Shown: piece by piece, positions 1 to 64,000 of the stretch
Position numbering within the stretch: the stretch's first letter is position 1
Layout: each line of letters opens with the position of its first letter
Notes under the pieces: model-generated
What the model was told of the DNA's origin: nothing
What the model saw: the letters and a program-made list of their open reading frames with translations, nothing else
The model's database searches: none
Translations under genes and position numbers: made by a program
NCBI RefSeq assembly: GCF_016592435.1
Contig: NZ_AP014545.1
Span: 620,001 to 684,000, forward strand
Length of the DNA stretch: 64,000 bases
Source: Amphritea japonica ATCC BAA-1530
GTDB taxonomy: Bacteria; Pseudomonadota; Gammaproteobacteria; Pseudomonadales; Balneatricaceae
Reading direction: 5' to 3'

Positions 1-257
1 TGGCGCAAAAGGAGCGCGCTGCCTTTCGGGTGTATGACTCGTATGAGGCCAGCTTCCGTGATTATGCAGAGTTTTTGCGAAACAGTCCGCGCTATCAGCA
101 TGCATTGGAGCAGGCTGGAGACCCATATCAGTATTTGAGCCGGTTACAGGAAGCGGGTTATGCCACCGACCCCGAGTATGCGGAAAAGATCAGTAGGATT
201 TTTGATGGGGATGTTCTGGCCGGTTTGAATCCTGGTTCAGATACTAAAGAAAGTTAG
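1..257 (+). CDS. flgJ: Flagellar rod-cap/peptidoglycan hydrolase FlgJ, C-terminal end (partial)
   Basis: The frame is open from the window edge (codons begin at base 3) and ends at TAG 255-257. The visible residues, with FRVYDSYEASFRDYAEFL and DPYQYLSRLQEAGYATDPEYAEKI, match the end of the glucosaminidase domain of dual-function FlgJ, which trims peptidoglycan so the rod can cross the periplasm. The N-terminal rod-capping part and the catalytic residues lie outside the window. The GTG at base 30 is internal and is not a start. The following gene, flgK, fits the usual flgJ-flgK-flgL order. Confidence 0.9.
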   Translation, partial: AQKERAAFRVYDSYEASFRDYAEFLRNSPRYQHALEQAGDPYQYLSRLQEAGYATDPEYAEKISRIFDGDVLAGLNPGSDTKES

Positions 258-340
258 TTTTTGGCCGCTAAAGAGAGCAGTGTCTAGGTGAAACCTGTCT
301 GCTCCCTGCTTTGCCGATAGAGTGTTCCCGGGAGTTATGT

Positions 341-2326
341 ATGTCTTCATTTAATTTGTTAAGCATTGGTAATCAGGCGTTACAAGCCAATCAGTCCGCG
401 TTGAATACGGTTGGCCAGAATATCAGTAACGTGAATACTGACGGCTATAGTCGTCAGCGTGTTGATTTTGTCAGTTTGCAAGACCGGGGCGGTGTTTTCG
501 TCAATGATATTGAGCGGATCTCTGATCAGTTCATGGTCCGCCAGGTATGGTCTGATACCAGTAACCAGAGCTTTTATAGCAAGATGGAAAGTTTTGCTAA
601 CGAGCTGGATAACTTATTAGCTGCAGAAAGTACAAGTTTGTCGAATGCGATGAATGAGTATTTTGGGGCTTTGCAAACGGCAGTCGATGATCCAACTTCT
701 CTGCCAGCACGACAGCTTTTTCTGGCCCAGGCTGATGCCCTGCAAAACCGAATCAATGCGATGGATGTCAGCCTGACGCGTCAAAACGATTCTATTAATG
801 GGCAAATAGATGGCGTTATTTCTCAAATTAATAGCATAACGCCGCAAATTGCCAGCCTGAATGAAGATATTGAGCGTTTTTCTGCTTCCAACTCTGTACC
901 TAATGAGATGTATGATCAGCGGGATCTGCTTATTGAGCAGCTAGCTGGATTTGTTGATATCTCTACCTCTTTTGATGCGAACGGTTCTGTCGATATTTAT
1001 ATTGGTGATGGCCAGCCTCTGGTGCTTAATGATCGGGGCCAGAGGTTAGTCTCCGTACAGGGAACTCCTGATGCCACAAAAAATGAAGTTGCTGTTGAAA
1101 TAGGTTCTCGCGGTAATCTGCTGACAGATAAAATTTCCGGCGGCCAGTTAGGCGGTCTGATTGAGTATCGTGAATCGAGTCTGGCCAATGCAGCTAACGA
1201 GTTAGGTCGGATTGTCATGGCGTTCTCTGACTCCATGAATGATCAGCATGCCCTGGGAGTGGACCTTGATGGCGAATTAGGTGGGCTATTATTTCGTGAT
1301 ATTAATGACTTTGAACTGATGGATGCCAGGGTTAGCGCTTCTACTTCGAATAATTCGATCATACAGCAGGATTTGGTTCAAATTACCGATGTTCAAGCAT
1401 TGAAAGCCTCTGAGTATGAGCTGATATTTAATACTCAGAACTCTTTTACGCTGACTCGTGAATCAGACGGCGCTCTACTGACTCAAAGTTCGTTTGCACT
1501 AGCGACCTCGGCGGCAGATGTTAATCAGGATGGTGAGTACTATTGGGATACGGGCACCAATGAGCTGACAGTTCAAGTTGATGGATTTAAGTTATCTTTA
1601 AATGCTCAGACCTCTTTTGCGGGGGGTGATGCCTTTATGATTCGCCCGGTACGCAACGGCGCGTCTGATTTTGCTGTGGCGCTGACGGATCCTCGAGATC
1701 TTGCGCTGGCTGCACCCCTCAGCGCGAGCCGTTCCATTGATAATACTGGTACCGGTACGATTTCAGTGGCGGCCACCGATGTGACGACGTCTACATTTGG
1801 TACTGCGGGAACGATGACTCCTGCGATAGATATTGAAATCTCTGATCCAGGTACGGGTCTTATATACACTGTTTATGAGCAAGGTACTGCAACCGTGATG
1901 GCGACTGGTAATTATGTCGCAGGGGAAGCGATAGCGTTAGATGGTTATGAGGTTACGCTCAGTAATAATCCGGCAGTGGGTGATAGATTCTCTGTTAACT
2001 ACAATACCGGAGGTGTGTCGGATAATCGCAATGCATTGGCGATGTCTGACCTACAGCTTGCCAAACTGATTGAAGGTTCGTCCTATCAGGATGTTTACGG
2101 AGCTTTGGTTACTAATATTGGAACAGCAACGAATGTGGCACAAATCAATGCTCAGGCGAGTCAGGCGGTACTGGATGTCAGTGTCAATCAACGTGACTCT
2201 ATTAGCGGCGTCAATCTGGACGAAGAAGCAACTAAGCTGGTGCAGTATCAGCAAGCCTATAGTGCTTCTGCCAAACTGATAAATGTGTCTCAGACAATTT
2301 TTGATACCCTGTTGCAAAGTATTTAA
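341..2326 (+). CDS. flgK: Flagellar hook-filament junction protein FlgK (HAP1)
   Basis: FlgK is the first junction protein between hook and filament and is exported through the flagellar export gate. The N-terminus (SSFNLLSIGNQALQANQSAL, then VGQNISNVNTDGYSRQ) is the rod/hook-type coiled-coil signature. The C-terminus (GVNLDEEATKLVQYQQAYSA) is the matching C-terminal helix. At 661 residues it is of usual family length, with a variable central region. An in-frame TTG at 311 would add ten residues, but ATG 341 is preferred because it gives the canonical N-terminus and follows a GGGAG at 329-333. The 83-base leader contains a GCCGATAG (313-320) like a sigma-28 -10, but no matching -35. flgL follows after 22 bases. 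Confidence 0.95.
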   Translation: MSSFNLLSIGNQALQANQSALNTVGQNISNVNTDGYSRQRVDFVSLQDRGGVFVNDIERISDQFMVRQVWSDTSNQSFYSKMESFANELDNLLAAESTSLSNAMNEYFGALQTAVDDPTSLPARQLFLAQADALQNRINAMDVSLTRQNDSINGQIDGVISQINSITPQIASLNEDIERFSASNSVPNEMYDQRDLLIEQLAGFVDISTSFDANGSVDIYIGDGQPLVLNDRGQRLVSVQGTPDATKNEVAVEIGSRGNLLTDKISGGQLGGLIEYRESSLANAANELGRIVMAFSDSMNDQHALGVDLDGELGGLLFRDINDFELMDARVSASTSNNSIIQQDLVQITDVQALKASEYELIFNTQNSFTLTRESDGALLTQSSFALATSAADVNQDGEYYWDTGTNELTVQVDGFKLSLNAQTSFAGGDAFMIRPVRNGASDFAVALTDPRDLALAAPLSASRSIDNTGTGTISVAATDVTTSTFGTAGTMTPAIDIEISDPGTGLIYTVYEQGTATVMATGNYVAGEAIALDGYEVTLSNNPAVGDRFSVNYNTGGVSDNRNALAMSDLQLAKLIEGSSYQDVYGALVTNIGTATNVAQINAQASQAVLDVSVNQRDSISGVNLDEEATKLVQYQQAYSASAKLINVSQTIFDTLLQSI

Positions 2327-2348
2327 GCAGCAGAGTGAGGTGTAGATT

Positions 2349-3605
2349 ATGCGAATTTCAACCGCTCAGATATTCAATCGCAGTGCTGATAATATTACCA
2401 GCACGAGTAATAGCCTGTATGAGATCCAGCAACAGCTTTCAACCGGTAAACGTATTCTGAAGCCGTCGGATGACCCGCTAGCATCCGCTCAGATTCTTAA
2501 GTTGACTAAAGAAGTTGAGAAAACTGAGCAGTATCAGGACAATATTGATATCTCTCGCCGTCGACTTAGTCTCGAAGAGACAACGCTAGATGCTGTGAAT
2601 GATGCGACAGTAAGAGTGAAAGAGTTGGCGATACAGGCCAATAGCGGAGCGGTATCTGATACGGACCGCGCTTTGATTGCTACTGAGTTGGATGAGCTTG
2701 AAAAACAGTTGTTCGGTTTGCTGAATACCAAAGATGTACAGGGTGAGTATCTGTTTTCGGGTTATAAAGGCTTTGATGCCGCTTATAGCTATGATGGTGC
2801 AACCGATAAGTATATCTTTAATGGTGATGAAGGGCGGCGCTCTATTCAGATTGGCCCGGACAGCAAAATGGCGTCGACCGACTCTGGGTTTGAGATATTT
2901 GAGAATGTTGAAGGTGTTCTTACTATTTCGCAACAGACAGGAAATCAAGCGTCACACTTTTCAGAGCAGCTAATTACGGATAATGTGGCTTTCCAGGCAT
3001 TTAATGATACTCGTGGGCCTGCAGTTATCTCTTTTGGTAATGTCGGTGGTGTAGGCAATAACCCGCGTTATAGTGTGGAAGATGCAAATGGAGATCCTGT
3101 TTTTAGTGGTGACCCTCCTGTTCAACTTAGTAATATTGAATATTTGCCGGGAGATGTGATTGAATTTGAAGGGGCAAGTTTAATTATAGACGCTCCAAAG
3201 GTGAATGGTCCTGTTGTTATCAATACTGAAGATCAACGTACTAATATTCTTAATATGGTTCATGAACTAAGCTCTGCACTTAAAAATATAAGTACAGAAA
3301 GTGATCCGGAAGGTAATGAAAAATTGAATAGCGCCGTCAGCCGTGCATTACTGCAGATGGAAAGCATACAGGAAAAGAATATCGAAACCCGCGGTAGTAT
3401 TGGCGGTCGGATCAATACCATGGATGCGCAGCAGGATGTGAATACAGAGTTCCTGCTGCATACAAAAGATGCACGGTCATCTTTTCAAGACTTAGATTAC
3501 AACGAAGCGATTAGCCAGTTTACCCTGCAGGAGACCGCTTTGAATGCGGCTTATGGCAGCTTTGCAAAGATTCAGAATCTAAGCTTGTTTAACTATATAA
3601 ACTGA
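2349..3605 (+). CDS. flgL: Flagellar hook-filament junction protein FlgL (HAP3)
   Basis: FlgL is the second junction protein and carries the flagellin-like terminal helices on which the filament polymerises. The N-terminal MRISTAQIFNRSADNI and QQQLSTGKRILKPSDDPLAS are diagnostic of FlgL. The C-terminus (DLDYNEAISQFTLQETALNA) is the flagellin-type D0/D1 helix. It has 418 residues. A GAGGTG at 2337-2342 serves as ribosome site. It is co-directional with flgK and probably co-transcribed, and is followed by a strong bidirectional terminator. Confidence 0.95.
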   Translation: MRISTAQIFNRSADNITSTSNSLYEIQQQLSTGKRILKPSDDPLASAQILKLTKEVEKTEQYQDNIDISRRRLSLEETTLDAVNDATVRVKELAIQANSGAVSDTDRALIATELDELEKQLFGLLNTKDVQGEYLFSGYKGFDAAYSYDGATDKYIFNGDEGRRSIQIGPDSKMASTDSGFEIFENVEGVLTISQQTGNQASHFSEQLITDNVAFQAFNDTRGPAVISFGNVGGVGNNPRYSVEDANGDPVFSGDPPVQLSNIEYLPGDVIEFEGASLIIDAPKVNGPVVINTEDQRTNILNMVHELSSALKNISTESDPEGNEKLNSAVSRALLQMESIQEKNIETRGSIGGRINTMDAQQDVNTEFLLHTKDARSSFQDLDYNEAISQFTLQETALNAAYGSFAKIQNLSLFNYIN

Positions 3606-3614
3606 TAGCAGTTC

Positions 3615-3655
3615 AGCCATAAAAAAGCCCGGAAATACCGGGCTTTTTTATGGCT
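3615..3655. terminator. Bidirectional intrinsic terminator between flgL and the fliT-like gene
   Basis: A perfect 18-bp inverted repeat (3615-3632 and 3638-3655) with a 5-base loop. The GC-rich core CCCGG/CCGGG is flanked by six A on the left and six T on the right, so it can terminate transcripts from flgL (+) and from the convergent fliDST operon (-). Confidence 0.9.
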
Positions 3656-3672
3656 GGTTTTCGAGGTTGATC

Positions 3673-4047
3673 TTACAGATCTTGTGCTTGCTGATACGCT
3701 TTAATACTGCGATTAGCTTTCTTGCTCTGACTGGATTGATCCAGGAGGGACTGACGCCGGATGCTGATCGCCTCAACGAGGGTTTGATGATTTGTCTGTA
3801 ACCGTGCGATCTTGCTTTTCAATACTTCCACATCCTGAAGGGTTAATCGATCAAAGGGTAGTTGGCGAATAAGCGTATCTTGTTGTTGAATCAGATCAGA
3901 TAGAGAGTCATCGCTACCATCACCATCACCATCAGGCTCATGACTAACATTCTCTGCTTTTAAACTCGCAAATATATCTTGTTGTAGACGTTCTGTTGCT
4001 GCAAACCCCTGCAGCCACAGGGTGGCGGCAGGGCTGTACTGAGTCAT
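3673..4047 (-). CDS. FliT-like flagellar protein (putative export chaperone)
   Basis: A 124-residue, mostly helical protein without signal peptide or membrane segment. An acidic Gly/Asp stretch (DGDGDGSDDS, about residues 40-50) separates two helical parts. It is the last gene of flaG-fliD-fliS-this, three bases after fliS, exactly where FliT, the chaperone of the cap protein FliD, is encoded in other gammaproteobacteria. Similarity to FliT cannot be read from motifs, so the call rests on position, size and helical character. It could instead be a lineage-specific flagellar protein. Confidence 0.6.
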   Translation of the reverse strand: MTQYSPAATLWLQGFAATERLQQDIFASLKAENVSHEPDGDGDGSDDSLSDLIQQQDTLIRQLPFDRLTLQDVEVLKSKIARLQTNHQTLVEAISIRRQSLLDQSSQSKKANRSIKAYQQAQDL

Positions 4048-4050
4048 GGA

Positions 4051-4464
4051 TTATTTTTCCACAGGGCTTTGGGTGTTGTGGTGCTCAGCAGGGATCTGCT
4101 CCCAAGCGGATTTAACTTCCAGCATCAGTTGCGTGACCTCATCCAGCTTCTCTACGGAAGATTCCACATTGGCTTTCATAAGCGTGTCTGCCATATAGAT
4201 ATAGAGGTTATCAAGATTCTGAGCGATCTCATTGTTTTCGGTATCGCTCAGAGAAGCCTGCAGGCCTCCCAGGATAGAGATCGCTTTGCTCAGGCATGTG
4301 CCCTTGAGTTCTGTGTCCTGGCGCTCGATAGCGCCCTTAGCGGCCGCGATACGCTCTAGAGTGCCGTTCATCAGCATCAGTACCTGCTGGTGGGGTGTGG
4401 CATGCGCAAGTGCGGAGTTAAGGCTTACTTTCTGATACTGCTGAGAAGCAAGGTTACGATTCAT
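4051..4464 (-). CDS. fliS: Flagellin export chaperone FliS
   Basis: FliS binds the C-terminal D0 helix of flagellin in the cytosol, preventing early polymerisation and delivering it to FlhA. The 137 residues show family hallmarks: ASQQYQKVSLNSALAHATPH at the N-terminus, the helix QQVLMLMNGTLERIAAAKGAI, and EIAQNLDNLYIYMADTLMKA. It is between fliD (55 bases upstream) and the fliT-like gene (3 bases downstream) in the minus-strand filament operon. Confidence 0.93.
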   Translation of the reverse strand: MNRNLASQQYQKVSLNSALAHATPHQQVLMLMNGTLERIAAAKGAIERQDTELKGTCLSKAISILGGLQASLSDTENNEIAQNLDNLYIYMADTLMKANVESSVEKLDEVTQLMLEVKSAWEQIPAEHHNTQSPVEK

Positions 4465-4519
4465 GATGTTTCCTTAAAATGTGCCAGGCCCGGATGCTTT
4501 CACTCAAGCCTGTAAAAAG

Positions 4520-5923
4520 TTATTTAGACTCGCGGACTACGCCGGGCAGATTATCCAAAGCTGAGGTTAGCCACTGGCCAGTTGAATTAAGCTGAGCAAC
4601 GATCAGATCCATCGCGTTAAACTGCTTAAATAGGCGAGCTTCCAATTTAGCGCTACGGTAATCAAGTGCAGTACGCTCTTCGGTTATATCTTTTAGTTTA
4701 TCGTTTATCGAATCTGTGCGGCCATCAATGGTACCGCTGGTCTGAAGGTAGTTCTCCAGAATGATATCGACTTTAAAGGCGACGCCGTTAGGGTCGTCTG
4801 AAAACAGTGTTGTTACACCGGCATAGTCATCGGTCAGCGCAGTATCCAGCTTGCCGTCGTCCAGCTCAAGAGTGCCGTCACTGTTGGTCGTAATGCCGAT
4901 GGATGCCAGCGATGTATAGCTGCTCTCGCTGTTTTCAATGCGATCTGTCAGGGTGCTACGAATCTGCCGTTCAATGTTGTTAATCAGTGAGTCACCAAAC
5001 AGCGTGCCGGATGCTTCTGTTTCAGCGTTGTAGCTGGTCTGCTCATTGATCAGCGCGATCAGCTCGTTATAACCTTCAACTAATGTGGTGATCTGATTTT
5101 TGATGGCGCTGGTGTTTTCACTGATAGAGAGCGTAATGGGCTCGCCAACATTACTGTCTTTAAGCGTAATGGTCGCATCGGGTATTACATCGGTGATGCT
5201 GTTCGTTACGCTGGTCATTGACTGACCGTCAACGCTGAAGACAGCGTCAGCGGCGGCCGTTACCTGGTCGTAAAAGCCGGCTATGTCTCCATTAATATCG
5301 GCAGCGCCTGCGCTGTAATTGTAATTTGCGAGATCAGTATTACCGTCGGTGTTAGTGCCGGTGATGGTTAGTGCATTGTCGGCGCCGGTTTCATTCGCGG
5401 TGAACACCAATCGGGCGCTGCCGTTCACATTTAGAATAGTTGCCGTTACACCGATATTATCTTCAGCGTTGTTGATGGCATCACGCACGCTTTCAATGGT
5501 CGTATTGTTGGTCGCATCAAGGGTGACTGAAAAGCTTCCCCCTGCATCGGTAAATTCAAGTGTACCTTCGTTCACAACATAGTCTTGTTGCGTCACCAGT
5601 TTCTGAGAGCTTGCGAGGCTGGTGACTTCCAGTGAATAGCTACCTACAGCGGCATCGTTATCAGCGCTGAAACTGGCAGTTTCTGCATCAGAAGATGACG
5701 AGGTACGGTTACTAAAGGTAGTGGCGTCATTTAATCCGCTGAACTTACTTTGAAATTCTGATAAAGCACTCTTAAGAATGCCAACAGCAGATAGTTCTGC
5801 CTGAAGGTTGGCCTCTTTTTGAGCGAGGCGGTTAAGCGTGGGCTCGCGTTCAGCTGCAACCAGGTCGGGAACAATATTTTTGATATCGATACCAGAACCG
5901 ATACCGGGGGATGAAATGGCCAT
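4520..5923 (-). CDS. fliD: Flagellar filament cap protein FliD (HAP2)
   Basis: FliD forms the cap at the filament tip that inserts flagellin subunits. The 467 residues begin ISSPGIGSGIDIKNIVPDLV, the canonical FliD N-terminus (FliD_N). A Flagellin_IN-type segment lies near residues 115-185 (TTIESVRDAINNAEDNIGV). The FliD_C region ends in coiled-coil helices (LDYRSAKLEARLFKQFNAMD, then LIVAQLNSTGQWLTSALDNL). It is in the flaG-fliD-fliS-fliT-like run, 46 bases after flaG, with ribosome site GAGGTTG upstream. Confidence 0.95.
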   Translation of the reverse strand: MAISSPGIGSGIDIKNIVPDLVAAEREPTLNRLAQKEANLQAELSAVGILKSALSEFQSKFSGLNDATTFSNRTSSSSDAETASFSADNDAAVGSYSLEVTSLASSQKLVTQQDYVVNEGTLEFTDAGGSFSVTLDATNNTTIESVRDAINNAEDNIGVTATILNVNGSARLVFTANETGADNALTITGTNTDGNTDLANYNYSAGAADINGDIAGFYDQVTAAADAVFSVDGQSMTSVTNSITDVIPDATITLKDSNVGEPITLSISENTSAIKNQITTLVEGYNELIALINEQTSYNAETEASGTLFGDSLINNIERQIRSTLTDRIENSESSYTSLASIGITTNSDGTLELDDGKLDTALTDDYAGVTTLFSDDPNGVAFKVDIILENYLQTSGTIDGRTDSINDKLKDITEERTALDYRSAKLEARLFKQFNAMDLIVAQLNSTGQWLTSALDNLPGVVRESK

Positions 5924-5969
5924 AACAACCTCGTCTTACTATTCTCTATTAGAGAAGCAGGAAGGCGGG

Positions 5970-6341
5970 TTACGCCTTCTCGCTAAACAGCAGATTATTC
6001 ATCTGCTCAATGTGTTTACTGATTGCGATAAAGTCTTCCGATGGAATCTGACGTACTAATTCATCGTTGGATGTATCGATGACCTTGATTATCGTCTGTC
6101 CCGCAGCAATATCAACCGAGAAGTTGAGGGTACGCTTGAACTGCGACATAAAGTCATTAATTGCCGCTACTGTTTCATGCAGCGCTTCAGAGTTTTGTTC
6201 GGACAGTTCTGCCGGACTTGGCGTAGCCGCTTTTTCAACTGGCTGTTGTTGAGTCTGCTGGGCCTGCTCGGTATTGACCTGTGTGTCGACAGCGGGCTTC
6301 AGATTGGCCTGAGCGGAAGAAATTTGTATTTCACTGGACAT
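5970..6341 (-). CDS. flaG: FlaG family flagellar protein
   Basis: A 123-residue FlaG-family protein. In Pseudomonas, Vibrio and Campylobacter flaG lies between fliC and fliD and affects filament length. The N-terminal half is Gln/Pro/Ala-rich and probably disordered. The C-terminal half has the family core NFSVDIAAGQTIIKVIDTSN followed by ELVRQIPSEDFIAISKHIEQ. A strong ribosome site GGAGGTAA precedes the ATG. No separate promoter is evident, so transcription may come from fliC read-through past the terminator or from within fliC. Confidence 0.9.
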   Translation of the reverse strand: MSSEIQISSAQANLKPAVDTQVNTEQAQQTQQQPVEKAATPSPAELSEQNSEALHETVAAINDFMSQFKRTLNFSVDIAAGQTIIKVIDTSNDELVRQIPSEDFIAISKHIEQMNNLLFSEKA

Positions 6342-6363
6342 GATTTACCTCCTTATCTCAGCT

Positions 6364-6390
6364 AAAAAAGGCGGGCAAAGCCCGCCCTTT
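6364..6390 (-). terminator. Intrinsic terminator after fliC
   Basis: Read on the minus strand: a 7-bp GC stem (6380-6386 with 6370-6376) with a 3-base loop, followed by six T (6369-6364). It lies 18 bases past the fliC stop and would favour abundant monocistronic flagellin mRNA over the flaG-fliDST genes. Confidence 0.85.
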
Positions 6391-6408
6391 TCTAGTTTTG
6401 CTTTATGC

Positions 6409-7938
6409 TTACTGTAGCAGAGACAGTACGCCCTGTGGCAAAGTATTTGCCTGAGCCAGCATCGCTGTACCTGCCTGTTGCAGAATCTGGTTCTTAGTCA
6501 GGTTGGCAGTTTCAGCCGCAAAGTCTGCATCCTGAATTCGAGACCGTGCCGCAGAAACGTTCTCACTGATGCTGCTTAGGTTGGAAATTGTGCTTTCTAG
6601 GCGGTTCTGAACCGCACCTAGGTCTGCTCGGGATTCAGAGATGAAGGCCAGCGCTTGGTCAATGACTGAAAGAGCGTTGTTTGAACCTACTTGAGTGCTT
6701 ATGTCTACATCTGCTACAGAACTTAGAGTTGCGTCTAATCCATTAGCATTGTTAGACAGCATAGAGCCAGTTCCAGTGCTAGATGAAATTGTAAAATCAG
6801 CAGAAGCAGAGAAAGAAACTGTACCAGAAACCATCAGAGCTTCAGTGGAAGCGTTTGTGGTTATGACATCTCCAAGATTGGTTGTGGTGATAGTAGTTCC
6901 ATCATTGCCGGTAGTTTTAGCGCCTAAAAGAGCAGCATCAGCAACGCCGTCACCATCATTTACATCAGTAATGCCTATGTTGTGACCCTGAGAATTTGTC
7001 AGAGTTACTGTTGCCAAATCATCTGATAGAGTAGCAGTAATACCGGTTGAGGCGCTTTCAGCATTTATTGCAGCAGCTACATCGGTAAGATCACTTGTAT
7101 CGTTGACAACAACGTCAAATACTTTCGCAGTACCGATGGTGTTAGCAGCGGTAGTGTAAGAGCCAAGAGTCAGACTGAGCGAATCACCATTCGATAGTTG
7201 AGCGCCTGCAGTGATATCAACTGAAGTGCTTGCTGTTGCAGTAACGCCGGTATCAGTGCCATTTACTTTATCGGCCAGCTGTTTAGCTGAGTCCGCAACT
7301 GCAAAAGCTACATCTTGAGAGCCAAGTGGTCCAGCAACTGTAACTGTTTCTGCTGTACGAGCAATATCACCTAGAGTTGCAGAGCCCGCCGCAGCTATCC
7401 CGGTGTTGCCTTCAGATGCAACAGCGTACGCTCCCATATCAGTTGCAGCTGAAGATTTGATGCTTACATCAATGGTTTCGTTTGCATTAGCACCAACATG
7501 GAATTTAGCGGTTGTGAAACTGCCATCGAGAATATTTTTACTGTTGAATGTGGTTGTTTCAGAAATACGGTTAAGTTCAGACTGTAGCTGAGCAACCTCT
7601 TTCTGCAGGTTAGAACGGTCAGATGCACTGTTAGTATCGTTGGCAGACTGGATAGCCAGCTCACGCATACGTTGCAGAATGTTTGATGATTCAGACAGCG
7701 CGCCTTCAGCGGTTTGTGCCAGAGAGATACCATCGTTCGCGTTACGAACTGCCTGGTTAAGACCACGAATCTGTGAAGTCATTCGGTCGGAGATCGCAAG
7801 ACCTGCCGCATCATCTTTTGCACTGTTGATACGCAGACCAGAAGACAGACGTTGTAGAGATGTCTGCAGATCGTTTTGAGATTTGCTCAGGTTGTTTTGA
7901 GCGTTTAGTGAAGCGATGTTTGTATTGATAACAGCCAT
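6409..7938 (-). CDS. fliC: Flagellin FliC
   Basis: This is the major filament subunit. The 509 residues start [20 protein letters not shown], with the D0/D1 motif [20 protein letters not shown], and end [20 protein letters not shown] followed by VLSLLQ, the export-competent D0 terminus. The middle (about 170-400) is a variable Thr/Ser/Ala-rich D2/D3 region with a Flagellin_IN-like stretch ([20 protein letters not shown]). The ribosome site AAGGAGAT is 8 bases before ATG. A near-perfect sigma-28 promoter lies about 105 bases upstream and a strong terminator follows. The gene is on the strand opposite to flgKL and fleQSR. Confidence 0.97.
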
Positions 7939-8044
7939 TTGATCATCTCCTTAACCTAACCGGTTATTGGAGTCCCCCCGGTTGGTTTTTTTGAGCTTTC
8001 GAGGCGGCAGCGCCACCTCACTAATAATTTATGTCGTGAAAGGG

Positions 8045-8071
8045 TTAACGGCGCACTGTTTTGAAACTTTA
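8045..8071 (-). promoter_or_regulatory. Sigma-28 (FliA) promoter of fliC
   Basis: Read on the minus strand: -35 TAAAGTTT (8071-8064), an 11-base spacer, then -10 GCCGTTAA (8052-8045). The consensus is TAAAGTTT-N11-GCCGATAA, so 15 of 16 positions match with exact spacing. fliA, encoding sigma-28, is in this window at 43446. Confidence 0.93.
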
Positions 8072-8283
8072 GGGGGGTGTTAAAGAAAAAGTAATATTTA
8101 TTGGGTGTTTTTATTAAATCCCTTATATTACGAGGGTTTAAGGCTGAAAAAGTGATTACCCATTTTGTGTGTGCTTCTCTTAAAGCTGCTCTAATAAAGG
8201 AGATTGCTCAAGACCTTAATCGTTAGATCGTATTTAAGCGTCAAAAAAACATCGCCGCCATAGGTTGTCTTTTGCTTTGTTAT

Positions 8284-8322
8284 GTCATAAATTTGACGTA
8301 ATAGAGTTTGTAGTGATATTCA
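8284..8322 (+). promoter_or_regulatory. Putative fleQ promoter overlapped by a FleQ-box-like site
   Basis: GTCATAAATTTGAC (8284-8297) matches the Pseudomonas FleQ motif GTCaNtAAAtTGAC, as I recall it, at 11 of 13 defined positions. Its right half overlaps a sigma-70-like -35 TTGACG (8293-8298). A weak extended -10 (TG at 8314-8315, then TATTCA at 8317-8322) follows with an 18-base spacer. A repressor bound here would block the promoter, which suggests autoregulation. The -10 is weak and no start site is known. Confidence 0.4.
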
Positions 8323-8363
8323 TCAGACTCTCTCACTTTAATATCGGTTAGTTTGGTATCGTT

Positions 8364-9839
8364 ATGGGTAGCCCGTTACAGATAATATTTATAGATGATG
8401 ATGCGAGTTCCAGGGCGCAGCTATCAGAACGGCTTAGCTTTGCTGATATCACTCATACAACCACCGATTATGTGTCCTGGTTGCAGGGCGATATAACAGA
8501 GCCCGGTGACCGATCCGTTATCTGGCTGGGGCATTGCTCGCTTCCTATCTCGTTAGAAAAACTGATACATCAGTTTGATCAGCTAGATGACAAACTGCCT
8601 GTCATTGCTATCTCCCCCTGGCCGGAGTTGGACCAGCTCTCACAGAATCTCCAGGAAAAAATTATAGGTCGTCTTAATCCTGATGCTGACCTGGAAGCCT
8701 TAACGGTAATGTTGCACCGAGCGTTGATCTATCGACAGCTACAGCTTCAGTATGCTGGCCAGCCGGATCTCTTTTCACCTAAGTCGGTAGCCAGTCAGTT
8801 TGAGGGAATGGTAGGACACAGTGAGGCGATGGCACTGGTGCGCAAAATGATCAGTCAGGTGGCGGGTCGGGATGTGAACGTCCTTATCACCGGGGATAGC
8901 GGCACTGGTAAAGAGATTGTTGCTAATAACCTGCATAAAGCGTCAAAACGTTCGGCAGGCCCTTTCGTGCCGGTTAACTGCGGAGCTATCCCTGCAGATC
9001 TGCTTGAGAGTGAACTGTTTGGCCATGAGAAAGGGGCCTTCACCGGCGCGATCAGTTCCCGGGCGGGGCGGTTTGAGCTGGCCAATGGTGGCACGCTATT
9101 TCTGGATGAGATCGGCGATATGCCGCTGCCGATGCAGGTGAAATTGCTGCGAGTACTGCAGGAGCGTTGTTTTGAACGGGTGGGGGGCAGTCAGACCATT
9201 GACTGTGATGTGCGCATTATAGCGGCGACCCATAAAGATCTGGATCAGATGATTATCGATGGCAGTTTTCGTGAAGATCTGTATTACCGACTGAATGTTT
9301 TTCCTATTGATATGCCCCGTCTGCGTTCCAGAATCGAAGATATTCCGCCTTTAGTCGATGAGTTTACCCGTCGGCTGGCTAAGGAGGGGTTTGGCCGGCT
9401 GCGTTTTCATCCGGCGGCGATTCGTTCGTTGCAACAACATGACTGGGCTGGAAATATTCGCGAACTGGCCAATCTCATTGAGCGGTTAGCTATTTTGTAT
9501 CCGGATGCGGTGATTGGGGTCCGGGAATTGCCTGAAAAATTTCGTCATATTGAAGAGCCTGATCCTGGGTTATATAAAGGCAATGGTCAGCGCCCCGATA
9601 TTAATGCTGATGCGGTAGTGTCCGGGTCCTCTGGTGGTGAAAGTATCGGACAGGTACTGAATGAGCTCCCCGAGCAGGGGATGGATTTGAAGCTGTATTT
9701 GGAAAAGATTGAGCGGGGCTATATTAATCAGGCGTTAGATCAAACTGCTGGTGTGGTCGCCCGCGCGGCGGATTTGTTACAGATTCGTCGGACGACATTA
9801 GTTGAAAAGATGCGTAAATATGGGATTCAGCGAAAATAA
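8364..9839 (+). CDS. fleQ: Flagellar master regulator FleQ (FlrA), sigma-54 enhancer-binding protein
   Basis: FleQ activates class II flagellar operons with sigma-54 and, in Pseudomonas, senses c-di-GMP through its AAA+ domain. At 491 residues it equals the family length. The N-terminal receiver-like domain (about 1-120) keeps IIFIDDD but has SVIWLGHC where a receiver would carry its phospho-aspartate, as in known FleQ proteins. The AAA+ domain (about 145-380) shows Walker A GDSGTGKE, the sigma-54 contact loop GAFTGA and Walker B LFLDEIGDM. A Fis-type HTH ends the protein (VVARAADLLQIRRTTLVEKM). fleS starts one base after the stop, so fleQSR looks like one operon here. Confidence 0.95.
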   Translation: MGSPLQIIFIDDDASSRAQLSERLSFADITHTTTDYVSWLQGDITEPGDRSVIWLGHCSLPISLEKLIHQFDQLDDKLPVIAISPWPELDQLSQNLQEKIIGRLNPDADLEALTVMLHRALIYRQLQLQYAGQPDLFSPKSVASQFEGMVGHSEAMALVRKMISQVAGRDVNVLITGDSGTGKEIVANNLHKASKRSAGPFVPVNCGAIPADLLESELFGHEKGAFTGAISSRAGRFELANGGTLFLDEIGDMPLPMQVKLLRVLQERCFERVGGSQTIDCDVRIIAATHKDLDQMIIDGSFREDLYYRLNVFPIDMPRLRSRIEDIPPLVDEFTRRLAKEGFGRLRFHPAAIRSLQQHDWAGNIRELANLIERLAILYPDAVIGVRELPEKFRHIEEPDPGLYKGNGQRPDINADAVVSGSSGGESIGQVLNELPEQGMDLKLYLEKIERGYINQALDQTAGVVARAADLLQIRRTTLVEKMRKYGIQRK

Positions 9840-9840
9840 C

Positions 9841-10941
9841 ATGAGCGCTGTCGATAAAGAGATAAATGCCTTACAGGCACAGGTGGCTGAACTACAGGCG
9901 CAGTTAGATCAGTTACAGCGTGATAAACAGGATGCTGAGCAAGATCACTTACGAACTTCAGGGCGTTTGGATGATCTGCTGAATTTACTGCCCGCAGGTA
10001 TTCTGGTGATCGATAGCCGGGGAGAGGTAAGTCTCTGCAATCAGGCATCAGATAAATTGCTGGACGGACCGTTGCAGGGCGAAAAATGGGTATCGGTTAT
10101 TAACCGTAGCTTTGCCCCGCGCAGTGATGATGGCCATGAAGTGTCATTGAAAAGTGGTCGTCGGGTGGGTTTACAGACCCGCTCGCTTGAGAATGAAGCG
10201 GGTCAGTTGGTGATGTTGACCGATCAAACTGAAACGCGCTTGTTGCAGGGGCGTTTGGCGCATTTTCAGCGATTGTCTGAAATGGGGCGGATGATGGCCT
10301 CACTGGCGCATCAGGTGCGTACCCCGCTATCTGCAGCCCTTTTGTATGCCAGTCACCTAATGAAGCCGGAACTGCGTCCAGAGCAGCGAATTAAGTTTGC
10401 CGGGAAGGTAAAGTCTCGCCTGGATAATCTGGAATTGCAGGTTCGGGACATGCTGATTTTTGCCCGGGGGGAGACCCGATTAGAAGATCAGTTGAGTATT
10501 GCTGAGCTTTTTCGTGAATTGGAAGATGCCCTGGATATGCCTCTGCATAGTTGGGATGCTGACTGTGATTGTATTAATCATGTGTCAGATCTTCAGCTGC
10601 ACTGTAATAAAGATTCGCTGTTGGGTGCCATTATGAATTTGGTGAATAATGCCCTTCAGGCCGGGGGTAAGGGAACTGAGCTGGTTATCGAAGCGCGACT
10701 GGTTGGCGATAAACTGGGTATAGAGGTGCGTGATAACGGCCCGGGTATGGATGCTGAGTTGTGCAATAAAGTGATGGAGCCGTTTTTCTCGACTAAGTCT
10801 CATGGCACGGGGTTGGGGTTGGCTGTCGCTCAGGTCGTTGCGAAAGCGCATCATGGTGAATTTATGTTGCGGTCTCAGCCGGGAATAGGCACGCAAGCCG
10901 GATTTTTGATTCCTTATCAGATGAATGAAGAAGTTGATTAA
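9841..10941 (+). CDS. fleS: Flagellar sensor histidine kinase FleS (FlrB)
   Basis: FleS is a soluble kinase that phosphorylates FleR to switch on hook and basal-body genes. From ATG 9841 it has 366 residues: an N-terminal coiled coil (about 5-45), a PAS domain (about 48-130), a HisKA domain with phospho-acceptor His157 in SLAHQVRTPLSAALL, and a HATPase domain with N-box NLVNNALQAGG, G1 DNGPGMD and G2 GTGLGLAVAQ. No membrane segments are seen. In-frame starts at 9802 and 9820 overlap fleQ and would add 7-13 residues. The start after the fleQ stop is preferred, though its ribosome site is weak and translational coupling is likely. Confidence 0.93.
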   Translation: MSAVDKEINALQAQVAELQAQLDQLQRDKQDAEQDHLRTSGRLDDLLNLLPAGILVIDSRGEVSLCNQASDKLLDGPLQGEKWVSVINRSFAPRSDDGHEVSLKSGRRVGLQTRSLENEAGQLVMLTDQTETRLLQGRLAHFQRLSEMGRMMASLAHQVRTPLSAALLYASHLMKPELRPEQRIKFAGKVKSRLDNLELQVRDMLIFARGETRLEDQLSIAELFRELEDALDMPLHSWDADCDCINHVSDLQLHCNKDSLLGAIMNLVNNALQAGGKGTELVIEARLVGDKLGIEVRDNGPGMDAELCNKVMEPFFSTKSHGTGLGLAVAQVVAKAHHGEFMLRSQPGIGTQAGFLIPYQMNEEVD

Positions 10942-11019
10942 CATACTGAGCAGTACTTTCTGTGAAGTAAATTGCAAAGCTGTAATACCGACAATAATGA
11001 AGGCAGGGCCGGGTAACTT

Positions 11020-12393
11020 ATGAGTATTCAAATATTAGTGGTAGAAGATGACGCTGATCTGCGCGAGGCGCTGGTGGATACTCTCGAGTTGGCCGGTTTT
11101 GAATACCTGGAAGCAGATTCTGGCGAGCGTGCGCTGGAAGTTATTGCCGAGTATCCGGTGGATATGGTGGTAAGTGACGTCAATATGGGGGGGATGGATG
11201 GGCACCAGTTGTTGGAAAAAATACTGCAAACTCACCCCTGCTTGCCAGTGATGTTGATTACCGCATACGGTCAGGTTAACAAAGCGGTCGATGCGATACG
11301 AAGCGGTGCTGTGGATTACCTGATGAAGCCTTTTGCACCGGATGCGTTGATTGAGGTGATTAAACGCTATACCGGTACTCAGATAAATGAACAGAGTAAC
11401 CTGCAGCCTGTAGCGGAAGAAACCAGTAGTAAACAGTTGCTACAAGTGGCTCGCCGGGTGGCGGAAACCGATTCTACAGTGCTGATTACGGGTGAGAGCG
11501 GTACCGGTAAAGAGGTGCTGGCTCAGTATATCCACATGCATTCTCCGCGAGCTGATAAGCCTTTTGTGGCGATTAACTGTGCTGCAATACCTGAGAATAT
11601 GCTGGAAGCAACGCTTTTTGGTCACGAGAAAGGGGCGTTTACCGGCGCTTATAGTAGTAATCCGGGTAAGTTTGAGCAGGCGAATGGTGGCACTATTCTT
11701 TTGGATGAGATCTCAGAGATGGATCTGGGATTGCAGGCTAAGTTGTTGCGGGTATTGCAGGAGCAGCAGGTAGAAAGGGTTGGTGGTCGCAAGGTTATCA
11801 ATCTTGATGTGCGGATATTAGCGACCACCAACCGAAAATTGGAAGAATATGTCGCGGAGCATAAGTTCAGGGAAGATCTTTACTATCGCCTTAATGTATT
11901 CCCATTGCAGTGGTTGCCTCTGAGGGAGCGAGTAGCTGATATTGTGCCTTTGGCTCAGCGGTTGCTGGCTAAGTACTCTCGTAAAATGAATCGCACAGCT
12001 GTTTCTATGAGTGATGACGCTCAGCGTGTTCTTCAATCCCACCTCTGGCCAGGTAATGTGCGTGAATTGGATAATATTATTCAGCGGTCGCTGATCTTGC
12101 AGCAGGGAGCGTTGATTGGCCCTGCGGATCTTCATATTCAGCCGGGTAGTATGCATGCGGCTGATATGGCCGGGCGGATAAATTCTGTCAGCCTGAACCA
12201 GGTCGATAGTAGTCAGCTGGGTAATGATATGAAACAGCATGAGTTTCAGCTAATTGTTGATACGCTTCGGGAGACTGGGGGGAGCCGGAAGGACGCAGCT
12301 GATAAGTTAGGAATCAGCCCACGAACGTTACGCTATAAATTGGCTAAGATGAGAGAGGCTGGGATCGATCTTGATGCTGAGCTAAAGGGGTAA
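11020..12393 (+). CDS. fleR: Flagellar response regulator FleR (FlrC), sigma-54 activator
   Basis: FleR is phosphorylated by FleS and activates class III operons with sigma-54. The 457 residues comprise a receiver domain (1-120; acidic pair at 10-11, phospho-acceptor Asp53 in VVSDVNMGGMDG, Lys in LMKPFAP), an AAA+ domain (about 135-370) with GESGTGKE, GAFTGA and LLDEISEMD, and a C-terminal Fis-type HTH (GSRKDAADKLGISPRTLRYK). It follows fleS by 78 bases. It is the last flagellar gene before the acetate-related segment. Confidence 0.95.
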   Translation: MSIQILVVEDDADLREALVDTLELAGFEYLEADSGERALEVIAEYPVDMVVSDVNMGGMDGHQLLEKILQTHPCLPVMLITAYGQVNKAVDAIRSGAVDYLMKPFAPDALIEVIKRYTGTQINEQSNLQPVAEETSSKQLLQVARRVAETDSTVLITGESGTGKEVLAQYIHMHSPRADKPFVAINCAAIPENMLEATLFGHEKGAFTGAYSSNPGKFEQANGGTILLDEISEMDLGLQAKLLRVLQEQQVERVGGRKVINLDVRILATTNRKLEEYVAEHKFREDLYYRLNVFPLQWLPLRERVADIVPLAQRLLAKYSRKMNRTAVSMSDDAQRVLQSHLWPGNVRELDNIIQRSLILQQGALIGPADLHIQPGSMHAADMAGRINSVSLNQVDSSQLGNDMKQHEFQLIVDTLRETGGSRKDAADKLGISPRTLRYKLAKMREAGIDLDAELKG

Positions 12394-12701
12394 AATCCTT
12401 TATTTTCTCGAAATTTAGCGACTATAGTTGTAGAAAATAAGGGCTCTACGACTAATGGCCGGTGCCGGATAGACCAATGTCTAATTATGCTGTAATCAAC
12501 CATTTATTATAAAGTTAACCTCTGATTTTACAGATTTCAGGGCAGCTTGTTTGTCCTGGGGTTTAGTGACCTGATTTGTCTCACCGCAAGAATAATAATA
12601 TCGGCTGGGCAGGGATAGGGAGATGTGATCTGAGCCAGATGAATATCTGGTATCGGGTTACCGCTACTGCAAGAATAAATAATAAGCTAAGGGCATTATA
12701 A
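12394..12701. other. Intergenic region upstream of acs
   Basis: 308 bases without a supportable gene. It must hold the end of the fleR transcript and the acs promoter. An imperfect inverted repeat lies at 12430-12452 (TTGTAG ... CTACGA), a plausible but unproven operator. No consensus sigma-70 pair and no clear terminator hairpin were found. Confidence 0.6.
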
Positions 12702-14651
12702 ATGAGCGATTCTAAGGTATATCCGGTTAGTGAAGAGCTGGCTGCGTCTGCACATATCAATAATGAAAAATATCTGGCGATGTACGAACAGTCCATCAAT
12801 GATCCGGATACGTTTTGGGGCGAAGAAGGCAAGCGGCTGGACTGGTTTAAGCCCTACACTAAGGTTAAAAATACAACTTTTGATCCGCATAATGTCGATA
12901 TCCGCTGGTTTGAAGACGGTACGCTGAACGCTTCGTACAACTGTCTGGATCGTCATCTGGAAACCCGTGGTGATCAGGTTGCTATTATCTGGGAAGGTGA
13001 CGACCCAAGTGACTCTGAAAATATTACCTACCGCGACCTGCATGAGCGTGTTTGTAAATTCTCTAACGCTCTGAAAGCTCGGGGTGTTGAAAAGGGTGAT
13101 GTTGTAACCCTTTATATGCCGATGATTCCAGAAGCGGCTGTAGCGATGCTGGCCTGTACGCGTATTGGCGCGGTGCACTCAATCGTATTTGGTGGTTTCT
13201 CTCCTGAAGCGCTGGCTGCGCGTATCGAAGGTGCAAAATCTAAAGTTGTTGTTACCTCTAACTATTCCCTGCGTGCCGGTAAGTCGGTTCCGCTGAAGCT
13301 GAACGTTGATAAAGCGCTTGAGCATGATGCGGCGAAAGCGCTGGTTGAGAGTGTTATCGTTGTTAAGCGGGTTGAACAGGATGTCGCCTGGAATGATGTT
13401 GATGTTTGGTACGAAGACCTGGTTGCTGATGCGTCTGCTGACTGCCCTGCAGAAGAGATGGAAGCTGAAGCGCCGATGTTTATTCTGTACACCTCGGGTT
13501 CTACCGGTGCGCCAAAAGGTTTGAAGCACACCACTGGTGGTTACATGGTGTATGCGGCGATGACCCATGAGTACGCATTTGATTATAAAGATGGCGATAT
13601 CTACTGGTGTACTGCAGATGTCGGCTGGGTAACGGGTCATAGTTATATTGTCTACGGCCCACTGGCTAACGGCGGAACCTCTTTGATGTTTGAAGGTGTA
13701 CCAAGCTATCCTGATAACAGTCGCTTTGGTCGTGTTATTGAAAAGCATAAGGTTAACCAGTTCTACACTGCGCCAACAGCGATTCGTGCGCTGATGCAGC
13801 AGGGTGAAGATGTGCTGGGTGACTCTGATCTGTCCAGTCTGCGTATTCTGGGTTCTGTGGGTGAGCCGATCAACCCTGAAGCCTGGGACTGGTACTATCG
13901 GATCATCGGTCAAAACCGTTGCCCAATCGTTGATACCTGGTGGCAGACTGAGACTGGCGGCATGATGATTATGCCATTGCCGGGTGCGACTGCGGCTAAG
14001 CCGGGTGCAGCTTCTCGTCCGTTCTTCGGTGTTCAGCCAGCGTTGCTTGATGCTGATGGTAAAGAGCTGGAAGGTGCGACTGATGGTAACCTGGTTATTA
14101 AAGATTCCTGGCCTGGTCAGAGTCGTTCAATCTGGGGTGATCATGAGCGCTTTATCCAGACTTACTTTACGACGTATAAGGGTGTTTACACTACCGGTGA
14201 TGGCGCTCGTCGTGATGAAGATGACTACTACTGGATCACGGGTCGTGTTGATGATGTAATCAACGTATCGGGTCATCGAATGGGTACTGCAGAAGTTGAA
14301 TCTGCGCTGGTAGCCCACCCTGCGGTTGCTGAAGCAGCGGTTGTAGGTTATCCCCATGAAGTTAAGGGTCAGGGTATCTACGTTTATGTAACCCTGCAGT
14401 CTGGCTTTGAGCAATCTGATGAGTTGCTGAAAGAGCTGCGTATGCATGTTCGTTCTGAGATCGGTCCGATCGCCTCACCTGATTTGATTCAATTCTCTCC
14501 AGGTATGCCTAAAACGCGTTCGGGTAAAATCATGCGCCGTATCCTGCGTAAGATTGCTGAGAATGATTTTGATGCGTTGGGTGATACTTCTACGCTGGCA
14601 GATCCGTCAGTTGTTGATGACCTGATTGAGCATCGAATGAACCGTAAGTAA
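12702..14651 (+). CDS. acs: Acetyl-CoA synthetase (AMP-forming)
   Basis: Converts acetate, ATP and CoA to acetyl-CoA in the cytosol, the high-affinity route for acetate use. At 649 residues it is close to the E. coli enzyme. It carries the adenylate-forming P-loop [18 protein letters not shown], the motif [23 protein letters not shown], and the C-terminal [14 protein letters not shown]. Lys609 in the last motif sits at the same number as the lysine inactivated by acetylation in E. coli Acs. Codon use (GGT, CGT, AAC-rich) suggests high expression. The next gene encodes a CrbR/ErdR-type regulator, whose known target in Vibrio and Pseudomonas is acs. Confidence 0.97.
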
Positions 14652-14688
14652 TTGTGACTCCGACATAAACGTCGGATTCCAATTAGTG

Positions 14689-14725
14689 AACTCCCTCTCG
14701 ATTTTTATGATCGGGGGGGAGTTTT
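14689..14725 (+). terminator. Intrinsic terminator after acs
   Basis: A 14-bp stem (14689-14702 with 14710-14723, including two G-U pairs) with a 7-base loop and a short T tract (14722-14725). A smaller 6-bp hairpin (14659-14664 with 14671-14676) sits just before it. Confidence 0.7.
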
Positions 14726-14839
14726 GCTTTAAAAGTGGTGTTAATATATGTGGGTGCAGCCATCAGGCTTGACACTTTAAAAGCGGATATATTGCACGTT
14801 TTCACGGATTGAGAGCGGGTAAGGAGGGAGATTAACTTA

Positions 14840-15505
14840 ATGCAACTAGCGCAGAAGATAATCATCGCGGATGACCATCCGCTGTTCCGAGCGGCGCTTA
14901 AACAAGCCGTTACACAGGCTGTTCCTGGCGTTGAAATCGTCGAAGCCGATTCTCTGGAAGCCGTTCAGGCTGCTGTCGATAGTCACTCTGATGCTGATCT
15001 GGTATTGCTTGATCTGCATATGCCGGGTACAAACGGTTTTACCGGGCTGGTATTTCTGCGTGGGCAAAACCCGGGGATTCCCGTGGTGGTTGTGTCCGGT
15101 AGTGAAGAGGCTTCAGTGATGAAACGGGCGCTGGACTACGGTGCATCGGGCTTTATTCCTAAATCATCTCCTTTAGATGTTATTGCTGAAGCGATAACAA
15201 CGATTTTAGAAGGTGAGGAATGGTTGCCGGAAGAGATTGCCGAGGGTGTTGTTGATGTCACTGAGGAAGATCAGAAATTTGCTGCGAACCTTGCTTCGCT
15301 GACGCCGCAGCAGTTTCGGGTGTTAACGATGTTAACCGAGGGACTACTGAACAAGCAGATCGCTTATGAGCTAAATGTATCTGAAGCCACGATCAAGGCG
15401 CACGTAACAGCGATACTTCGTAAGCTGGGTGTTCATAGTCGCACCCAGGCAGTTATTGCTGCTCAGCGGCTCTGTGTGGATCCGCCAAAAACAGATATGG
15501 GCTGA
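14840..15505 (+). CDS. crbR: LuxR/NarL-family response regulator, CrbR/ErdR type
   Basis: 221 residues: a receiver domain (1-125) with acidic pair Asp11-Asp12, phospho-acceptor Asp58 in LVLLDLHMPGTNG and Lys in FIPKSSP, then a LuxR-type HTH (about 150-215) with LTPQQFRVLTMLTEGLLNKQ and VSEATIKAHVTAILRKLGVH. In Vibrio (CrbR) and Pseudomonas (ErdR) this regulator is phosphorylated by a symporter-fused kinase (CrbS/MxtR) and activates acs. Both partners are adjacent here, which supports the name. An AAGGAGGG (14821-14828) precedes ATG 14840. A consensus -35 TTGACA occurs at 14769, but no well-spaced -10 follows. The symbol is assigned by analogy. Confidence 0.85.
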   Translation: MQLAQKIIIADDHPLFRAALKQAVTQAVPGVEIVEADSLEAVQAAVDSHSDADLVLLDLHMPGTNGFTGLVFLRGQNPGIPVVVVSGSEEASVMKRALDYGASGFIPKSSPLDVIAEAITTILEGEEWLPEEIAEGVVDVTEEDQKFAANLASLTPQQFRVLTMLTEGLLNKQIAYELNVSEATIKAHVTAILRKLGVHSRTQAVIAAQRLCVDPPKTDMG

Positions 15506-15535
15506 TATAATTGCTGTTGTTAAGTATGAAATGAT

Positions 15536-15563
15536 AAAGCGCACCTTGGGTGCGCTTTTTTGT
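15536..15563 (+). terminator. Intrinsic terminator after crbR
   Basis: A 10-bp perfect stem (15536-15545 with 15549-15558) with a 3-base loop and a T-rich tail running to 15567. It separates crbR (+) from the convergent protease gene (-). Confidence 0.85.
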
Positions 15564-15565
15564 TT

Positions 15566-16336
15566 TTAGTTGCCGGTAATGAATTCGCTAAAATTGTTAG
15601 CACTGATAACCAGGCTTTGATTATTAATAGTTCGTCCGCGATGGATGCCCATCAATACCCACTGCTTGTTCTGTTTAACTAATACAGGCCCACCAGAGTC
15701 ACCTTCCAGAGTGTTGCAGTTGGTGCGGAGTATTGCTCTGTTTTCGTAGGCCTGGGTGATGCTGCAACGGTCTTCAACGGTTAATACATAGGGTCGATCT
15801 GCCCGGTAACCAGCCTGGGATATTTCTTGGCCGATAGTCATCATATGTTCAGCCGCCAGGGGTAGATGGCCTAACAGGGTGCCAAGCGGTTTGTTTAAAG
15901 TCAGTAGTGCCCAGTCATGTTTGATGAGCTCTGCTGAGTTAAGTGTATGGGGATTGAAGTCGGGGGCGATTGTGTACCCTGAAGCGGTACTCAGGCCCTG
16001 AAATGTATCTTTTTCGGCGCCGGCAACGAAAGTAATGTACTGGGCTGGAAACCATTTACCAGTATTGCTGTTCCAGAGGCAGTGAGCTGAGGTTAATGCC
16101 TGATTAGCGCTGACCAGGGTGGCAGTGCAATGGCCTCTGCCTGCCAGGTTGATTCTGCCGATCATTCGCCAGGGGTGTGCTTCGCTGCTTACCCATTTAC
16201 GTTGCATTGGGTAGCTGGTTGGAGCGATAGTTTGCCATGCGCTCCCGTCTTTTACGTCTTCAGCTGCATAGCTGCACTGGTTGTATGCAAGGCCGGTGCA
16301 GCATATCAGCAATAAAGTAGCGGGTATCAGTGTCAT
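15566..16336 (-). CDS. Secreted trypsin-like serine protease (S1 family)
   Basis: 256 residues with an N-terminal signal peptide (LIPATLLLICCTGLAYNQCS, probable cleavage after the AA at about 24-25). The chymotrypsin-fold triad is complete: His in LTSAHCLW, Asp in KHDWALLTL, Ser in GDSGGPVLV. Paired cysteines (around the His motif, and ...DRCSI/TNCNT...) suggest periplasmic or extracellular disulfides. Its ATG overlaps the crbS stop (ATGA at 16333-16336), so the two are translationally coupled. Substrate and role are unknown. A link to acetate sensing is only positional. Confidence 0.85.
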   Translation of the reverse strand: MTLIPATLLLICCTGLAYNQCSYAAEDVKDGSAWQTIAPTSYPMQRKWVSSEAHPWRMIGRINLAGRGHCTATLVSANQALTSAHCLWNSNTGKWFPAQYITFVAGAEKDTFQGLSTASGYTIAPDFNPHTLNSAELIKHDWALLTLNKPLGTLLGHLPLAAEHMMTIGQEISQAGYRADRPYVLTVEDRCSITQAYENRAILRTNCNTLEGDSGGPVLVKQNKQWVLMGIHRGRTINNQSLVISANNFSEFITGN

Positions 16337-19300
16337 ACCCTGGCTGAAGCGATCAATTTGCTAATAACGGCTCTCAGAGCGGCGGGCTTGATCGGCTTGT
16401 GTAGTAATTCAGCCTGAGTTTCAGCGATCTCTTCTTTGACAGCATCGGTACGATCGGCGGTAATGACGACAGCGGGTATTGGGTGGTGCCAGAGTTCGCC
16501 TAGTTCCTGTAGTGCCATGATGCCGGTACGTGTTTCGTCAAGGTGGTAGTCAGCGAGGATGATGTCCGGCATAAACTCTTGTTCAAGTATCTGGTCTTTT
16601 GCTTCTATGGCGGAGATGGCGGTGAGTACAGAGCAGGACCAGCCCTGGAGCAGAGCGCTCATTCCTTCCAGAATTTTCGGTTCATTATCAATTACGAGAA
16701 CCTTGATGCCCTCTAGTGCTTTACTGCGGGTCCAGCCACGTTTTTCGGGGCGTGCTTTTACTGCTTTAGTTTTATCGCCTAGCGGTACGTTGACGCTGAA
16801 AACGGTGCCTTTACCTGGCCAGGAGCGCACGTTAAGTGGGTGATGAAGCATCAGGGCTATACGTTCGGTAATCGCCAGTCCCAGTCCTAGTCCGTCAACC
16901 TGAGAATGTTTCGGATTGTCAATGCGGCGGAATTCTTCAAATACTTCTCCCAGTTTGTTCTCGGCAATGCCGACACCGGTATCCCATACCTCAATCTGAA
17001 GTTTATTTCCCCGTCGTCGACAGCCGAGTAGTATCTTGCCCTGTTGAGTATAACGGATCGCGTTGGAAAGAAAGTTCTGCAGAATTCGGCGTAACAGTTG
17101 CTGATCTGAGTGAACGACCTGACAGCATTTTACAAAGTGAAAACTGAGGTTCTTTTCTTCTGCCAGTGCAGTGAATTCAGCGCTGAGGTTGTCGAACATG
17201 GTGTCGATTGAAAAGTGGCTGAGGTTGGGTTCCAGTGCGCCGGCATCTAGTTTGGATATATCCAGAATGGTGGTTATCAGGCCTTCTGCAGCTTTCAATG
17301 AGCCGTCTAGGTTGTCGACCAGTTGTCGTGTCTCAATGTTGTGTTGTTGCTGAGCCAGGGCGGAGATAAATAGTCTTGCAGCATTCAGGGGCTGAAGTAA
17401 ATCATGACTGGCTGCTGCCAGAAACCGGGTTTTGCCCAGGTTGGCAGCATCAGCATCGAATTTTGCCTGTCGTAATTCATCCTCGATCAGGGAACGAATG
17501 GTATTTTCTTTGCGTAGTTCTTTGTTTACAACGGATAGAGTGTGAGTCCGTTCATGTACCCGTAACTCCAAGTTTTCATTGGTTTCCTGTAGTAACTGCT
17601 CCGCCTTGCGGCGCTCGGTAATATCCTGGTACAACGTAAAGTAACCGAGTATTTCTTTGGCTTCGTTGAAGTGCGGTATATAGGTTACTTCTGCATAGCG
17701 TATCTGATCATCCGTTGATGGCAGCTCGGTTTCAAAGCGCTGTCGCTCACCCTGTAATACTTTGCTGATATAGGGTTTACGTATCTTAAACTCCTGTTTT
17801 GATAAGGTGTCTTTGCTTGATGTGCCGGCGATGTTATGTCGGTCCAGACCGAAGGTGCGGGCATAGGCTTTATTGACAAAGCGGAAATTGCGCTCCGTAT
17901 CGAGGAAAGCGATCAGAACCGGTACGTTATCGGTATAGTTACGAACATTTTGTTCGCTTTCTCGCAGAGCCTCCTGTACCCGTTTATGTTCTGTAATATC
18001 CATATAGGTGTTAACAAAACCACCGTTAGGCATTCTGTTGCCTTTAACTTCCAGTACCGAGCCGTCCATTCGGTGCCGCTCATAAGAATGGGCTTTACCT
18101 TCTCTCAGTATATTAAGGCGGCTCTCGACGTGATCGTTAATCTGGCCTTCACCATATTCGCCTTTGGTGGCGTTATAGCGAAAAATTTCTTCTATCGGCC
18201 GGCCTACGCATACCAGTCCTTCGGGGTACTCAAACATCTCGATATAGCGTCGATTCCAGGCCACAAGTCGCATCTGCTGGTCGACTACGCTGATGCCCAT
18301 AGTGATGTTTTCGATAGTTGACTGCAGCAGGGAACGGTTAAAGCGAAGTGCCTGCGAGGCTTCATCAACGATGGTTACTACATCGCCGATCTGCATGTCT
18401 TTACCCCGCAGGGTTGAAGCAAGCACGATACGGGCAGAGGATGCGCCAATGACGCCGGCTAACAAACGCTCAGTAAACTGAATAAGTTCTGAGCTGGCTT
18501 TGTCTCCTGAGAGCAAAGGCTCAAGACCTGCTTTGAGGGCGAAGCCGGTAAAAGCGTGCTGTGTTCTGCTGATGCCGAGGAAGCGTTCAGTCAGGATTTG
18601 TAGGTCGCCTACCGTTGCATGGCTAAATACTTTAGAGGGTTCTGACAGGTCTTTATTGTAAACGTCGACGAAGGCGCTGGCCTGAATGCGATCAATGAGT
18701 CTTTGGGGGCTGTACCTTGATACCAGGAAGTACAGCAAGGTGTTGACGGAGATGCTCCAGAAAGCGCCGTGGGTGAGGGGGTCCATTTTGGGGAGGCCGA
18801 ACAGTTGTGTTGGCTTTAATAGATCGGAGCCAAACAAACCAGCTTCTAAGAATGATGTTGGCATTAAGCCGGCGTTGGCCATGGTTGGGAAAACCAGAGT
18901 ATAAAGCCAGATCAAAAAGCCTGCAGACAGGCCCGCCAGTACGCCGTGGCGGGAGCCTGTTTTCCAGTAAACGCCGCCGAGCAAGCCGGGTATAAACTGG
19001 GCGGAAGCGACAAAGGCTAATAAGCCAAATGAGGCGAGAGTGCCCTGATCACCCAGGATTCGGTAGTAGAAGTAAGCCAGGATCATCAGGCAGATAATAG
19101 TGATGCGTCTGACCCTGAGTAGCATTGCGCCCAGGTCTTTATTTTTCGAGAGCTTTAACCATGAAACCCGGAGTAATAGTGGCATAACTATATCGTTACA
19201 CACCATTGTCGATAGGGTGATAGAGGCAACGATTACCATGCTGGTCGCCGCCGATAAGCCTCCAATAAACGCAAACGTAGCCAGGTCTTTGTAACCCTCT

Positions 19301-20274
19301 TGCAGAGGGAGCATCAGTACAAAAGTGTCAGCATCAACCGTATTGGGGTCGAAGTATGTCATTCCGGCGGTAGCTATGGGTAAAACAAACAGGGATAGCA
19401 GAAGTATATAGAGAGGGAACAGCCATCGGGCGGTCTTCAAGTGCTCAAGATGGGTGTTTTCAACGATAGTAACGTGAAACTGTCGGGGCAGGCAGAGAAT
19501 TGCAGCACAGGCTAAGAGAATCTCAGTTAAGAAGCTATTTCCAAGGAAGGTCTCGTTCAGGGGGTTGCTGAAGTTTGCGTTGCTGTGCAGTTGGCTGCGG
19601 ATATTATCAATCAGGTCTGGCACGCCGTCGAAGATATGAAAAGTGACCATCAGACCTACGGCCAGAAAAGCTGTGAGTTTGACGATGGACTCAAAGGCTA
19701 CTGCCAGTACCATGCCTTCGTGGTGTTCGGTAGCATCGATATGGCGAGTACCAAAGAGGATGGTAAAGACTGCCATTATTAGTGCGACGAACAGCGCAGT
19801 ATCGCTGCCCTTGCTTAGTGCTTCGGTGGCCCCGGGTGCAATGGCGTTATAGCTGATAGCGACCGCTTTGAGCTGCATGGCGATGTAGGGAATAGTGCCG
19901 AAAACGGCAATCACAGTTACCAATACGGCTAATGCCTGGCTTTTGCCATAGCGGGAGGAGAGAAAGTCTGCGATGGATGTAGTGTTCTGTTGTTTGCTGA
20001 CAAGAATGATTTTCTCAATGATGCGCCAGCCAAAGATAAATACGATAGCTGGCCCTAAATAGGTTGCGAGAAACTCCCAGCCGCTGACTGAGGCGCGCCC
20101 GACGGCTCCGTAGAATGTCCAGGACGAGCAGTAGATTGCCAGAGATAGCGAATAGATGACCGGATTGTTGGCGTATGAACGTCCTTTGGCGCTGCGGTCG
20201 CCAAAATAGGCGATGGCAAACAGCAGGCCGACATAGGCCAGAGATATAAGAATGATTGAGCCGCCGGAAAGCAT
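16333..20274 (-). CDS. crbS: Hybrid transporter-sensor histidine kinase, CrbS/MxtR type
   Basis: 1313 residues. The N-terminal half (about 1-500) is a sodium:solute symporter domain with about 12-13 membrane helices. A STAC-like linker (about 530-640) follows, then two PAS domains (about 650-770, ending FVNTYMDITEHKR; about 780-890, ending YFTLYQDITERRK), a coiled coil, HisKA with His957 in AAASHDLLQPLNAARL, HATPase (DTGVGIAENK, GLGLGLAITERIA) and a receiver with Asp1242 in IILADYHLD. CrbS/MxtR kinases act with CrbR/ErdR to turn on acs in the acetate switch. The neighbouring acs and crbR fit this. It is transcribed away from the symporter operon and is followed by the protease gene with a 4-base overlap. 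Confidence 0.9.
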   Translation of the reverse strand: MLSGGSIILISLAYVGLLFAIAYFGDRSAKGRSYANNPVIYSLSLAIYCSSWTFYGAVGRASVSGWEFLATYLGPAIVFIFGWRIIEKIILVSKQQNTTSIADFLSSRYGKSQALAVLVTVIAVFGTIPYIAMQLKAVAISYNAIAPGATEALSKGSDTALFVALIMAVFTILFGTRHIDATEHHEGMVLAVAFESIVKLTAFLAVGLMVTFHIFDGVPDLIDNIRSQLHSNANFSNPLNETFLGNSFLTEILLACAAILCLPRQFHVTIVENTHLEHLKTARWLFPLYILLLSLFVLPIATAGMTYFDPNTVDADTFVLMLPLQEGYKDLATFAFIGGLSAATSMVIVASITLSTMVCNDIVMPLLLRVSWLKLSKNKDLGAMLLRVRRITIICLMILAYFYYRILGDQGTLASFGLLAFVASAQFIPGLLGGVYWKTGSRHGVLAGLSAGFLIWLYTLVFPTMANAGLMPTSFLEAGLFGSDLLKPTQLFGLPKMDPLTHGAFWSISVNTLLYFLVSRYSPQRLIDRIQASAFVDVYNKDLSEPSKVFSHATVGDLQILTERFLGISRTQHAFTGFALKAGLEPLLSGDKASSELIQFTERLLAGVIGASSARIVLASTLRGKDMQIGDVVTIVDEASQALRFNRSLLQSTIENITMGISVVDQQMRLVAWNRRYIEMFEYPEGLVCVGRPIEEIFRYNATKGEYGEGQINDHVESRLNILREGKAHSYERHRMDGSVLEVKGNRMPNGGFVNTYMDITEHKRVQEALRESEQNVRNYTDNVPVLIAFLDTERNFRFVNKAYARTFGLDRHNIAGTSSKDTLSKQEFKIRKPYISKVLQGERQRFETELPSTDDQIRYAEVTYIPHFNEAKEILGYFTLYQDITERRKAEQLLQETNENLELRVHERTHTLSVVNKELRKENTIRSLIEDELRQAKFDADAANLGKTRFLAAASHDLLQPLNAARLFISALAQQQHNIETRQLVDNLDGSLKAAEGLITTILDISKLDAGALEPNLSHFSIDTMFDNLSAEFTALAEEKNLSFHFVKCCQVVHSDQQLLRRILQNFLSNAIRYTQQGKILLGCRRRGNKLQIEVWDTGVGIAENKLGEVFEEFRRIDNPKHSQVDGLGLGLAITERIALMLHHPLNVRSWPGKGTVFSVNVPLGDKTKAVKARPEKRGWTRSKALEGIKVLVIDNEPKILEGMSALLQGWSCSVLTAISAIEAKDQILEQEFMPDIILADYHLDETRTGIMALQELGELWHHPIPAVVITADRTDAVKEEIAETQAELLHKPIKPAALRAVISKLIASARV

Positions 20275-20551
20275 AGTAAGGCTACCGTTGTTACTTTGGT
20301 GGAAGGCCTAGTGTACCTGAACTCATCCTAACTTCCCTACAGCTCTTATACCTTTGTCTAGCGCTTTGAGTTTTAACGGTTTTTTGTGAATGGCTGGATG
20401 TCGCGGAGGGCTTGGGCTGCGGCCGTTTTGGCTGTGATTAAGGGGCGTGGGTCAGACCAAAGTAGGGGATTTGTTTGCCAAAGCAGTTTGTTAAATTCTA
20501 TCTGTCCACAACTTTTACTTAACCTAATAACAAAAAATAAGGATGGTGCCA
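20275..20551. other. Divergent control region between crbS (-) and the DUF4212/symporter operon (+)
   Basis: 277 bases with no supportable gene. Two direct copies of CCAAAG start exactly 21 bases apart (20457-20462 and 20478-20483), a spacing of two helical turns that could suit a dimeric regulator. A -35-like TTGCCA (20475-20480) overlaps the second copy. The -10 is unclear. Promoters for both directions must lie here. Confidence 0.5.
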
Positions 20552-20809
20552 ATGTCTACCCAAGACAATGCTTCGGCCTACTGGTCCGAAAACCTGCGCA
20601 TTATCACTACCTACCTCTCTGTCTGGTTTGTAGTGTCTTATGTGTGTGGGATCTTGCTTGTTGATACCCTGGATGCAATTCCGTTTTTCGGCTTCTCGCT
20701 GGGTTTCTGGATCGCTCAACAGGGCTCAATCTTCATCTATGTTGCTCTGATCTGGATGTATGTAGCCAGCATGAACAAACTAGATGAAAAATACGACGTT
20801 CACGAATAA
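20552..20809 (+). CDS. DUF4212 membrane protein, small subunit of sodium:solute symporter
   Basis: 85 residues from ATG 20552, with two membrane helices (about 22-44 and 52-74) and a YWxxNLRI motif near the N-terminus, typical of the small subunit always encoded just before VC_2705-type symporters. ATG 20543 is rejected as start because it lies inside the ribosome site AAGGA (20539-20543), which is 8 bases from ATG 20552. The symporter gene starts 31 bases after the stop. Function beyond partnership with the large subunit is unknown. Confidence 0.88.
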   Translation: MSTQDNASAYWSENLRIITTYLSVWFVVSYVCGILLVDTLDAIPFFGFSLGFWIAQQGSIFIYVALIWMYVASMNKLDEKYDVHE

Positions 20810-20840
20810 GAACAATAAGAATTGAACTGAGGAAAATTAT

Positions 20841-22649
20841 ATGAGTCTTGATCTACTTACTTACCTGTTTATAGGGGGATCTTTTGTCCTCTATATCGGT
20901 ATCGCTATCTGGGCCCGTGCCGGGTCAACAAAAGAATTTTACGTAGCGGGCGGTGGTGTACACCCAGTCGCAAACGGTATGGCAACTGCTGCAGACTGGA
21001 TGTCAGCTGCTTCCTTTATCTCCTTGGCGGGTCTGGTGTCTTTCATCGGTCGTGATGGTGCGGCTTACCTGATGGGCTGGACTGGTGGTTACGTGCTGCT
21101 GGCGATGCTGCTTGCTCCTTATCTGCGTAAGTTTGGTAAGTTTACGATTCCTGATTTTGTTGGTGATCGTTACTACTCCAAAACGGCGCGCCTGATTGCG
21201 ATTATCTGTACTATCGTAATCTCCTTTACTTACGTTGCGGGTCAGATGCGTGGTGTTGGTATCGTATTTTCTCGTTACCTGCACGTTGATATCAACACGG
21301 GTGTTGTTATCGGTATGGCAATCGTATTCTTCTACGCTGTATTGGGTGGAATGAAAGGTATTACCTATACTCAGGTAGCTCAGTACTGTGTACTGATTCT
21401 GGCGTTCATGGTTCCAGCAATCTTCATGTCTATGCAGGTTACCGGTCACTTCCTGCCACAGGTTGGTCTGGGTGCGACGCTGGATTCCGGTCTGTCAGTA
21501 TTGGCAACCCTGGATAAATTATCGATTGATTTAGGTTTTGCTGAATATACGGCAGGCAAAAAATCAACTGTTGATATCTTCTGTCTGACAGCGGCTCTGA
21601 TGGCTGGTACTGCAGGTCTGCCACACGTAATCGTTCGTTTCTTCACGGTTCCACGTGTAAAAGATGCGCGTACTTCTGCTGGTTGGGCTCTGATCTTTAT
21701 CGCTATCCTGTACACAACTGTACCGGGTGTTGCTGGTTTCGGTCGTGTAAACCTGATTCAGACTATCAACGGTGCTGATAATGCGGGTACTTCTTATGAG
21801 ACTATGCCTACCTGGTTCAAGAACTGGGAAAATGCGGGTCTGTTAGGATGGCACGATTATAACGGTGACGGCAAAGTTCAGTATGCTGCTGGTGCGGCGT
21901 TTAACGGCGCTAAAGGTAAGCCTGCTTACGATGGCGATGCTCGTGGTGAGCACGGTGAGCGTGCGGTAACTAACGCACATGCAAACCCTACTGCTAAGCC
22001 AGGTGTTCCATTTGCCAACGAAGTATACGTTGACCGTGACATCATGGTACTGGCTAACCCTGAGATCGCTCAGTTGCCTAACTGGGTAATTGCGTTGGTT
22101 GCTGCGGGTGCGGTTGCTGCGGCACTATCGACTGCGGCAGGCTTGTTGCTGGTAATCTCTACCGCGATAGCGCATGACTTGATGAAGACGATTATTAATC
22201 CGAATATCTCTGAGAAGCAGGAGCTGATGTATGCCCGTCTGGCAGCAGTGGTGGCTATCTGTATAGCAGGTTACTTCGGTATTAATCCGCCCGGATTTGT
22301 GGCGCAGGTAGTGGCACTGGCCTTTGGTCTGGCTTCTTCCTCTGTGTTCCCGGTTATCGTGATGGGTATCTTCAATAAGCGCATGAACAAAGAAGGTGCT
22401 ATTGCAGGTATGTGTGTAGGTCTGGGCTCTACTATGGCTTACATGATCTACTTCACCTTCATGGGTGGCGATAAAGCGGACCTGTTCCTGGGTATCTCTA
22501 CTGGTGGCTTCGGTGCTATTGGTATGGTACTGAACTTCATCGTGGCGTATGTTGTTTCAATGATGACTCCTCCTCCTCCAGCGGAGATTCAGGAAATCGT
22601 TGAAAACATCCGTGTACCACGGGGTGCTGGTCAGGCTCACGCACACTAA
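20841..22649 (+). CDS. Sodium:solute symporter, VC_2705/ActP-like subfamily
   Basis: 602 residues with about 13 membrane helices in the inner membrane. SSS-family features include ATAADWMSAASFISLAGLVS, KFTIPDFVGDRYYSK and AAALSTAAGLLLVISTAIAH. It differs from plain ActP (about 550 residues) by a hydrophilic insertion at about 310-400 containing DYNGDGKVQY, which resembles an EF-hand loop. With the DUF4212 gene before it, it forms the two-component symporter class. Location beside acs and crbSR makes acetate or another short carboxylate the likely substrate, but this is inference. Strongly biased codons suggest high expression. The ribosome site is GAGGAAAA. Confidence 0.9.
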   Translation: MSLDLLTYLFIGGSFVLYIGIAIWARAGSTKEFYVAGGGVHPVANGMATAADWMSAASFISLAGLVSFIGRDGAAYLMGWTGGYVLLAMLLAPYLRKFGKFTIPDFVGDRYYSKTARLIAIICTIVISFTYVAGQMRGVGIVFSRYLHVDINTGVVIGMAIVFFYAVLGGMKGITYTQVAQYCVLILAFMVPAIFMSMQVTGHFLPQVGLGATLDSGLSVLATLDKLSIDLGFAEYTAGKKSTVDIFCLTAALMAGTAGLPHVIVRFFTVPRVKDARTSAGWALIFIAILYTTVPGVAGFGRVNLIQTINGADNAGTSYETMPTWFKNWENAGLLGWHDYNGDGKVQYAAGAAFNGAKGKPAYDGDARGEHGERAVTNAHANPTAKPGVPFANEVYVDRDIMVLANPEIAQLPNWVIALVAAGAVAAALSTAAGLLLVISTAIAHDLMKTIINPNISEKQELMYARLAAVVAICIAGYFGINPPGFVAQVVALAFGLASSSVFPVIVMGIFNKRMNKEGAIAGMCVGLGSTMAYMIYFTFMGGDKADLFLGISTGGFGAIGMVLNFIVAYVVSMMTPPPPAEIQEIVENIRVPRGAGQAHAH

Positions 22650-22674
22650 GATCTGAATAGATCTGACTAAATGC

Positions 22675-22712
22675 AAGGCGCACCAGCGAGGGTTGGTGCG
22701 CCTTTTTTCTTT
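22675..22712 (+). terminator. Intrinsic terminator after the symporter gene
   Basis: A perfect 11-bp stem (22675-22685 with 22694-22704) with an 8-base loop, followed by a T-rich tail. It lies 25 bases past the symporter stop. Confidence 0.9.
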
Positions 22713-22816
22713 TTTGTGACCGAATTTTAAGTTACAACAGAGTTTCAGCCTAAAGGGCTATGTCTTAGCGCTTTAATCAGAAATTTTGTAACAGCTTTAG
22801 GTTGGGGAGATTGTCT

Positions 22817-24646
22817 ATGCCATCATCTTTTAAAATGGAAAATATGCCGTTCAGCTTGCTGTCAGAGCGAGAGCAGGAGTATCTACGCTCAAGTCTGGAT
22901 ATCGGCTACTACCAGTCCGGTGAAGTTCTTCTTGCTGCTGGTGATGTGCCTGAGGGGGTTTACGTAATCTTCAAGGGGCGGGTTGGTGAAAGTGATGTGG
23001 CTGTCGAAGGTGAGGAGAAGCAAGAGCAGGTTTTTGTGCACTACGCTAATGAAGACTACTTTGGTGCCTGGTCGGCTATTCGTGGTACTGCTATTCATAA
23101 CTTCATCGCTGAAGAAGAAACTATATGTCACATTTTGCCGACTAAAGCCTTGTTGGAGTTGTGTGCAGGCAATAGCCGTTTTGGTGATTACTTTCAGCAA
23201 AGCCTGTCTGCCAAGACAGAGATTCAGGCGCAGGAAGGCGGCGATCAGGACATGGCGGAGTTTATGCTTGCGCAGGTCAAAGATGGCTTGATTCGTGAGC
23301 CTTTGATTGTGCCTGAGGGAGCATCAATCACGGACGCAACGGTATTGATGCGGGAAAAGCATGCGGACTGTGTATTGGTTAAGCGTGGCAACCGATATGG
23401 AATGGTTACGGGTACAGATCTGCTTAATGCGGTTGTGATTGATCGGCTTGACTTGACTGCGGATGTTGCTGATATAGCCAGTTATCGACTGATATCCACC
23501 ACCTCAGATGATTATCTGTTTAACGCACTGATTACAATGACTCAGCAGCATATCGAGCGGGTCGTGGTGATGGATGATAATCAGCTTACCGGTATTATCG
23601 AATTAACGGATGTGCTGAGTTACTTCTCCAGTCACTCTCATGTTATCGGCTTACGGATTGAGCGGGCGAAAACGATAGAGGATCTTCATGAGGCGGCTCA
23701 TGGATTGAATGACCTGATAAAGGGGTTAGTGACGCACGGCGTGAAAGCGCGTTTTGCTATGGATCTGATTGCTGCCATGAATGGTCGTGTCATAGCCAAG
23801 CTATTTGACTTGATTGTGCCTGCGGATATGCAGCCTCATGTGTGCCTGATTGTCATGGGAAGTGAGGGGCGTGGCGAGCAGATTATGAAGACGGATCAGG
23901 ATAATGCGCTGATCTATCGTGATGGTTTGCAGTGGCCTGGTATGCAGGAGACGATGCAGCTCTTTACTGAAACGTTGATTTCATTTGGTTTCCCTGAGTG
24001 TCCGGGAAATATAATGGTTTCTAATCCTGCCTGGGTTAAATCGATAGGCGAGTGGACGCAGCAGTTAAGTGATTGGTCTTATCGATGCGAAGGCGAGGCG
24101 CAGATGAATCTGGCCATTGCGGTTGATGCGCATCCTGTTGCAGGTAATGCGGCGCTGTTTAAGACATCCAGAAACTGGTTTATGCGTCATCTGCAAAATA
24201 ATGATGTGTTTTTCTCCCATTTTGCTAAAGCGTCATTAGAGTTTGATACGCCGTTAACTTTCTTTGGAAATCTAAAGGATAAAGGTGAGCTGGACGTTAA
24301 AAAGGCCGGTATCTTTCCTGTCGTGCATGGCATTCGGGCAATGGCGTTGCAATATAAAATTCTGGAAACTAATACCTTCAAACGGATTGAGGCTTTGGTT
24401 GAAATCGGTCAGATGAAGGAAGAGCATGGTCGTGAGCTTGCTGAGGCGCTGGCATTGTTTATTCAGACTCGTTTGAAGCAGCAGGTGAAACGGATTGATG
24501 ATGCTGAAGATGGAGTAGACCAAACGCCTAATATCCTTGAGCTGTCTTCATTGGATAAAATGGAGAGAGATCTGCTTCGAGATGGCATGCATATTGTCAA
24601 AGGCTTTAAAAAGAGTCTGACACTCCGGTATCACCTGGGAGGATAG
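22817..24646 (+). CDS. DUF294 protein: cyclic-nucleotide-binding, CBS pair and putative nucleotidyltransferase
   Basis: 609 residues, soluble. Order: a cNMP-binding-like beta-barrel (about 15-130; YYQSGEVLLAAGDVPEGVYV), two CBS motifs (about 160-275; YGMVTGTDLLNAV and LTGIIELTDVLSYFS), a DUF294 nucleotidyltransferase domain with GSEGRGEQIMKTDQDNALIY (GlnD-like G-S-x-G-R and D-x-D), and a C-terminal helical DUF294_C domain. ATG 22817 has GGGGAG 7 bases upstream; TTG 22802 would place the ribosome site inside the coding region. Such genes commonly neighbour VC_2705-type symporters and an exonuclease, as here, suggesting a regulatory role tied to transport or energy state. The reaction is unknown. 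Confidence 0.85.
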   Translation: MPSSFKMENMPFSLLSEREQEYLRSSLDIGYYQSGEVLLAAGDVPEGVYVIFKGRVGESDVAVEGEEKQEQVFVHYANEDYFGAWSAIRGTAIHNFIAEEETICHILPTKALLELCAGNSRFGDYFQQSLSAKTEIQAQEGGDQDMAEFMLAQVKDGLIREPLIVPEGASITDATVLMREKHADCVLVKRGNRYGMVTGTDLLNAVVIDRLDLTADVADIASYRLISTTSDDYLFNALITMTQQHIERVVVMDDNQLTGIIELTDVLSYFSSHSHVIGLRIERAKTIEDLHEAAHGLNDLIKGLVTHGVKARFAMDLIAAMNGRVIAKLFDLIVPADMQPHVCLIVMGSEGRGEQIMKTDQDNALIYRDGLQWPGMQETMQLFTETLISFGFPECPGNIMVSNPAWVKSIGEWTQQLSDWSYRCEGEAQMNLAIAVDAHPVAGNAALFKTSRNWFMRHLQNNDVFFSHFAKASLEFDTPLTFFGNLKDKGELDVKKAGIFPVVHGIRAMALQYKILETNTFKRIEALVEIGQMKEEHGRELAEALALFIQTRLKQQVKRIDDAEDGVDQTPNILELSSLDKMERDLLRDGMHIVKGFKKSLTLRYHLGG

Positions 24647-24654
24647 TACGGAAT

Positions 24655-25281
24655 ATGATTATTCCAAGAACAATAAGAAAAATGAAAGAGCGTATGGATC
24701 ATAAAAATGGACCATATGCGCACCTGTTCACGCCTTATGAAGGTGACGAAGTCGTTTCGCTGGATTGCGAAACGACCAGTTTGAATGTGAAGGAGGGTGA
24801 GATTCTTTCAATTGGTGCGGTTAAGATTAAAGGGCGTAAGGTGATGACCAGCGAGCGGCTGGATATTAAGCTTAGGCCACCAAAGAGTCTTACCGGTGAT
24901 TCCATTAAAATCCATAAGATTCGTGCTGCTGATCTGGTTGATGGTGTTTATATGGATGAGGCGCTGGAACAAGTGCTGGAATTCATTGGTAACCGGCCTA
25001 TTCTCGGTTACTACGTTAATTATGATGTACGCATGCTGGAGAAATATCTGCGTCCAAGGTATGGCTTTGGTTTGCCAGGCAAGGCGATTGAGTTGTCCCA
25101 TGTGTATCACGATATTATTAAGTGGCGGCATGTGGGCGGGGATGTTGATCTTCGGTTTGATACGATCTCTAAATGTTTGGATATTCCGATGTTGGAGCGT
25201 CATACGGCACTGGGTGATGCGATCACGGTAGCACTGATGTATGTGCGGTTGAATTATGGTGAGCCGCCGAAAGCGGGATAG
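24655..25281 (+). CDS. DEDDh 3'-5' exonuclease (DnaQ/epsilon-like)
   Basis: 208 residues with the exonuclease fold. Exo I is SLDCETTSLNVKEGEILSIG (metal-binding Asp and Glu), Exo II is GYYVNYDVRMLEKY, and Exo III is HTALGDAITVA, with the DEDDh-type His. It starts 8 bases after the DUF294 gene and is probably co-transcribed. The family pairs with DUF294 proteins in many gammaproteobacteria. Substrate (DNA proofreading versus RNA or nucleotide turnover) cannot be told. It lacks the tau-binding extension expected of true DnaQ and is a paralogue rather than the replicative epsilon. Confidence 0.87.
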   Translation: MIIPRTIRKMKERMDHKNGPYAHLFTPYEGDEVVSLDCETTSLNVKEGEILSIGAVKIKGRKVMTSERLDIKLRPPKSLTGDSIKIHKIRAADLVDGVYMDEALEQVLEFIGNRPILGYYVNYDVRMLEKYLRPRYGFGLPGKAIELSHVYHDIIKWRHVGGDVDLRFDTISKCLDIPMLERHTALGDAITVALMYVRLNYGEPPKAG

Positions 25282-25291
25282 ATTTGATGTC

Positions 25292-25322
25292 AAAAAACAA
25301 ACGGGCCTATGGCCCGTTTTTT
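25292..25322 (+). terminator. Intrinsic terminator after the exonuclease gene
   Basis: A 9-bp perfect stem (25299-25307 with 25311-25319) with a 3-base loop. It is followed by six T (25317-25322) and preceded by an A-rich tract. It insulates the fliE operon from the acetate segment. Confidence 0.9.
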
Positions 25323-25363
25323 GCTTTATGTATGGTAGGGATTAAATTTTGACATATGTTTGT

Positions 25364-25388
25364 GTCATAAAATTGGCGAATAAGTTGT
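25364..25388 (+). promoter_or_regulatory. Putative fliE control element: FleQ-box-like site overlapping a weak sigma-54 promoter
   Basis: GTCATAAAATTGGC (25364-25377) matches the recalled FleQ motif at 11 of 13 defined positions. It shares TGGC with a possible sigma-54 -24 (25374-25377), whose -12 would be TTGT (25385-25388) at correct spacing but with T for C. fliE operons are sigma-54/FleQ-dependent in Pseudomonas and Vibrio. The -12 mismatch keeps this tentative. Confidence 0.4.
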
Positions 25389-25453
25389 TTTGGTGCTTGC
25401 TAAGTGGCGGTTCAAACTTATAATGTCAATATATTGCCATTATTGAGGTGGGT

Positions 25454-25807
25454 ATGATTGAGCGTGCAGATATAAATTCAGTATTGCAGCAGATGCGAGA
25501 ATTAAAGACGCAGGCTCAACAGGGGCCTTCGCCTGATATGAATCGCCCTCAGGGTATTCGTGCGGTTACTGAGTCTCAGGAGGGCGAAAGCTTTGCTGAT
25601 ATGTTTAAAGGTGCGATTGATGGCATCAATAATTCTCAGGCTCAGGCAAAAAGTTTGGCAACGGCTTATGAAAAAGGCGTTGAAGGTGTCGATCTGCACC
25701 AGGTAATGATTAGTATGGAAAAAGCGTCGGTATCATTTCAGGCGCTGACTCAGGTGCGAAACCGCATGGTTTCTGCCTATGAAGATGTTATGAAAATGCC
25801 GATCTGA
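25454..25807 (+). CDS. fliE: Flagellar hook-basal body protein FliE
   Basis: FliE joins the MS ring to the proximal rod. It has 117 residues from ATG 25454, preceded by GAGG at 25445-25448; the GTG at 25448 falls inside that ribosome site. The C-terminal half is typical: ESFADMFKGAIDGINNSQAQ, VDLHQVMISMEKASVSFQAL and VRNRMVSAYEDVMKMPI. It begins the long basal-body and export operon, 55 bases before fliF. Confidence 0.94.
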   Translation: MIERADINSVLQQMRELKTQAQQGPSPDMNRPQGIRAVTESQEGESFADMFKGAIDGINNSQAQAKSLATAYEKGVEGVDLHQVMISMEKASVSFQALTQVRNRMVSAYEDVMKMPI

Positions 25808-25862
25808 TTTGACTGGTCAATATAGAATAATAATTAGCAGTAATATCAGGAAACTGGGCTAG

Positions 25863-27560
25863 ATGGAAAACGCGACAGTACAGACAGGAACAGGTGGTCC
25901 GGTAGCTTTCGGCTTTAACCGCTTGGGGTTAGTGCGTCAGTTGGGTCTGATGGTCGGTCTTGCTGCCACTATTGCGATCGGTTTTGCTGTTGTACTCTGG
26001 TCGCAGGAGCCCGATTACCGGGTGCTCTACAATAATGTTTCCTATGCTGATGCGAACCAAATTGTTGAGCAGCTTCAGCTGAACGGTATTCCCTATAAAT
26101 TTGATTCCAGTGGCCACAATATCCTGGTTGCCGATGAGTATTTGCATAAAGCGCGCCTGCGTCTTGCTGCAGAGGGTTATACTGGAGATAACACTGTCGG
26201 TTTTGAGCTGCTGGATAAGGAGCAGGGGCTGGGTACCAGTCAGTTCATGGAAAATGCACGCTATCGACGCGGGCTGGAAGGTGAGTTAGCACGTACGATA
26301 ACCAGTATGCTTTCCGTGCGTAAGGCGCGAGTGCATCTGGCGCTGCCGAAGCAATCTGTGTTTGTTCGAGATCAGCGAAAACCAACGGCTTCAGTATTTC
26401 TTGATCTGGTGGCAGGACGTCGCCTTGAATCTATCCAGGTTCAGGCCATAGCGAACCTGATCGCTTCCAGTATTCCTGAGCTGGCCAGTCAGGATGTCAC
26501 CGTTGTTGATCAGAAAGGACGGTTACTTAATACCCGTGATATGGATACCGACGTAGTGCTAGCGGCAAAACAGCTGGAATACACTCGCCGGATTGAAGAG
26601 ACGCTGGTGAATCGGGTAAACAGTATTTTGCAGCCGGTTGTCGGCGTTGGGCGTTATCGTGCAGAGGTATCGGCGGATATCGATTTTACTGCCGTGGAAC
26701 AAACTGATGAGATCTATAATCCAGACTTGCCTGCCTTGCGCAGTGAGCAAACAATGGATGAGAGTACTTCGGGGCAGGGGGCTGCTTCCGGAGTGCCTGG
26801 TTCTCTCTCAAATCAACCTCCGGGTGCTAGTTCGGTGCCTGAGGTTGTGAATGGGTTGCCAGTTCAGGGTGAGGGGGTTGTTGATCGGCCTGAAGGGCCT
26901 AAAAATGCACGCTCTCAGGCGACCCGAAATTATGAGCTGGACCGCTCGATTAGTTACACGAAACATCAAATGGGACAGATTAACCGGCTTTCTGTGGCGG
27001 TAGTTGTAGATGATCTGGCAACGACAAGTCAGGATGGTGGAGAACAAACCCGTACGCCATGGGATCAAAATGAGTTAGCGCGACTGACTATACTGGTTAA
27101 GGATGCTGTGGGGTATTCGGCGGTGCGCGGTGATAGCGTGAACGTAATTAACTCGCCCTTTGCGGTACCTGATGTTTATGAGGAGGAAGAGATTCCTATC
27201 TGGAAGCAGGAGTGGGTGCACGATATTGCCAAGCAGGTGCTGGCTGGTTTGTTTGTGTTACTGCTGGTGTTCGGTCTGTTGCGACCAATTATGAAAAACC
27301 TTGCGGTGAGCTCTGCTCAGAAAGCGGCTACTGACAGTGCTAACGCGGCAGCACAGACTGATCTTTCGGCTGACCTTGAATCTCTTGATATGGGTGAAAT
27401 ATCCGGTGATCAAGTGACCTTTAGCGGTATTGATAATGCGCTGGCGCCAACACCAAATGAGACCTATGAGTATCAGCTTAATGCTATTCGCAGCATGATT
27501 GCAGAAGATCCGGCAAAAGTGGCGCAGGCGATCAGACAATGGGTATCCGAACATGAATGA
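25863..27560 (+). CDS. fliF: Flagellar MS-ring protein FliF
   Basis: Builds the MS ring in the inner membrane, the base on which the export gate and C ring assemble. The 565 residues have two membrane helices (about 22-44 and 458-478) bracketing a periplasmic region with a YscJ/FliF ring-building domain (YRVLYNNVSYADANQIVEQL; ENARYRRGLEGELARTITSM). The C-terminal cytoplasmic tail binds FliG. A Gly/Ser/Pro-rich loop occurs near 300-350. Its last 8 bases overlap fliG. Confidence 0.96.
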   Translation: MENATVQTGTGGPVAFGFNRLGLVRQLGLMVGLAATIAIGFAVVLWSQEPDYRVLYNNVSYADANQIVEQLQLNGIPYKFDSSGHNILVADEYLHKARLRLAAEGYTGDNTVGFELLDKEQGLGTSQFMENARYRRGLEGELARTITSMLSVRKARVHLALPKQSVFVRDQRKPTASVFLDLVAGRRLESIQVQAIANLIASSIPELASQDVTVVDQKGRLLNTRDMDTDVVLAAKQLEYTRRIEETLVNRVNSILQPVVGVGRYRAEVSADIDFTAVEQTDEIYNPDLPALRSEQTMDESTSGQGAASGVPGSLSNQPPGASSVPEVVNGLPVQGEGVVDRPEGPKNARSQATRNYELDRSISYTKHQMGQINRLSVAVVVDDLATTSQDGGEQTRTPWDQNELARLTILVKDAVGYSAVRGDSVNVINSPFAVPDVYEEEEIPIWKQEWVHDIAKQVLAGLFVLLLVFGLLRPIMKNLAVSSAQKAATDSANAAAQTDLSADLESLDMGEISGDQVTFSGIDNALAPTPNETYEYQLNAIRSMIAEDPAKVAQAIRQWVSEHE

Positions 27561-28569
27561 TCAGGTTACAGAGGGCGGTACAGAACTAACCAATACTCAA
27601 AAAGCGGCTGTATTGTTGATCTCTCTTGGCGAGAGTGATGCTGCAGAAGTGTTACGTTATTTGGGGCAGAAGGAGGTTCAGCAACTGGGTTTGTCGATGA
27701 GTAATCTCGATAATATTCCTCAGTCTGCGGTGGAGTCGGTCATGGCTGACTTTATGGAGGCTATTAGTGATCAGACGAGTATCGGAATCAATAATGATCA
27801 TTATATTAAAGAGATGCTTAATCAGGCCTTAGGCGGTGAAAAAGCTCAGTCCCTGGTGGATCGTATTCTGATGACCACGAATACCTCGGGATTGGAAAGT
27901 CTCAAGTGGATGGATTCTCGTCAGGTTGCAGATATTATCCGTTTTGAGCACCCGCAGATTCAGGCGGTTGTTTTGGCGTATTTAGATCCGGATCAGGCGG
28001 CTCATGTTTTACAGCGTTTTGATGAGAATGTACGCCTTGAAATATTGATGAGAATTACCTCGCTGGATCAGATTCAACCCTCAGCGTTGCAGGAATTGAA
28101 CGATATTCTCGAAGCTCAGTTTTCAGGGGCAACGAGCCAGACGGCTAGTCTGGGTGGTTTGAAAACGACAGCTAATATCATGAACTACATTGATAGTAGT
28201 ATTGAGCAAGAGCTCATGGAAAGTATTCGTGAAGTGGATGAGTCTCTGTGCGATCAGATTTCCGATATGATGTTTGTGTTCGATAATCTGATTGATGTTG
28301 AAGATCAGGGTATTCAGGTTATCTTGCGTGAAATTAGTACTGATGTGCTTGTGGTTGCATTGAAGGGTGCTGAGACTGGGTTGCAAGAGAAAGTGTTCAA
28401 GAATATGTCTAAGCGTGCAGCAGAGCTGCTGCGTGATGATCTCGAGGCTAAAGGTCCTGTACGCGTGAGTGAAGTTGAAGATGCTCAGAAAGAGATTCTG
28501 TCGACTGCGCGTCGCTTGGCTGATGAAGGTGAGATTATGCTTGGCGGTGGCGGGGAAGAGATGTTGTGA
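27553..28569 (+). CDS. fliG: Flagellar motor switch protein FliG
   Basis: The C-ring protein that touches the stator and generates torque. It has 338 residues from ATG 27553, starting MNDQVTEGGTELTNTQKAAV. The middle domain has the EHPQ motif (IRFEHPQIQAVVLAYL). The C-terminal domain carries the torque-helix charges in SKRAAELLRDDLEAKGPVRV. The longer reading from 27499 is rejected because it overlaps fliF by 62 bases and adds an atypical basic leader. An 8-base overlap with fliF suggests coupled translation. Confidence 0.95.
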   Translation: MNDQVTEGGTELTNTQKAAVLLISLGESDAAEVLRYLGQKEVQQLGLSMSNLDNIPQSAVESVMADFMEAISDQTSIGINNDHYIKEMLNQALGGEKAQSLVDRILMTTNTSGLESLKWMDSRQVADIIRFEHPQIQAVVLAYLDPDQAAHVLQRFDENVRLEILMRITSLDQIQPSALQELNDILEAQFSGATSQTASLGGLKTTANIMNYIDSSIEQELMESIREVDESLCDQISDMMFVFDNLIDVEDQGIQVILREISTDVLVVALKGAETGLQEKVFKNMSKRAAELLRDDLEAKGPVRVSEVEDAQKEILSTARRLADEGEIMLGGGGEEML

Positions 28570-29342
28570 TGAGTATGAAAGCGGTTGATAAAACTGTGAT
28601 CAGAATTCGTGCGGAAGATGCCCGTGCAGCAGCGCTATGGACCTTGCCTGTTGTCAAGAGTAAGCATGTGGTTGGGTTGGAATGTAAGCCTGAGCCGGTC
28701 GTTGAAGAGGCGATTGAAGAAGTTGTAGATGGTCGTCTAACACTTTCTGAGCTTGAGAAGATCAGGGAGGATGCTTATCAGGAAGGTTTGCTGGAGGGGC
28801 ATAAAGAGGGGGTGGAACAAGGGCTTGAAGAGGGGCGGGCTAAGGGACAGGCGGAAGGTCTGGCTGCGGCTCGTCAGGATATCGAAGCTCAGCTGGTGCT
28901 GTTGAATGCGCTTAAGGATCAGCTGGATCAACCCCTGAAACAAGTAAACTCGCAGGTTGAAGCGTTGATCGTTGCGTTGATTGCGGAATTTGGTCAGGCG
29001 GTTGTCGGCGCACAGGTTGAATTGGATGGTGCTCTGGTTGTAACGGCGGTTGAAGATGCGATTGCGCAATTGCCGCAAACGGGTAGTGATATTAAAGTGC
29101 TTCTTCATCCTGAGGATGTTCCGGCGCTTGAACCTTTGCTGGTGTTGAATGAACACTGGTCGCTGGTGGAGGATGCTTCGCTTTCCAGGGGAAGCTGTAA
29201 AGTGCTCAGCGGTTATGGGTTGATAGATAATACTCTGGAACGTCGATTCGATGCGGCCTCTGAGCGCTTGCATCAGGCGTTGATTCAGCTGCCGGATGAG
29301 GCCGGTGGTGACGCTTCAATGCCGTCGGAATCCCATGAATGA
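28569..29342 (+). CDS. fliH: Flagellar export ATPase regulator FliH
   Basis: FliH dimers hold the FliI ATPase in check and link it to the C ring. It has 257 residues from ATG 28569, in a TGATG overlap with the fliG stop. The family's small-x3-Gly repeat helix is visible at about 75-100 ([20 protein letters not shown]). The C-terminal part resembles V-ATPase subunit E/HrpE-like FliH. It overlaps fliI by 8 bases. Confidence 0.92.
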
Positions 29343-30723
29343 GCCTCTCCTAGCACGTCTCTCTCGCCTGAAAGGGCTCGATTATAAAATTCCAGCCCCG
29401 GTTTCCCATGGGCAAGTTACCCGTCTGATTGGTTTGACCCTGGAAGCTGTTGGTATTAAAGCGTCTATGGGGGAGTACTGTCTGATTCATCCAGATAAAG
29501 GTCCCCCGGTTGAAGCAGAGGTCGTGGGTTTTTCAGGCGACCGGCTCTATCTTATGCCGATTGATATGGTTGATGGATTAGCTCCAGGTGCCAGAGTTAG
29601 CCCTCTACAAGGTGGTGGGGATGTAGCGGTCGGCTTTGAATTGCTGGGAAGAGTTATTAATGGTGTAGGCAAGCCGTTAGATAGTTTAGGGCCGCTTGGT
29701 TGTGCTGCTACTGTGCCGTTGCAAGGGAAGAATATTAACCCGCTTAGTCGTCAGCCAATTAATCAACCGCTTGATGTGGGTATTCGAGGCATTAACTCAT
29801 TACTGAGTGTGGGGCGAGGTCAGCGGCTTGGCTTGTTTGCCGGTAGTGGTGTCGGCAAGAGTGTGCTGCTGGGGATGATGACCCGGTTTACTGAAGCCGA
29901 TATTGTGGTTGTTGGCTTGATTGGTGAGCGGGGGCGAGAAGTAAAAGAGTTTATCGATCATAGTCTGGGCGAAGAAGGGATGCGTCGTTCGGTCGTGGTG
30001 GCTTCGCCTGCTGATGAATCGCCTTTGATGAGGTTGAGAGCTGCGCAATTAGCAACCCGGTTGGCTGAGTATTTTCGTGAGCAGGGTAAAAATGTATTGT
30101 TATTGATGGATTCGCTGACTCGCTATGCTCAGGCACAACGGGAAATTGCGCTGGCGGTGGGCGAGCCGCCTGCGACGAAGGGGTATCCACCGTCGGTATT
30201 TGCCAAACTGCCTAAACTGGTTGAACGTGCTGGGAATGGTGAGCAGGGAAGTGGTTCAATTACTGCGTTTTATACGGTGCTTACAGAAGGGGATGATCAG
30301 CAGGACCCAATCGCCGATTCGGCCAGGGCTATTCTTGATGGGCATATCGTACTTTCACGGCAGTTGGCTGAGCGGGGGCATTATCCTGCTATTGATATCG
30401 AACAGTCCATCAGCCGGGCGATGCCGCAGGTGGTTTCGCCAGATCATTTGCAGGCTGCCATGGGGTTTAAGCAGTTGTATTCAAAATTCCAGCAGAATAG
30501 TGATTTGATCTCTATCGGGGCTTATGTTCGCGGGAGTGATGCAGAGACGGATTTTGCGATTACGCGGATGCCGCTGATGAATGCGTTTTTGCAGCAAGGT
30601 CTAAAGGAGTCTTATGGATTTCAAAAAAGTCTGACGGATCTGGCTTTGGTCTTAACGCCCAATCCCCAAGGGGATCAGCAGACTGCGCAGCAAAATATTA
30701 GCATGGGTAATCAGGCTCAGTGA
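29335..30723 (+). CDS. fliI: Flagellum-specific export ATPase FliI
   Basis: An F1-beta-like hexameric ATPase that helps feed substrates to the export gate. It has 462 residues from ATG 29335, with Walker [17 protein letters not shown], the catalytic [10 protein letters not shown], Walker [21 protein letters not shown], and the type III ATPase signature [19 protein letters not shown]. The upstream ATG-like start at 29296 lies deep in fliH and is not used. It is coupled to fliH (8-base overlap) and fliJ (TGATG). Confidence 0.97.
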
Positions 30724-31163
30724 TGAAGCGTTCAAAGCGACTTAAAGTCGTCCTGGATCTTGCTGAACGAAAGCGTAAACAAGCCGAGCAGTGGCTTGGG
30801 CAGGCGCAATCTAAGGTGCAACAGGGGGAAGAGACGCTGGTGCAGTTGCAGGATTATTATTCAGATTATGCAAATAGTTTTTACAGTGCGGGTAGTGGCG
30901 GTGTAACGCCAGGGCAGTTGCAGACACATCAGGCCTTTATGCAAAAATTGAGAGTGGCGGTTGAGCAGCAGAAAAATGCTCTGCTGATGGATCGTGCGCA
31001 ACTTGAAAAAGTAAAAGAGCATTGGCAGGCAGCCTATCGGCACTTTAAGTCTGTCGATTCATTGGTAGAGAAATTAAAGCGAGAAGAGCTGTTGCTGGCA
31101 GAGAAGCAGCAGCAGAAAGAGCTTGATGAACGCTCACAATTGAAGCGCCCTCCTTTTATCTAA
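30723..31163 (+). CDS. fliJ: Flagellar export protein FliJ
   Basis: 146 residues, almost entirely coiled coil (RSKRLKVVLDLAERKRKQAE at the start, VEKLKREELLLAEKQQQKEL near the end). FliJ is the gamma-subunit-like stalk of the FliI ring. The start ATG overlaps the fliI stop. It is the last gene of fliEFGHIJ. A 60-base gap with a sigma-54-like promoter separates it from fliK. Confidence 0.93.
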   Translation: MKRSKRLKVVLDLAERKRKQAEQWLGQAQSKVQQGEETLVQLQDYYSDYANSFYSAGSGGVTPGQLQTHQAFMQKLRVAVEQQKNALLMDRAQLEKVKEHWQAAYRHFKSVDSLVEKLKREELLLAEKQQQKELDERSQLKRPPFI

Positions 31164-31169
31164 AAATTA

Positions 31170-31185
31170 TGGCATTGAATATGCA
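31170..31185 (+). promoter_or_regulatory. Putative sigma-54 promoter of fliK
   Basis: TGGCATTGAATATGCA: GG (31171-31172) and GC (31183-31184) have the exact sigma-54 spacing, with TGGCA at -24 and TGCA at -12. It ends 38 bases before the fliK ATG, directly after fliJ. Confidence 0.65.
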
Positions 31186-31223
31186 TCTCTCTAGCTCAGG
31201 CACTATTTGCCGGGGAGTTTAGT

Positions 31224-33134
31224 ATGAGTCAATCGCTTTCGGCTTCAGCGGGAGCCGGATCTTTATTAAGTATTGGAACGGTGTCAGCAACGAGTGCTGA
31301 TGCAGCTATTCAAGGTGTTTTGGGTGAAACTGCTCAGATCGTTCAATCCTTCGATAAGTCGATGCAGCAAGCGAATCAACAACATTTACCCGCTGCTACA
31401 AAGCAGGCGCAGGGCGGTCAGAAGTTGCCGGAAGGGGGTGAATCGTTGCCCTCTGTGGATGCGCAGAGTACAGATGAAGCTTTCTCTTTAGTTAAAGTGT
31501 CTGACGCGTCTGTTAATAGTGCTCTGGAAGGCGAAGAGGGAAAGGTTGCTCTCGATCAGTTTCAGCAAGTGTTGTTTCCAGCGGCAGATCAGAATTTTCA
31601 AAAGATATCGGCTGCAGAATCTGTAGGAAATTCAGCGTTGCAGCAAATAAATAAGCATCGTGATGTTGATCTGACGGTTAAAGCAGACTCTGCGTTGCAA
31701 CAGGTAGGTGGTCGTAGCGTGCTTCCCGATTCGGCTGGTGAGAATGTCGGGCGTTCACAAGTTACATCTGATATGACTGAAGCTGCGTTATTCAAGCAGC
31801 CGATATCGGGTGCTCAGGCCCGGAGTGAAGCTCCTGTAGCGGAGGCTGCTCCTGTTGCCGGGATTCATAATCCACAGCGAACGGAGCTTTCTGGGCGTCT
31901 TATTGAATCCGGTGTGAATCGAACGGTATCGGTACCTGTTCCAGAAGCAGCGGCTGGTAAGATAGAAAACGCGCCGGTGATTACCGCTTCATCGTCTCAA
32001 TCAGACATTGCTGTTAAGTCAGAAATGCTAACTATGCCGGTTACCGGGGGCGTTGAGTCAAATGGAGTCGGTCAGGGTCAGAGTGTGGTGGATTCACCAG
32101 TGACGGCAAGTCTGCTGGATGCAGAAAAGCCAGTCATAGCGCAAGGTTCTGCTTCACCTTCAGGAGCGCCTCGAGAAAAGGTGGGGGAGGGGAGCAATAC
32201 TCAGGAGCCTGAAAAAAATCCATTTTCTGAATCAATTGCTCAAATCGTACGTGAGACCGGGCTGGCAAGTGCGCAGTTGACTGAATCTGCGAATCCCGTA
32301 GCTGAAGCGGTAACTCGTCTGGATATTCCAGTGGGTCAGGTGGTGGGGTCTAAGGTAGCTGCGGGGATCTATGTGACGAAACATGAGATGTCTGCAAAAA
32401 CAGATTTATTTTTTACCAGCGCTGAATCACAGCTACGTTCCCCGTCGACTGAGGTTGTTCAGCCCTCTGTCCGGCAGACCGCAGAGTCTCTCGTTCAGTC
32501 AGGAAACGTTATGGCCAGCACACAGCAGGTGGCCGGTGATCTTAGGCAGCAGATAAAGACGGGTGGGGTTGAGTTCGATAAATTGCCAGGTGTTGAGCCG
32601 GCGGCTCGCTCTGAAGGGCGTCAGGAGGCACTGCTTACCAGCTTTGCAGATTCTCTGACCGCCGCTAGCAAGGTCTCTCGTGCAGCGGCAGAGCCTATGC
32701 AGTTGTCCATGCCTAATGGTGCTCGACCGGGGATGCCCGCATGGGGGCAGGCGGTTAATGACCGGGTGATGATGATGGCGTCAAAAAACGGGCAGTTTGC
32801 AGAAATTCAGCTAGATCCCCCAGAGTTAGGTTCGCTGCAGGTTAAGTTGCAGGTTAAAAATGAACAGGTCAGTGTGGTGTTTAATACGCCCCATGGAAGT
32901 GTGCGGGAGGCTTTAGAGCAGAATATGCCGCGCTTGCGCGAGATGTTTGCCGAGCAAGGACTTAATCTGTCTGAATCTTCGGTGCATGATCAAAGTGAAG
33001 GACAGCAGCGCAGGGAGAGTGATGATAGTGATGCAGCTGGGCTTTACACAGATTATCAGGGTGATTCTGGAGAGGAGAATGAATCTGGCTTGATGCAGCA
33101 AGAGAGTCTGTCGCTGGTAGATTATTATGCCTGA
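31224..33134 (+). CDS. fliK: Flagellar hook-length control protein FliK
   Basis: FliK is secreted as a molecular ruler and switches FlhB specificity when the hook reaches length. The 636 residues have a long, low-complexity, Ala/Ser/Val/Gln-rich N-terminal part (about 1-500) and the conserved C-terminal switch domain (about 510-600): FAEIQLDPPELGSLQVKLQV, then VSVVFNTPHGSVREALEQNM. The acidic tail after it is unstructured. GGGGAG (31212-31217) serves as ribosome site. A second FliK-like gene is at 52838. Confidence 0.92.
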   Translation: MSQSLSASAGAGSLLSIGTVSATSADAAIQGVLGETAQIVQSFDKSMQQANQQHLPAATKQAQGGQKLPEGGESLPSVDAQSTDEAFSLVKVSDASVNSALEGEEGKVALDQFQQVLFPAADQNFQKISAAESVGNSALQQINKHRDVDLTVKADSALQQVGGRSVLPDSAGENVGRSQVTSDMTEAALFKQPISGAQARSEAPVAEAAPVAGIHNPQRTELSGRLIESGVNRTVSVPVPEAAAGKIENAPVITASSSQSDIAVKSEMLTMPVTGGVESNGVGQGQSVVDSPVTASLLDAEKPVIAQGSASPSGAPREKVGEGSNTQEPEKNPFSESIAQIVRETGLASAQLTESANPVAEAVTRLDIPVGQVVGSKVAAGIYVTKHEMSAKTDLFFTSAESQLRSPSTEVVQPSVRQTAESLVQSGNVMASTQQVAGDLRQQIKTGGVEFDKLPGVEPAARSEGRQEALLTSFADSLTAASKVSRAAAEPMQLSMPNGARPGMPAWGQAVNDRVMMMASKNGQFAEIQLDPPELGSLQVKLQVKNEQVSVVFNTPHGSVREALEQNMPRLREMFAEQGLNLSESSVHDQSEGQQRRESDDSDAAGLYTDYQGDSGEENESGLMQQESLSLVDYYA

Positions 33135-33262
33135 TAAATGATCTTCTTCTTAAACTGAGAGGAGTCTGCTTCCGCTGCTGAATCAGTATGTTATATTACG
33201 CATTGGGTCGTGATTTAACGCATAGTGCCGGTTTGACCGGTTCACTGTTTGTGAGGCAAAAG

Positions 33263-33793
33263 ATGGCTGAAGAAAATACCGAAACAGTTGCGGATGAAGC
33301 GGCTGAGGGTGGCAAAAAGTCTGGAAAGATGAAGTTGATCCTGATTGTGGTTGGGGTGCTTCTTATCGCAGTGATTGGTGGTGTTGGTGCTATGTTCATG
33401 CTGGGGGGCTCTGATGATGAGGCTGCTGCTGCGCCTGCAGAGCCAGCAAAGCCAGCTCAGGCACTGTATACCAAAATTAGAACTTTGGAAGGCAGTCCTT
33501 ATTTCACCGTAGTTGTGCCAAGCAATGATGACCGTACTCACTATATGCAGATATACGTTGAGGCTAAAAGTCGTGATGATGAAGTAGTTGCTGCTTTAAC
33601 CAAGCATATGCCTAAAATTGTATCGAACCTGAATCGTCTTTTTTCCAGTCAGTCTTTTGCTGAGATACGGACTGCTGATGGGCGGCTAAAGTTGCAGCAA
33701 GCTTCTTTAAAGGAAATTCAGACTATTATGCAACAAAGGATAGGTAAGCCTGGAATTGAAAAAGTGCTCTTTACCGGGTTTGTAATGCAGTGA
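33263..33793 (+). CDS. fliL: Flagellar basal-body-associated protein FliL
   Basis: FliL surrounds the stator and tunes motor output. It has 176 residues from ATG 33263, with one membrane helix (about 24-45, LILIVVGVLLIAVIGGVGAM) and a periplasmic stomatin-like domain. The reading from 33188 is rejected because GTGAGG (33251-33256) gives a good ribosome site for 33263 and the added residues are not FliL-like. No clear sigma-54 site was found in the 128-base gap before it. Confidence 0.92.
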   Translation: MAEENTETVADEAAEGGKKSGKMKLILIVVGVLLIAVIGGVGAMFMLGGSDDEAAAAPAEPAKPAQALYTKIRTLEGSPYFTVVVPSNDDRTHYMQIYVEAKSRDDEVVAALTKHMPKIVSNLNRLFSSQSFAEIRTADGRLKLQQASLKEIQTIMQQRIGKPGIEKVLFTGFVMQ

Positions 33794-33806
33794 TGGATAA
33801 CCTGTT

Positions 33807-34781
33807 ATGACAGTTAAAGATCTGCTTTCACAGGATGAAATCGACGCTCTTCTGCATGGTGTAGATGATGGCGACATAGAGACTGATGAAGATGTCGCTG
33901 AAGAAGAGGGAGAGGTCAGGGTTTATGATCTTGCCAGTCATGAGCGTATTGTTCGTGGCCGGATGCCCACTCTTGAGATGATTAACGAGCGCTTTGCCCG
34001 GCATACCCGAATCTCTTTGTTTAACCTGCTGCGCAATAATGCCGATGTCTCCGTCGGTGGTGTGCAGATAATGAAATACTCCGATTATATTCATACACTT
34101 TACGTTCCCACCAGTATTAACCTATTACGAGTATCGCCTTTGCGCGGTACTGCGTTGTTGGTAATGGATGCAAAGCTGGTTTTTAAACTGGTTGATAGTT
34201 TCTTTGGTGGCGATGGCCGGCATGCAAAAATCGAAGGGCGGGAATTTACGCCGACTGAGATCCGGCTGATAAATAAAGTTATTGGCCAGTTTTTCGTTGA
34301 TCTCGAGGGCTCATGGGAGCCAGTTATGCCGCTGAAGTTTGAGGTGAGTGGGCATGAGGTTAATCCGGCGATGGCGAATGTGATCAATCCATCTGAAGTG
34401 GTTGTAGTGAGTAGTTTTCAGGTGGATATGGAGGGTGGAACTGGCGAGTTCCACGTTACGATGCCTTATTCAATGCTGGAGCCGATTCGGGATATCCTGA
34501 TTTCAGGTTATAAACCTGCAGAAGAGGAGTTGGATGAGCAATGGCTTACCTCTCTGAAGGGCGATATGCTTGGTGCACCAATGGATCTGGATCTGGTGAT
34601 TGCTGAGAGGCAAATGAAGTTACGGGATGTAATGCAATTTGAAGCGGGCGATGTTATTCCCATCGATATTGCTGATACCTTGTTGCTCAAAGCTGCCCGA
34701 GTCCCCATTTTTAATTGTAAACTGGGTACCTCCAGAGGAAACCTGGCTGTAAAAGTTATCAGTCGGACTAAAAATGACTAA
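33807..34781 (+). CDS. fliM: Flagellar motor switch protein FliM
   Basis: The C-ring protein that binds phospho-CheY and reverses the motor. The 324 residues begin with the CheY-binding peptide DLLSQDEIDALLHGVDDG, then the middle domain (MPTLEMINERFARHTRISLF; signature GGxG as FFGGDGRH), and a C-terminal SpoA domain paired with FliN. It is 13 bases after fliL. The N-terminal peptide is closely mimicked by repeats in CheA of this window. Confidence 0.96.
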   Translation: MTVKDLLSQDEIDALLHGVDDGDIETDEDVAEEEGEVRVYDLASHERIVRGRMPTLEMINERFARHTRISLFNLLRNNADVSVGGVQIMKYSDYIHTLYVPTSINLLRVSPLRGTALLVMDAKLVFKLVDSFFGGDGRHAKIEGREFTPTEIRLINKVIGQFFVDLEGSWEPVMPLKFEVSGHEVNPAMANVINPSEVVVVSSFQVDMEGGTGEFHVTMPYSMLEPIRDILISGYKPAEEELDEQWLTSLKGDMLGAPMDLDLVIAERQMKLRDVMQFEAGDVIPIDIADTLLLKAARVPIFNCKLGTSRGNLAVKVISRTKND

Positions 34782-34805
34782 ATCGATAAACAGAGCGTAT
34801 CACTC

Positions 34806-35219
34806 ATGAGTAATGACGAGATTGAGAATCAGGATCAAGACGCGGGAATGGATGACTGGGGTGCTGCTATGGCAGAGCAGGCTCAGGCTGAGGTTGGCGC
34901 TGCGAGTAGCCAGTCGATTGATCTCGATGAACTGAGGGATGAAGGCGTAGCGCTGGATAACCCTAGTATGGATGTGATTCTTGATATACCCGTTAAATTA
35001 TCGATGGAGGTTGGACGCTCAGATATCTCAATTCGTAACTTGCTCCAGCTCAATCAGGGCTCGGTTGTAGAGTTGGACCGGGTTGCGGGTGAGCCTCTTG
35101 ATGTTTTGGTTAATGGCACTCTGGTCGCTCACGGAGAGGTTGTTGTCGTGAATGATCGTTATGGTATCCGGCTGACTGACGTTATCAGTCCGCAGGAGCG
35201 TATAGATAAGCTGAGATGA
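34806..35219 (+). CDS. fliN: Flagellar motor switch protein FliN
   Basis: The base of the C ring and docking place for FliH/FliI. 137 residues: an acidic N-terminal tail, then a SpoA domain with MDVILDIPVKLSMEVGRSDI, NLLQLNQGSVVELDRVAGEP and the end [12 protein letters not shown]. It overlaps fliO by 4 bases (ATGA). Confidence 0.95.
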   Translation: MSNDEIENQDQDAGMDDWGAAMAEQAQAEVGAASSQSIDLDELRDEGVALDNPSMDVILDIPVKLSMEVGRSDISIRNLLQLNQGSVVELDRVAGEPLDVLVNGTLVAHGEVVVVNDRYGIRLTDVISPQERIDKLR

Positions 35220-35707
35220 TTCGGTTGTCTGTCTGTTCTTATTTTGGCTCTTGTATTGAGTCGTGCTATCGAATCCTGCTTGTTTTTTTTGGGCTGGGTT
35301 ATAGTGGTTTGCTTGCTGCCGAGTCAGTGTCTTCTCCAGCGATAGTGCCTACTGTAAGTCAGGCTCGCCCTGTCGTTGAGCCTCTCAATACGGGCTCGGT
35401 CGTGCAGATGCTCGCTGGATTGTTACTTGTTATCGGGCTTATCTTTTTGTTGGCCTGGTTGCTTAAACGTTTTACCGGTATCTCTGGACAGCATCGCTCG
35501 CTTCAGGTTGTTGCTTCGCTTTCCTTGTCGGCCCGTGAAAAACTGGTGTTGGTTCAGGCAGGCGATAAGCAGCTTCTTTTAGGGGTTGCGCCGGGTCGGG
35601 TGAATCTGTTGCAGAGCTATGATCAGCCTTTGATTGAGCCGGGTGTAGCTATGGGGGAGTTTGCAAACAAGCTGCAGCAGGCGTTGAGCCGGAAGGGGAC
35701 AGAGTGA
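35216..35707 (+). CDS. fliO: Flagellar export apparatus assembly protein FliO
   Basis: FliO helps assemble the FliP ring in the inner membrane. The 163 residues have an N-terminal hydrophobic, possibly cleaved segment ending LLAAES (about 20-38), a membrane helix ([20 protein letters not shown], about 63-83) and a cytoplasmic FliO domain ([20 protein letters not shown]). It sits between fliN and fliP with 4-base overlaps on both sides. Confidence 0.9.
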
Positions 35708-36447
35708 AAAGAGTCTTAGTACTATTGCTGCCGCTCCTAATGCTTCCCGGGTTGGTTTTGGCAGCGGATCCAGGGATTCCTGCCGTAACCTTAACGACTA
35801 ATCCAGATGGTAGTGCGGATTACAGTGTAACGCTCCAGATTCTGGGGCTTATGACGCTGCTGACGTTCCTGCCGGCAATTCTGATGATGATGACCTCCTT
35901 TGCCCGGATCATTATTGTCTTTGCAATCTTGCGGCAGGCGTTGGGTTTGCAGCAAACGCCCTCTAATCAGATTCTGGTAGGGCTGTCATTGTTTCTGACG
36001 CTTTTTATTATGTCGCCGGTTCTGGATAAGGTTAATGAGCAGGCTGTGCAGCCATATTTAAACGAAGAGATGACTTCCGTCGATGCTCTGGTTGCTGCTA
36101 GCAAACCATTTAGAGGTTTTATGCTGGCTCAGACTCGAGAGACCGATCTTAATCTGTTTATGAATATCTCCAGGACTGAAGCGGTTGAAACGCCGGATGA
36201 TATTCCTTTTACCGTGCTCGTGCCCTCTTTTGTTACCAGTGAACTGAAAACTGCCTTTCAAATTGGTTTTATGCTCTTTATTCCTTTTTTGGTGATCGAC
36301 CTTGTTGTCGCCAGTGTGCTTATGGCGATGGGTATGATGATGTTATCGCCAGTGATTATTTCATTGCCGTTTAAGATTATGCTATTTGTGCTGGTGGATG
36401 GTTGGGCTATGGTTATAGGTACGCTGGCCGGCAGCTTTGTGGTTTAG
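35704..36447 (+). CDS. fliP: Flagellar export gate protein FliP
   Basis: A core subunit of the FliPQR export pore. 247 residues from GTG 35704 (overlapping the fliO stop as GTGA). It has a cleavable signal peptide ending VLAADPG, then four membrane helices. Signatures are [38 protein letters not shown] and [20 protein letters not shown]. Confidence 0.96.
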
Positions 36448-36492
36448 GGCTGTTAAATGATTTTTCTTTGCGATTGTATATGAGGGTTTGAT

Positions 36493-36762
36493 ATGACACC
36501 GGAGATGGCTCTTGATCTGTTTGGCGAAGCGCTATTTTTAGTGGTTATATTAGTTGCTGTTATCGTTGTGCCCTCGTTGATGGTGGGTTTGCTGGTTTCT
36601 ACTTTTCAGGCTGCAACTCAGATTAATGAGCAAACGTTGAGTTTTTTGCCTCGCCTGATTGTTACCTTGTTGATGATTATGTGGGCTGGCCCCTGGATTC
36701 TTGGGCGATTGATGGACCACTTTAGTAATATCTTTGCTAACATCCCGTTGTTTCTGGGCTAG
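36493..36762 (+). CDS. fliQ: Flagellar export gate protein FliQ
   Basis: An 89-residue pore subunit with two membrane helices (about 13-37 and 49-75). Family signature: PSLMVGLLVSTFQAATQINE followed by QTLSFLPRLIVTLL. It lies 45 bases after fliP and 3 bases before fliR. Confidence 0.95.
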   Translation: MTPEMALDLFGEALFLVVILVAVIVVPSLMVGLLVSTFQAATQINEQTLSFLPRLIVTLLMIMWAGPWILGRLMDHFSNIFANIPLFLG

Positions 36763-36765
36763 CCG

Positions 36766-37551
36766 GTGCTACAGCTTACAACGCTCCAGATAGAGCAGTG
36801 GATGGCTCAGTTTCTCCTGCCCTTCTTCAGAATTGCGTCTTTTTTCATGGTAGTGCCGATGATTGGTACTCAGTTGGTCGCTGCGCGAATACGCCTGGGT
36901 CTGGCGCTGGCTATGACGGTTGTGCTGCTGCCGGTATTGCCGGAGATGCCGCTTTTGAGCGGAATGTCTCTGCAAACCTATATTCTGGTGGCGCAGCAGA
37001 TTGTTATCGGCACGGCGATGGCGTTTGTGATCCAGGTGCTGTTCCAGGTGTTTGCCTTGGGCGGGCAATTGATATCTTCTCAGATGGGTCTGGGCTTTGC
37101 GTCTGTTAGTGACCCAGCCAATGGTGTGTCTGTTGTTGTTCTCTCTCAGCTATATCTCATGCTGGTGATGCTTTTATTTATGGCATTTAACGGTCATTTG
37201 GTGATGTTTGAAGCGTTGGCCAGGAGTTTTTTTGTGCTCCCTGTCTCTGAAGGAGCTATGCCTGCTTCAGGTTATATGGCGCTGGTAAAGTCAGGTAGTT
37301 GGATGTTGTCGAGCGCGCTATTGATGGCATTGCCTGCTGTAACCGCGCTTCTGGTGATTAATTTTGCCTTCGGTGTGATGGCGAAAGCGGCTCCGCAGCT
37401 TAATATTTTCGCTATCGGATTTCCGTTTACTATGTTGATGGGATTGATTATCGCCTGGGCAAGCCTGGAAGGTTTTCTCGGACAGTATCAGCGGTTTATT
37501 TCGCTGGCTTTCGATTACCTTGATCTGGTTATCGGTGTCGGGAGGCTTTAG
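36766..37551 (+). CDS. fliR: Flagellar export gate protein FliR
   Basis: The third FliPQR pore subunit. It has 261 residues from GTG 36766 and six predicted membrane helices. Motifs are FFRIASFFMVVPMIGTQLVA, GQLISSQMGLGFASVSDPAN and APQLNIFAIGFPFTMLMGLI. The start is GTG directly after the fliQ stop, with the ribosome site inside the end of fliQ. It is followed 2 bases later by flhB. Confidence 0.95.
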   Translation: MLQLTTLQIEQWMAQFLLPFFRIASFFMVVPMIGTQLVAARIRLGLALAMTVVLLPVLPEMPLLSGMSLQTYILVAQQIVIGTAMAFVIQVLFQVFALGGQLISSQMGLGFASVSDPANGVSVVVLSQLYLMLVMLLFMAFNGHLVMFEALARSFFVLPVSEGAMPASGYMALVKSGSWMLSSALLMALPAVTALLVINFAFGVMAKAAPQLNIFAIGFPFTMLMGLIIAWASLEGFLGQYQRFISLAFDYLDLVIGVGRL

Positions 37552-37553
37552 GT

Positions 37554-38690
37554 ATGGCTGAGGAGAGCGGTCAGGAGAAAACCGAAGAACCCACGGCAAA
37601 GCGGTTACGTGATGCCAAAGAAAAGGGGGATATTGCGCGATCAAAAGAATTGGCGACGACAGTTTTGTTGTTATCTGCTGCAGCCGCTGCAATGATGTTT
37701 GGTGGTCAGGTCGCTGATGCTATGGCGGGCATGATGAGGTTCAATTTCAGCCTGGACCGGCAGTCTGTGATGGACCCTGCGTTGATGTTCACGCATCTGG
37801 GGTTTTCGTTATCAGAAGCATTGAAATCACTGTTTGGCTTCTTTTTGGTGTTGTTGGTGGCTGCGTTTGTTGGGCCTGTTGCGCTGGGAGGCTGGAATCT
37901 TAGCATGAAAGCGATGGCGCCGAAGCTGAGTCGAATTGATCCATTGGCAGGCATTAAGCGCATGTTCTCTTTGAAAGCGTTGATTGAACTGTTTAAAGCA
38001 TTGGCTAAGTTCTTGGTTGTCGGTTCGCTTTCCTTTCTGGTGTTATTGGTCTCTAAGCAAGAGTTGTTTTCATTGGGGGCGCAGGATGTTTTTCCAGCAA
38101 TGTCTCATGCGACAGAGATAGTAATCTGGGCGTTTCTGGTGATGAGCCTGACAATGATTCTGATCTCCCTGGTCGATGTGCCTTTTCAGATCTATGACTA
38201 TACCCAAAAGCTGAAAATGACTCTTCAGGAAGTCAAAGATGAGATGAAGAATACTGAAGGTAAGCCCGAAGTGAAGGGGCGAATCAGGCAGCTTCAGCGT
38301 GAAATATCCCAGCGTAAGATGATGTCCGCAGTGCCCGAGGCTGATGTGGTTATCACAAACCCGACGCATTATGCGGTGGCGCTTAAGTATGATCAGAGTG
38401 GTGGTGGAGCTCCATTTCTTGTGGCGAAGGGTGCTGATTTTGTTGCCCTAAAAATTCGCGAGATAGCTGATGCTCATGAAGTGCCTGTTCTTTCCTCTCC
38501 AGCGCTTGCTCGCGCGATATACCACTCAACAGAAGTGGAAGAGGAGATTCCTGCTGGCTTGTTTAAGGCGGTGGCAGAGGTGTTAGCGTATGTTTTCCAA
38601 TTAAAGCGGCATAAGCAGCGCCAGGGTCCGGCTCCAATAGATATCTCTCCGGATCTGGATATTCCTTCAGAATTACAGAAAGACGAATAA
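37554..38690 (+). CDS. flhB: Flagellar export switch protein FlhB
   Basis: FlhB switches export from rod/hook to filament substrates after autocleavage. The 378 residues have four membrane helices (about 30-215). The cytoplasmic domain carries the self-cleaving motif NPTH in VVITNPTHYAVALKYDQ, followed by the C-terminal part EEEIPAGLFKAVAEVLAYVF. The opening EESGQEKTEEPTAKRLRDAK is diagnostic. It ends the fliLMNOPQR-flhB run. A separate 92-residue FlhB C-terminal paralogue is at 52543 on the other strand. Confidence 0.96.
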   Translation: MAEESGQEKTEEPTAKRLRDAKEKGDIARSKELATTVLLLSAAAAAMMFGGQVADAMAGMMRFNFSLDRQSVMDPALMFTHLGFSLSEALKSLFGFFLVLLVAAFVGPVALGGWNLSMKAMAPKLSRIDPLAGIKRMFSLKALIELFKALAKFLVVGSLSFLVLLVSKQELFSLGAQDVFPAMSHATEIVIWAFLVMSLTMILISLVDVPFQIYDYTQKLKMTLQEVKDEMKNTEGKPEVKGRIRQLQREISQRKMMSAVPEADVVITNPTHYAVALKYDQSGGGAPFLVAKGADFVALKIREIADAHEVPVLSSPALARAIYHSTEVEEEIPAGLFKAVAEVLAYVFQLKRHKQRQGPAPIDISPDLDIPSELQKDE

Positions 38691-38725
38691 GACCCTCCAA
38701 ATAATCCGCGTATGTTTCCGTGATA

Positions 38726-38741
38726 TGGCTGGATTCTTGCA
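38726..38741 (+). promoter_or_regulatory. Sigma-54 promoter of flhA
   Basis: TGGCTGGATTCTTGCA: TGGC at -24 and TTGCA at -12, with GG (38727-38728) to GC (38739-38740) at exact 12-base register. It lies about 147 bases before the flhA start. flhA is sigma-54/FleQ-dependent in Pseudomonas. Confidence 0.8.
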
Positions 38742-38766
38742 ATAATCATAGAATGGCAGGTAAAGC

Positions 38767-38780
38767 GTCAAAAAATTGAT
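38767..38780 (+). promoter_or_regulatory. FleQ-box-like site downstream of the flhA sigma-54 promoter
   Basis: GTCAAAAAATTGAT matches the recalled FleQ motif GTCaNtAAAtTGAC at 11 of 13 defined positions. It sits about 15 bases past the expected transcription start. In P. aeruginosa, FleQ is reported to bind atypically downstream of the RpoN site at flhA, so the position fits. A weaker half-site, TTTTTGAC, lies at 38843-38850. Confidence 0.55.
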
Positions 38781-38887
38781 GTTTTACATGCGTATTAGTG
38801 TTATTTTTTCAGGCTGTAACTTATTATTATTTCTATGACGTATTTTTGACGCTTTGCTTGTGGGCAAAGATGTTCTTCGGGGTGTAA

Positions 38888-41002
38888 GTGGATAGAGCGG
38901 CGATTTACGGTAATGTGCGCAGCGCAGGGAAAGGGAATCTGGGTATTCCTTTTCTGCTTCTACTTGTGCTCGGCATGGTTACACTGCCGATGCCACCTTT
39001 TCTTCTTGATACCTTGTTTACCTTTAATATAGCGCTGTCTATTGTTGTCTTGCTGGTCTGTGTCTATGCGATGCGGCCATTGGATTTTGCTGTTTTTCCT
39101 ACAATTCTACTGATTACCACGCTAATGCGTCTGGCGCTGAATGTTGCCTCGACCCGAATAGTGCTTTTGCACGGTCACGAAGGGGGGGATGCGGCAGGTA
39201 AGGTGATTGAGGCCTTTGGTGAGGTGGTAATCGGCGGCAACTATGTTGTGGGTCTGGTGGTATTTCTGATTCTGGTGATTATCAACTTTGTCGTAGTGAC
39301 CAAAGGTGCTGGGCGCATCTCGGAAGTAAGTGCTCGCTTTACGCTGGATGCGATGCCGGGCAAGCAGATGGCAATTGATGCGGATCTGAATGCCGGTTTG
39401 ATTAGTCAGGATGATGCAAAGCTGCGACGACAGGAAGTAACTCAGGAAGCCGACTTTTATGGTTCTATGGATGGTGCGAGTAAGTTTGTCCGGGGTGATG
39501 CAGTTGCGGGTATCCTGATTCTGGTGATTAATATTCTCGGAGGACTGGGGATAGGGATGATGCAGCATGATCTCTCCTTTGATCTGGCGGCGCGTTATTA
39601 TTCATTGCTGACTATCGGTGATGGTTTGGTTGCTCAGATTCCATCCTTGCTGCTGTCTACCGCCGCTGCGATTATGGTAACCCGGGTTAACTCATCTCAG
39701 GATATGGGTAAGCAGGTTATCAGTCAGTTATTTGGCTCGCCTAAAGCGTTGGCGGTTGCAGCTGGAATCCTGTTTATCATGGGCTCGCTTCCCGGGATGC
39801 CTCATGTGGCTTTTTTGTCGCTGGCGATTGCTGCGGGTGTTGGGGCGTATTTTATTCAGCAACGAAATGTGGCTGCAGAGGCGCAGGCAGCGGAAGAAGC
39901 GCCGCAGCAGCCTAAGCCGTCTGAAGCTGATCAGGATATTAAAGAGCTGGATTGGGATGATGTAATGCCGGTGGATATGATCGGCTTAGAGGTGGGTTAT
40001 CGGTTGATACCGATGGTGGATAAGTTACAAGGTGGTCAACTACTGAGTCGGATTAAAGGTGTGCGAAAAAAACTCTCGCAAGATCTTGGTTTTCTGGTTC
40101 CGTCGGTGCATATACGGGATAACCTGGATCTGATGCCCGGCGCTTATCGAATAACCCTGATGGGCGTTTCTGTCGGTGAGTCAGAGGTTTATCCCGACCG
40201 GGAATTAGCTATTAATCCGGGTCAGGTGTTTGGGGCTTTAAAAGGAATTGAGGTTAAAGATCCCGCCTTTGGTCTTGATGCTGTCTGGATCGAACAAAGT
40301 CAGAAAGAGCAGGCGCAGACCCTGGGTTATACAGTAGTGGATGCAGGAACTGTCGTAGCAACGCATCTTAATCAGATCTTACAGGCTCACTCCCATGAGC
40401 TGATGGGACATGATGAAGTACAGAAATTATTGGACCTTCTGGCAAAAACGTCCCCAAAACTGGTAGAAGAGTTGATACCTGGACGTCTTTCTGTGAGTAC
40501 ACTATTGAAAGTGCTGCAGAACTTATTAATGGAACAGGTGCCGGTCCGGGATTTCAGAACAATTACAGAAGCGTTAGCTGAGGCTGTAGCGCGTACTCAG
40601 GATCCTCAGGGGCTTACCGCAGCAGTGCGTATTTCGCTGTCAAGGATGATTGTTCAGAATATTGTCGGCAGTGATGATGATTTACCTGTGATTACGCTTG
40701 ATCCGCAATTGGAACAGTTGCTATTGGGATCGGTACAGCAGGGAGAAAGTGGTGATGGTTTGGTGATTGAGCCAACGATGGCTGAGCGATTACAAAGCTC
40801 TCTTGCAGACGTAGCGCAGCAGCAAGAGATTGCAGGGCGAGCGTCGATTTTATTGGTTGCTGCGCCTATCAGGCCGTTGTTGGCAAAGTTTGTTCGCTAT
40901 GGGGAAAATCAGATCAGTGTGCTCTCCTATCAGGAAATTCCTGAAAACAAACGGGTGACAATTATTGCTACAGTGGGTGGACAGGGTCAGGCCGGTGTCT
41001 GA
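38888..41002 (+). CDS. flhA: Flagellar export gate protein FlhA
   Basis: FlhA forms the nonameric export ring that uses the proton motive force and docks chaperone-substrate complexes. It has 704 residues from GTG 38888, with about eight membrane helices in residues 20-330. The FHIPEP-type signature appears as LLITTLMRLALNVASTRIVL and TKGAGRISEVSARFTLDAMP. A large cytoplasmic domain follows (about 350-700). It heads a probable flhA-flhF-flhG-fliA-che operon driven by the sigma-54 promoter at 38726. Confidence 0.97.
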   Translation: MDRAAIYGNVRSAGKGNLGIPFLLLLVLGMVTLPMPPFLLDTLFTFNIALSIVVLLVCVYAMRPLDFAVFPTILLITTLMRLALNVASTRIVLLHGHEGGDAAGKVIEAFGEVVIGGNYVVGLVVFLILVIINFVVVTKGAGRISEVSARFTLDAMPGKQMAIDADLNAGLISQDDAKLRRQEVTQEADFYGSMDGASKFVRGDAVAGILILVINILGGLGIGMMQHDLSFDLAARYYSLLTIGDGLVAQIPSLLLSTAAAIMVTRVNSSQDMGKQVISQLFGSPKALAVAAGILFIMGSLPGMPHVAFLSLAIAAGVGAYFIQQRNVAAEAQAAEEAPQQPKPSEADQDIKELDWDDVMPVDMIGLEVGYRLIPMVDKLQGGQLLSRIKGVRKKLSQDLGFLVPSVHIRDNLDLMPGAYRITLMGVSVGESEVYPDRELAINPGQVFGALKGIEVKDPAFGLDAVWIEQSQKEQAQTLGYTVVDAGTVVATHLNQILQAHSHELMGHDEVQKLLDLLAKTSPKLVEELIPGRLSVSTLLKVLQNLLMEQVPVRDFRTITEALAEAVARTQDPQGLTAAVRISLSRMIVQNIVGSDDDLPVITLDPQLEQLLLGSVQQGESGDGLVIEPTMAERLQSSLADVAQQQEIAGRASILLVAAPIRPLLAKFVRYGENQISVLSYQEIPENKRVTIIATVGGQGQAGV

Positions 41003-41025
41003 TCAGGTAAATAATAGAGACGGTT

Positions 41026-42543
41026 ATGAAAGTTAAACGCTTTTTTGCTCCGGATATGAGACAGGCTATGCAGCGGGTTAGGGATGAGATAGGTCCTGAC
41101 GCTGTCATTGTGTCTAATCACCGCGTTGCGGGTGGTGTCGAAGTTGTGGCTGCACATGAGCATGAATACGAGGCAGCGCAGCAGGAATTCAAGCGTAAGC
41201 GGGCGGCGGAAAGCTCCAAAAAACAGCAAGGTAAGCTGAAAAGTAATCTTGCAGAAGAGTTGCGCAAGGCACAGGCTCGTATTGCGACAGCCCAGGATGG
41301 TGGTGCTGAGCCGCGTCAAAAAAATCGCCAGATGGATGGTGATGATGAAGAACTCAATGAAATTCTCGATACCCTTAAAAAGCGACAGCGTGGAAGGGCT
41401 TATCAGGCGCCGCGTGTAGAAGAAAAGCCTGCTAAGGTGATGCGTCCGCAGTTAGATCCTTCCCGGCAAGAACGACAGATGGCGTCTCCTGTAGAGCCTG
41501 TTCATCAGGGGGTGGATGATGAGCGTGAGGTTATTCAATCGTTAAAGCTGGAGATTGACTCACTTAAAAATATTTTAAGCCAGCCCCAGGCTTCGCCCCA
41601 GAGAGTCGTTGAATCGCACGCTGCTCCAGCTTCTGAACGCTCACGACCGACAGCGAGTCCCATCGCGCCGAAAAAACCAAAACCTCGCCATGAATTGGCT
41701 GACTCCTCAGTTGTAAAGGTGGAGCGAAGACTTGAACGAATTGGTTTAGGGCCGCAGATTAGTCGTCAGCTATCCGCAACAGTTGGAGATGATGATGTGC
41801 TGGATGATGCATGGCGCTCTGCTCTGACTCGCTTTAGCGATAATATTCCAGTGATGGGAGAGGACTTTGTTGAGCGAGGAGGAATGATTGCGTTTGTTGG
41901 GCCGACCGGTGTGGGAAAAACGACTACGATTGGAAAGCTGGCTGCTCGCTATGTATTGAAGCATGGTAGCTCTAGCGTGGCGTTGGTAACAACGGATTCA
42001 TTTAGGATAGCTGCGCATGAGCAGTTGCTGACTTTCGGTCGTATCCTGGATGTGCCTGTACGGGTTGTGGATGAGAATAACCCTCTGGAGGAGGTTTTGA
42101 CTTCCCTCCGGGGTAAGCGGTTAGTGTTAATTGATACGGCAGGTATGAGTGCTCATGAGCCCCATACTCAGGCACAGCTAAGTATGTTGGATGAGGTGAC
42201 TGTCAGAATGAAAAAGCTGTTAGTCCTGTCTTGTTCGAGTCAGCGTCATGTTATTGAGAGTGCTTACGAAACTTATGCGCCACTTGGGCTGCATGGTTGT
42301 GTGCTGAGTAAGCTTGATGAGTCGGGTAATCTTGGCGAAGCACTGGATCTGGTGATGGAAAATGGGTTGTCAGTGAGTTACGTAACTGATGGGCAGAGAG
42401 TGCCGGATGATATTGATGTAGCGCATAAGAAAGATCTGGTGAGTCGGGCGGTGGTAACCGCGCAAAAGGCGAGTCGTAGTCACAGGGTTTTCAGCGAGCA
42501 CCAGCAGGAGCGTCTGGCCCGGGATGAACAATGGGAGAACTGA
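41026..42543 (+). CDS. flhF: Flagellar pole-positioning GTPase FlhF
   Basis: An SRP-type GTPase that marks the pole for flagellar assembly. The 505 residues have an N-terminal B domain (MKVKRFFAPDMRQAMQRVRD), a long charged linker, and the NG domain with G1 FVGPTGVGKTTTIGKLAARY, TTDSFRIAAHEQL, G3 LVLIDTAGM and LSKLDESGNLGEAL. It acts with FlhG, encoded next, and predicts a polar flagellum. Confidence 0.96.
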   Translation: MKVKRFFAPDMRQAMQRVRDEIGPDAVIVSNHRVAGGVEVVAAHEHEYEAAQQEFKRKRAAESSKKQQGKLKSNLAEELRKAQARIATAQDGGAEPRQKNRQMDGDDEELNEILDTLKKRQRGRAYQAPRVEEKPAKVMRPQLDPSRQERQMASPVEPVHQGVDDEREVIQSLKLEIDSLKNILSQPQASPQRVVESHAAPASERSRPTASPIAPKKPKPRHELADSSVVKVERRLERIGLGPQISRQLSATVGDDDVLDDAWRSALTRFSDNIPVMGEDFVERGGMIAFVGPTGVGKTTTIGKLAARYVLKHGSSSVALVTTDSFRIAAHEQLLTFGRILDVPVRVVDENNPLEEVLTSLRGKRLVLIDTAGMSAHEPHTQAQLSMLDEVTVRMKKLLVLSCSSQRHVIESAYETYAPLGLHGCVLSKLDESGNLGEALDLVMENGLSVSYVTDGQRVPDDIDVAHKKDLVSRAVVTAQKASRSHRVFSEHQQERLARDEQWEN

Positions 42544-42596
42544 GTTGCTAATAAAGCAGATTGCAGCGAGAACGTTGGAATACATGGCCGTAATGG

Positions 42597-43421
42597 ATGG
42601 TTGGAATGAATAGTTCCAGACCGGTCAAAGTTATTGCGGTCACCGGTGGTAAGGGTGGTGTAGGTAAAACTAACGTCTCTGTGAATATGAGTCTCGCGCT
42701 GGGAGAGATGGGTCATCGTGTTGTTTTAATGGATGCGGACCTTGGACTGGCAAACGTTGATGTTCTTTTAGGTGTTAAAACTGAGCGTGATATTTCGAAT
42801 GTGCTCTCGGGTGAATGCAGTCTTAAGGATTTGCTGGTAGAGGTGGATACCAATGTCAGAATTGTGCCCGCTGCTTCAGGTACGCAGGAAATGACATCGC
42901 TGAGCGTGCACGAGCATTCCGAACTGATTCATGCCTTCAGTGAAATTGCCGATGATCTTGATGTTCTGGTTATTGATACTGCAGCGGGTATTTCCGATGC
43001 AGTAGTGAGTTTTGTTAAAGCGGCACAGGATGTAGTAGTTGTCGTCTGTGATGAGCCTACTTCCATCACTGATGCTTATGCGTTGATGAAGTTGCTTAAC
43101 AGGGATTACAAGATGACTCGCTTCCGCGTACTGGCGAATATGGTTCGCTCTGAGCAGGAGGGGCGCAATATGTACAGTAAGCTGCTGACAGTAACTGATA
43201 GGTTTCTTGATGTGACCCTTCAATACCTGGGGGCAATCCCTTATGATGAGTCAGTAAGAAAGGGTGTGAGGCAGCAACGTGCTGTTTTAAAAGCATTTCC
43301 CCGGAGTAAAGCGTCGCTGGCTTATAAACAGTTAGCGACAAAGGTTGACGCCTGGCCAGTACCCTCAAATCCGCGGGGGCATCTTGAATTTTTTGTTGAG
43401 CGTTTGGTTAGTGGCGCCTGA
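42597..43421 (+). CDS. flhG: Flagellar number regulator FlhG (FleN), MinD-like ATPase
   Basis: FlhG limits flagella number and antagonises FleQ. The 274 residues carry the deviant Walker A AVTGGKGGVGKTNVSVNMSL, MDADLGLANVDVLLGV, DTAAGISDAVVSFV and a C-terminal membrane-targeting helix region. ATG 42606 (271 residues) is an equally possible start: GGATGG lies just before it, and the core begins soon after either. It follows flhF by 53 bases and precedes fliA by 24. Confidence 0.94.
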   Translation: MVGMNSSRPVKVIAVTGGKGGVGKTNVSVNMSLALGEMGHRVVLMDADLGLANVDVLLGVKTERDISNVLSGECSLKDLLVEVDTNVRIVPAASGTQEMTSLSVHEHSELIHAFSEIADDLDVLVIDTAAGISDAVVSFVKAAQDVVVVVCDEPTSITDAYALMKLLNRDYKMTRFRVLANMVRSEQEGRNMYSKLLTVTDRFLDVTLQYLGAIPYDESVRKGVRQQRAVLKAFPRSKASLAYKQLATKVDAWPVPSNPRGHLEFFVERLVSGA

Positions 43422-43445
43422 ATAACCGGAGTCAGAGTATCCTCT

Positions 43446-44156
43446 ATGTATAATCAGCTTCAGTTTCGCTCAAGTCAGGAAATAATTGAGCAGCATGGTA
43501 CTTTGGTAAAGCGAATTGCCCATCACTTGTTGGCGCGATTACCGAATACTGTTGTGCTGGAAGACTTGATTCAGGCAGGTATGGTGGGTTTGTTAGAAGC
43601 GGCAAAAAAATATGATGCCAGCAAAGGGGCTAGTTTTGAAACGTATGCGGGTATCCGTATTCGTGGTTCTATCATCGATGAAGTGCGTAGGGGGGACTGG
43701 ACACCGCGTTCGGTGCACCGAAATGGTCGCCGGGTGGCTGAAGCGGTTCAGGTAATTGAGACGCGCACCGGGCGGGATGCCCAAGATGGGGAGGTTGCTG
43801 CTGAACTTAATATCAGTGTGACTGAATATCATGCATTATTAAAAGATTCAGCAGAGAGTCGGCTATTTAGTTTTGATAAGCTCACCAGTCCTCAGGATGA
43901 CGGGCCGGGAGAATATATTGCCGGTAGTGAACCTGATCCTTCTGAACAGTTTGAACAGGAAGATTTTGTTAAAGCGATCGCCCAGGAAATTAAAGGCTTA
44001 CCGGAAAGAGAAAAACTGGTGTTATCTCTGTATTACGATCAGGAGCTCAACCTGAAAGAGATTGGCAAAGTGCTCGGTGTTAGTGAGTCAAGGGTGAGTC
44101 AGATACATAGTCAAGCTGCGCTGCGTTTACGTAGTCGTTTAAAAGAGTGGCGGTAA
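43446..44156 (+). CDS. fliA: Flagellar sigma factor FliA (sigma-28)
   Basis: Directs RNA polymerase to late flagellar promoters such as that of fliC at 8045-8071. The 236 residues include region 2 (LEDLIQAGMVGLLEAAKKYD; FETYAGIRIRGSIIDEVRRG, then DWTPRSV), region 3, and region 4 (LPEREKLVLSLYYDQELNLK; GVSESRVSQIHSQAALRLRS). No flgM anti-sigma gene is in this window. Confidence 0.97.
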   Translation: MYNQLQFRSSQEIIEQHGTLVKRIAHHLLARLPNTVVLEDLIQAGMVGLLEAAKKYDASKGASFETYAGIRIRGSIIDEVRRGDWTPRSVHRNGRRVAEAVQVIETRTGRDAQDGEVAAELNISVTEYHALLKDSAESRLFSFDKLTSPQDDGPGEYIAGSEPDPSEQFEQEDFVKAIAQEIKGLPEREKLVLSLYYDQELNLKEIGKVLGVSESRVSQIHSQAALRLRSRLKEWR

Positions 44157-44220
44157 GGTTCGGAGGTTTATGCCCACGTTCTGAGACCGTCGTACAGTAT
44201 TTGTGTTAGGAGGGATTGTC

Positions 44221-44607
44221 TTGAATAAAGACATGAAAATTCTGGTTGTAGATGATTTCTCAACGATGCGGCGGATTATCAAAAATCTGTTACGTGATTT
44301 AGGCTTTACTAATATTGTTGAGGCCGATGATGGCGCAACAGCGTTACCTATTTTGAAGTCTGGTGGCATTGATTTTCTGGTGACCGATTGGAACATGCCA
44401 AAGATGAATGGTATCGACCTTCTGAAGCATGTGCGGGCCGATCCTGAGTTGCGCCACATTCCTATTCTAATGGTGACAGCAGAAGCTAAGCGTGAACAGA
44501 TTATTGCGGCTGCTCAGGCCGGTGTGAACGGTTATATAATAAAACCGTTTACTGCGGGTGTGCTGAAGGAAAAAATTGCTAAGATTTTCGAACGCCTGCA
44601 GGGCTAG
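44221..44607 (+). CDS. cheY: Chemotaxis response regulator CheY
   Basis: A single-domain receiver that, when phosphorylated by CheA, binds FliM and reverses the motor. 128 residues from TTG 44221: [20 protein letters not shown], phospho-acceptor Asp in [14 protein letters not shown], Thr in MVTAEA and Lys in IIKPFTA. The TTG is chosen because AGGAGGG (44208-44214) lies six bases before it. The longer GTG reading at 44203 overlaps that ribosome site, and ATG 44233 is too far from it. Confidence 0.95.
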
Positions 44608-44616
44608 GAGGCGCGC

Positions 44617-45438
44617 ATGTCTGATATAGATGCTATTCAGGATCAACGTCGTTTCGAATTAGAGTTGAAAACGCGCGCTGAAGAGTTGGTGGAACTGCTG
44701 AAGCAGGGCGATATACCCCAGGCGATGCAGTTAGTGCAGCAACTAAATGAGCTACGACACCAGGCGCTTTATCATGAAGTGGGAAAACTGACCCGGGCGG
44801 TTCATGACGCGATAGTGGGTTTTACTGATGATGTCAGTAGCACTGAGCTATTACAGGACTCCAAACACCATATCGCTTCTATTTCCGATGCCAGTGATCG
44901 CCTTTCTTATGTGATTGAACTCACCGAAAGCAATGCACATAAAACGATTGATCAGGTAGATGAATCGTTGCAGTTGGTTAGACAGCTCGAACAGGGTTTT
45001 CAACTGCGTAAAGGGTTGCTCGAAGAGTTAGCTGCCGTAAAAAGCGAAAAACCTGAACTGGCGGATTTGCATCAGAAGCTGTGTTGCTATGCAGAAGACC
45101 ATTCCGAGGCACTCGCTGATCTCAAAGAGCGTTTGACTGCGATTATGCTGGCGCAAGAATATCAGGATATTACCGGTCAGCTGATTAAGCGTGTTATTCA
45201 GCTGGTGACCGATATTGAAAATGAGCTGGTAGGCTTGATGGAAGTCGCATCGAGGGTAAATAGCCTGGGTGTTTTATCTTCGGATTCCCAGACTGATTTG
45301 CCGGACTCTCAAGATAAAGAGAAGCCGCAACGGTCTGCGATTGAAGCTGAAGGTCCGCAAATGGCCGGTCGTAATAAAACTGAGGTCGCATCCAATCAGG
45401 ATGATGTGGATGATCTTCTTTCCAGTCTGGGCTTTTAA
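44617..45438 (+). CDS. cheZ: Protein phosphatase CheZ
   Basis: Removes phosphate from CheY to end the signal. The 273 residues form a long helical hairpin with the active-site region AQEYQDITGQLIKRVIQLVT (catalytic Gln in QDITGQ). The C-terminal CheY-docking helix QDDVDDLLSSLGF is joined by a flexible acidic linker. It is 9 bases after cheY. Confidence 0.95.
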   Translation: MSDIDAIQDQRRFELELKTRAEELVELLKQGDIPQAMQLVQQLNELRHQALYHEVGKLTRAVHDAIVGFTDDVSSTELLQDSKHHIASISDASDRLSYVIELTESNAHKTIDQVDESLQLVRQLEQGFQLRKGLLEELAAVKSEKPELADLHQKLCCYAEDHSEALADLKERLTAIMLAQEYQDITGQLIKRVIQLVTDIENELVGLMEVASRVNSLGVLSSDSQTDLPDSQDKEKPQRSAIEAEGPQMAGRNKTEVASNQDDVDDLLSSLGF

Positions 45439-45450
45439 CGGGTAAATCGT

Positions 45451-47643
45451 ATGTCCTTAGATGTTGATCAGGAAATTCTTGAAGATTTTTTAGTTGAAGC
45501 TGGAGAGATCTTAGAGCTGCTATCGGAGCAGTTGGTTGATCTTGAGCAGCACCCTGAAGATCGGGAATTGCTTAATGCTATCTTCCGTGGCTTTCATACG
45601 GTTAAAGGTGGCGCTGGATTCCTACAGCTTGATCCTATGGTTGACTGCTGTCACAGCGCTGAAAACCTTTTTGACCAATTGCGCAATGATGCATTAAAAG
45701 TATCCGCGGGTTTGATGGATTTGGTGCTTCAGGCGCTGGATAGCATTAATGCAATGTTTGAGGCGGTTCAACAGGGAAGTTATCCCGATGTGGCAGATCC
45801 TCAGTTGTTGGCTGGCTTGAATGCAATGGCTGCAGGTCAGGTAGTGGCAGCGAGTCCGGCTCCTTCTGCTGCACCAGTAGATACATCACCGCAAACCGAT
45901 GCGACAGTGAGTGCAGAGTTCGATCAGTTAGTGGCGGACTTGGGCAGTGAAGAGCTCTCTCTTCCCGACAGTGGGGTGTTATCAAACGACCTGATTACAG
46001 AAGATGAGTTTGATGATCTGCTCGATAAGTTGCATGGGCCTGCAGGTGCGCCAGGGTTGGCTACTGAGCCTGCGATAGCCCTGGATCCAAATTTGATTAC
46101 AGAGGATGAATTCGAGAGTTTACTGAATGAGCTCCATGGTCCAAGTGGTGCGCCCGGACTTAGTTCCGTTGATGTTGAGGCTGGGAGTGCGGATGCCAAT
46201 GCTGAGTTTGATCAGCTGCTGGGTGATGGGTTGTCGCCTGTATCTGCGCCTGTAGCTCAGGCCTCTGCCGGAATCCCTACTGATCTGATCACCGATGATG
46301 AATTTGAGCATCTGCTGGATGATCTTCAGGCAACTGGCCAAGGGGCGTTTTCTCAAAATGTGGCTGCCGCACCGGCACCGGCAGCTGTGCCGGCTAAGCC
46401 TGAGCCGAAGCCTGAACCCAAGCCCAAACCCAAACCTAAAGCGCCAGTGTCAGCTAAAACACAGACTACAAAACCGGTGGCTGAAAGTAATGTCAGGGTT
46501 GATACCCGCTTGCTTGATCAGATCATGAATATGGTGGGTGAGTTAGTTCTGGTGCGAAACAGGTTAGTCAGACTCGGTTCCGAAAAGGATGATGGAGATC
46601 TGAGTAAGGCTCTTGGGTCATTGGATATGGTGACCGCTGATCTACAGATGTCTGTTATGAAAACCCGGATGCAACCGGTTAAAAAAGTATTTGGGCGTTT
46701 CCCTCGTCTGGTACGTGATCTTTCTAGACAGCTGAATAAAGAGGTTAATCTGGAGCTGCGGGGAGAAGAGACTGATCTGGATAAAAATCTGGTTGAAGCC
46801 CTGGCGGATCCGCTAATTCATCTGGTCCGTAATGCAATAGATCACGGTATCGAAGAGCCTGAAGTTCGGATTAATAACGGCAAGTCAGGCCAGGGTCACG
46901 TGTTACTGTCTGCAGAGCAGGAAGGGGATCATATTCTGCTTGTGATCCAGGACGATGGCGCGGGTATGGATCCGGAGAAGCTACGTAGCTTAGCTATAAA
47001 GCGGGGTATGCTTGATCCCGAAGCTGCTGCTCGTTTGAGTGATCATGAGTGTTATAACCTGATATTTGCAGCGGGATTTTCGACAAAAGAGCAAATCTCG
47101 GATGTATCGGGTCGTGGCGTGGGCATGGATGTGGTGAAAACCAAAATTACCCAGCTCAATGGTAAACTCGATGTCGATTCAAATCTTGGTCTGGGATCGC
47201 GAATAGAGATTCAGGTGCCGCTGACACTGGCGATTATGCCAACCTTAATGGTGTTGTTGAAAGACCAGGCGTTTGCTTTACCGTTGGTGAATGTTAATGA
47301 AATCTTTAACCTGGATCTTACCCAGATAAATATGGTTGAAGGTCAGCAGGTGATTATCGTCCGCGATAAGGCGATGCCTTTGTTTCACCTGAAGCGATGG
47401 TTGTTAAAGGGGCATGAGAAAGAACCATTGCCAGAGAATGGACATGTGGTGATCACTAATATCGGTAACATGCAGGTTGCCTTCATTGTGGATCAATTAG
47501 TAGGACAGGAGGAGGTGGTCATTAAACCGCTTGGTTCCGTCTTGCATGGTACTCCAGGACTTTCCGGCGCAACTATTACCGGCGACGGAAAAATTGCACT
47601 TATCGTAGATATTCCTAGTTTGTTAAAGGCCTATGCGAACTGA
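45451..47643 (+). CDS. cheA: Chemotaxis sensor kinase CheA
   Basis: A receptor-coupled kinase that phosphorylates CheY and CheB. 730 residues: HPt/P1 (1-110; His49 in IFRGFHTVKGGAGFL), a long linker (about 130-345), dimerisation P3 (RLLDQIMNMVGELVLVRNRL), HATPase P4 (HLVRNAIDHGIEEP, DDGAGMDPEK, GRGVGMDVVKT) and CheW-like P5 at the end. No P2-like fold is apparent. Instead the linker has three FliM-like repeats (residues about 180, 214, 278) and a Pro/Lys stretch near 310-330. It is 12 bases after cheZ. Confidence 0.95.
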   Translation: MSLDVDQEILEDFLVEAGEILELLSEQLVDLEQHPEDRELLNAIFRGFHTVKGGAGFLQLDPMVDCCHSAENLFDQLRNDALKVSAGLMDLVLQALDSINAMFEAVQQGSYPDVADPQLLAGLNAMAAGQVVAASPAPSAAPVDTSPQTDATVSAEFDQLVADLGSEELSLPDSGVLSNDLITEDEFDDLLDKLHGPAGAPGLATEPAIALDPNLITEDEFESLLNELHGPSGAPGLSSVDVEAGSADANAEFDQLLGDGLSPVSAPVAQASAGIPTDLITDDEFEHLLDDLQATGQGAFSQNVAAAPAPAAVPAKPEPKPEPKPKPKPKAPVSAKTQTTKPVAESNVRVDTRLLDQIMNMVGELVLVRNRLVRLGSEKDDGDLSKALGSLDMVTADLQMSVMKTRMQPVKKVFGRFPRLVRDLSRQLNKEVNLELRGEETDLDKNLVEALADPLIHLVRNAIDHGIEEPEVRINNGKSGQGHVLLSAEQEGDHILLVIQDDGAGMDPEKLRSLAIKRGMLDPEAAARLSDHECYNLIFAAGFSTKEQISDVSGRGVGMDVVKTKITQLNGKLDVDSNLGLGSRIEIQVPLTLAIMPTLMVLLKDQAFALPLVNVNEIFNLDLTQINMVEGQQVIIVRDKAMPLFHLKRWLLKGHEKEPLPENGHVVITNIGNMQVAFIVDQLVGQEEVVIKPLGSVLHGTPGLSGATITGDGKIALIVDIPSLLKAYAN
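45988..46332 (+). repeat. Three FliM-like acidic repeats in the CheA linker
   Basis: In the coding frame: DLITEDEFDDLLDKLHG (from 45988), NLITEDEFESLLNELHG (from 46090) and DLITDDEFEHLLDDLQA (from 46282). The first two are also followed by near-identical P-[AS]-GAPGL. They share D-L-[IL]-[TS]-x-D-E-[FI]-x-x-L-L with the FliM N-terminus DLLSQDEIDALLHG encoded at 33807. Confidence 0.85.
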
Positions 47644-47679
47644 TTCTTGTCGCTCTAGATTCAGGTGCAGGGGAACTGT

Positions 47680-48770
47680 ATGACAGTTCGGGTTTTAGTT
47701 GTCGATGACTCGGTTTTTTTCGTAACCGAATCAGTCAGATGCTGGCTGCGCATTCAGGTATTCAAGTTGTTGATACAGCGAAGAATGGGAAAGAGGCTGT
47801 CGCGAAAGTAAAGCAGCTGAAGCCTGATGTCGTTACGATGGATGTGGAAATGCCGGAAATGGATGGCATAACGGCGTTGAAACTAATCATGGCTGAAAAT
47901 CCTTGTCAGGTGGTGATGTTGTCCTCGCTGACGCGACGCAGTGCTGCGGTTACGCTCGAAGCTCTGGCATTGGGCGCGGTCGATTATATGGAAAAGGATG
48001 CCAGGGCATGGGTGGCAGATTCCGCAACGACTGGTATGGCGCTGGTTGACAAAATTATAGCGTTGGGGGGGCGAAAACAAACGGTTTCTCGCCCGTTAAC
48101 ACCAATGAAATCAGAGCCTGAACATGTCTCAAACAGCAAGATAGATGCAGTGCCTGAGGTTGAAATTCCCGTTTCTGTTGATACGCTTCCAAAGTTTCCT
48201 GATTGTAAAATTGTGACTATAGGCTCTTCTACCGGAGGCCCTGCTGCTTTGCAGACTATTCTCACGGGACTACCGGGCGACTTTCCAGTGCCTGTTCTGC
48301 TAACTCAGCATATGCCTAAAGCGTTTACTACTGTATTTGCCCGCAGGCTGAATGATCTGTGTGCTATAAAAGTTAAAGAGGCAGAGGATGGGGATCAACT
48401 GTTACCGGGGTGCGCATATCTGGCTCCGGGCGGGCAACAAATGATTATTGATCCACTAAACGCTGCGAAACTAATTATTCGTGAAAGTGATGAACGGATG
48501 ACTTATAAGCCCAGTGTTGATCTGACGTTTGCATCGGTTGCTAAAGGGTATGGTTCACGGGTATTAGCAATTGTTCTGACCGGGATGGGAGCCGATGGCT
48601 GCGATGGTGCAAGAATGTTGAAAAAAGCGGGTGCCCGAGTGTGGGCTCAGGACAAAGACAGTAGTACTATCTTTGGTATGCCTAAAGCGGTTATTACAGC
48701 AGAGCTCGCAGATGCCGTGCTAAATATTGATAATATCAGACAGACTTTAACTCACTGGGGACAACGATGA
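47680..48770 (+). CDS. cheB: Protein-glutamate methylesterase CheB, frame interrupted near the N-terminus (-1 shift at 47714-47721)
   Basis: CheB demethylates chemoreceptors. The ATG 47680 frame reads MTVRVLVVDDSVFF and then goes off frame, stopping shortly after. From CGT at 47721 the -1 frame continues RNRISQMLAAHSGIQVV and runs to 48770 with receiver Asp (VVTMDVEMPEMDG) and the esterase triad (GSSTGGPAAL, LTQHMPKAF, GMGADGCDG). Joined by a -1 slip it is a 363-residue standard CheB. The break falls in seven T (47714-47720), forming U UUU UUC in the zero frame. It may be programmed frameshifting, transcript slippage, a real mutation or a homopolymer sequencing error. The 343-residue reading from 47739 lacks the acidic pocket and would not be phosphorylated normally. 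Confidence 0.85.
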
Positions 48771-49516
48771 ATCTGATCAGCCTGAGTGGCGTAGTGCTGG
48801 CAGTAATTGCAATAGTGGGAGGGAATCATCTGGCAGGAGGTGCAGTTGAAGACCTGCTGGATATTCCGGCTTTACTGATCGTGCTGGGAGGGACGCTCGC
48901 TGCAGTCTTTATTCAGTCATCTCAGTCGGAATTGTCCCGGGCTATAAAATTGTCCGGCATGGTTTTTGGGCGGGCTGATCAGAACTACCGTGACGGGATA
49001 AATAGCATTGTCAGCTGGTGCGTAATTGCCCGAAGAAAAGGGCTGCTGGCCTTGGAAGATGAAATAGACGATCAGCAGGACAGCTTTGTTCGTAACGGGC
49101 TGCAAATGTTGGTCGATGGCCGGGCTTCTGATGTTATCCGATCTACACTTGAAACCGAACTGGTGAGCCGTGAATATCGTGATATTCAGGCTGCCAAAGT
49201 GCTTGAAAGTATGGGTGGATACGCCCCTACAATGGGTATTATTGGTGCGGTCTTAGGGTTGGTTCATGTGATGTCTAATCTGGCCGATCCAGCAAGTCTG
49301 GGGGCCGGTATTGCGACTGCATTTGTTGCCACTATCTATGGTGTTGCTATAGCAAACCTCCTGTTTCTACCGTTGGCAAATAAGATTCGTTCAATGGTGT
49401 TACAGCGATTCTATTATCAGGAGATGATGTTGGAAGGGTTGCTTTCTATTGCTGAAGGGCAGAATCCTCGAATCATTCAATTACGGCTTCAGGGCTATCT
49501 GGAACAGGGGCATTAA
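48767..49516 (+). CDS. motC: Flagellar stator protein MotC (MotA family)
   Basis: The inner-membrane stator subunit that pushes on FliG. The 249 residues have four membrane helices (about 3-23, 32-52, 150-172, 180-202), with a cytoplasmic loop bearing charged residues (FVRNGLQMLVDGRASDVIRS). The family block is ESMGGYAPTMGIIGAVLGLV. The start overlaps the cheB stop (ATGA). Pairing with motD beside cheB matches the Pseudomonas motCD stator, which supports swarming there. Confidence 0.93.
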   Translation: MNLISLSGVVLAVIAIVGGNHLAGGAVEDLLDIPALLIVLGGTLAAVFIQSSQSELSRAIKLSGMVFGRADQNYRDGINSIVSWCVIARRKGLLALEDEIDDQQDSFVRNGLQMLVDGRASDVIRSTLETELVSREYRDIQAAKVLESMGGYAPTMGIIGAVLGLVHVMSNLADPASLGAGIATAFVATIYGVAIANLLFLPLANKIRSMVLQRFYYQEMMLEGLLSIAEGQNPRIIQLRLQGYLEQGH

Positions 49517-49519
49517 GCG

Positions 49520-50500
49520 GTGCCCAGGCGGAGAATTGAGGAGCAAAATCTCCATGCCCAGCGGTGGGTAATCTCGTACGCAGATTTTATTACCCTGATG
49601 TTTGCTTTTTTTGTCGTGATGTACGCTATATCGTCAGTTAACGAAGAAAAGTATAAGCAGGTAGCTGACTCATTGTCAGGTGTGTTTGCAGGTCCTGAAG
49701 GCGATGCTGAAAGAGCGATAGAGGGACAGTCTGAGACAGATCCTGCCGGTATTGGTGTGTTCCGGGGCGGAGAAGAAAATAGCCGGGTACCGACTGTAAA
49801 GATTATTCAGCCTAAGCCAGAAAATAGCGCGGTGTTGAAGGCGATTGGCGACCAGATGGAAGTGCAGTTCAAAAAGCTGATTAGCAGCGGGCATGTCGCA
49901 GTACAAAGTAATAATTTATGGGTGGCGTTGGAATTAGGGGCTAACCTGGTATACCCCGAAGGAGGGGCGCTGCCTGCAATTACCAGTGATCCGGTATTTG
50001 AGCGAGTGGCTAAAATTGTTAACCAGTATGATAATCCTATCCATGTTGAAGGTTATACCGATAACCAGTTTATCTCTTCAGATGAGTACCCGTCTAACTG
50101 GGAATTATCGGCTGCAAGAGCTGCAGGTGTGGTCAGGATTCTTGAGTTAAATAAAGTTAAGCCCCAGCGCATGGCCGCTGTCGGATTTGGTGAGTATCAG
50201 CCTTTAGCTGATAATGGGACCGAAGATGGCCGTAAGGTTAATCGTCGGATTGTGATTGTTATTACCCGTGATCGCAAAACTCAGAGAGTCGTTTCTGCTT
50301 TTGGTAGTGAGCAGGTTAGTGAGGATGCGGTTAGTGGTATCCTTACCGAAAGCGGATTGCCAGAGTCGGCAATAGAAAAGGTTGTAGATGAACAGGGGCG
50401 GATTAGTTTTCGTCGTAAAGATCAAACACAACCCATAGATATTGAAACATTAACGTCCCCGGAGAGTTTTGCTCCGCCGACACAGGAGTCACCGCAGTAA
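49520..50500 (+). CDS. motD: Flagellar stator protein MotD (MotB family)
   Basis: The ion-conducting, wall-anchoring stator subunit. 326 residues from GTG 49520. One membrane helix, VISYADFITLMFAFFVVMYA, holds ion-binding Asp22. A plug/linker follows, then an OmpA-type peptidoglycan-binding domain (about 140-250; HVEGYTDNQFISSDEYPSNW, ELSAARAAGVVRIL). The YADF context resembles proton-type MotB more than PomB. A Ser/Pro-rich tail follows. Confidence 0.93.
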   Translation: MPRRRIEEQNLHAQRWVISYADFITLMFAFFVVMYAISSVNEEKYKQVADSLSGVFAGPEGDAERAIEGQSETDPAGIGVFRGGEENSRVPTVKIIQPKPENSAVLKAIGDQMEVQFKKLISSGHVAVQSNNLWVALELGANLVYPEGGALPAITSDPVFERVAKIVNQYDNPIHVEGYTDNQFISSDEYPSNWELSAARAAGVVRILELNKVKPQRMAAVGFGEYQPLADNGTEDGRKVNRRIVIVITRDRKTQRVVSAFGSEQVSEDAVSGILTESGLPESAIEKVVDEQGRISFRRKDQTQPIDIETLTSPESFAPPTQESPQ

Positions 50501-51272
50501 TGCAGGTATGGGCGGTTGCCAATCAGAAAGGCGGAGTGGGAAAAACCACAACCGCAGTTGCGTTAGCAGGTTTGCTGGCTGATGCGGGACAACGGGTGCT
50601 GCTTGTTGATCTTGATCCCCACGGTTCTATGACAAGTTACTTTAAATATGATCCGGATGAATTAGAAAACAGTGTATATGACCTGTTTCAACCGGGTTGT
50701 GATGTTGACATGAGGCTATTGGAGCCTCTGCTCATGCCAACCTCAAATAGCGGTATAGATCTGATTCCCGCGACGACAGCGTTAGCGACACTTGAGCGTA
50801 AAGCCATCGGTCAGGAGGGTATGGGGCTGCAGATTGCGAAAGCGTTACGCTTAGTAAAAGACCGTTATGATTATGTCGTTATTGATAGCCCGCCCGTGCT
50901 AGGTGTTTTGATGATCAATGCTCTGGCGGCTTGCGGGCATTTGTTAGTGCCTGTCCAGACTGAATTTCTGGCTTTAAAAGGTCTTGAGCGGATGCTACGT
51001 ACTATTAAAATGATTAATCGTGCGAGAAAGCGTCAGTTAACCTATACGCTTATACCTACTTTTTATGATCGTAGTATCGGCGCTTCGGTAAGCTGTTTGA
51101 GAGAGTTGCATCAACGCTTTGCTGAGAATATTGCCGCTGCAGTAGTGCCGGTGGATAGTAAATTTATTACTGCCAGTGCCAAAGGGATAACGCCGTCTCA
51201 GCTAGACCTGAGTATGCCGGGCGTTCAGGCTTATATCAGAGTGTTACGTGGTTTGGCAGAGCGGAGCCGGTC

Positions 51273-51276
<4 letters not shown>
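50500..51276 (+). CDS. parC: ParA-family ATPase of chemotaxis locus (ParC-like)
   Basis: A Walker-type ATPase that, in Vibrio and Pseudomonas chemotaxis loci, localises chemotaxis arrays to the pole. The 258 residues show deviant Walker [36 protein letters not shown] and Walker [16 protein letters not shown] overlaps the motD stop by one base. The neighbouring CheW-domain gene fits a ParC-ParP pair. A plasmid partition role is unlikely given context. Confidence 0.88.
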
Positions 51277-52136
<860 letters not shown>

Positions 52137-52148
52137 CGAGGAGAAAAA

Positions 52149-52541
52149 ATGATTTGGTTAGGACTGGCTGTTGTCGCTTTACTTGCATGTGTTGCAATTG
52201 GTTATTCGATTAATGCTAGACGCAAACTACAGCAGCATCAGCGCCAGTATGAGGCGTTGATTAATGTGCTGCGAAATGAAATTCAGGCATTGACCAGTAG
52301 CTCCATCGGTATGGGGCATCGGCTGATGGATGTGGAAAAACAGCTGAACATCACTACTGAGAAGCAGCAGGAGTTAGTCAATCGGGATCCCGGTGTATTG
52401 GCGTATAACCAAGCGGCTCGCCTGATGGAGATGGGGGCTGATGTTGATGACTTGGTTAAAAACTGCGGTATTGGACGGCCTGAAGCGGAATTGATGGCGT
52501 TGTTACATAAAGAGGTAGCGGCACCGGGAAGTAAGAGCTGA
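52149..52541 (+). CDS. DUF2802 membrane-anchored protein
   Basis: 130 residues with one N-terminal membrane helix (about 2-22), a coiled coil (LQQHQRQYEALINVLRNEIQ) and a C-terminal helix-turn-helix-like DUF2802 block (YNQAARLMEMGADVDDLVKN then CGIGRPEAELMALL). Genes of this family end Pseudomonas and Vibrio chemotaxis clusters. Function is unknown. A GAGGAG (52138-52143) is the ribosome site. Confidence 0.85.
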   Translation: MIWLGLAVVALLACVAIGYSINARRKLQQHQRQYEALINVLRNEIQALTSSSIGMGHRLMDVEKQLNITTEKQQELVNRDPGVLAYNQAARLMEMGADVDDLVKNCGIGRPEAELMALLHKEVAAPGSKS

Positions 52542-52542
52542 C

Positions 52543-52821
52543 TCAGGTTTCATTCTCTGAAGGGTTCTTTAACTTATAGGTAAAGGCGATGATTTCAGCA
52601 ATGGCCCGATAGAGGCTTTCCGGTATCTCATCGCCTAATTCGAGTCGCAGCAATACCTCGACCAGCTCTGGGCTTTCATGGATGTGTATGTCGTTTTCCT
52701 GAGCTAGCCGGATGATCTGTTCAGCAATAAGTCCCTGGCCCTGTGCCGTCACCTTTGGAGCCCCTTGATGATCGTAGTTCAGGGCGACCGCTCGTTTGTA
52801 TTCTTCAGTTTTTCGATTCAT
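52543..52821 (-). CDS. FlhB C-terminal-domain paralogue (FlhX-like, EscU/YscU/HrcU family)
   Basis: 92 residues aligning with the cytoplasmic C-terminal part of FlhB in this window: AVALNYDHQGAPKVTAQGQG against AVALKYDQSG..., and GDEIPESLYRAIAEIIAFTY against EEEIPAGLFKAVAEVLAYVF. It lacks membrane helices and the NPTH cleavage motif and begins just after where NPTH would be. It lies 16 bases after the FliK-like gene. Similar short proteins can substitute for cleaved FlhB C-terminus in some bacteria. Its role here is unproven. Confidence 0.85.
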   Translation of the reverse strand: MNRKTEEYKRAVALNYDHQGAPKVTAQGQGLIAEQIIRLAQENDIHIHESPELVEVLLRLELGDEIPESLYRAIAEIIAFTYKLKNPSENET

Positions 52822-52837
52822 TGTCGTTGTCTTTTTC

Positions 52838-54376
52838 TTAGGTTGTTACATCAATTAACTGTTCAACCCGATTAAGCGCTTTTGGTGCAACACCTTCGCT
52901 GCAGTGGATGCCGGTAATGCTGTATCCCTGACGATGCAATTGGCGGTTGAAATCAGGTAGTTTTTCACTTAATTCTCCAGCTGTTTGACTGCTGCTACAC
53001 CAGAAATGAGCCGTTATTTGGTGCTCTTCTTCTAAGATAAGCTCTGCATCAACGCTGCCCTGTTCTTGCAAATCGAAGTGTAGCCGAACACGCCATAATT
53101 GCTGCCACTCACTCTCGGACAGCTGGTTTCGGTGTTCGGAAATTTTTAACTCGACGTTATCCAGCTGCTCACCATTACGTACCGGCAGGTCCAGCGCAAA
53201 AAAGCGTTCGAGGCCTCCATCACTGCTGACACGAGTATTTTGAATGCTTTCCAGTTGATTGCTTGTTACCCGGCTAAGTAAGCCTTTTACCAATTCATGG
53301 AGCTGTTGCCTGGGTTGTTCAGGGAGTTTATCTGCTTGTTGGAGTAACTGGCTGAGTTGCTTTTTCATCTCTCCGCTTGGAATCTGGTTATGGGGGCTTG
53401 CCAGGTTACGTTCAGTAAACAGTCCGCCATTTAATAGGTTTTGCTGAATTCCTGTCTGCGTCTCTCCGGGTGCTGTTTTAACACCAAACAGGTTTATCAG
53501 AGAGCTGAGGATGCTGTTTATCGGGCTTTTATCAGCGCCGATATTAGTATTGAGCTGTTGTAGTTTGACTAAGGCATCTGCGACAGGTTGTTGAGCTGGG
53601 AGTACATAGCGCAGGGCCTCGCTTATGTGGCGATCCAGGCTCTGGTTCTGGGTGGGTGATGTGATCGATTGGACGAGAACCTGTTCATTATTTGTTCTGA
53701 CTAACAGTACCTTGCCGTCAAACGGAAGTTGTTGATTGAGCGTCAGGGGAAGGGTGCGACCATTGATCGTGGCTATGATACTGTTTGCGCCGCCTTGGTT
53801 GCCTGCCTGAGCTGTAACGTTAATCGTTGCCAGTACAGGACGGTTAAGTGGAAGGAGCTTGTTTAACTCCGCAGATAAGCGGGATGGGAGATTTGCTGTT
53901 GCTGGCGGAAGGCGAGGTTGATCAGTTGTTTGTGGCTGTCCTTGTTTTTGTTCAGTGCTGCCCTTTATTTGTACAATTGGTGATTGTTCAGCGGCTAGCC
54001 GTTGATTGGCGCCAGGCTGAGTTCCGGCGCTACTGGACTGAATCGGTTTAGTCTGTGTAGTGGCTGGTTGAGTAAGTGTTTGTAGCTGTGACGAAGGCGC
54101 TGTTGCAATTGTGCTTAGTAGTATCTGACCTGCGGCAGTTCGAGTGAGTGTTGCTGCGCTTCCTGGCGGTAGTGACTGATTACTTTTGAGTTGATAAAGC
54201 TGGCTGCCTAATTGAACCTGAAGAGTGAATTGATTGGGTCGGGTAGTATCGGCACTGCTTTGTCGTACCGTTATTTGTGTCGGGTTGTTAAGGGGGAGTG
54301 CGCGAACAAGCTCTGCCGCCGATAGTGATTTGCCGGTGTTGGTTTGTAAGCTCTGGACGCTTAAAGGATTTAGCAT
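52838..54376 (-). CDS. FliK-like hook-length control family protein
   Basis: 512 residues. A Gln/Thr/Ser/Pro-rich, low-complexity N-terminal two-thirds is followed by a C-terminal Flg_hook-like domain (about 400-490; RVRLHFDLQEQGSVDAELIL, HFWCSSSQTAGELSEKLPDF). No signal peptide. It is a second FliK-family protein beside the main fliK at 31224 and is followed by the FlhB-like gene, forming a two-gene minus-strand unit. It may tune substrate switching. The function is inferred from domain and pairing. Confidence 0.75.
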   Translation of the reverse strand: MLNPLSVQSLQTNTGKSLSAAELVRALPLNNPTQITVRQSSADTTRPNQFTLQVQLGSQLYQLKSNQSLPPGSAATLTRTAAGQILLSTIATAPSSQLQTLTQPATTQTKPIQSSSAGTQPGANQRLAAEQSPIVQIKGSTEQKQGQPQTTDQPRLPPATANLPSRLSAELNKLLPLNRPVLATINVTAQAGNQGGANSIIATINGRTLPLTLNQQLPFDGKVLLVRTNNEQVLVQSITSPTQNQSLDRHISEALRYVLPAQQPVADALVKLQQLNTNIGADKSPINSILSSLINLFGVKTAPGETQTGIQQNLLNGGLFTERNLASPHNQIPSGEMKKQLSQLLQQADKLPEQPRQQLHELVKGLLSRVTSNQLESIQNTRVSSDGGLERFFALDLPVRNGEQLDNVELKISEHRNQLSESEWQQLWRVRLHFDLQEQGSVDAELILEEEHQITAHFWCSSSQTAGELSEKLPDFNRQLHRQGYSITGIHCSEGVAPKALNRVEQLIDVTT

Positions 54377-54531
54377 AATCGTTTTCTTAGCGACCTCCGG
54401 TATAGCTTATAGTTCTTTTGACTCAGTTATGCCCTTCGGCACTTTATTTTGTATATAATGCCTTGCTTTCGGCGGATATTGCTAATTATAAAGGTGTTTC
54501 TGCCAGTTTCGTTTTTTTTGAGGTTGCTCCG
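54377..54531. promoter_or_regulatory. Divergent promoter region of the FliK-like gene (-) and ccm operon (+)
   Basis: 155 bases. A perfect -10 hexamer TATAAT occurs at 54454-54459 on the plus strand, 73 bases before the proposed ccmA start, but no good -35 lies 16-18 bases upstream. A TTGACT at 54417-54422 is too far. No minus-strand promoter was recognised. Confidence 0.4.
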
Positions 54532-55170
54532 TTGCCCACACCAAGACTTAAAATTGAAAATTTGTTCTGTGAACGGGATGACCGAGTACTGTTCGAGTCA
54601 CTCAACTTTGAAGTTAATGCGGGCGAAGTGCTTCAGGTTGAAGGGCAAAATGGTAGCGGTAAGACAACGCTACTGCGCATCCTGAGCGGACTGTCCCGTC
54701 ATTTTGAGGGTGATATCTACTGGCAGGGGCAGTCGTTGTATGACTGTGCTCAGGATTATCGGGAATCATTGCTTTATTTTGGTCATCAACCCGGTGTAAA
54801 GGCAGTTTTGACGCCACGGGAAAACTTGCAATGGTATGCCTCGATGCACCCAGGAATTGATATCACAAAGCTTGATTTTGCGCTGGGAAAAGTAGGCTTG
54901 AGTGGCTATGAAGATAGTCCTTGCCATACACTGTCGGCAGGACAGAACCGGAGGGTAAGCCTGGCGCGTTTGTATCTAAGTCACGCGCCTTTGTGGATAT
55001 TAGATGAGCCCTTTACCGCGATCGATAAGCGTGGTGTTGCAGAAAAAGAGATGCTAATTGCCGCCCATGCTGATCAGGGAGGCACTGTTATTCTGACAAC
55101 GCATCATGAGCTGGCAATGAGTGATAAAATTCGACGACTTAATCTTGATCAATTGTCGGGAACTTTATGA
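54532..55170 (+). CDS. ccmA: Heme export ABC transporter ATPase CcmA
   Basis: ATPase of the CcmABCD complex that releases holo-CcmE in cytochrome c maturation. 212 residues from TTG 54532: Walker A GQNGSGKTTLLRILSG, signature LSAGQNRRVSLARL, Walker B LWILDEPFTAID, and His switch TTHHE. An open frame extends back to ATG 54418, but those 38 residues are not CcmA-like. TTG 54532 gives the family length and N-terminus (PTPRLKIENLFCERDDRVLF) and follows TGAGG (54519-54523). It overlaps ccmB by 4 bases. Confidence 0.93.
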   Translation: MPTPRLKIENLFCERDDRVLFESLNFEVNAGEVLQVEGQNGSGKTTLLRILSGLSRHFEGDIYWQGQSLYDCAQDYRESLLYFGHQPGVKAVLTPRENLQWYASMHPGIDITKLDFALGKVGLSGYEDSPCHTLSAGQNRRVSLARLYLSHAPLWILDEPFTAIDKRGVAEKEMLIAAHADQGGTVILTTHHELAMSDKIRRLNLDQLSGTL

Positions 55171-55895
55171 AGGATACTGTGCCTAATCAATCGGCAGATA
55201 ATGAGATGGTCAGTGAATATAAGGTCGATGGCCCTTTCTTGGGCGCGTTGAAAAGAGACCTGTTGCTTTCTTATCGTCGCAAAAGTGACCTGGTTAACCC
55301 ACTGATCTTCTTTCTGATGGTGGCAACACTATTTCCTCTGGGAGTGAGTCCAGATCCTGGGTTTTTAGCTGATGTTGCACCCGGTGTGGTTTGGGTCGCT
55401 GCACTGTTGGCGACCTTGTTATCGATGGATAGCTTGTTTCGTTCTGATTTTGAGGACGGCACTCTGGAGCAAATGCTGCTTAGCCCTCAGCCACTATATA
55501 TGGTGGTATTGGCTAAAGTGCTTGCGCACTGGATGCTAACCGGGTTGCCGTTAACGTTGTTGGCGCCTTTGCTGGGTGTCATGTTGTTTCTACCCGCAGA
55601 TGGGATGAGTGGTCTGGTGATTAGTTTATTACTGGGTACTCCTACGCTGAGTCTGGTGGGTGCAATAGGTGCAGCATTAACCGTTGGCTTGCGTAAAGGG
55701 GGGGTGTTGATTTCGCTATTGGTACTACCTCTCTATATTCCTGTGCTGATATTTGGCAGTGCTGCAGTTCAGGGAGCAGTAACAGGGCTTCCGTTAGGTG
55801 GGTATTTTGCCATATTGGGTGCGATGCTCTCGCTTGGGTTGGTGATGGCTCCGTTGGCAATTGGTGCCGCATTAAGAATTAGTGTAAGTGGGTAA
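55167..55895 (+). CDS. ccmB: Heme exporter membrane protein CcmB
   Basis: Inner-membrane partner of CcmA. 242 residues with six membrane helices. Family motifs are LKRDLLLSYRRKSDLVNPLI and LFRSDFEDGTLEQMLLSPQP. An N-terminal extension of about 25 polar residues precedes the usual start. It is in ATGA overlap with ccmA. Confidence 0.94.
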   Translation: MKDTVPNQSADNEMVSEYKVDGPFLGALKRDLLLSYRRKSDLVNPLIFFLMVATLFPLGVSPDPGFLADVAPGVVWVAALLATLLSMDSLFRSDFEDGTLEQMLLSPQPLYMVVLAKVLAHWMLTGLPLTLLAPLLGVMLFLPADGMSGLVISLLLGTPTLSLVGAIGAALTVGLRKGGVLISLLVLPLYIPVLIFGSAAVQGAVTGLPLGGYFAILGAMLSLGLVMAPLAIGAALRISVSG

Positions 55896-55915
55896 TAACC
55901 CTTTAAGGTTGAAAA

Positions 55916-56668
55916 ATGGCTGATAAAAAGTGGATGCCTCGTTGGTTCTATCAACTTGCTTCTCCTCGCTGGTGTTATGACATTACAGGAAAATTACTAC
56001 CGATTTTTGCTATAGCTGCTGTAGTGATGTTGGTGGCAGGTGCTGTCTGGGCCTTGGTCTTTGCTCCGGCTGATTATCAGCAGGGGAATAGCTTCCGGAT
56101 AATCTATATTCATGTTCCTGCTTCTATTCTGGCGCAATCTTGTTACATGTTGATGGCTGTCGCCGGCGCGATTGGCCTGATCTGGAAAATGAAAGTCGCT
56201 GATATGGTCGCTAAGTCCTGTGCACCTATTGGCGCTACGATAGCTATTTTATCTCTGGCGACGGGTGCTATCTGGGGGAAGCCGACCTGGGGCTCCTGGT
56301 GGGTATGGGATGCTCGCTTGACCTCAATGTTGATTTTGTTCTTCCTTTATCTTGGGATAATTGCCCTTAATTCTGCTATTGAAAATGCCCAGACTGCTGC
56401 TCAGTCGACAGCGGTATTGGCTTTGGTAGGTTTGGTGAATATTCCTATCATCAAATATTCTGTGGACTGGTGGAATACATTGCATCAGCCCGCGACGTTT
56501 ACACTGACTGAGCGTCCAGCAATGCCTTCAGAGATGTGGGTACCATTGTTGGTTATGGTGATCGGCTTCTACTGTTTTTTTGCCGTGGCGATGATGCTGC
56601 GCTTACGTAATGAAATTATCCAGCGCGAGCGTCGTAGCAGCTGGGTACGTGACCTGATTACCGGTTGA
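55916..56668 (+). CDS. ccmC: Heme handling protein CcmC
   Basis: Attaches heme to CcmE in the periplasm. The 250 residues have six membrane helices. The tryptophan-rich motif is KPTWGSWWVWDARLTSMLIL, flanked by the conserved histidines in IYIHVPASILAQ and VDWWNTLHQPA. It lies 20 bases after ccmB and is followed directly by ccmD. Confidence 0.95.
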   Translation: MADKKWMPRWFYQLASPRWCYDITGKLLPIFAIAAVVMLVAGAVWALVFAPADYQQGNSFRIIYIHVPASILAQSCYMLMAVAGAIGLIWKMKVADMVAKSCAPIGATIAILSLATGAIWGKPTWGSWWVWDARLTSMLILFFLYLGIIALNSAIENAQTAAQSTAVLALVGLVNIPIIKYSVDWWNTLHQPATFTLTERPAMPSEMWVPLLVMVIGFYCFFAVAMMLRLRNEIIQRERRSSWVRDLITG

Positions 56669-56678
56669 GGGAATTACC

Positions 56679-56858
56679 TTGAGTTTTGAATCATTTGCCG
56701 AATTTATCGACATGGGTGGCCATGGCCTCTATGTCTGGTTGAGCTATGCAATTGCGTTGGTTGTGATTGTTTCTAATATAGTAAATCCTTTGATGCAAAA
56801 GCGTCAGATCTTTATCGAGCAGGCCCGCAGGCTGCGCAGGGAGAATCCGAAGTCATGA
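56679..56858 (+). CDS. ccmD: Heme exporter small subunit CcmD
   Basis: A small protein starting at TTG 56679, 59 residues: [20 protein letters not shown], a membrane helix (about 16-38), then the basic tail [17 protein letters not shown]. The GGHGLYVW motif is diagnostic of CcmD, which links CcmC, CcmE and CcmAB. GAGGG (56667-56671) overlaps the ccmC stop and is the ribosome site. It overlaps ccmE by 4 bases (ATGA). It is easily missed because of size and TTG start. Confidence 0.9.
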
Positions 56859-57316
56859 ACCCGAAACGTAAGCAGCGCCTGATTATCGTGTTATTTATTG
56901 TGTTTGGTGCGGCGATAGCTGTAGGACTGGTGATGTACGCGCTGAATCAGAATATTAACCTCTTTTATTCGCCAACGGATATCGTTGAGAATAAAGCGCC
57001 AGAGGGAACTCGCATAAGGGCGGGAGGTATGGTCGTTGAAGGCAGTGTGATACGTGATACTCAAAGCCTTAAGGTTACATTCGATATGACTGACTACGCT
57101 AATGCGGTGACAGTGACTTTTACGGGTATCTTGCCTGATCTGTTCCGTGAGGGGCAGGGAATCGTGGCTCAGGGAGCTATGAATAGTGAAGGTGTATTTG
57201 AGGCGGTGGAAGTACTGGCTAAGCATGATGAGAATTATATGCCGCCAGAGGTTGCTGAGGCACTGGAAAAAGCCGGCAAAATGCCTGATCAAATCCGTGC
57301 ACAGGGAGCTGAGTAA
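56855..57316 (+). CDS. ccmE: Periplasmic heme chaperone CcmE
   Basis: Carries heme covalently from CcmC to CcmF. The 153 residues have an N-terminal membrane anchor (about 8-29) and a beta-barrel domain. The heme-binding His124 is in the motif [32 protein letters not shown] is the typical N-terminus. It sits 2 bases before ccmF. Confidence 0.96.
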
Positions 57317-57318
57317 TT

Positions 57319-59280
57319 ATGATTCCTGAACTGGGACAATATGCGCTGATTCTGGCGCTTTGCATGTCTGCTTTACTTGCAGTAGTACCGATGGTGGGTG
57401 CTTCTGTAGGTAATGCGTTATTGATGAATTACGCCCGGCCCTTAGCTATGGGTATGTTTTTCTTTCTTATCATTAGTATTCTTTGTTTGGGTTATTCCTT
57501 CGTTGTTGATGATTTTTCCGTCGCTTATGTTGCGACGAACTCTAATACTTTATTACCCTGGTATTATAAGATCAGTGCAATCTGGGGGGGGCATGAAGGC
57601 TCTCTATTACTCTGGGTTGTGATCCTGAGCGGCTGGACAGTCGCCGTTGCCGTAAAGAGTAAAAACCTGCCACTGGAAATTATCTCCAGGGTGCTTGGGG
57701 TGATGGGGATCACCGGTGTGGGCTTTATACTCTTCACCTTGATGACATCCAGTCCATTTGACCGTCATTTGCCACAGTTCCCCGTTGAAGGCGGAGATCT
57801 TAATCCACTACTGCAGGATATCGGCCTGATTATTCATCCGCCGATGCTGTATATGGGCTATGTAGGTTTTTCGGTTGCGTTTGCCTTTGCTATCGCTGCC
57901 TTATTAACGGGACGATTAGATTCGGCATGGGCACGCTGGTCACGCCCCTGGACATCGGTTGCCTGGGCTTTTCTGACACTGGGTATTGCTCTGGGAAGCT
58001 GGTGGGCATACTACGAGCTTGGCTGGGGCGGCTGGTGGTTCTGGGATCCGGTGGAAAATGCATCCTTTATGCCCTGGCTGGTTGGTACTGCACTGGTTCA
58101 CTCTTTAGCGGTTACCGAGAAGCGCGGGGTCTTTAAAAGCTGGACTGTGCTATTAGCCATTTTTGCTTTCTCTCTGAGTTTGTTAGGTACATTTCTGGTA
58201 CGTTCTGGGGTTTTAACCTCAGTACATGCTTTTGCCTCTGACCCTGATCGCGGTTATTTTATTTTGGCCTTACTGGTCATTACGATTGGCGGCTCTCTTA
58301 TTCTGTACGCGGTAAAAGCCGGTAATGTGAAGAGTGAATCAAGCTTTGCGCTGCTGTCTCGCGAATCATTGCTGTTAGTCAATAATATTTTGTTAGTGGT
58401 GTCGGCGATGATGGTTCTGTTGGGGACAATCTACCCATTGATTGTCGATGCGATGGGCTGGGGTAAAATCTCAGTGGGCCCTCCGTACTTCAATTCACTC
58501 TTTGTTCCGCTGATGTTACTCGTGTCCGGAGTGTTGGGCATAGGTGTTGCGTCCCGGTGGCGAGATACGTCTGTTTCTTTTCTATTGAAGCAGCTTTGGT
58601 TACCTGCTGTAGCTAGTGTGATAGCAGGGTTATTGTCTCAGTACCTTTATGCTGGTGAGTTTAATTTAGTTGTTGCGGGTGTTATGACCCTGGTCTTTTG
58701 GGTTGTCTTCAGTAGCGTGCGAGATTTTTGGAAGAAGATCTCTGGTCGTAGCAATCTGAAAGCAGCTGTAGCCGGTATGTCACGTAGCTATTTTGGCATG
58801 ATTCTGGCCCATACCGGACTGGCAGTTGCTGTGGTTGGTGTGGTGATGGTGACAACTTACAACGAAGAGCGTGATTTGAGAATGGCGCCGGGTGAGGTGC
58901 TTAGCTTTAATGAGTATCAGTTTGAGTTTATCGGAGCTAAGAAAGTTCAGGGGCCCAACTATAGTTCAGATATGGGCGTGATACGGGTCCTGTATAAGGG
59001 TGAGGTTTATGGCGAACTGAATCCGGAAAAACGCTTTTATCCGGCACGGGGTAATGTCATGACGGAAGCGGATATCGATCCAGGACTTTTCCGGGATCTG
59101 TATGTCGCTCTGGGTGAACCGCTGGGGAATGGTGCCTGGGCTGTTCGTGTTCAGCATAAGCCTTTTGTTCGCTGGCTCTGGCTTGGTGGTTTGCTGATGA
59201 CAGCAGGAGGCCTCTTGGCCGCGACTGACCCTCGATACCGTAAACAAGCCCAGCGTGATGCCGCCCGTGCGGCTGCCTGA
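57319..59280 (+). CDS. ccmF: Cytochrome c heme lyase subunit CcmF
   Basis: The large membrane component of heme ligation. 653 residues with about 15 membrane helices. The WWD domain is ELGWGGWWFWDPVENASFMP. Conserved His-bearing segments include IWGGHEGSLLLW and LIIHPPMLYMGYVG. It is the usual length for the family. Confidence 0.97.
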   Translation: MIPELGQYALILALCMSALLAVVPMVGASVGNALLMNYARPLAMGMFFFLIISILCLGYSFVVDDFSVAYVATNSNTLLPWYYKISAIWGGHEGSLLLWVVILSGWTVAVAVKSKNLPLEIISRVLGVMGITGVGFILFTLMTSSPFDRHLPQFPVEGGDLNPLLQDIGLIIHPPMLYMGYVGFSVAFAFAIAALLTGRLDSAWARWSRPWTSVAWAFLTLGIALGSWWAYYELGWGGWWFWDPVENASFMPWLVGTALVHSLAVTEKRGVFKSWTVLLAIFAFSLSLLGTFLVRSGVLTSVHAFASDPDRGYFILALLVITIGGSLILYAVKAGNVKSESSFALLSRESLLLVNNILLVVSAMMVLLGTIYPLIVDAMGWGKISVGPPYFNSLFVPLMLLVSGVLGIGVASRWRDTSVSFLLKQLWLPAVASVIAGLLSQYLYAGEFNLVVAGVMTLVFWVVFSSVRDFWKKISGRSNLKAAVAGMSRSYFGMILAHTGLAVAVVGVVMVTTYNEERDLRMAPGEVLSFNEYQFEFIGAKKVQGPNYSSDMGVIRVLYKGEVYGELNPEKRFYPARGNVMTEADIDPGLFRDLYVALGEPLGNGAWAVRVQHKPFVRWLWLGGLLMTAGGLLAATDPRYRKQAQRDAARAAA

Positions 59281-59318
59281 TTTGATTTTTCGATAGGCAT
59301 TTTTCGATAGGAATACTG

Positions 59319-59849
59319 ATGCGCCGATTAATAGCTATTTTACCTTTAGTTCTGTTTGTGGGTTTAGGCCTGTTTCTCTGGAACGGCATAGGCAAAGACA
59401 GCACGACGATTCCCTCGCCGTTGATCGATAAGCCGATGCCGGATTTTCGTCTGACAGCGCTGCTTGATGAACAGCGGATTCTGACAGCCGCCGATCTGAA
59501 AGGGCGTCCAGCACTGCTGAATGTCTGGGCTACATGGTGTCCAACCTGTAAGCAGGAACATGCACAACTGAATCGTATTGCGCGCGATGAAGGTGTCACT
59601 ATTTATGGTGTTAACTATAAGGATGATCGGGCTAAGGCGCAGGTTTGGCTGGATAAATACCTGAACCCTTATGCTCTGAATATCTTTGATCCAGAAGGTA
59701 AGCTTGGTTTGAATCTTGGCGTATATGGCGCTCCAGAAACGTTTATTCTGGATGCTCAGGGTGTTATTCGCTATAAGCACGTAGGGGCAGTTGATCAAAG
59801 GGTCTGGAGCCAGTTGCGTGAGAGAATGAAGCAGTTGGAGGGGAACTGA
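59319..59849 (+). CDS. ccmG: Thiol:disulfide oxidoreductase CcmG (DsbE)
   Basis: Reduces apocytochrome c cysteines in the periplasm. The 176 residues have an N-terminal membrane anchor (about 4-22) and a thioredoxin fold with active site WATWCPTCKQEH and the cis-Pro loop YGAPETFILD typical of CcmG. It overlaps ccmH by one base (TGATG). Confidence 0.96.
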   Translation: MRRLIAILPLVLFVGLGLFLWNGIGKDSTTIPSPLIDKPMPDFRLTALLDEQRILTAADLKGRPALLNVWATWCPTCKQEHAQLNRIARDEGVTIYGVNYKDDRAKAQVWLDKYLNPYALNIFDPEGKLGLNLGVYGAPETFILDAQGVIRYKHVGAVDQRVWSQLRERMKQLEGN

Positions 59850-60322
59850 TGCTGCGATTTTTTTGCTTAGTTGCGTTATTTTGCTTTAGTGGTTTAGCTG
59901 CTGCGGCCATCGATACTTATGAATTTAGTGATGATGCTACCCGGGAACGGTTCCAGTCTTTAGCGGCAGAATTACGCTGTCCTAAATGTCAGAATCAAAA
60001 CATTGCCGATTCCAACTCCCCTATTGCAAAAGACCTACGTGTAGAACTTCATCGGATGTTAGAAGATGGTGCTGACGATGATCAGATTGTTGATTTCATG
60101 GTGACTCGCTATGGTGAATTTGTACTTTATCGCCCACGGGTATCCAACCAGACATATCTGCTTTGGTATGGGCCTGCCGCGTTATTACTGATAGGTGTCG
60201 TAGTGGTATTGGTTGTCAGTGGAAAACGAAAGAAAGTAGAGCCGGGTAAGCCGAAGAGTGGCTTGAGCGATACAGAAAAACAGCGACTTGATCAGCTATT
60301 GAAACAGGAAGAGGATAAATGA
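59849..60322 (+). CDS. ccmH: Cytochrome c maturation protein CcmH
   Basis: Presents reduced apocytochrome for heme attachment. 157 residues with a signal peptide (cleavage after LAAAA, about 20), the redox motif LRCPKCQNQNIADSNSPIAK, and a C-terminal membrane helix (about 103-126). It is the short CcmH type, with the TPR part encoded separately as ccmI, 4 bases overlapping. Confidence 0.95.
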   Translation: MLRFFCLVALFCFSGLAAAAIDTYEFSDDATRERFQSLAAELRCPKCQNQNIADSNSPIAKDLRVELHRMLEDGADDDQIVDFMVTRYGEFVLYRPRVSNQTYLLWYGPAALLLIGVVVVLVVSGKRKKVEPGKPKSGLSDTEKQRLDQLLKQEEDK

Positions 60323-61575
60323 CGGCGCTATGGCTAGGAATCGCACTGCTTTCACTTTTGGCAGTCGCATTTGTGTTACTTCCGGTATACCGGGCCCGAC
60401 AGTTAGAGGCTGACAGCCTGCCTGATGTAAATCGTCGGGAGCTGAATATTACGATCTATCAGGAGCGTTTGTCTGAGTTGGATGCTGAATTAACAGCAGG
60501 AACTCTGGATCAGGAAAACTATGCTTCACTGAAACTGGAATTGGAACGTAACCTGCTCCAGGATGTTGATGATACGGTTGAAAGTTCGTCAACGATTGCG
60601 ATTAATGTTACGCGTCAGTCAATTATTACGGCGTTTGTATTAGCTATGCTGTTACCCGCAATGGGTTTGGCTTTATACAGTCAGTATGGTCGCTCAAGTG
60701 ATTTGTCCGTTGCACTGAATCAACCGGCTGATCCTTTCAATGGTAAGCAGCCTACAGTCGATGAAGCGATCGCTGCGTTGCAGGATAAGCTTACGCAGCA
60801 GCCTGAAAATCCTGAAGGTTGGTACTTGTTAGCGAATACGTTTATGAGTATGCAGAACTATACGGCTGCTGCCGAGGGTTATGCTAATGCGCTGACATAC
60901 CTGCCTAAAGATGCGCCTCAGTACGCAGGGGTTAATGGTCAGTATGCTCAGGCGCTGTTTTTTGCCAGTAATGGGACAATGAATGACCAGATTCGTAAGG
61001 AAGTTGAAAAAACGCTGACGCTCGAGCCTTTTGAAGTGACCGCTTTGGGGTTGTTAGGAATAGAGGCCTATGAATCGGGTAATTATCGTGATGCCATGGG
61101 GTTCTGGCAGAAGGGGTTGCGTAATGCAACGGGTGAACAGGCTGATTCTTTGAGATCAGGCGTACGCTCTGCCCGGGATAAGCTTATAGCGGCAGGTGAG
61201 ACTGTTCCGGATCTGCCTGAAATTGTGGAGGCAAAACTAGAGCTGACAGTGAGTTTAAAGCCTGAGCTTCAGAGTTTAGTCAAACCGGATATGACGGTCT
61301 TTGTCTTTGCACGACCGGTAGGCGGTCGTATGCCCCTGGCAGCAAAGCGCTTAACAGTTGCTGATTTGCCCGTATCTTTGGTTCTGGACGATAGTCTTTC
61401 TATGAGTCCGGATGCGCTGCTTTCTTCTGCCGATCAGGTTGAAGTTGTTGCACGCATATCTGCGTCAGGACAGCCTCGGCCTGCGGCTGGAGATTTGAGT
61501 GGAATGATTTCTCCTGTTGCTGTTCATGATCAAGTTGATATATTAGAACTATCTATTGATCAAGTTGTTGAATGA
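60319..61575 (+). CDS. ccmI: Cytochrome c maturation TPR protein CcmI
   Basis: Binds the C-termini of apocytochromes. The 418 residues have two N-terminal membrane helices (about 4-24 and 96-116) separated by a cytoplasmic leucine-zipper-like segment. TPR units follow (about 150-290; GWYLLANTFMSMQNYTAAAE; LGLLGIEAYESGNYRDAMGF), then a C-terminal beta domain. It ends the ccmA-I operon. Confidence 0.92.
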   Translation: MTALWLGIALLSLLAVAFVLLPVYRARQLEADSLPDVNRRELNITIYQERLSELDAELTAGTLDQENYASLKLELERNLLQDVDDTVESSSTIAINVTRQSIITAFVLAMLLPAMGLALYSQYGRSSDLSVALNQPADPFNGKQPTVDEAIAALQDKLTQQPENPEGWYLLANTFMSMQNYTAAAEGYANALTYLPKDAPQYAGVNGQYAQALFFASNGTMNDQIRKEVEKTLTLEPFEVTALGLLGIEAYESGNYRDAMGFWQKGLRNATGEQADSLRSGVRSARDKLIAAGETVPDLPEIVEAKLELTVSLKPELQSLVKPDMTVFVFARPVGGRMPLAAKRLTVADLPVSLVLDDSLSMSPDALLSSADQVEVVARISASGQPRPAAGDLSGMISPVAVHDQVDILELSIDQVVE

Positions 61576-61595
61576 GTATTAGCGTTCGGCATAAT
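61568..61595 (+). promoter_or_regulatory. Putative sigma-70 promoter of zipA
   Basis: TTGAAT (61568-61573) and CATAAT (61590-61595) with a 16-base spacer, ending about 49 bases before the zipA ATG. The -35 overlaps the end of ccmI. It is a fair but not strong match. Confidence 0.4.
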
Positions 61596-61644
61596 AGAGA
61601 TGACGAACCACGCATATAAATTTGAATAAGGGTAGCATCAGGCG

Positions 61645-64000
<2,356 letters not shown>

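Follow-up and report, generated by a model that had tools for sequence, protein, structure and literature searches.

Programmed -1 ribosomal frameshifting of the kind described for insertion sequences and dnaX takes place at a correctly phased heptamer of the form X XXY YYZ (excerpts of PMC4066793). A downstream RNA structure usually follows 5–8 nt after the motif, and some known cases lack a Shine–Dalgarno (SD)-like stimulator. The same excerpts note that prokaryotic frameshift sites may lack a structural one. U UUU UUC, which is found in insertion sequences, is among the motifs that they list as shifting frame in E. coli at more than 0.10% with no stimulator present. Genes with a broken frame can also be rescued by transcriptional slippage, as in mxiE, spa13, tssM and the Buchnera mur genes; E. 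coli RNA polymerase inserted with a frequency of 0.75% at a run of T7, which was the shortest that allowed its productive slippage (excerpts of PMC6260861). For frameshifts found as singletons, the authors of GeneTack expect a sequencing error, and not a real indel, behind those validated by BLASTp; where Pfam confirms the shift as well, they name as likely either a sequencing error or an indel mutation in a pseudogene (excerpts of PMC3711429).

The gene that we compare with these systems is cheB, situated in a 64,000-nucleotide stretch of DNA (the window, G000:C1:620001-684000) from a genome of 3.83 Mb, which is a single contig with a completeness of 100. Its best-matching named loci place the genome in Amphritea, a marine genus of Oceanospirillaceae. 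cheB lies between cheA and the stator genes, its neighbours all have open frames, and the features of the region are the following (window coordinates):

45451..47643, + strand: cheA, open frame directly 5' of cheB (ORF translation)
47680..47811, + strand: zero-frame ORF with 14 CheB and 29 foreign residues, ending in TAA (ORF translation, Pfam)
47709..48770, + strand: open -1 frame of 353 codons plus stop, the remaining CheB (Pfam: receiver from profile position 10 and whole methylesterase domain)
47714..47720, + strand: seven-T run, site of the frame break (sequence; relatives have T8, T7CC, T9 or interrupted codons)
47715..47721, + strand: in-frame heptamer T TTT TTC of the X XXY YYZ form (sequence)
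47732..47748, + strand: 7-bp hairpin with 10 nt between heptamer and stem (fold, and pair counts in 12 relatives)
47739..48770, + strand: longest -1-frame ORF with an ATG, GTG or TTG start, 343 aa, lacking the first 20 CheB residues
48767..48770, + strand: ATGA in which the motC start overlaps the cheB stop (sequence; same overlap in 7/12 genus loci)
48767..50500, + strand: MotA-like and MotB-like stator genes, open frames, which we take to be motC and motD (ORF translation, Pfam)

The cheB start codon, ATG 47680, is preceded by GGGGA. From here the zero frame encodes MTVRVLVVDDSVFF, which represents 14 CheB residues, and then 29 foreign residues, with TAA at 47809–47811 closing an ORF of 43 codons in all; a Pfam search with the 43-residue product gives zero matches. 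The T run comprises exactly seven T, followed by CGTAACC. A -1 slip at the run continues with the codons CGT AAC CGA and yields ...SVFFRNRISQMLAAHSG, and the resulting junction peptide, which neither gains nor loses a residue relative to the CheB N terminus of relatives, is 98.6% identical over 74 residues to L003 of the related genome G014. The first-pass annotation had described a frame that encodes the CheB start and then fails, an in-frame slippery heptamer formed by the seven T and the following C, and a -1 slip that restores the expected CheB without residue change, and our analysis confirms this description.

In the -1 frame, Pfam detects the full CheB_methylest profile (positions 1–174, 213 bits) and the receiver domain from profile position 10 onward, with the first 14 residues in another frame; a complete receiver domain within one reading frame was found neither by Pfam nor by translation. 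The break is beyond chance, since each of the six relatives compared over its syntenic stretch matches the cheB N terminus in the other frame at this point. The frame scan within the window gave 13 out-of-phase rows, six of which are cheB (one for each of six relatives), and the other seven represent six sites, of which five turn up against a single relative and the sixth against two. A scan by the HSP rule only gave seven rows, and cheB is absent from these since its N-terminal piece is below the threshold length.

We read the site in 14 relatives, namely 13 of the 16 same-genus genomes at the nucleotide level and A. pacifica (L036). cheB is in frame at the site in all 14; in 12 the frame was followed from its ATG and is open (359–381 aa), whereas for G010 and G001 the assignment relies on a matching N terminus together with an open frame as listed. 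T8 is found at the site in five relatives (G004, G012, G009, G016 and G008), T9 in one (G007) and GTT TTT TTC C in three (G014, G010 and G006); in the remaining five (G015, G011, G005, G001 and L036) the codons are interrupted. Between TCGG and CGTAACCGAATCAGTCAGATG, a stretch that includes the T run, the window differs from L033 and L034 in run length alone. Outside the 14, the best frames as listed for G003 and G013 are open for 407 and 414 aa, and in G002, a single-contig genome of the same genus, the best cheB matches are in three pieces (G002:C1:4248234-4249332). The G002 assembly looks homopolymer-collapsed, because its completeness is 78 and it has not one T9 match.

Among 390 genomes sampled from the order, the exact broken pattern occurs in two, this genome and G093, and the G093 match is outside cheB. 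The pattern is thus present in cheB in 0/389 other sampled genomes, in a search that is blind to breaks of other form and to relatives without V-F-F at this place. A conserved recoding site is rejected by this count together with the relatives (0/14 broken), and the frame break is best read as a singleton one-base indel.

Beyond the T run, no further lesion was seen in cheB. For the downstream 343 codons, dN/dS is 0.10 against G014, 0.09 against G004 and 0.08 against G012, compared with 0.085, 0.073 and 0.085 between those intact relatives; several of the underlying dS values are above 1 and are rough. Of all genes compared, cheB ranks first in dN/dS, in the intact relatives too, and cheA follows with 0.07, 0.06 and 0.06 against G014, G004 and G012. 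The downstream part of cheB is under purifying selection that is not clearly relaxed in comparison with the intact relatives. An old pseudogene is rejected by the dN/dS values, for which the intact relatives serve as control, and by the zero count of further lesions.

CheB_methylest has one Pfam match in the whole genome, which is this cheB. As Pfam finds no second CheB, a further copy that would make this one dispensable is rejected. The genome also holds one CheR gene (open frame, 611171–611758) and six receptors, counted as matches to the MCP signalling domain. Since the affected gene is the sole CheB found, selection on it is kept and a second lesion is absent, the break is either not in the cell or very recent.

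A homopolymer miscall in this assembly has, in our judgement, slightly better than an even chance of being the cause, and it is somewhat more likely than a recent real mutation. The locus would then be an ordinary cheB that lacks a single base in one assembly, at a T tract that is T8 in several close relatives; the base would be missing from the sequence, not from the cell, and the living strain would therefore probably make normal CheB. The first-pass annotation had put forward this error (seven T for eight) as an alternative, and the suggestion holds, with T8 in five relatives and run length alone separating this genome from L033 and L034. Also pointing to a miscall are the singleton nature of the break, the intact relatives, the low dN/dS, the position of the gene as sole CheB beside one CheR and six receptors, and the finding that G002, with its homopolymer-collapsed appearance, likewise has cheB in pieces. 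In terms of known classes, cheB resembles the 'H-pseudo / Error' singletons of GeneTack (excerpts of PMC3711429): one genome is affected, by a one-base change, and the protein is otherwise conserved. Among the features tested, there is zero difference between this class and cheB, and the finding is ordinary. If a miscall is the cause, this is a matter of annotation only, and calling cheB a pseudogene would first require verification.

Against a miscall stand the completeness of 100, the rank of cheB as the gene with the highest dN/dS (also in the intact relatives), and the behaviour of the rest of the assembly. Among 220 genes matched to G010 (464 kb of the genome, with 218 kb covered), cheB alone has a clear frame break. 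Seven other flagged rows from this genome and eight from the reverse scan, at G010, were set aside by inspection, as were the non-cheB rows of the two scans described above; from their peptides (one, row 307609, as DNA) they look upstream untranslated, antisense or tRNA-overlapping, the last being a peptide that we presume to be of this kind. In the set of 235 ORFs with an alignment to a G010 orthologue that spans 70% or more of the ORF, there are 52 homopolymer runs of at least seven, six of which are of at least eight. A/T runs of at least nine are few in the sample, with one in 464 kb (G000:C1:420001-884000) versus 10 in 520 kb of G010. In the whole genome, however, T9 has 27 matches in 3.83 Mb, or about 7 per Mb (a longer run is counted more than once), a low value that still falls within the approximately 5–17 per Mb of the 15 other genus genomes with T9 matches. 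Genome-wide homopolymer collapse is not supported, since the T9 count is inside the genus range despite the few long A/T runs in the 464-kb sample; for a local miscall, these counts are neutral.

Given this good overall assembly, a real mutation fits almost as well. A recent one-base deletion by slippage on the T tract, arising in the strain in nature or in culture and abolishing or strongly reducing CheB, is a serious contender to which we assign a little less than an even chance. Slippage at this position is plausible because T tracts of 8–9 are present at the site in 6/14 relatives, and the assembly is otherwise clean where tested. There is also precedent in spontaneous frameshifts in a cheB-like (wspF-like) gene of Pseudoalteromonas biofilms (excerpts of PMC8919034). 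Such a deletion would disrupt the one CheB that the genome is found to have, and neither a second lesion nor relaxed selection accompanies it, although a very recent event would look alike. In this case the strain is expected to be impaired in chemotactic adaptation. Under a real deletion, a little full-length CheB could come from unprogrammed slippage of RNA polymerase or the ribosome at the seven T; the E. coli rates of insertion at T7 (0.75%) and of frameshifting at the motif (more than 0.10%) lead us to expect trace amounts even if the gene is truly broken. The locus shares a frame broken at an A/T run with the genes rescued by slippage, but the runs in mxiE, spa13 and the mur genes are 9–10 long, and the seven T of cheB are at the lower limit for the E. 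coli enzyme (excerpts of PMC6260861).

The idea raised by the first-pass annotation, that -1 frameshifting at T TTT TTC is programmed, is very improbable, whether the shift is ribosomal or arises by transcriptional slippage; CheB dose, and possibly that of MotC and MotD, would then be set by it. The cheB–motC overlap, which may couple translation of the two genes, is confirmed. What speaks for it is a heptamer in the correct frame, of a type that shifts in E. coli without stimulators and occurs in insertion sequences, with canonical CheB as the -1 product. That the heptamer is perfect and that the protein is perfectly restored both follow from a single missing base and do not count as separate coincidences. 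CheB has V-F-F-R here, and when the codons GTT TTT TTT CGN lose one T, the zero frame necessarily reads T TTT TTC while a -1 slip always restores the protein. Nor is the heptamer at cheB beyond chance. In-frame T TTT TTN heptamers number 34 in the 235 ORFs with a G010 orthologue (75,734 codons), T TTT TTC accounting for six of these, and 9/14 relatives carry an in-frame heptamer in an intact cheB (three T TTT TTC and six T TTT TTT). As a -1 slip in those nine would abort CheB, the heptamer is no signal for making the protein. The first-pass annotation had regarded relatives that all have an unbroken frame and lack the heptamer as evidence against programming; the frame is indeed unbroken (14/14), whereas the heptamer is absent in 5/14 only.

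Stimulatory elements are likewise missing or not conserved. None of the five SD patterns taken from PMC4066793 is present in the 6–17 nt upstream of the heptamer, and an upstream SD-like stimulator is rejected. The 90 nt downstream fold no better than shuffled sequences (z = 0.04), and a 121-base segment does not fold clearly better either (z = -0.77), in tests that covered nested, pseudoknot-free structures. The 7-bp hairpin starts 10 nt from the heptamer; of its 7 pairs, 6–7 are kept in the three closest relatives, all with an intact gene, against 2–4 of 7 in the other nine; this pattern and the z-scores reject a downstream stimulator. The locus thus shares with the insertion-sequence and dnaX systems (excerpts of PMC4066793) a correctly phased X XXY YYZ heptamer but, unlike them, lacks conservation, an SD-like stimulator, significant structure and a recognisable zero-frame product, which here is the 43-residue stub without Pfam match. 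With the break absent in 14/14 relatives and the pattern in none of the 389 other genomes' cheB, the idea of programming was not sustained. Equally hard to credit is a variant in which the seven T are real, an ordinary T8 tract has turned into a recoding site in this lineage alone, and the strain makes its only CheB by slippage whose frequency sets the dose. If programming did operate, it would be the first case known to us of recoding in a core chemotaxis gene; judging by titles and the openings of abstracts, none of the papers found on cheB and programmed ribosomal frameshifting describes one.

Least probable of all is an N-terminally truncated CheB made from ATG 47739, which would keep the full methylesterase domain within a 343-aa ORF and, lacking the receiver acidic pocket with its role in phosphorylation control, would not be phosphorylation-controlled: inspection by eye found no SD-like sequence upstream of this ATG, compared with GGGGA before ATG 47680, and such a form occurs in 0/14 of the relatives read.

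Two other genes in the window contain repeats. The cheA linker (gene at 45451–47643) contains repeated segments of the type LITEDEF..LL..LHGP.GAPGL, and a CheW-like gene at 51273–52136 carries a long Pro-Glu repeat (approximately residues 83–149) ahead of its CheW domain.
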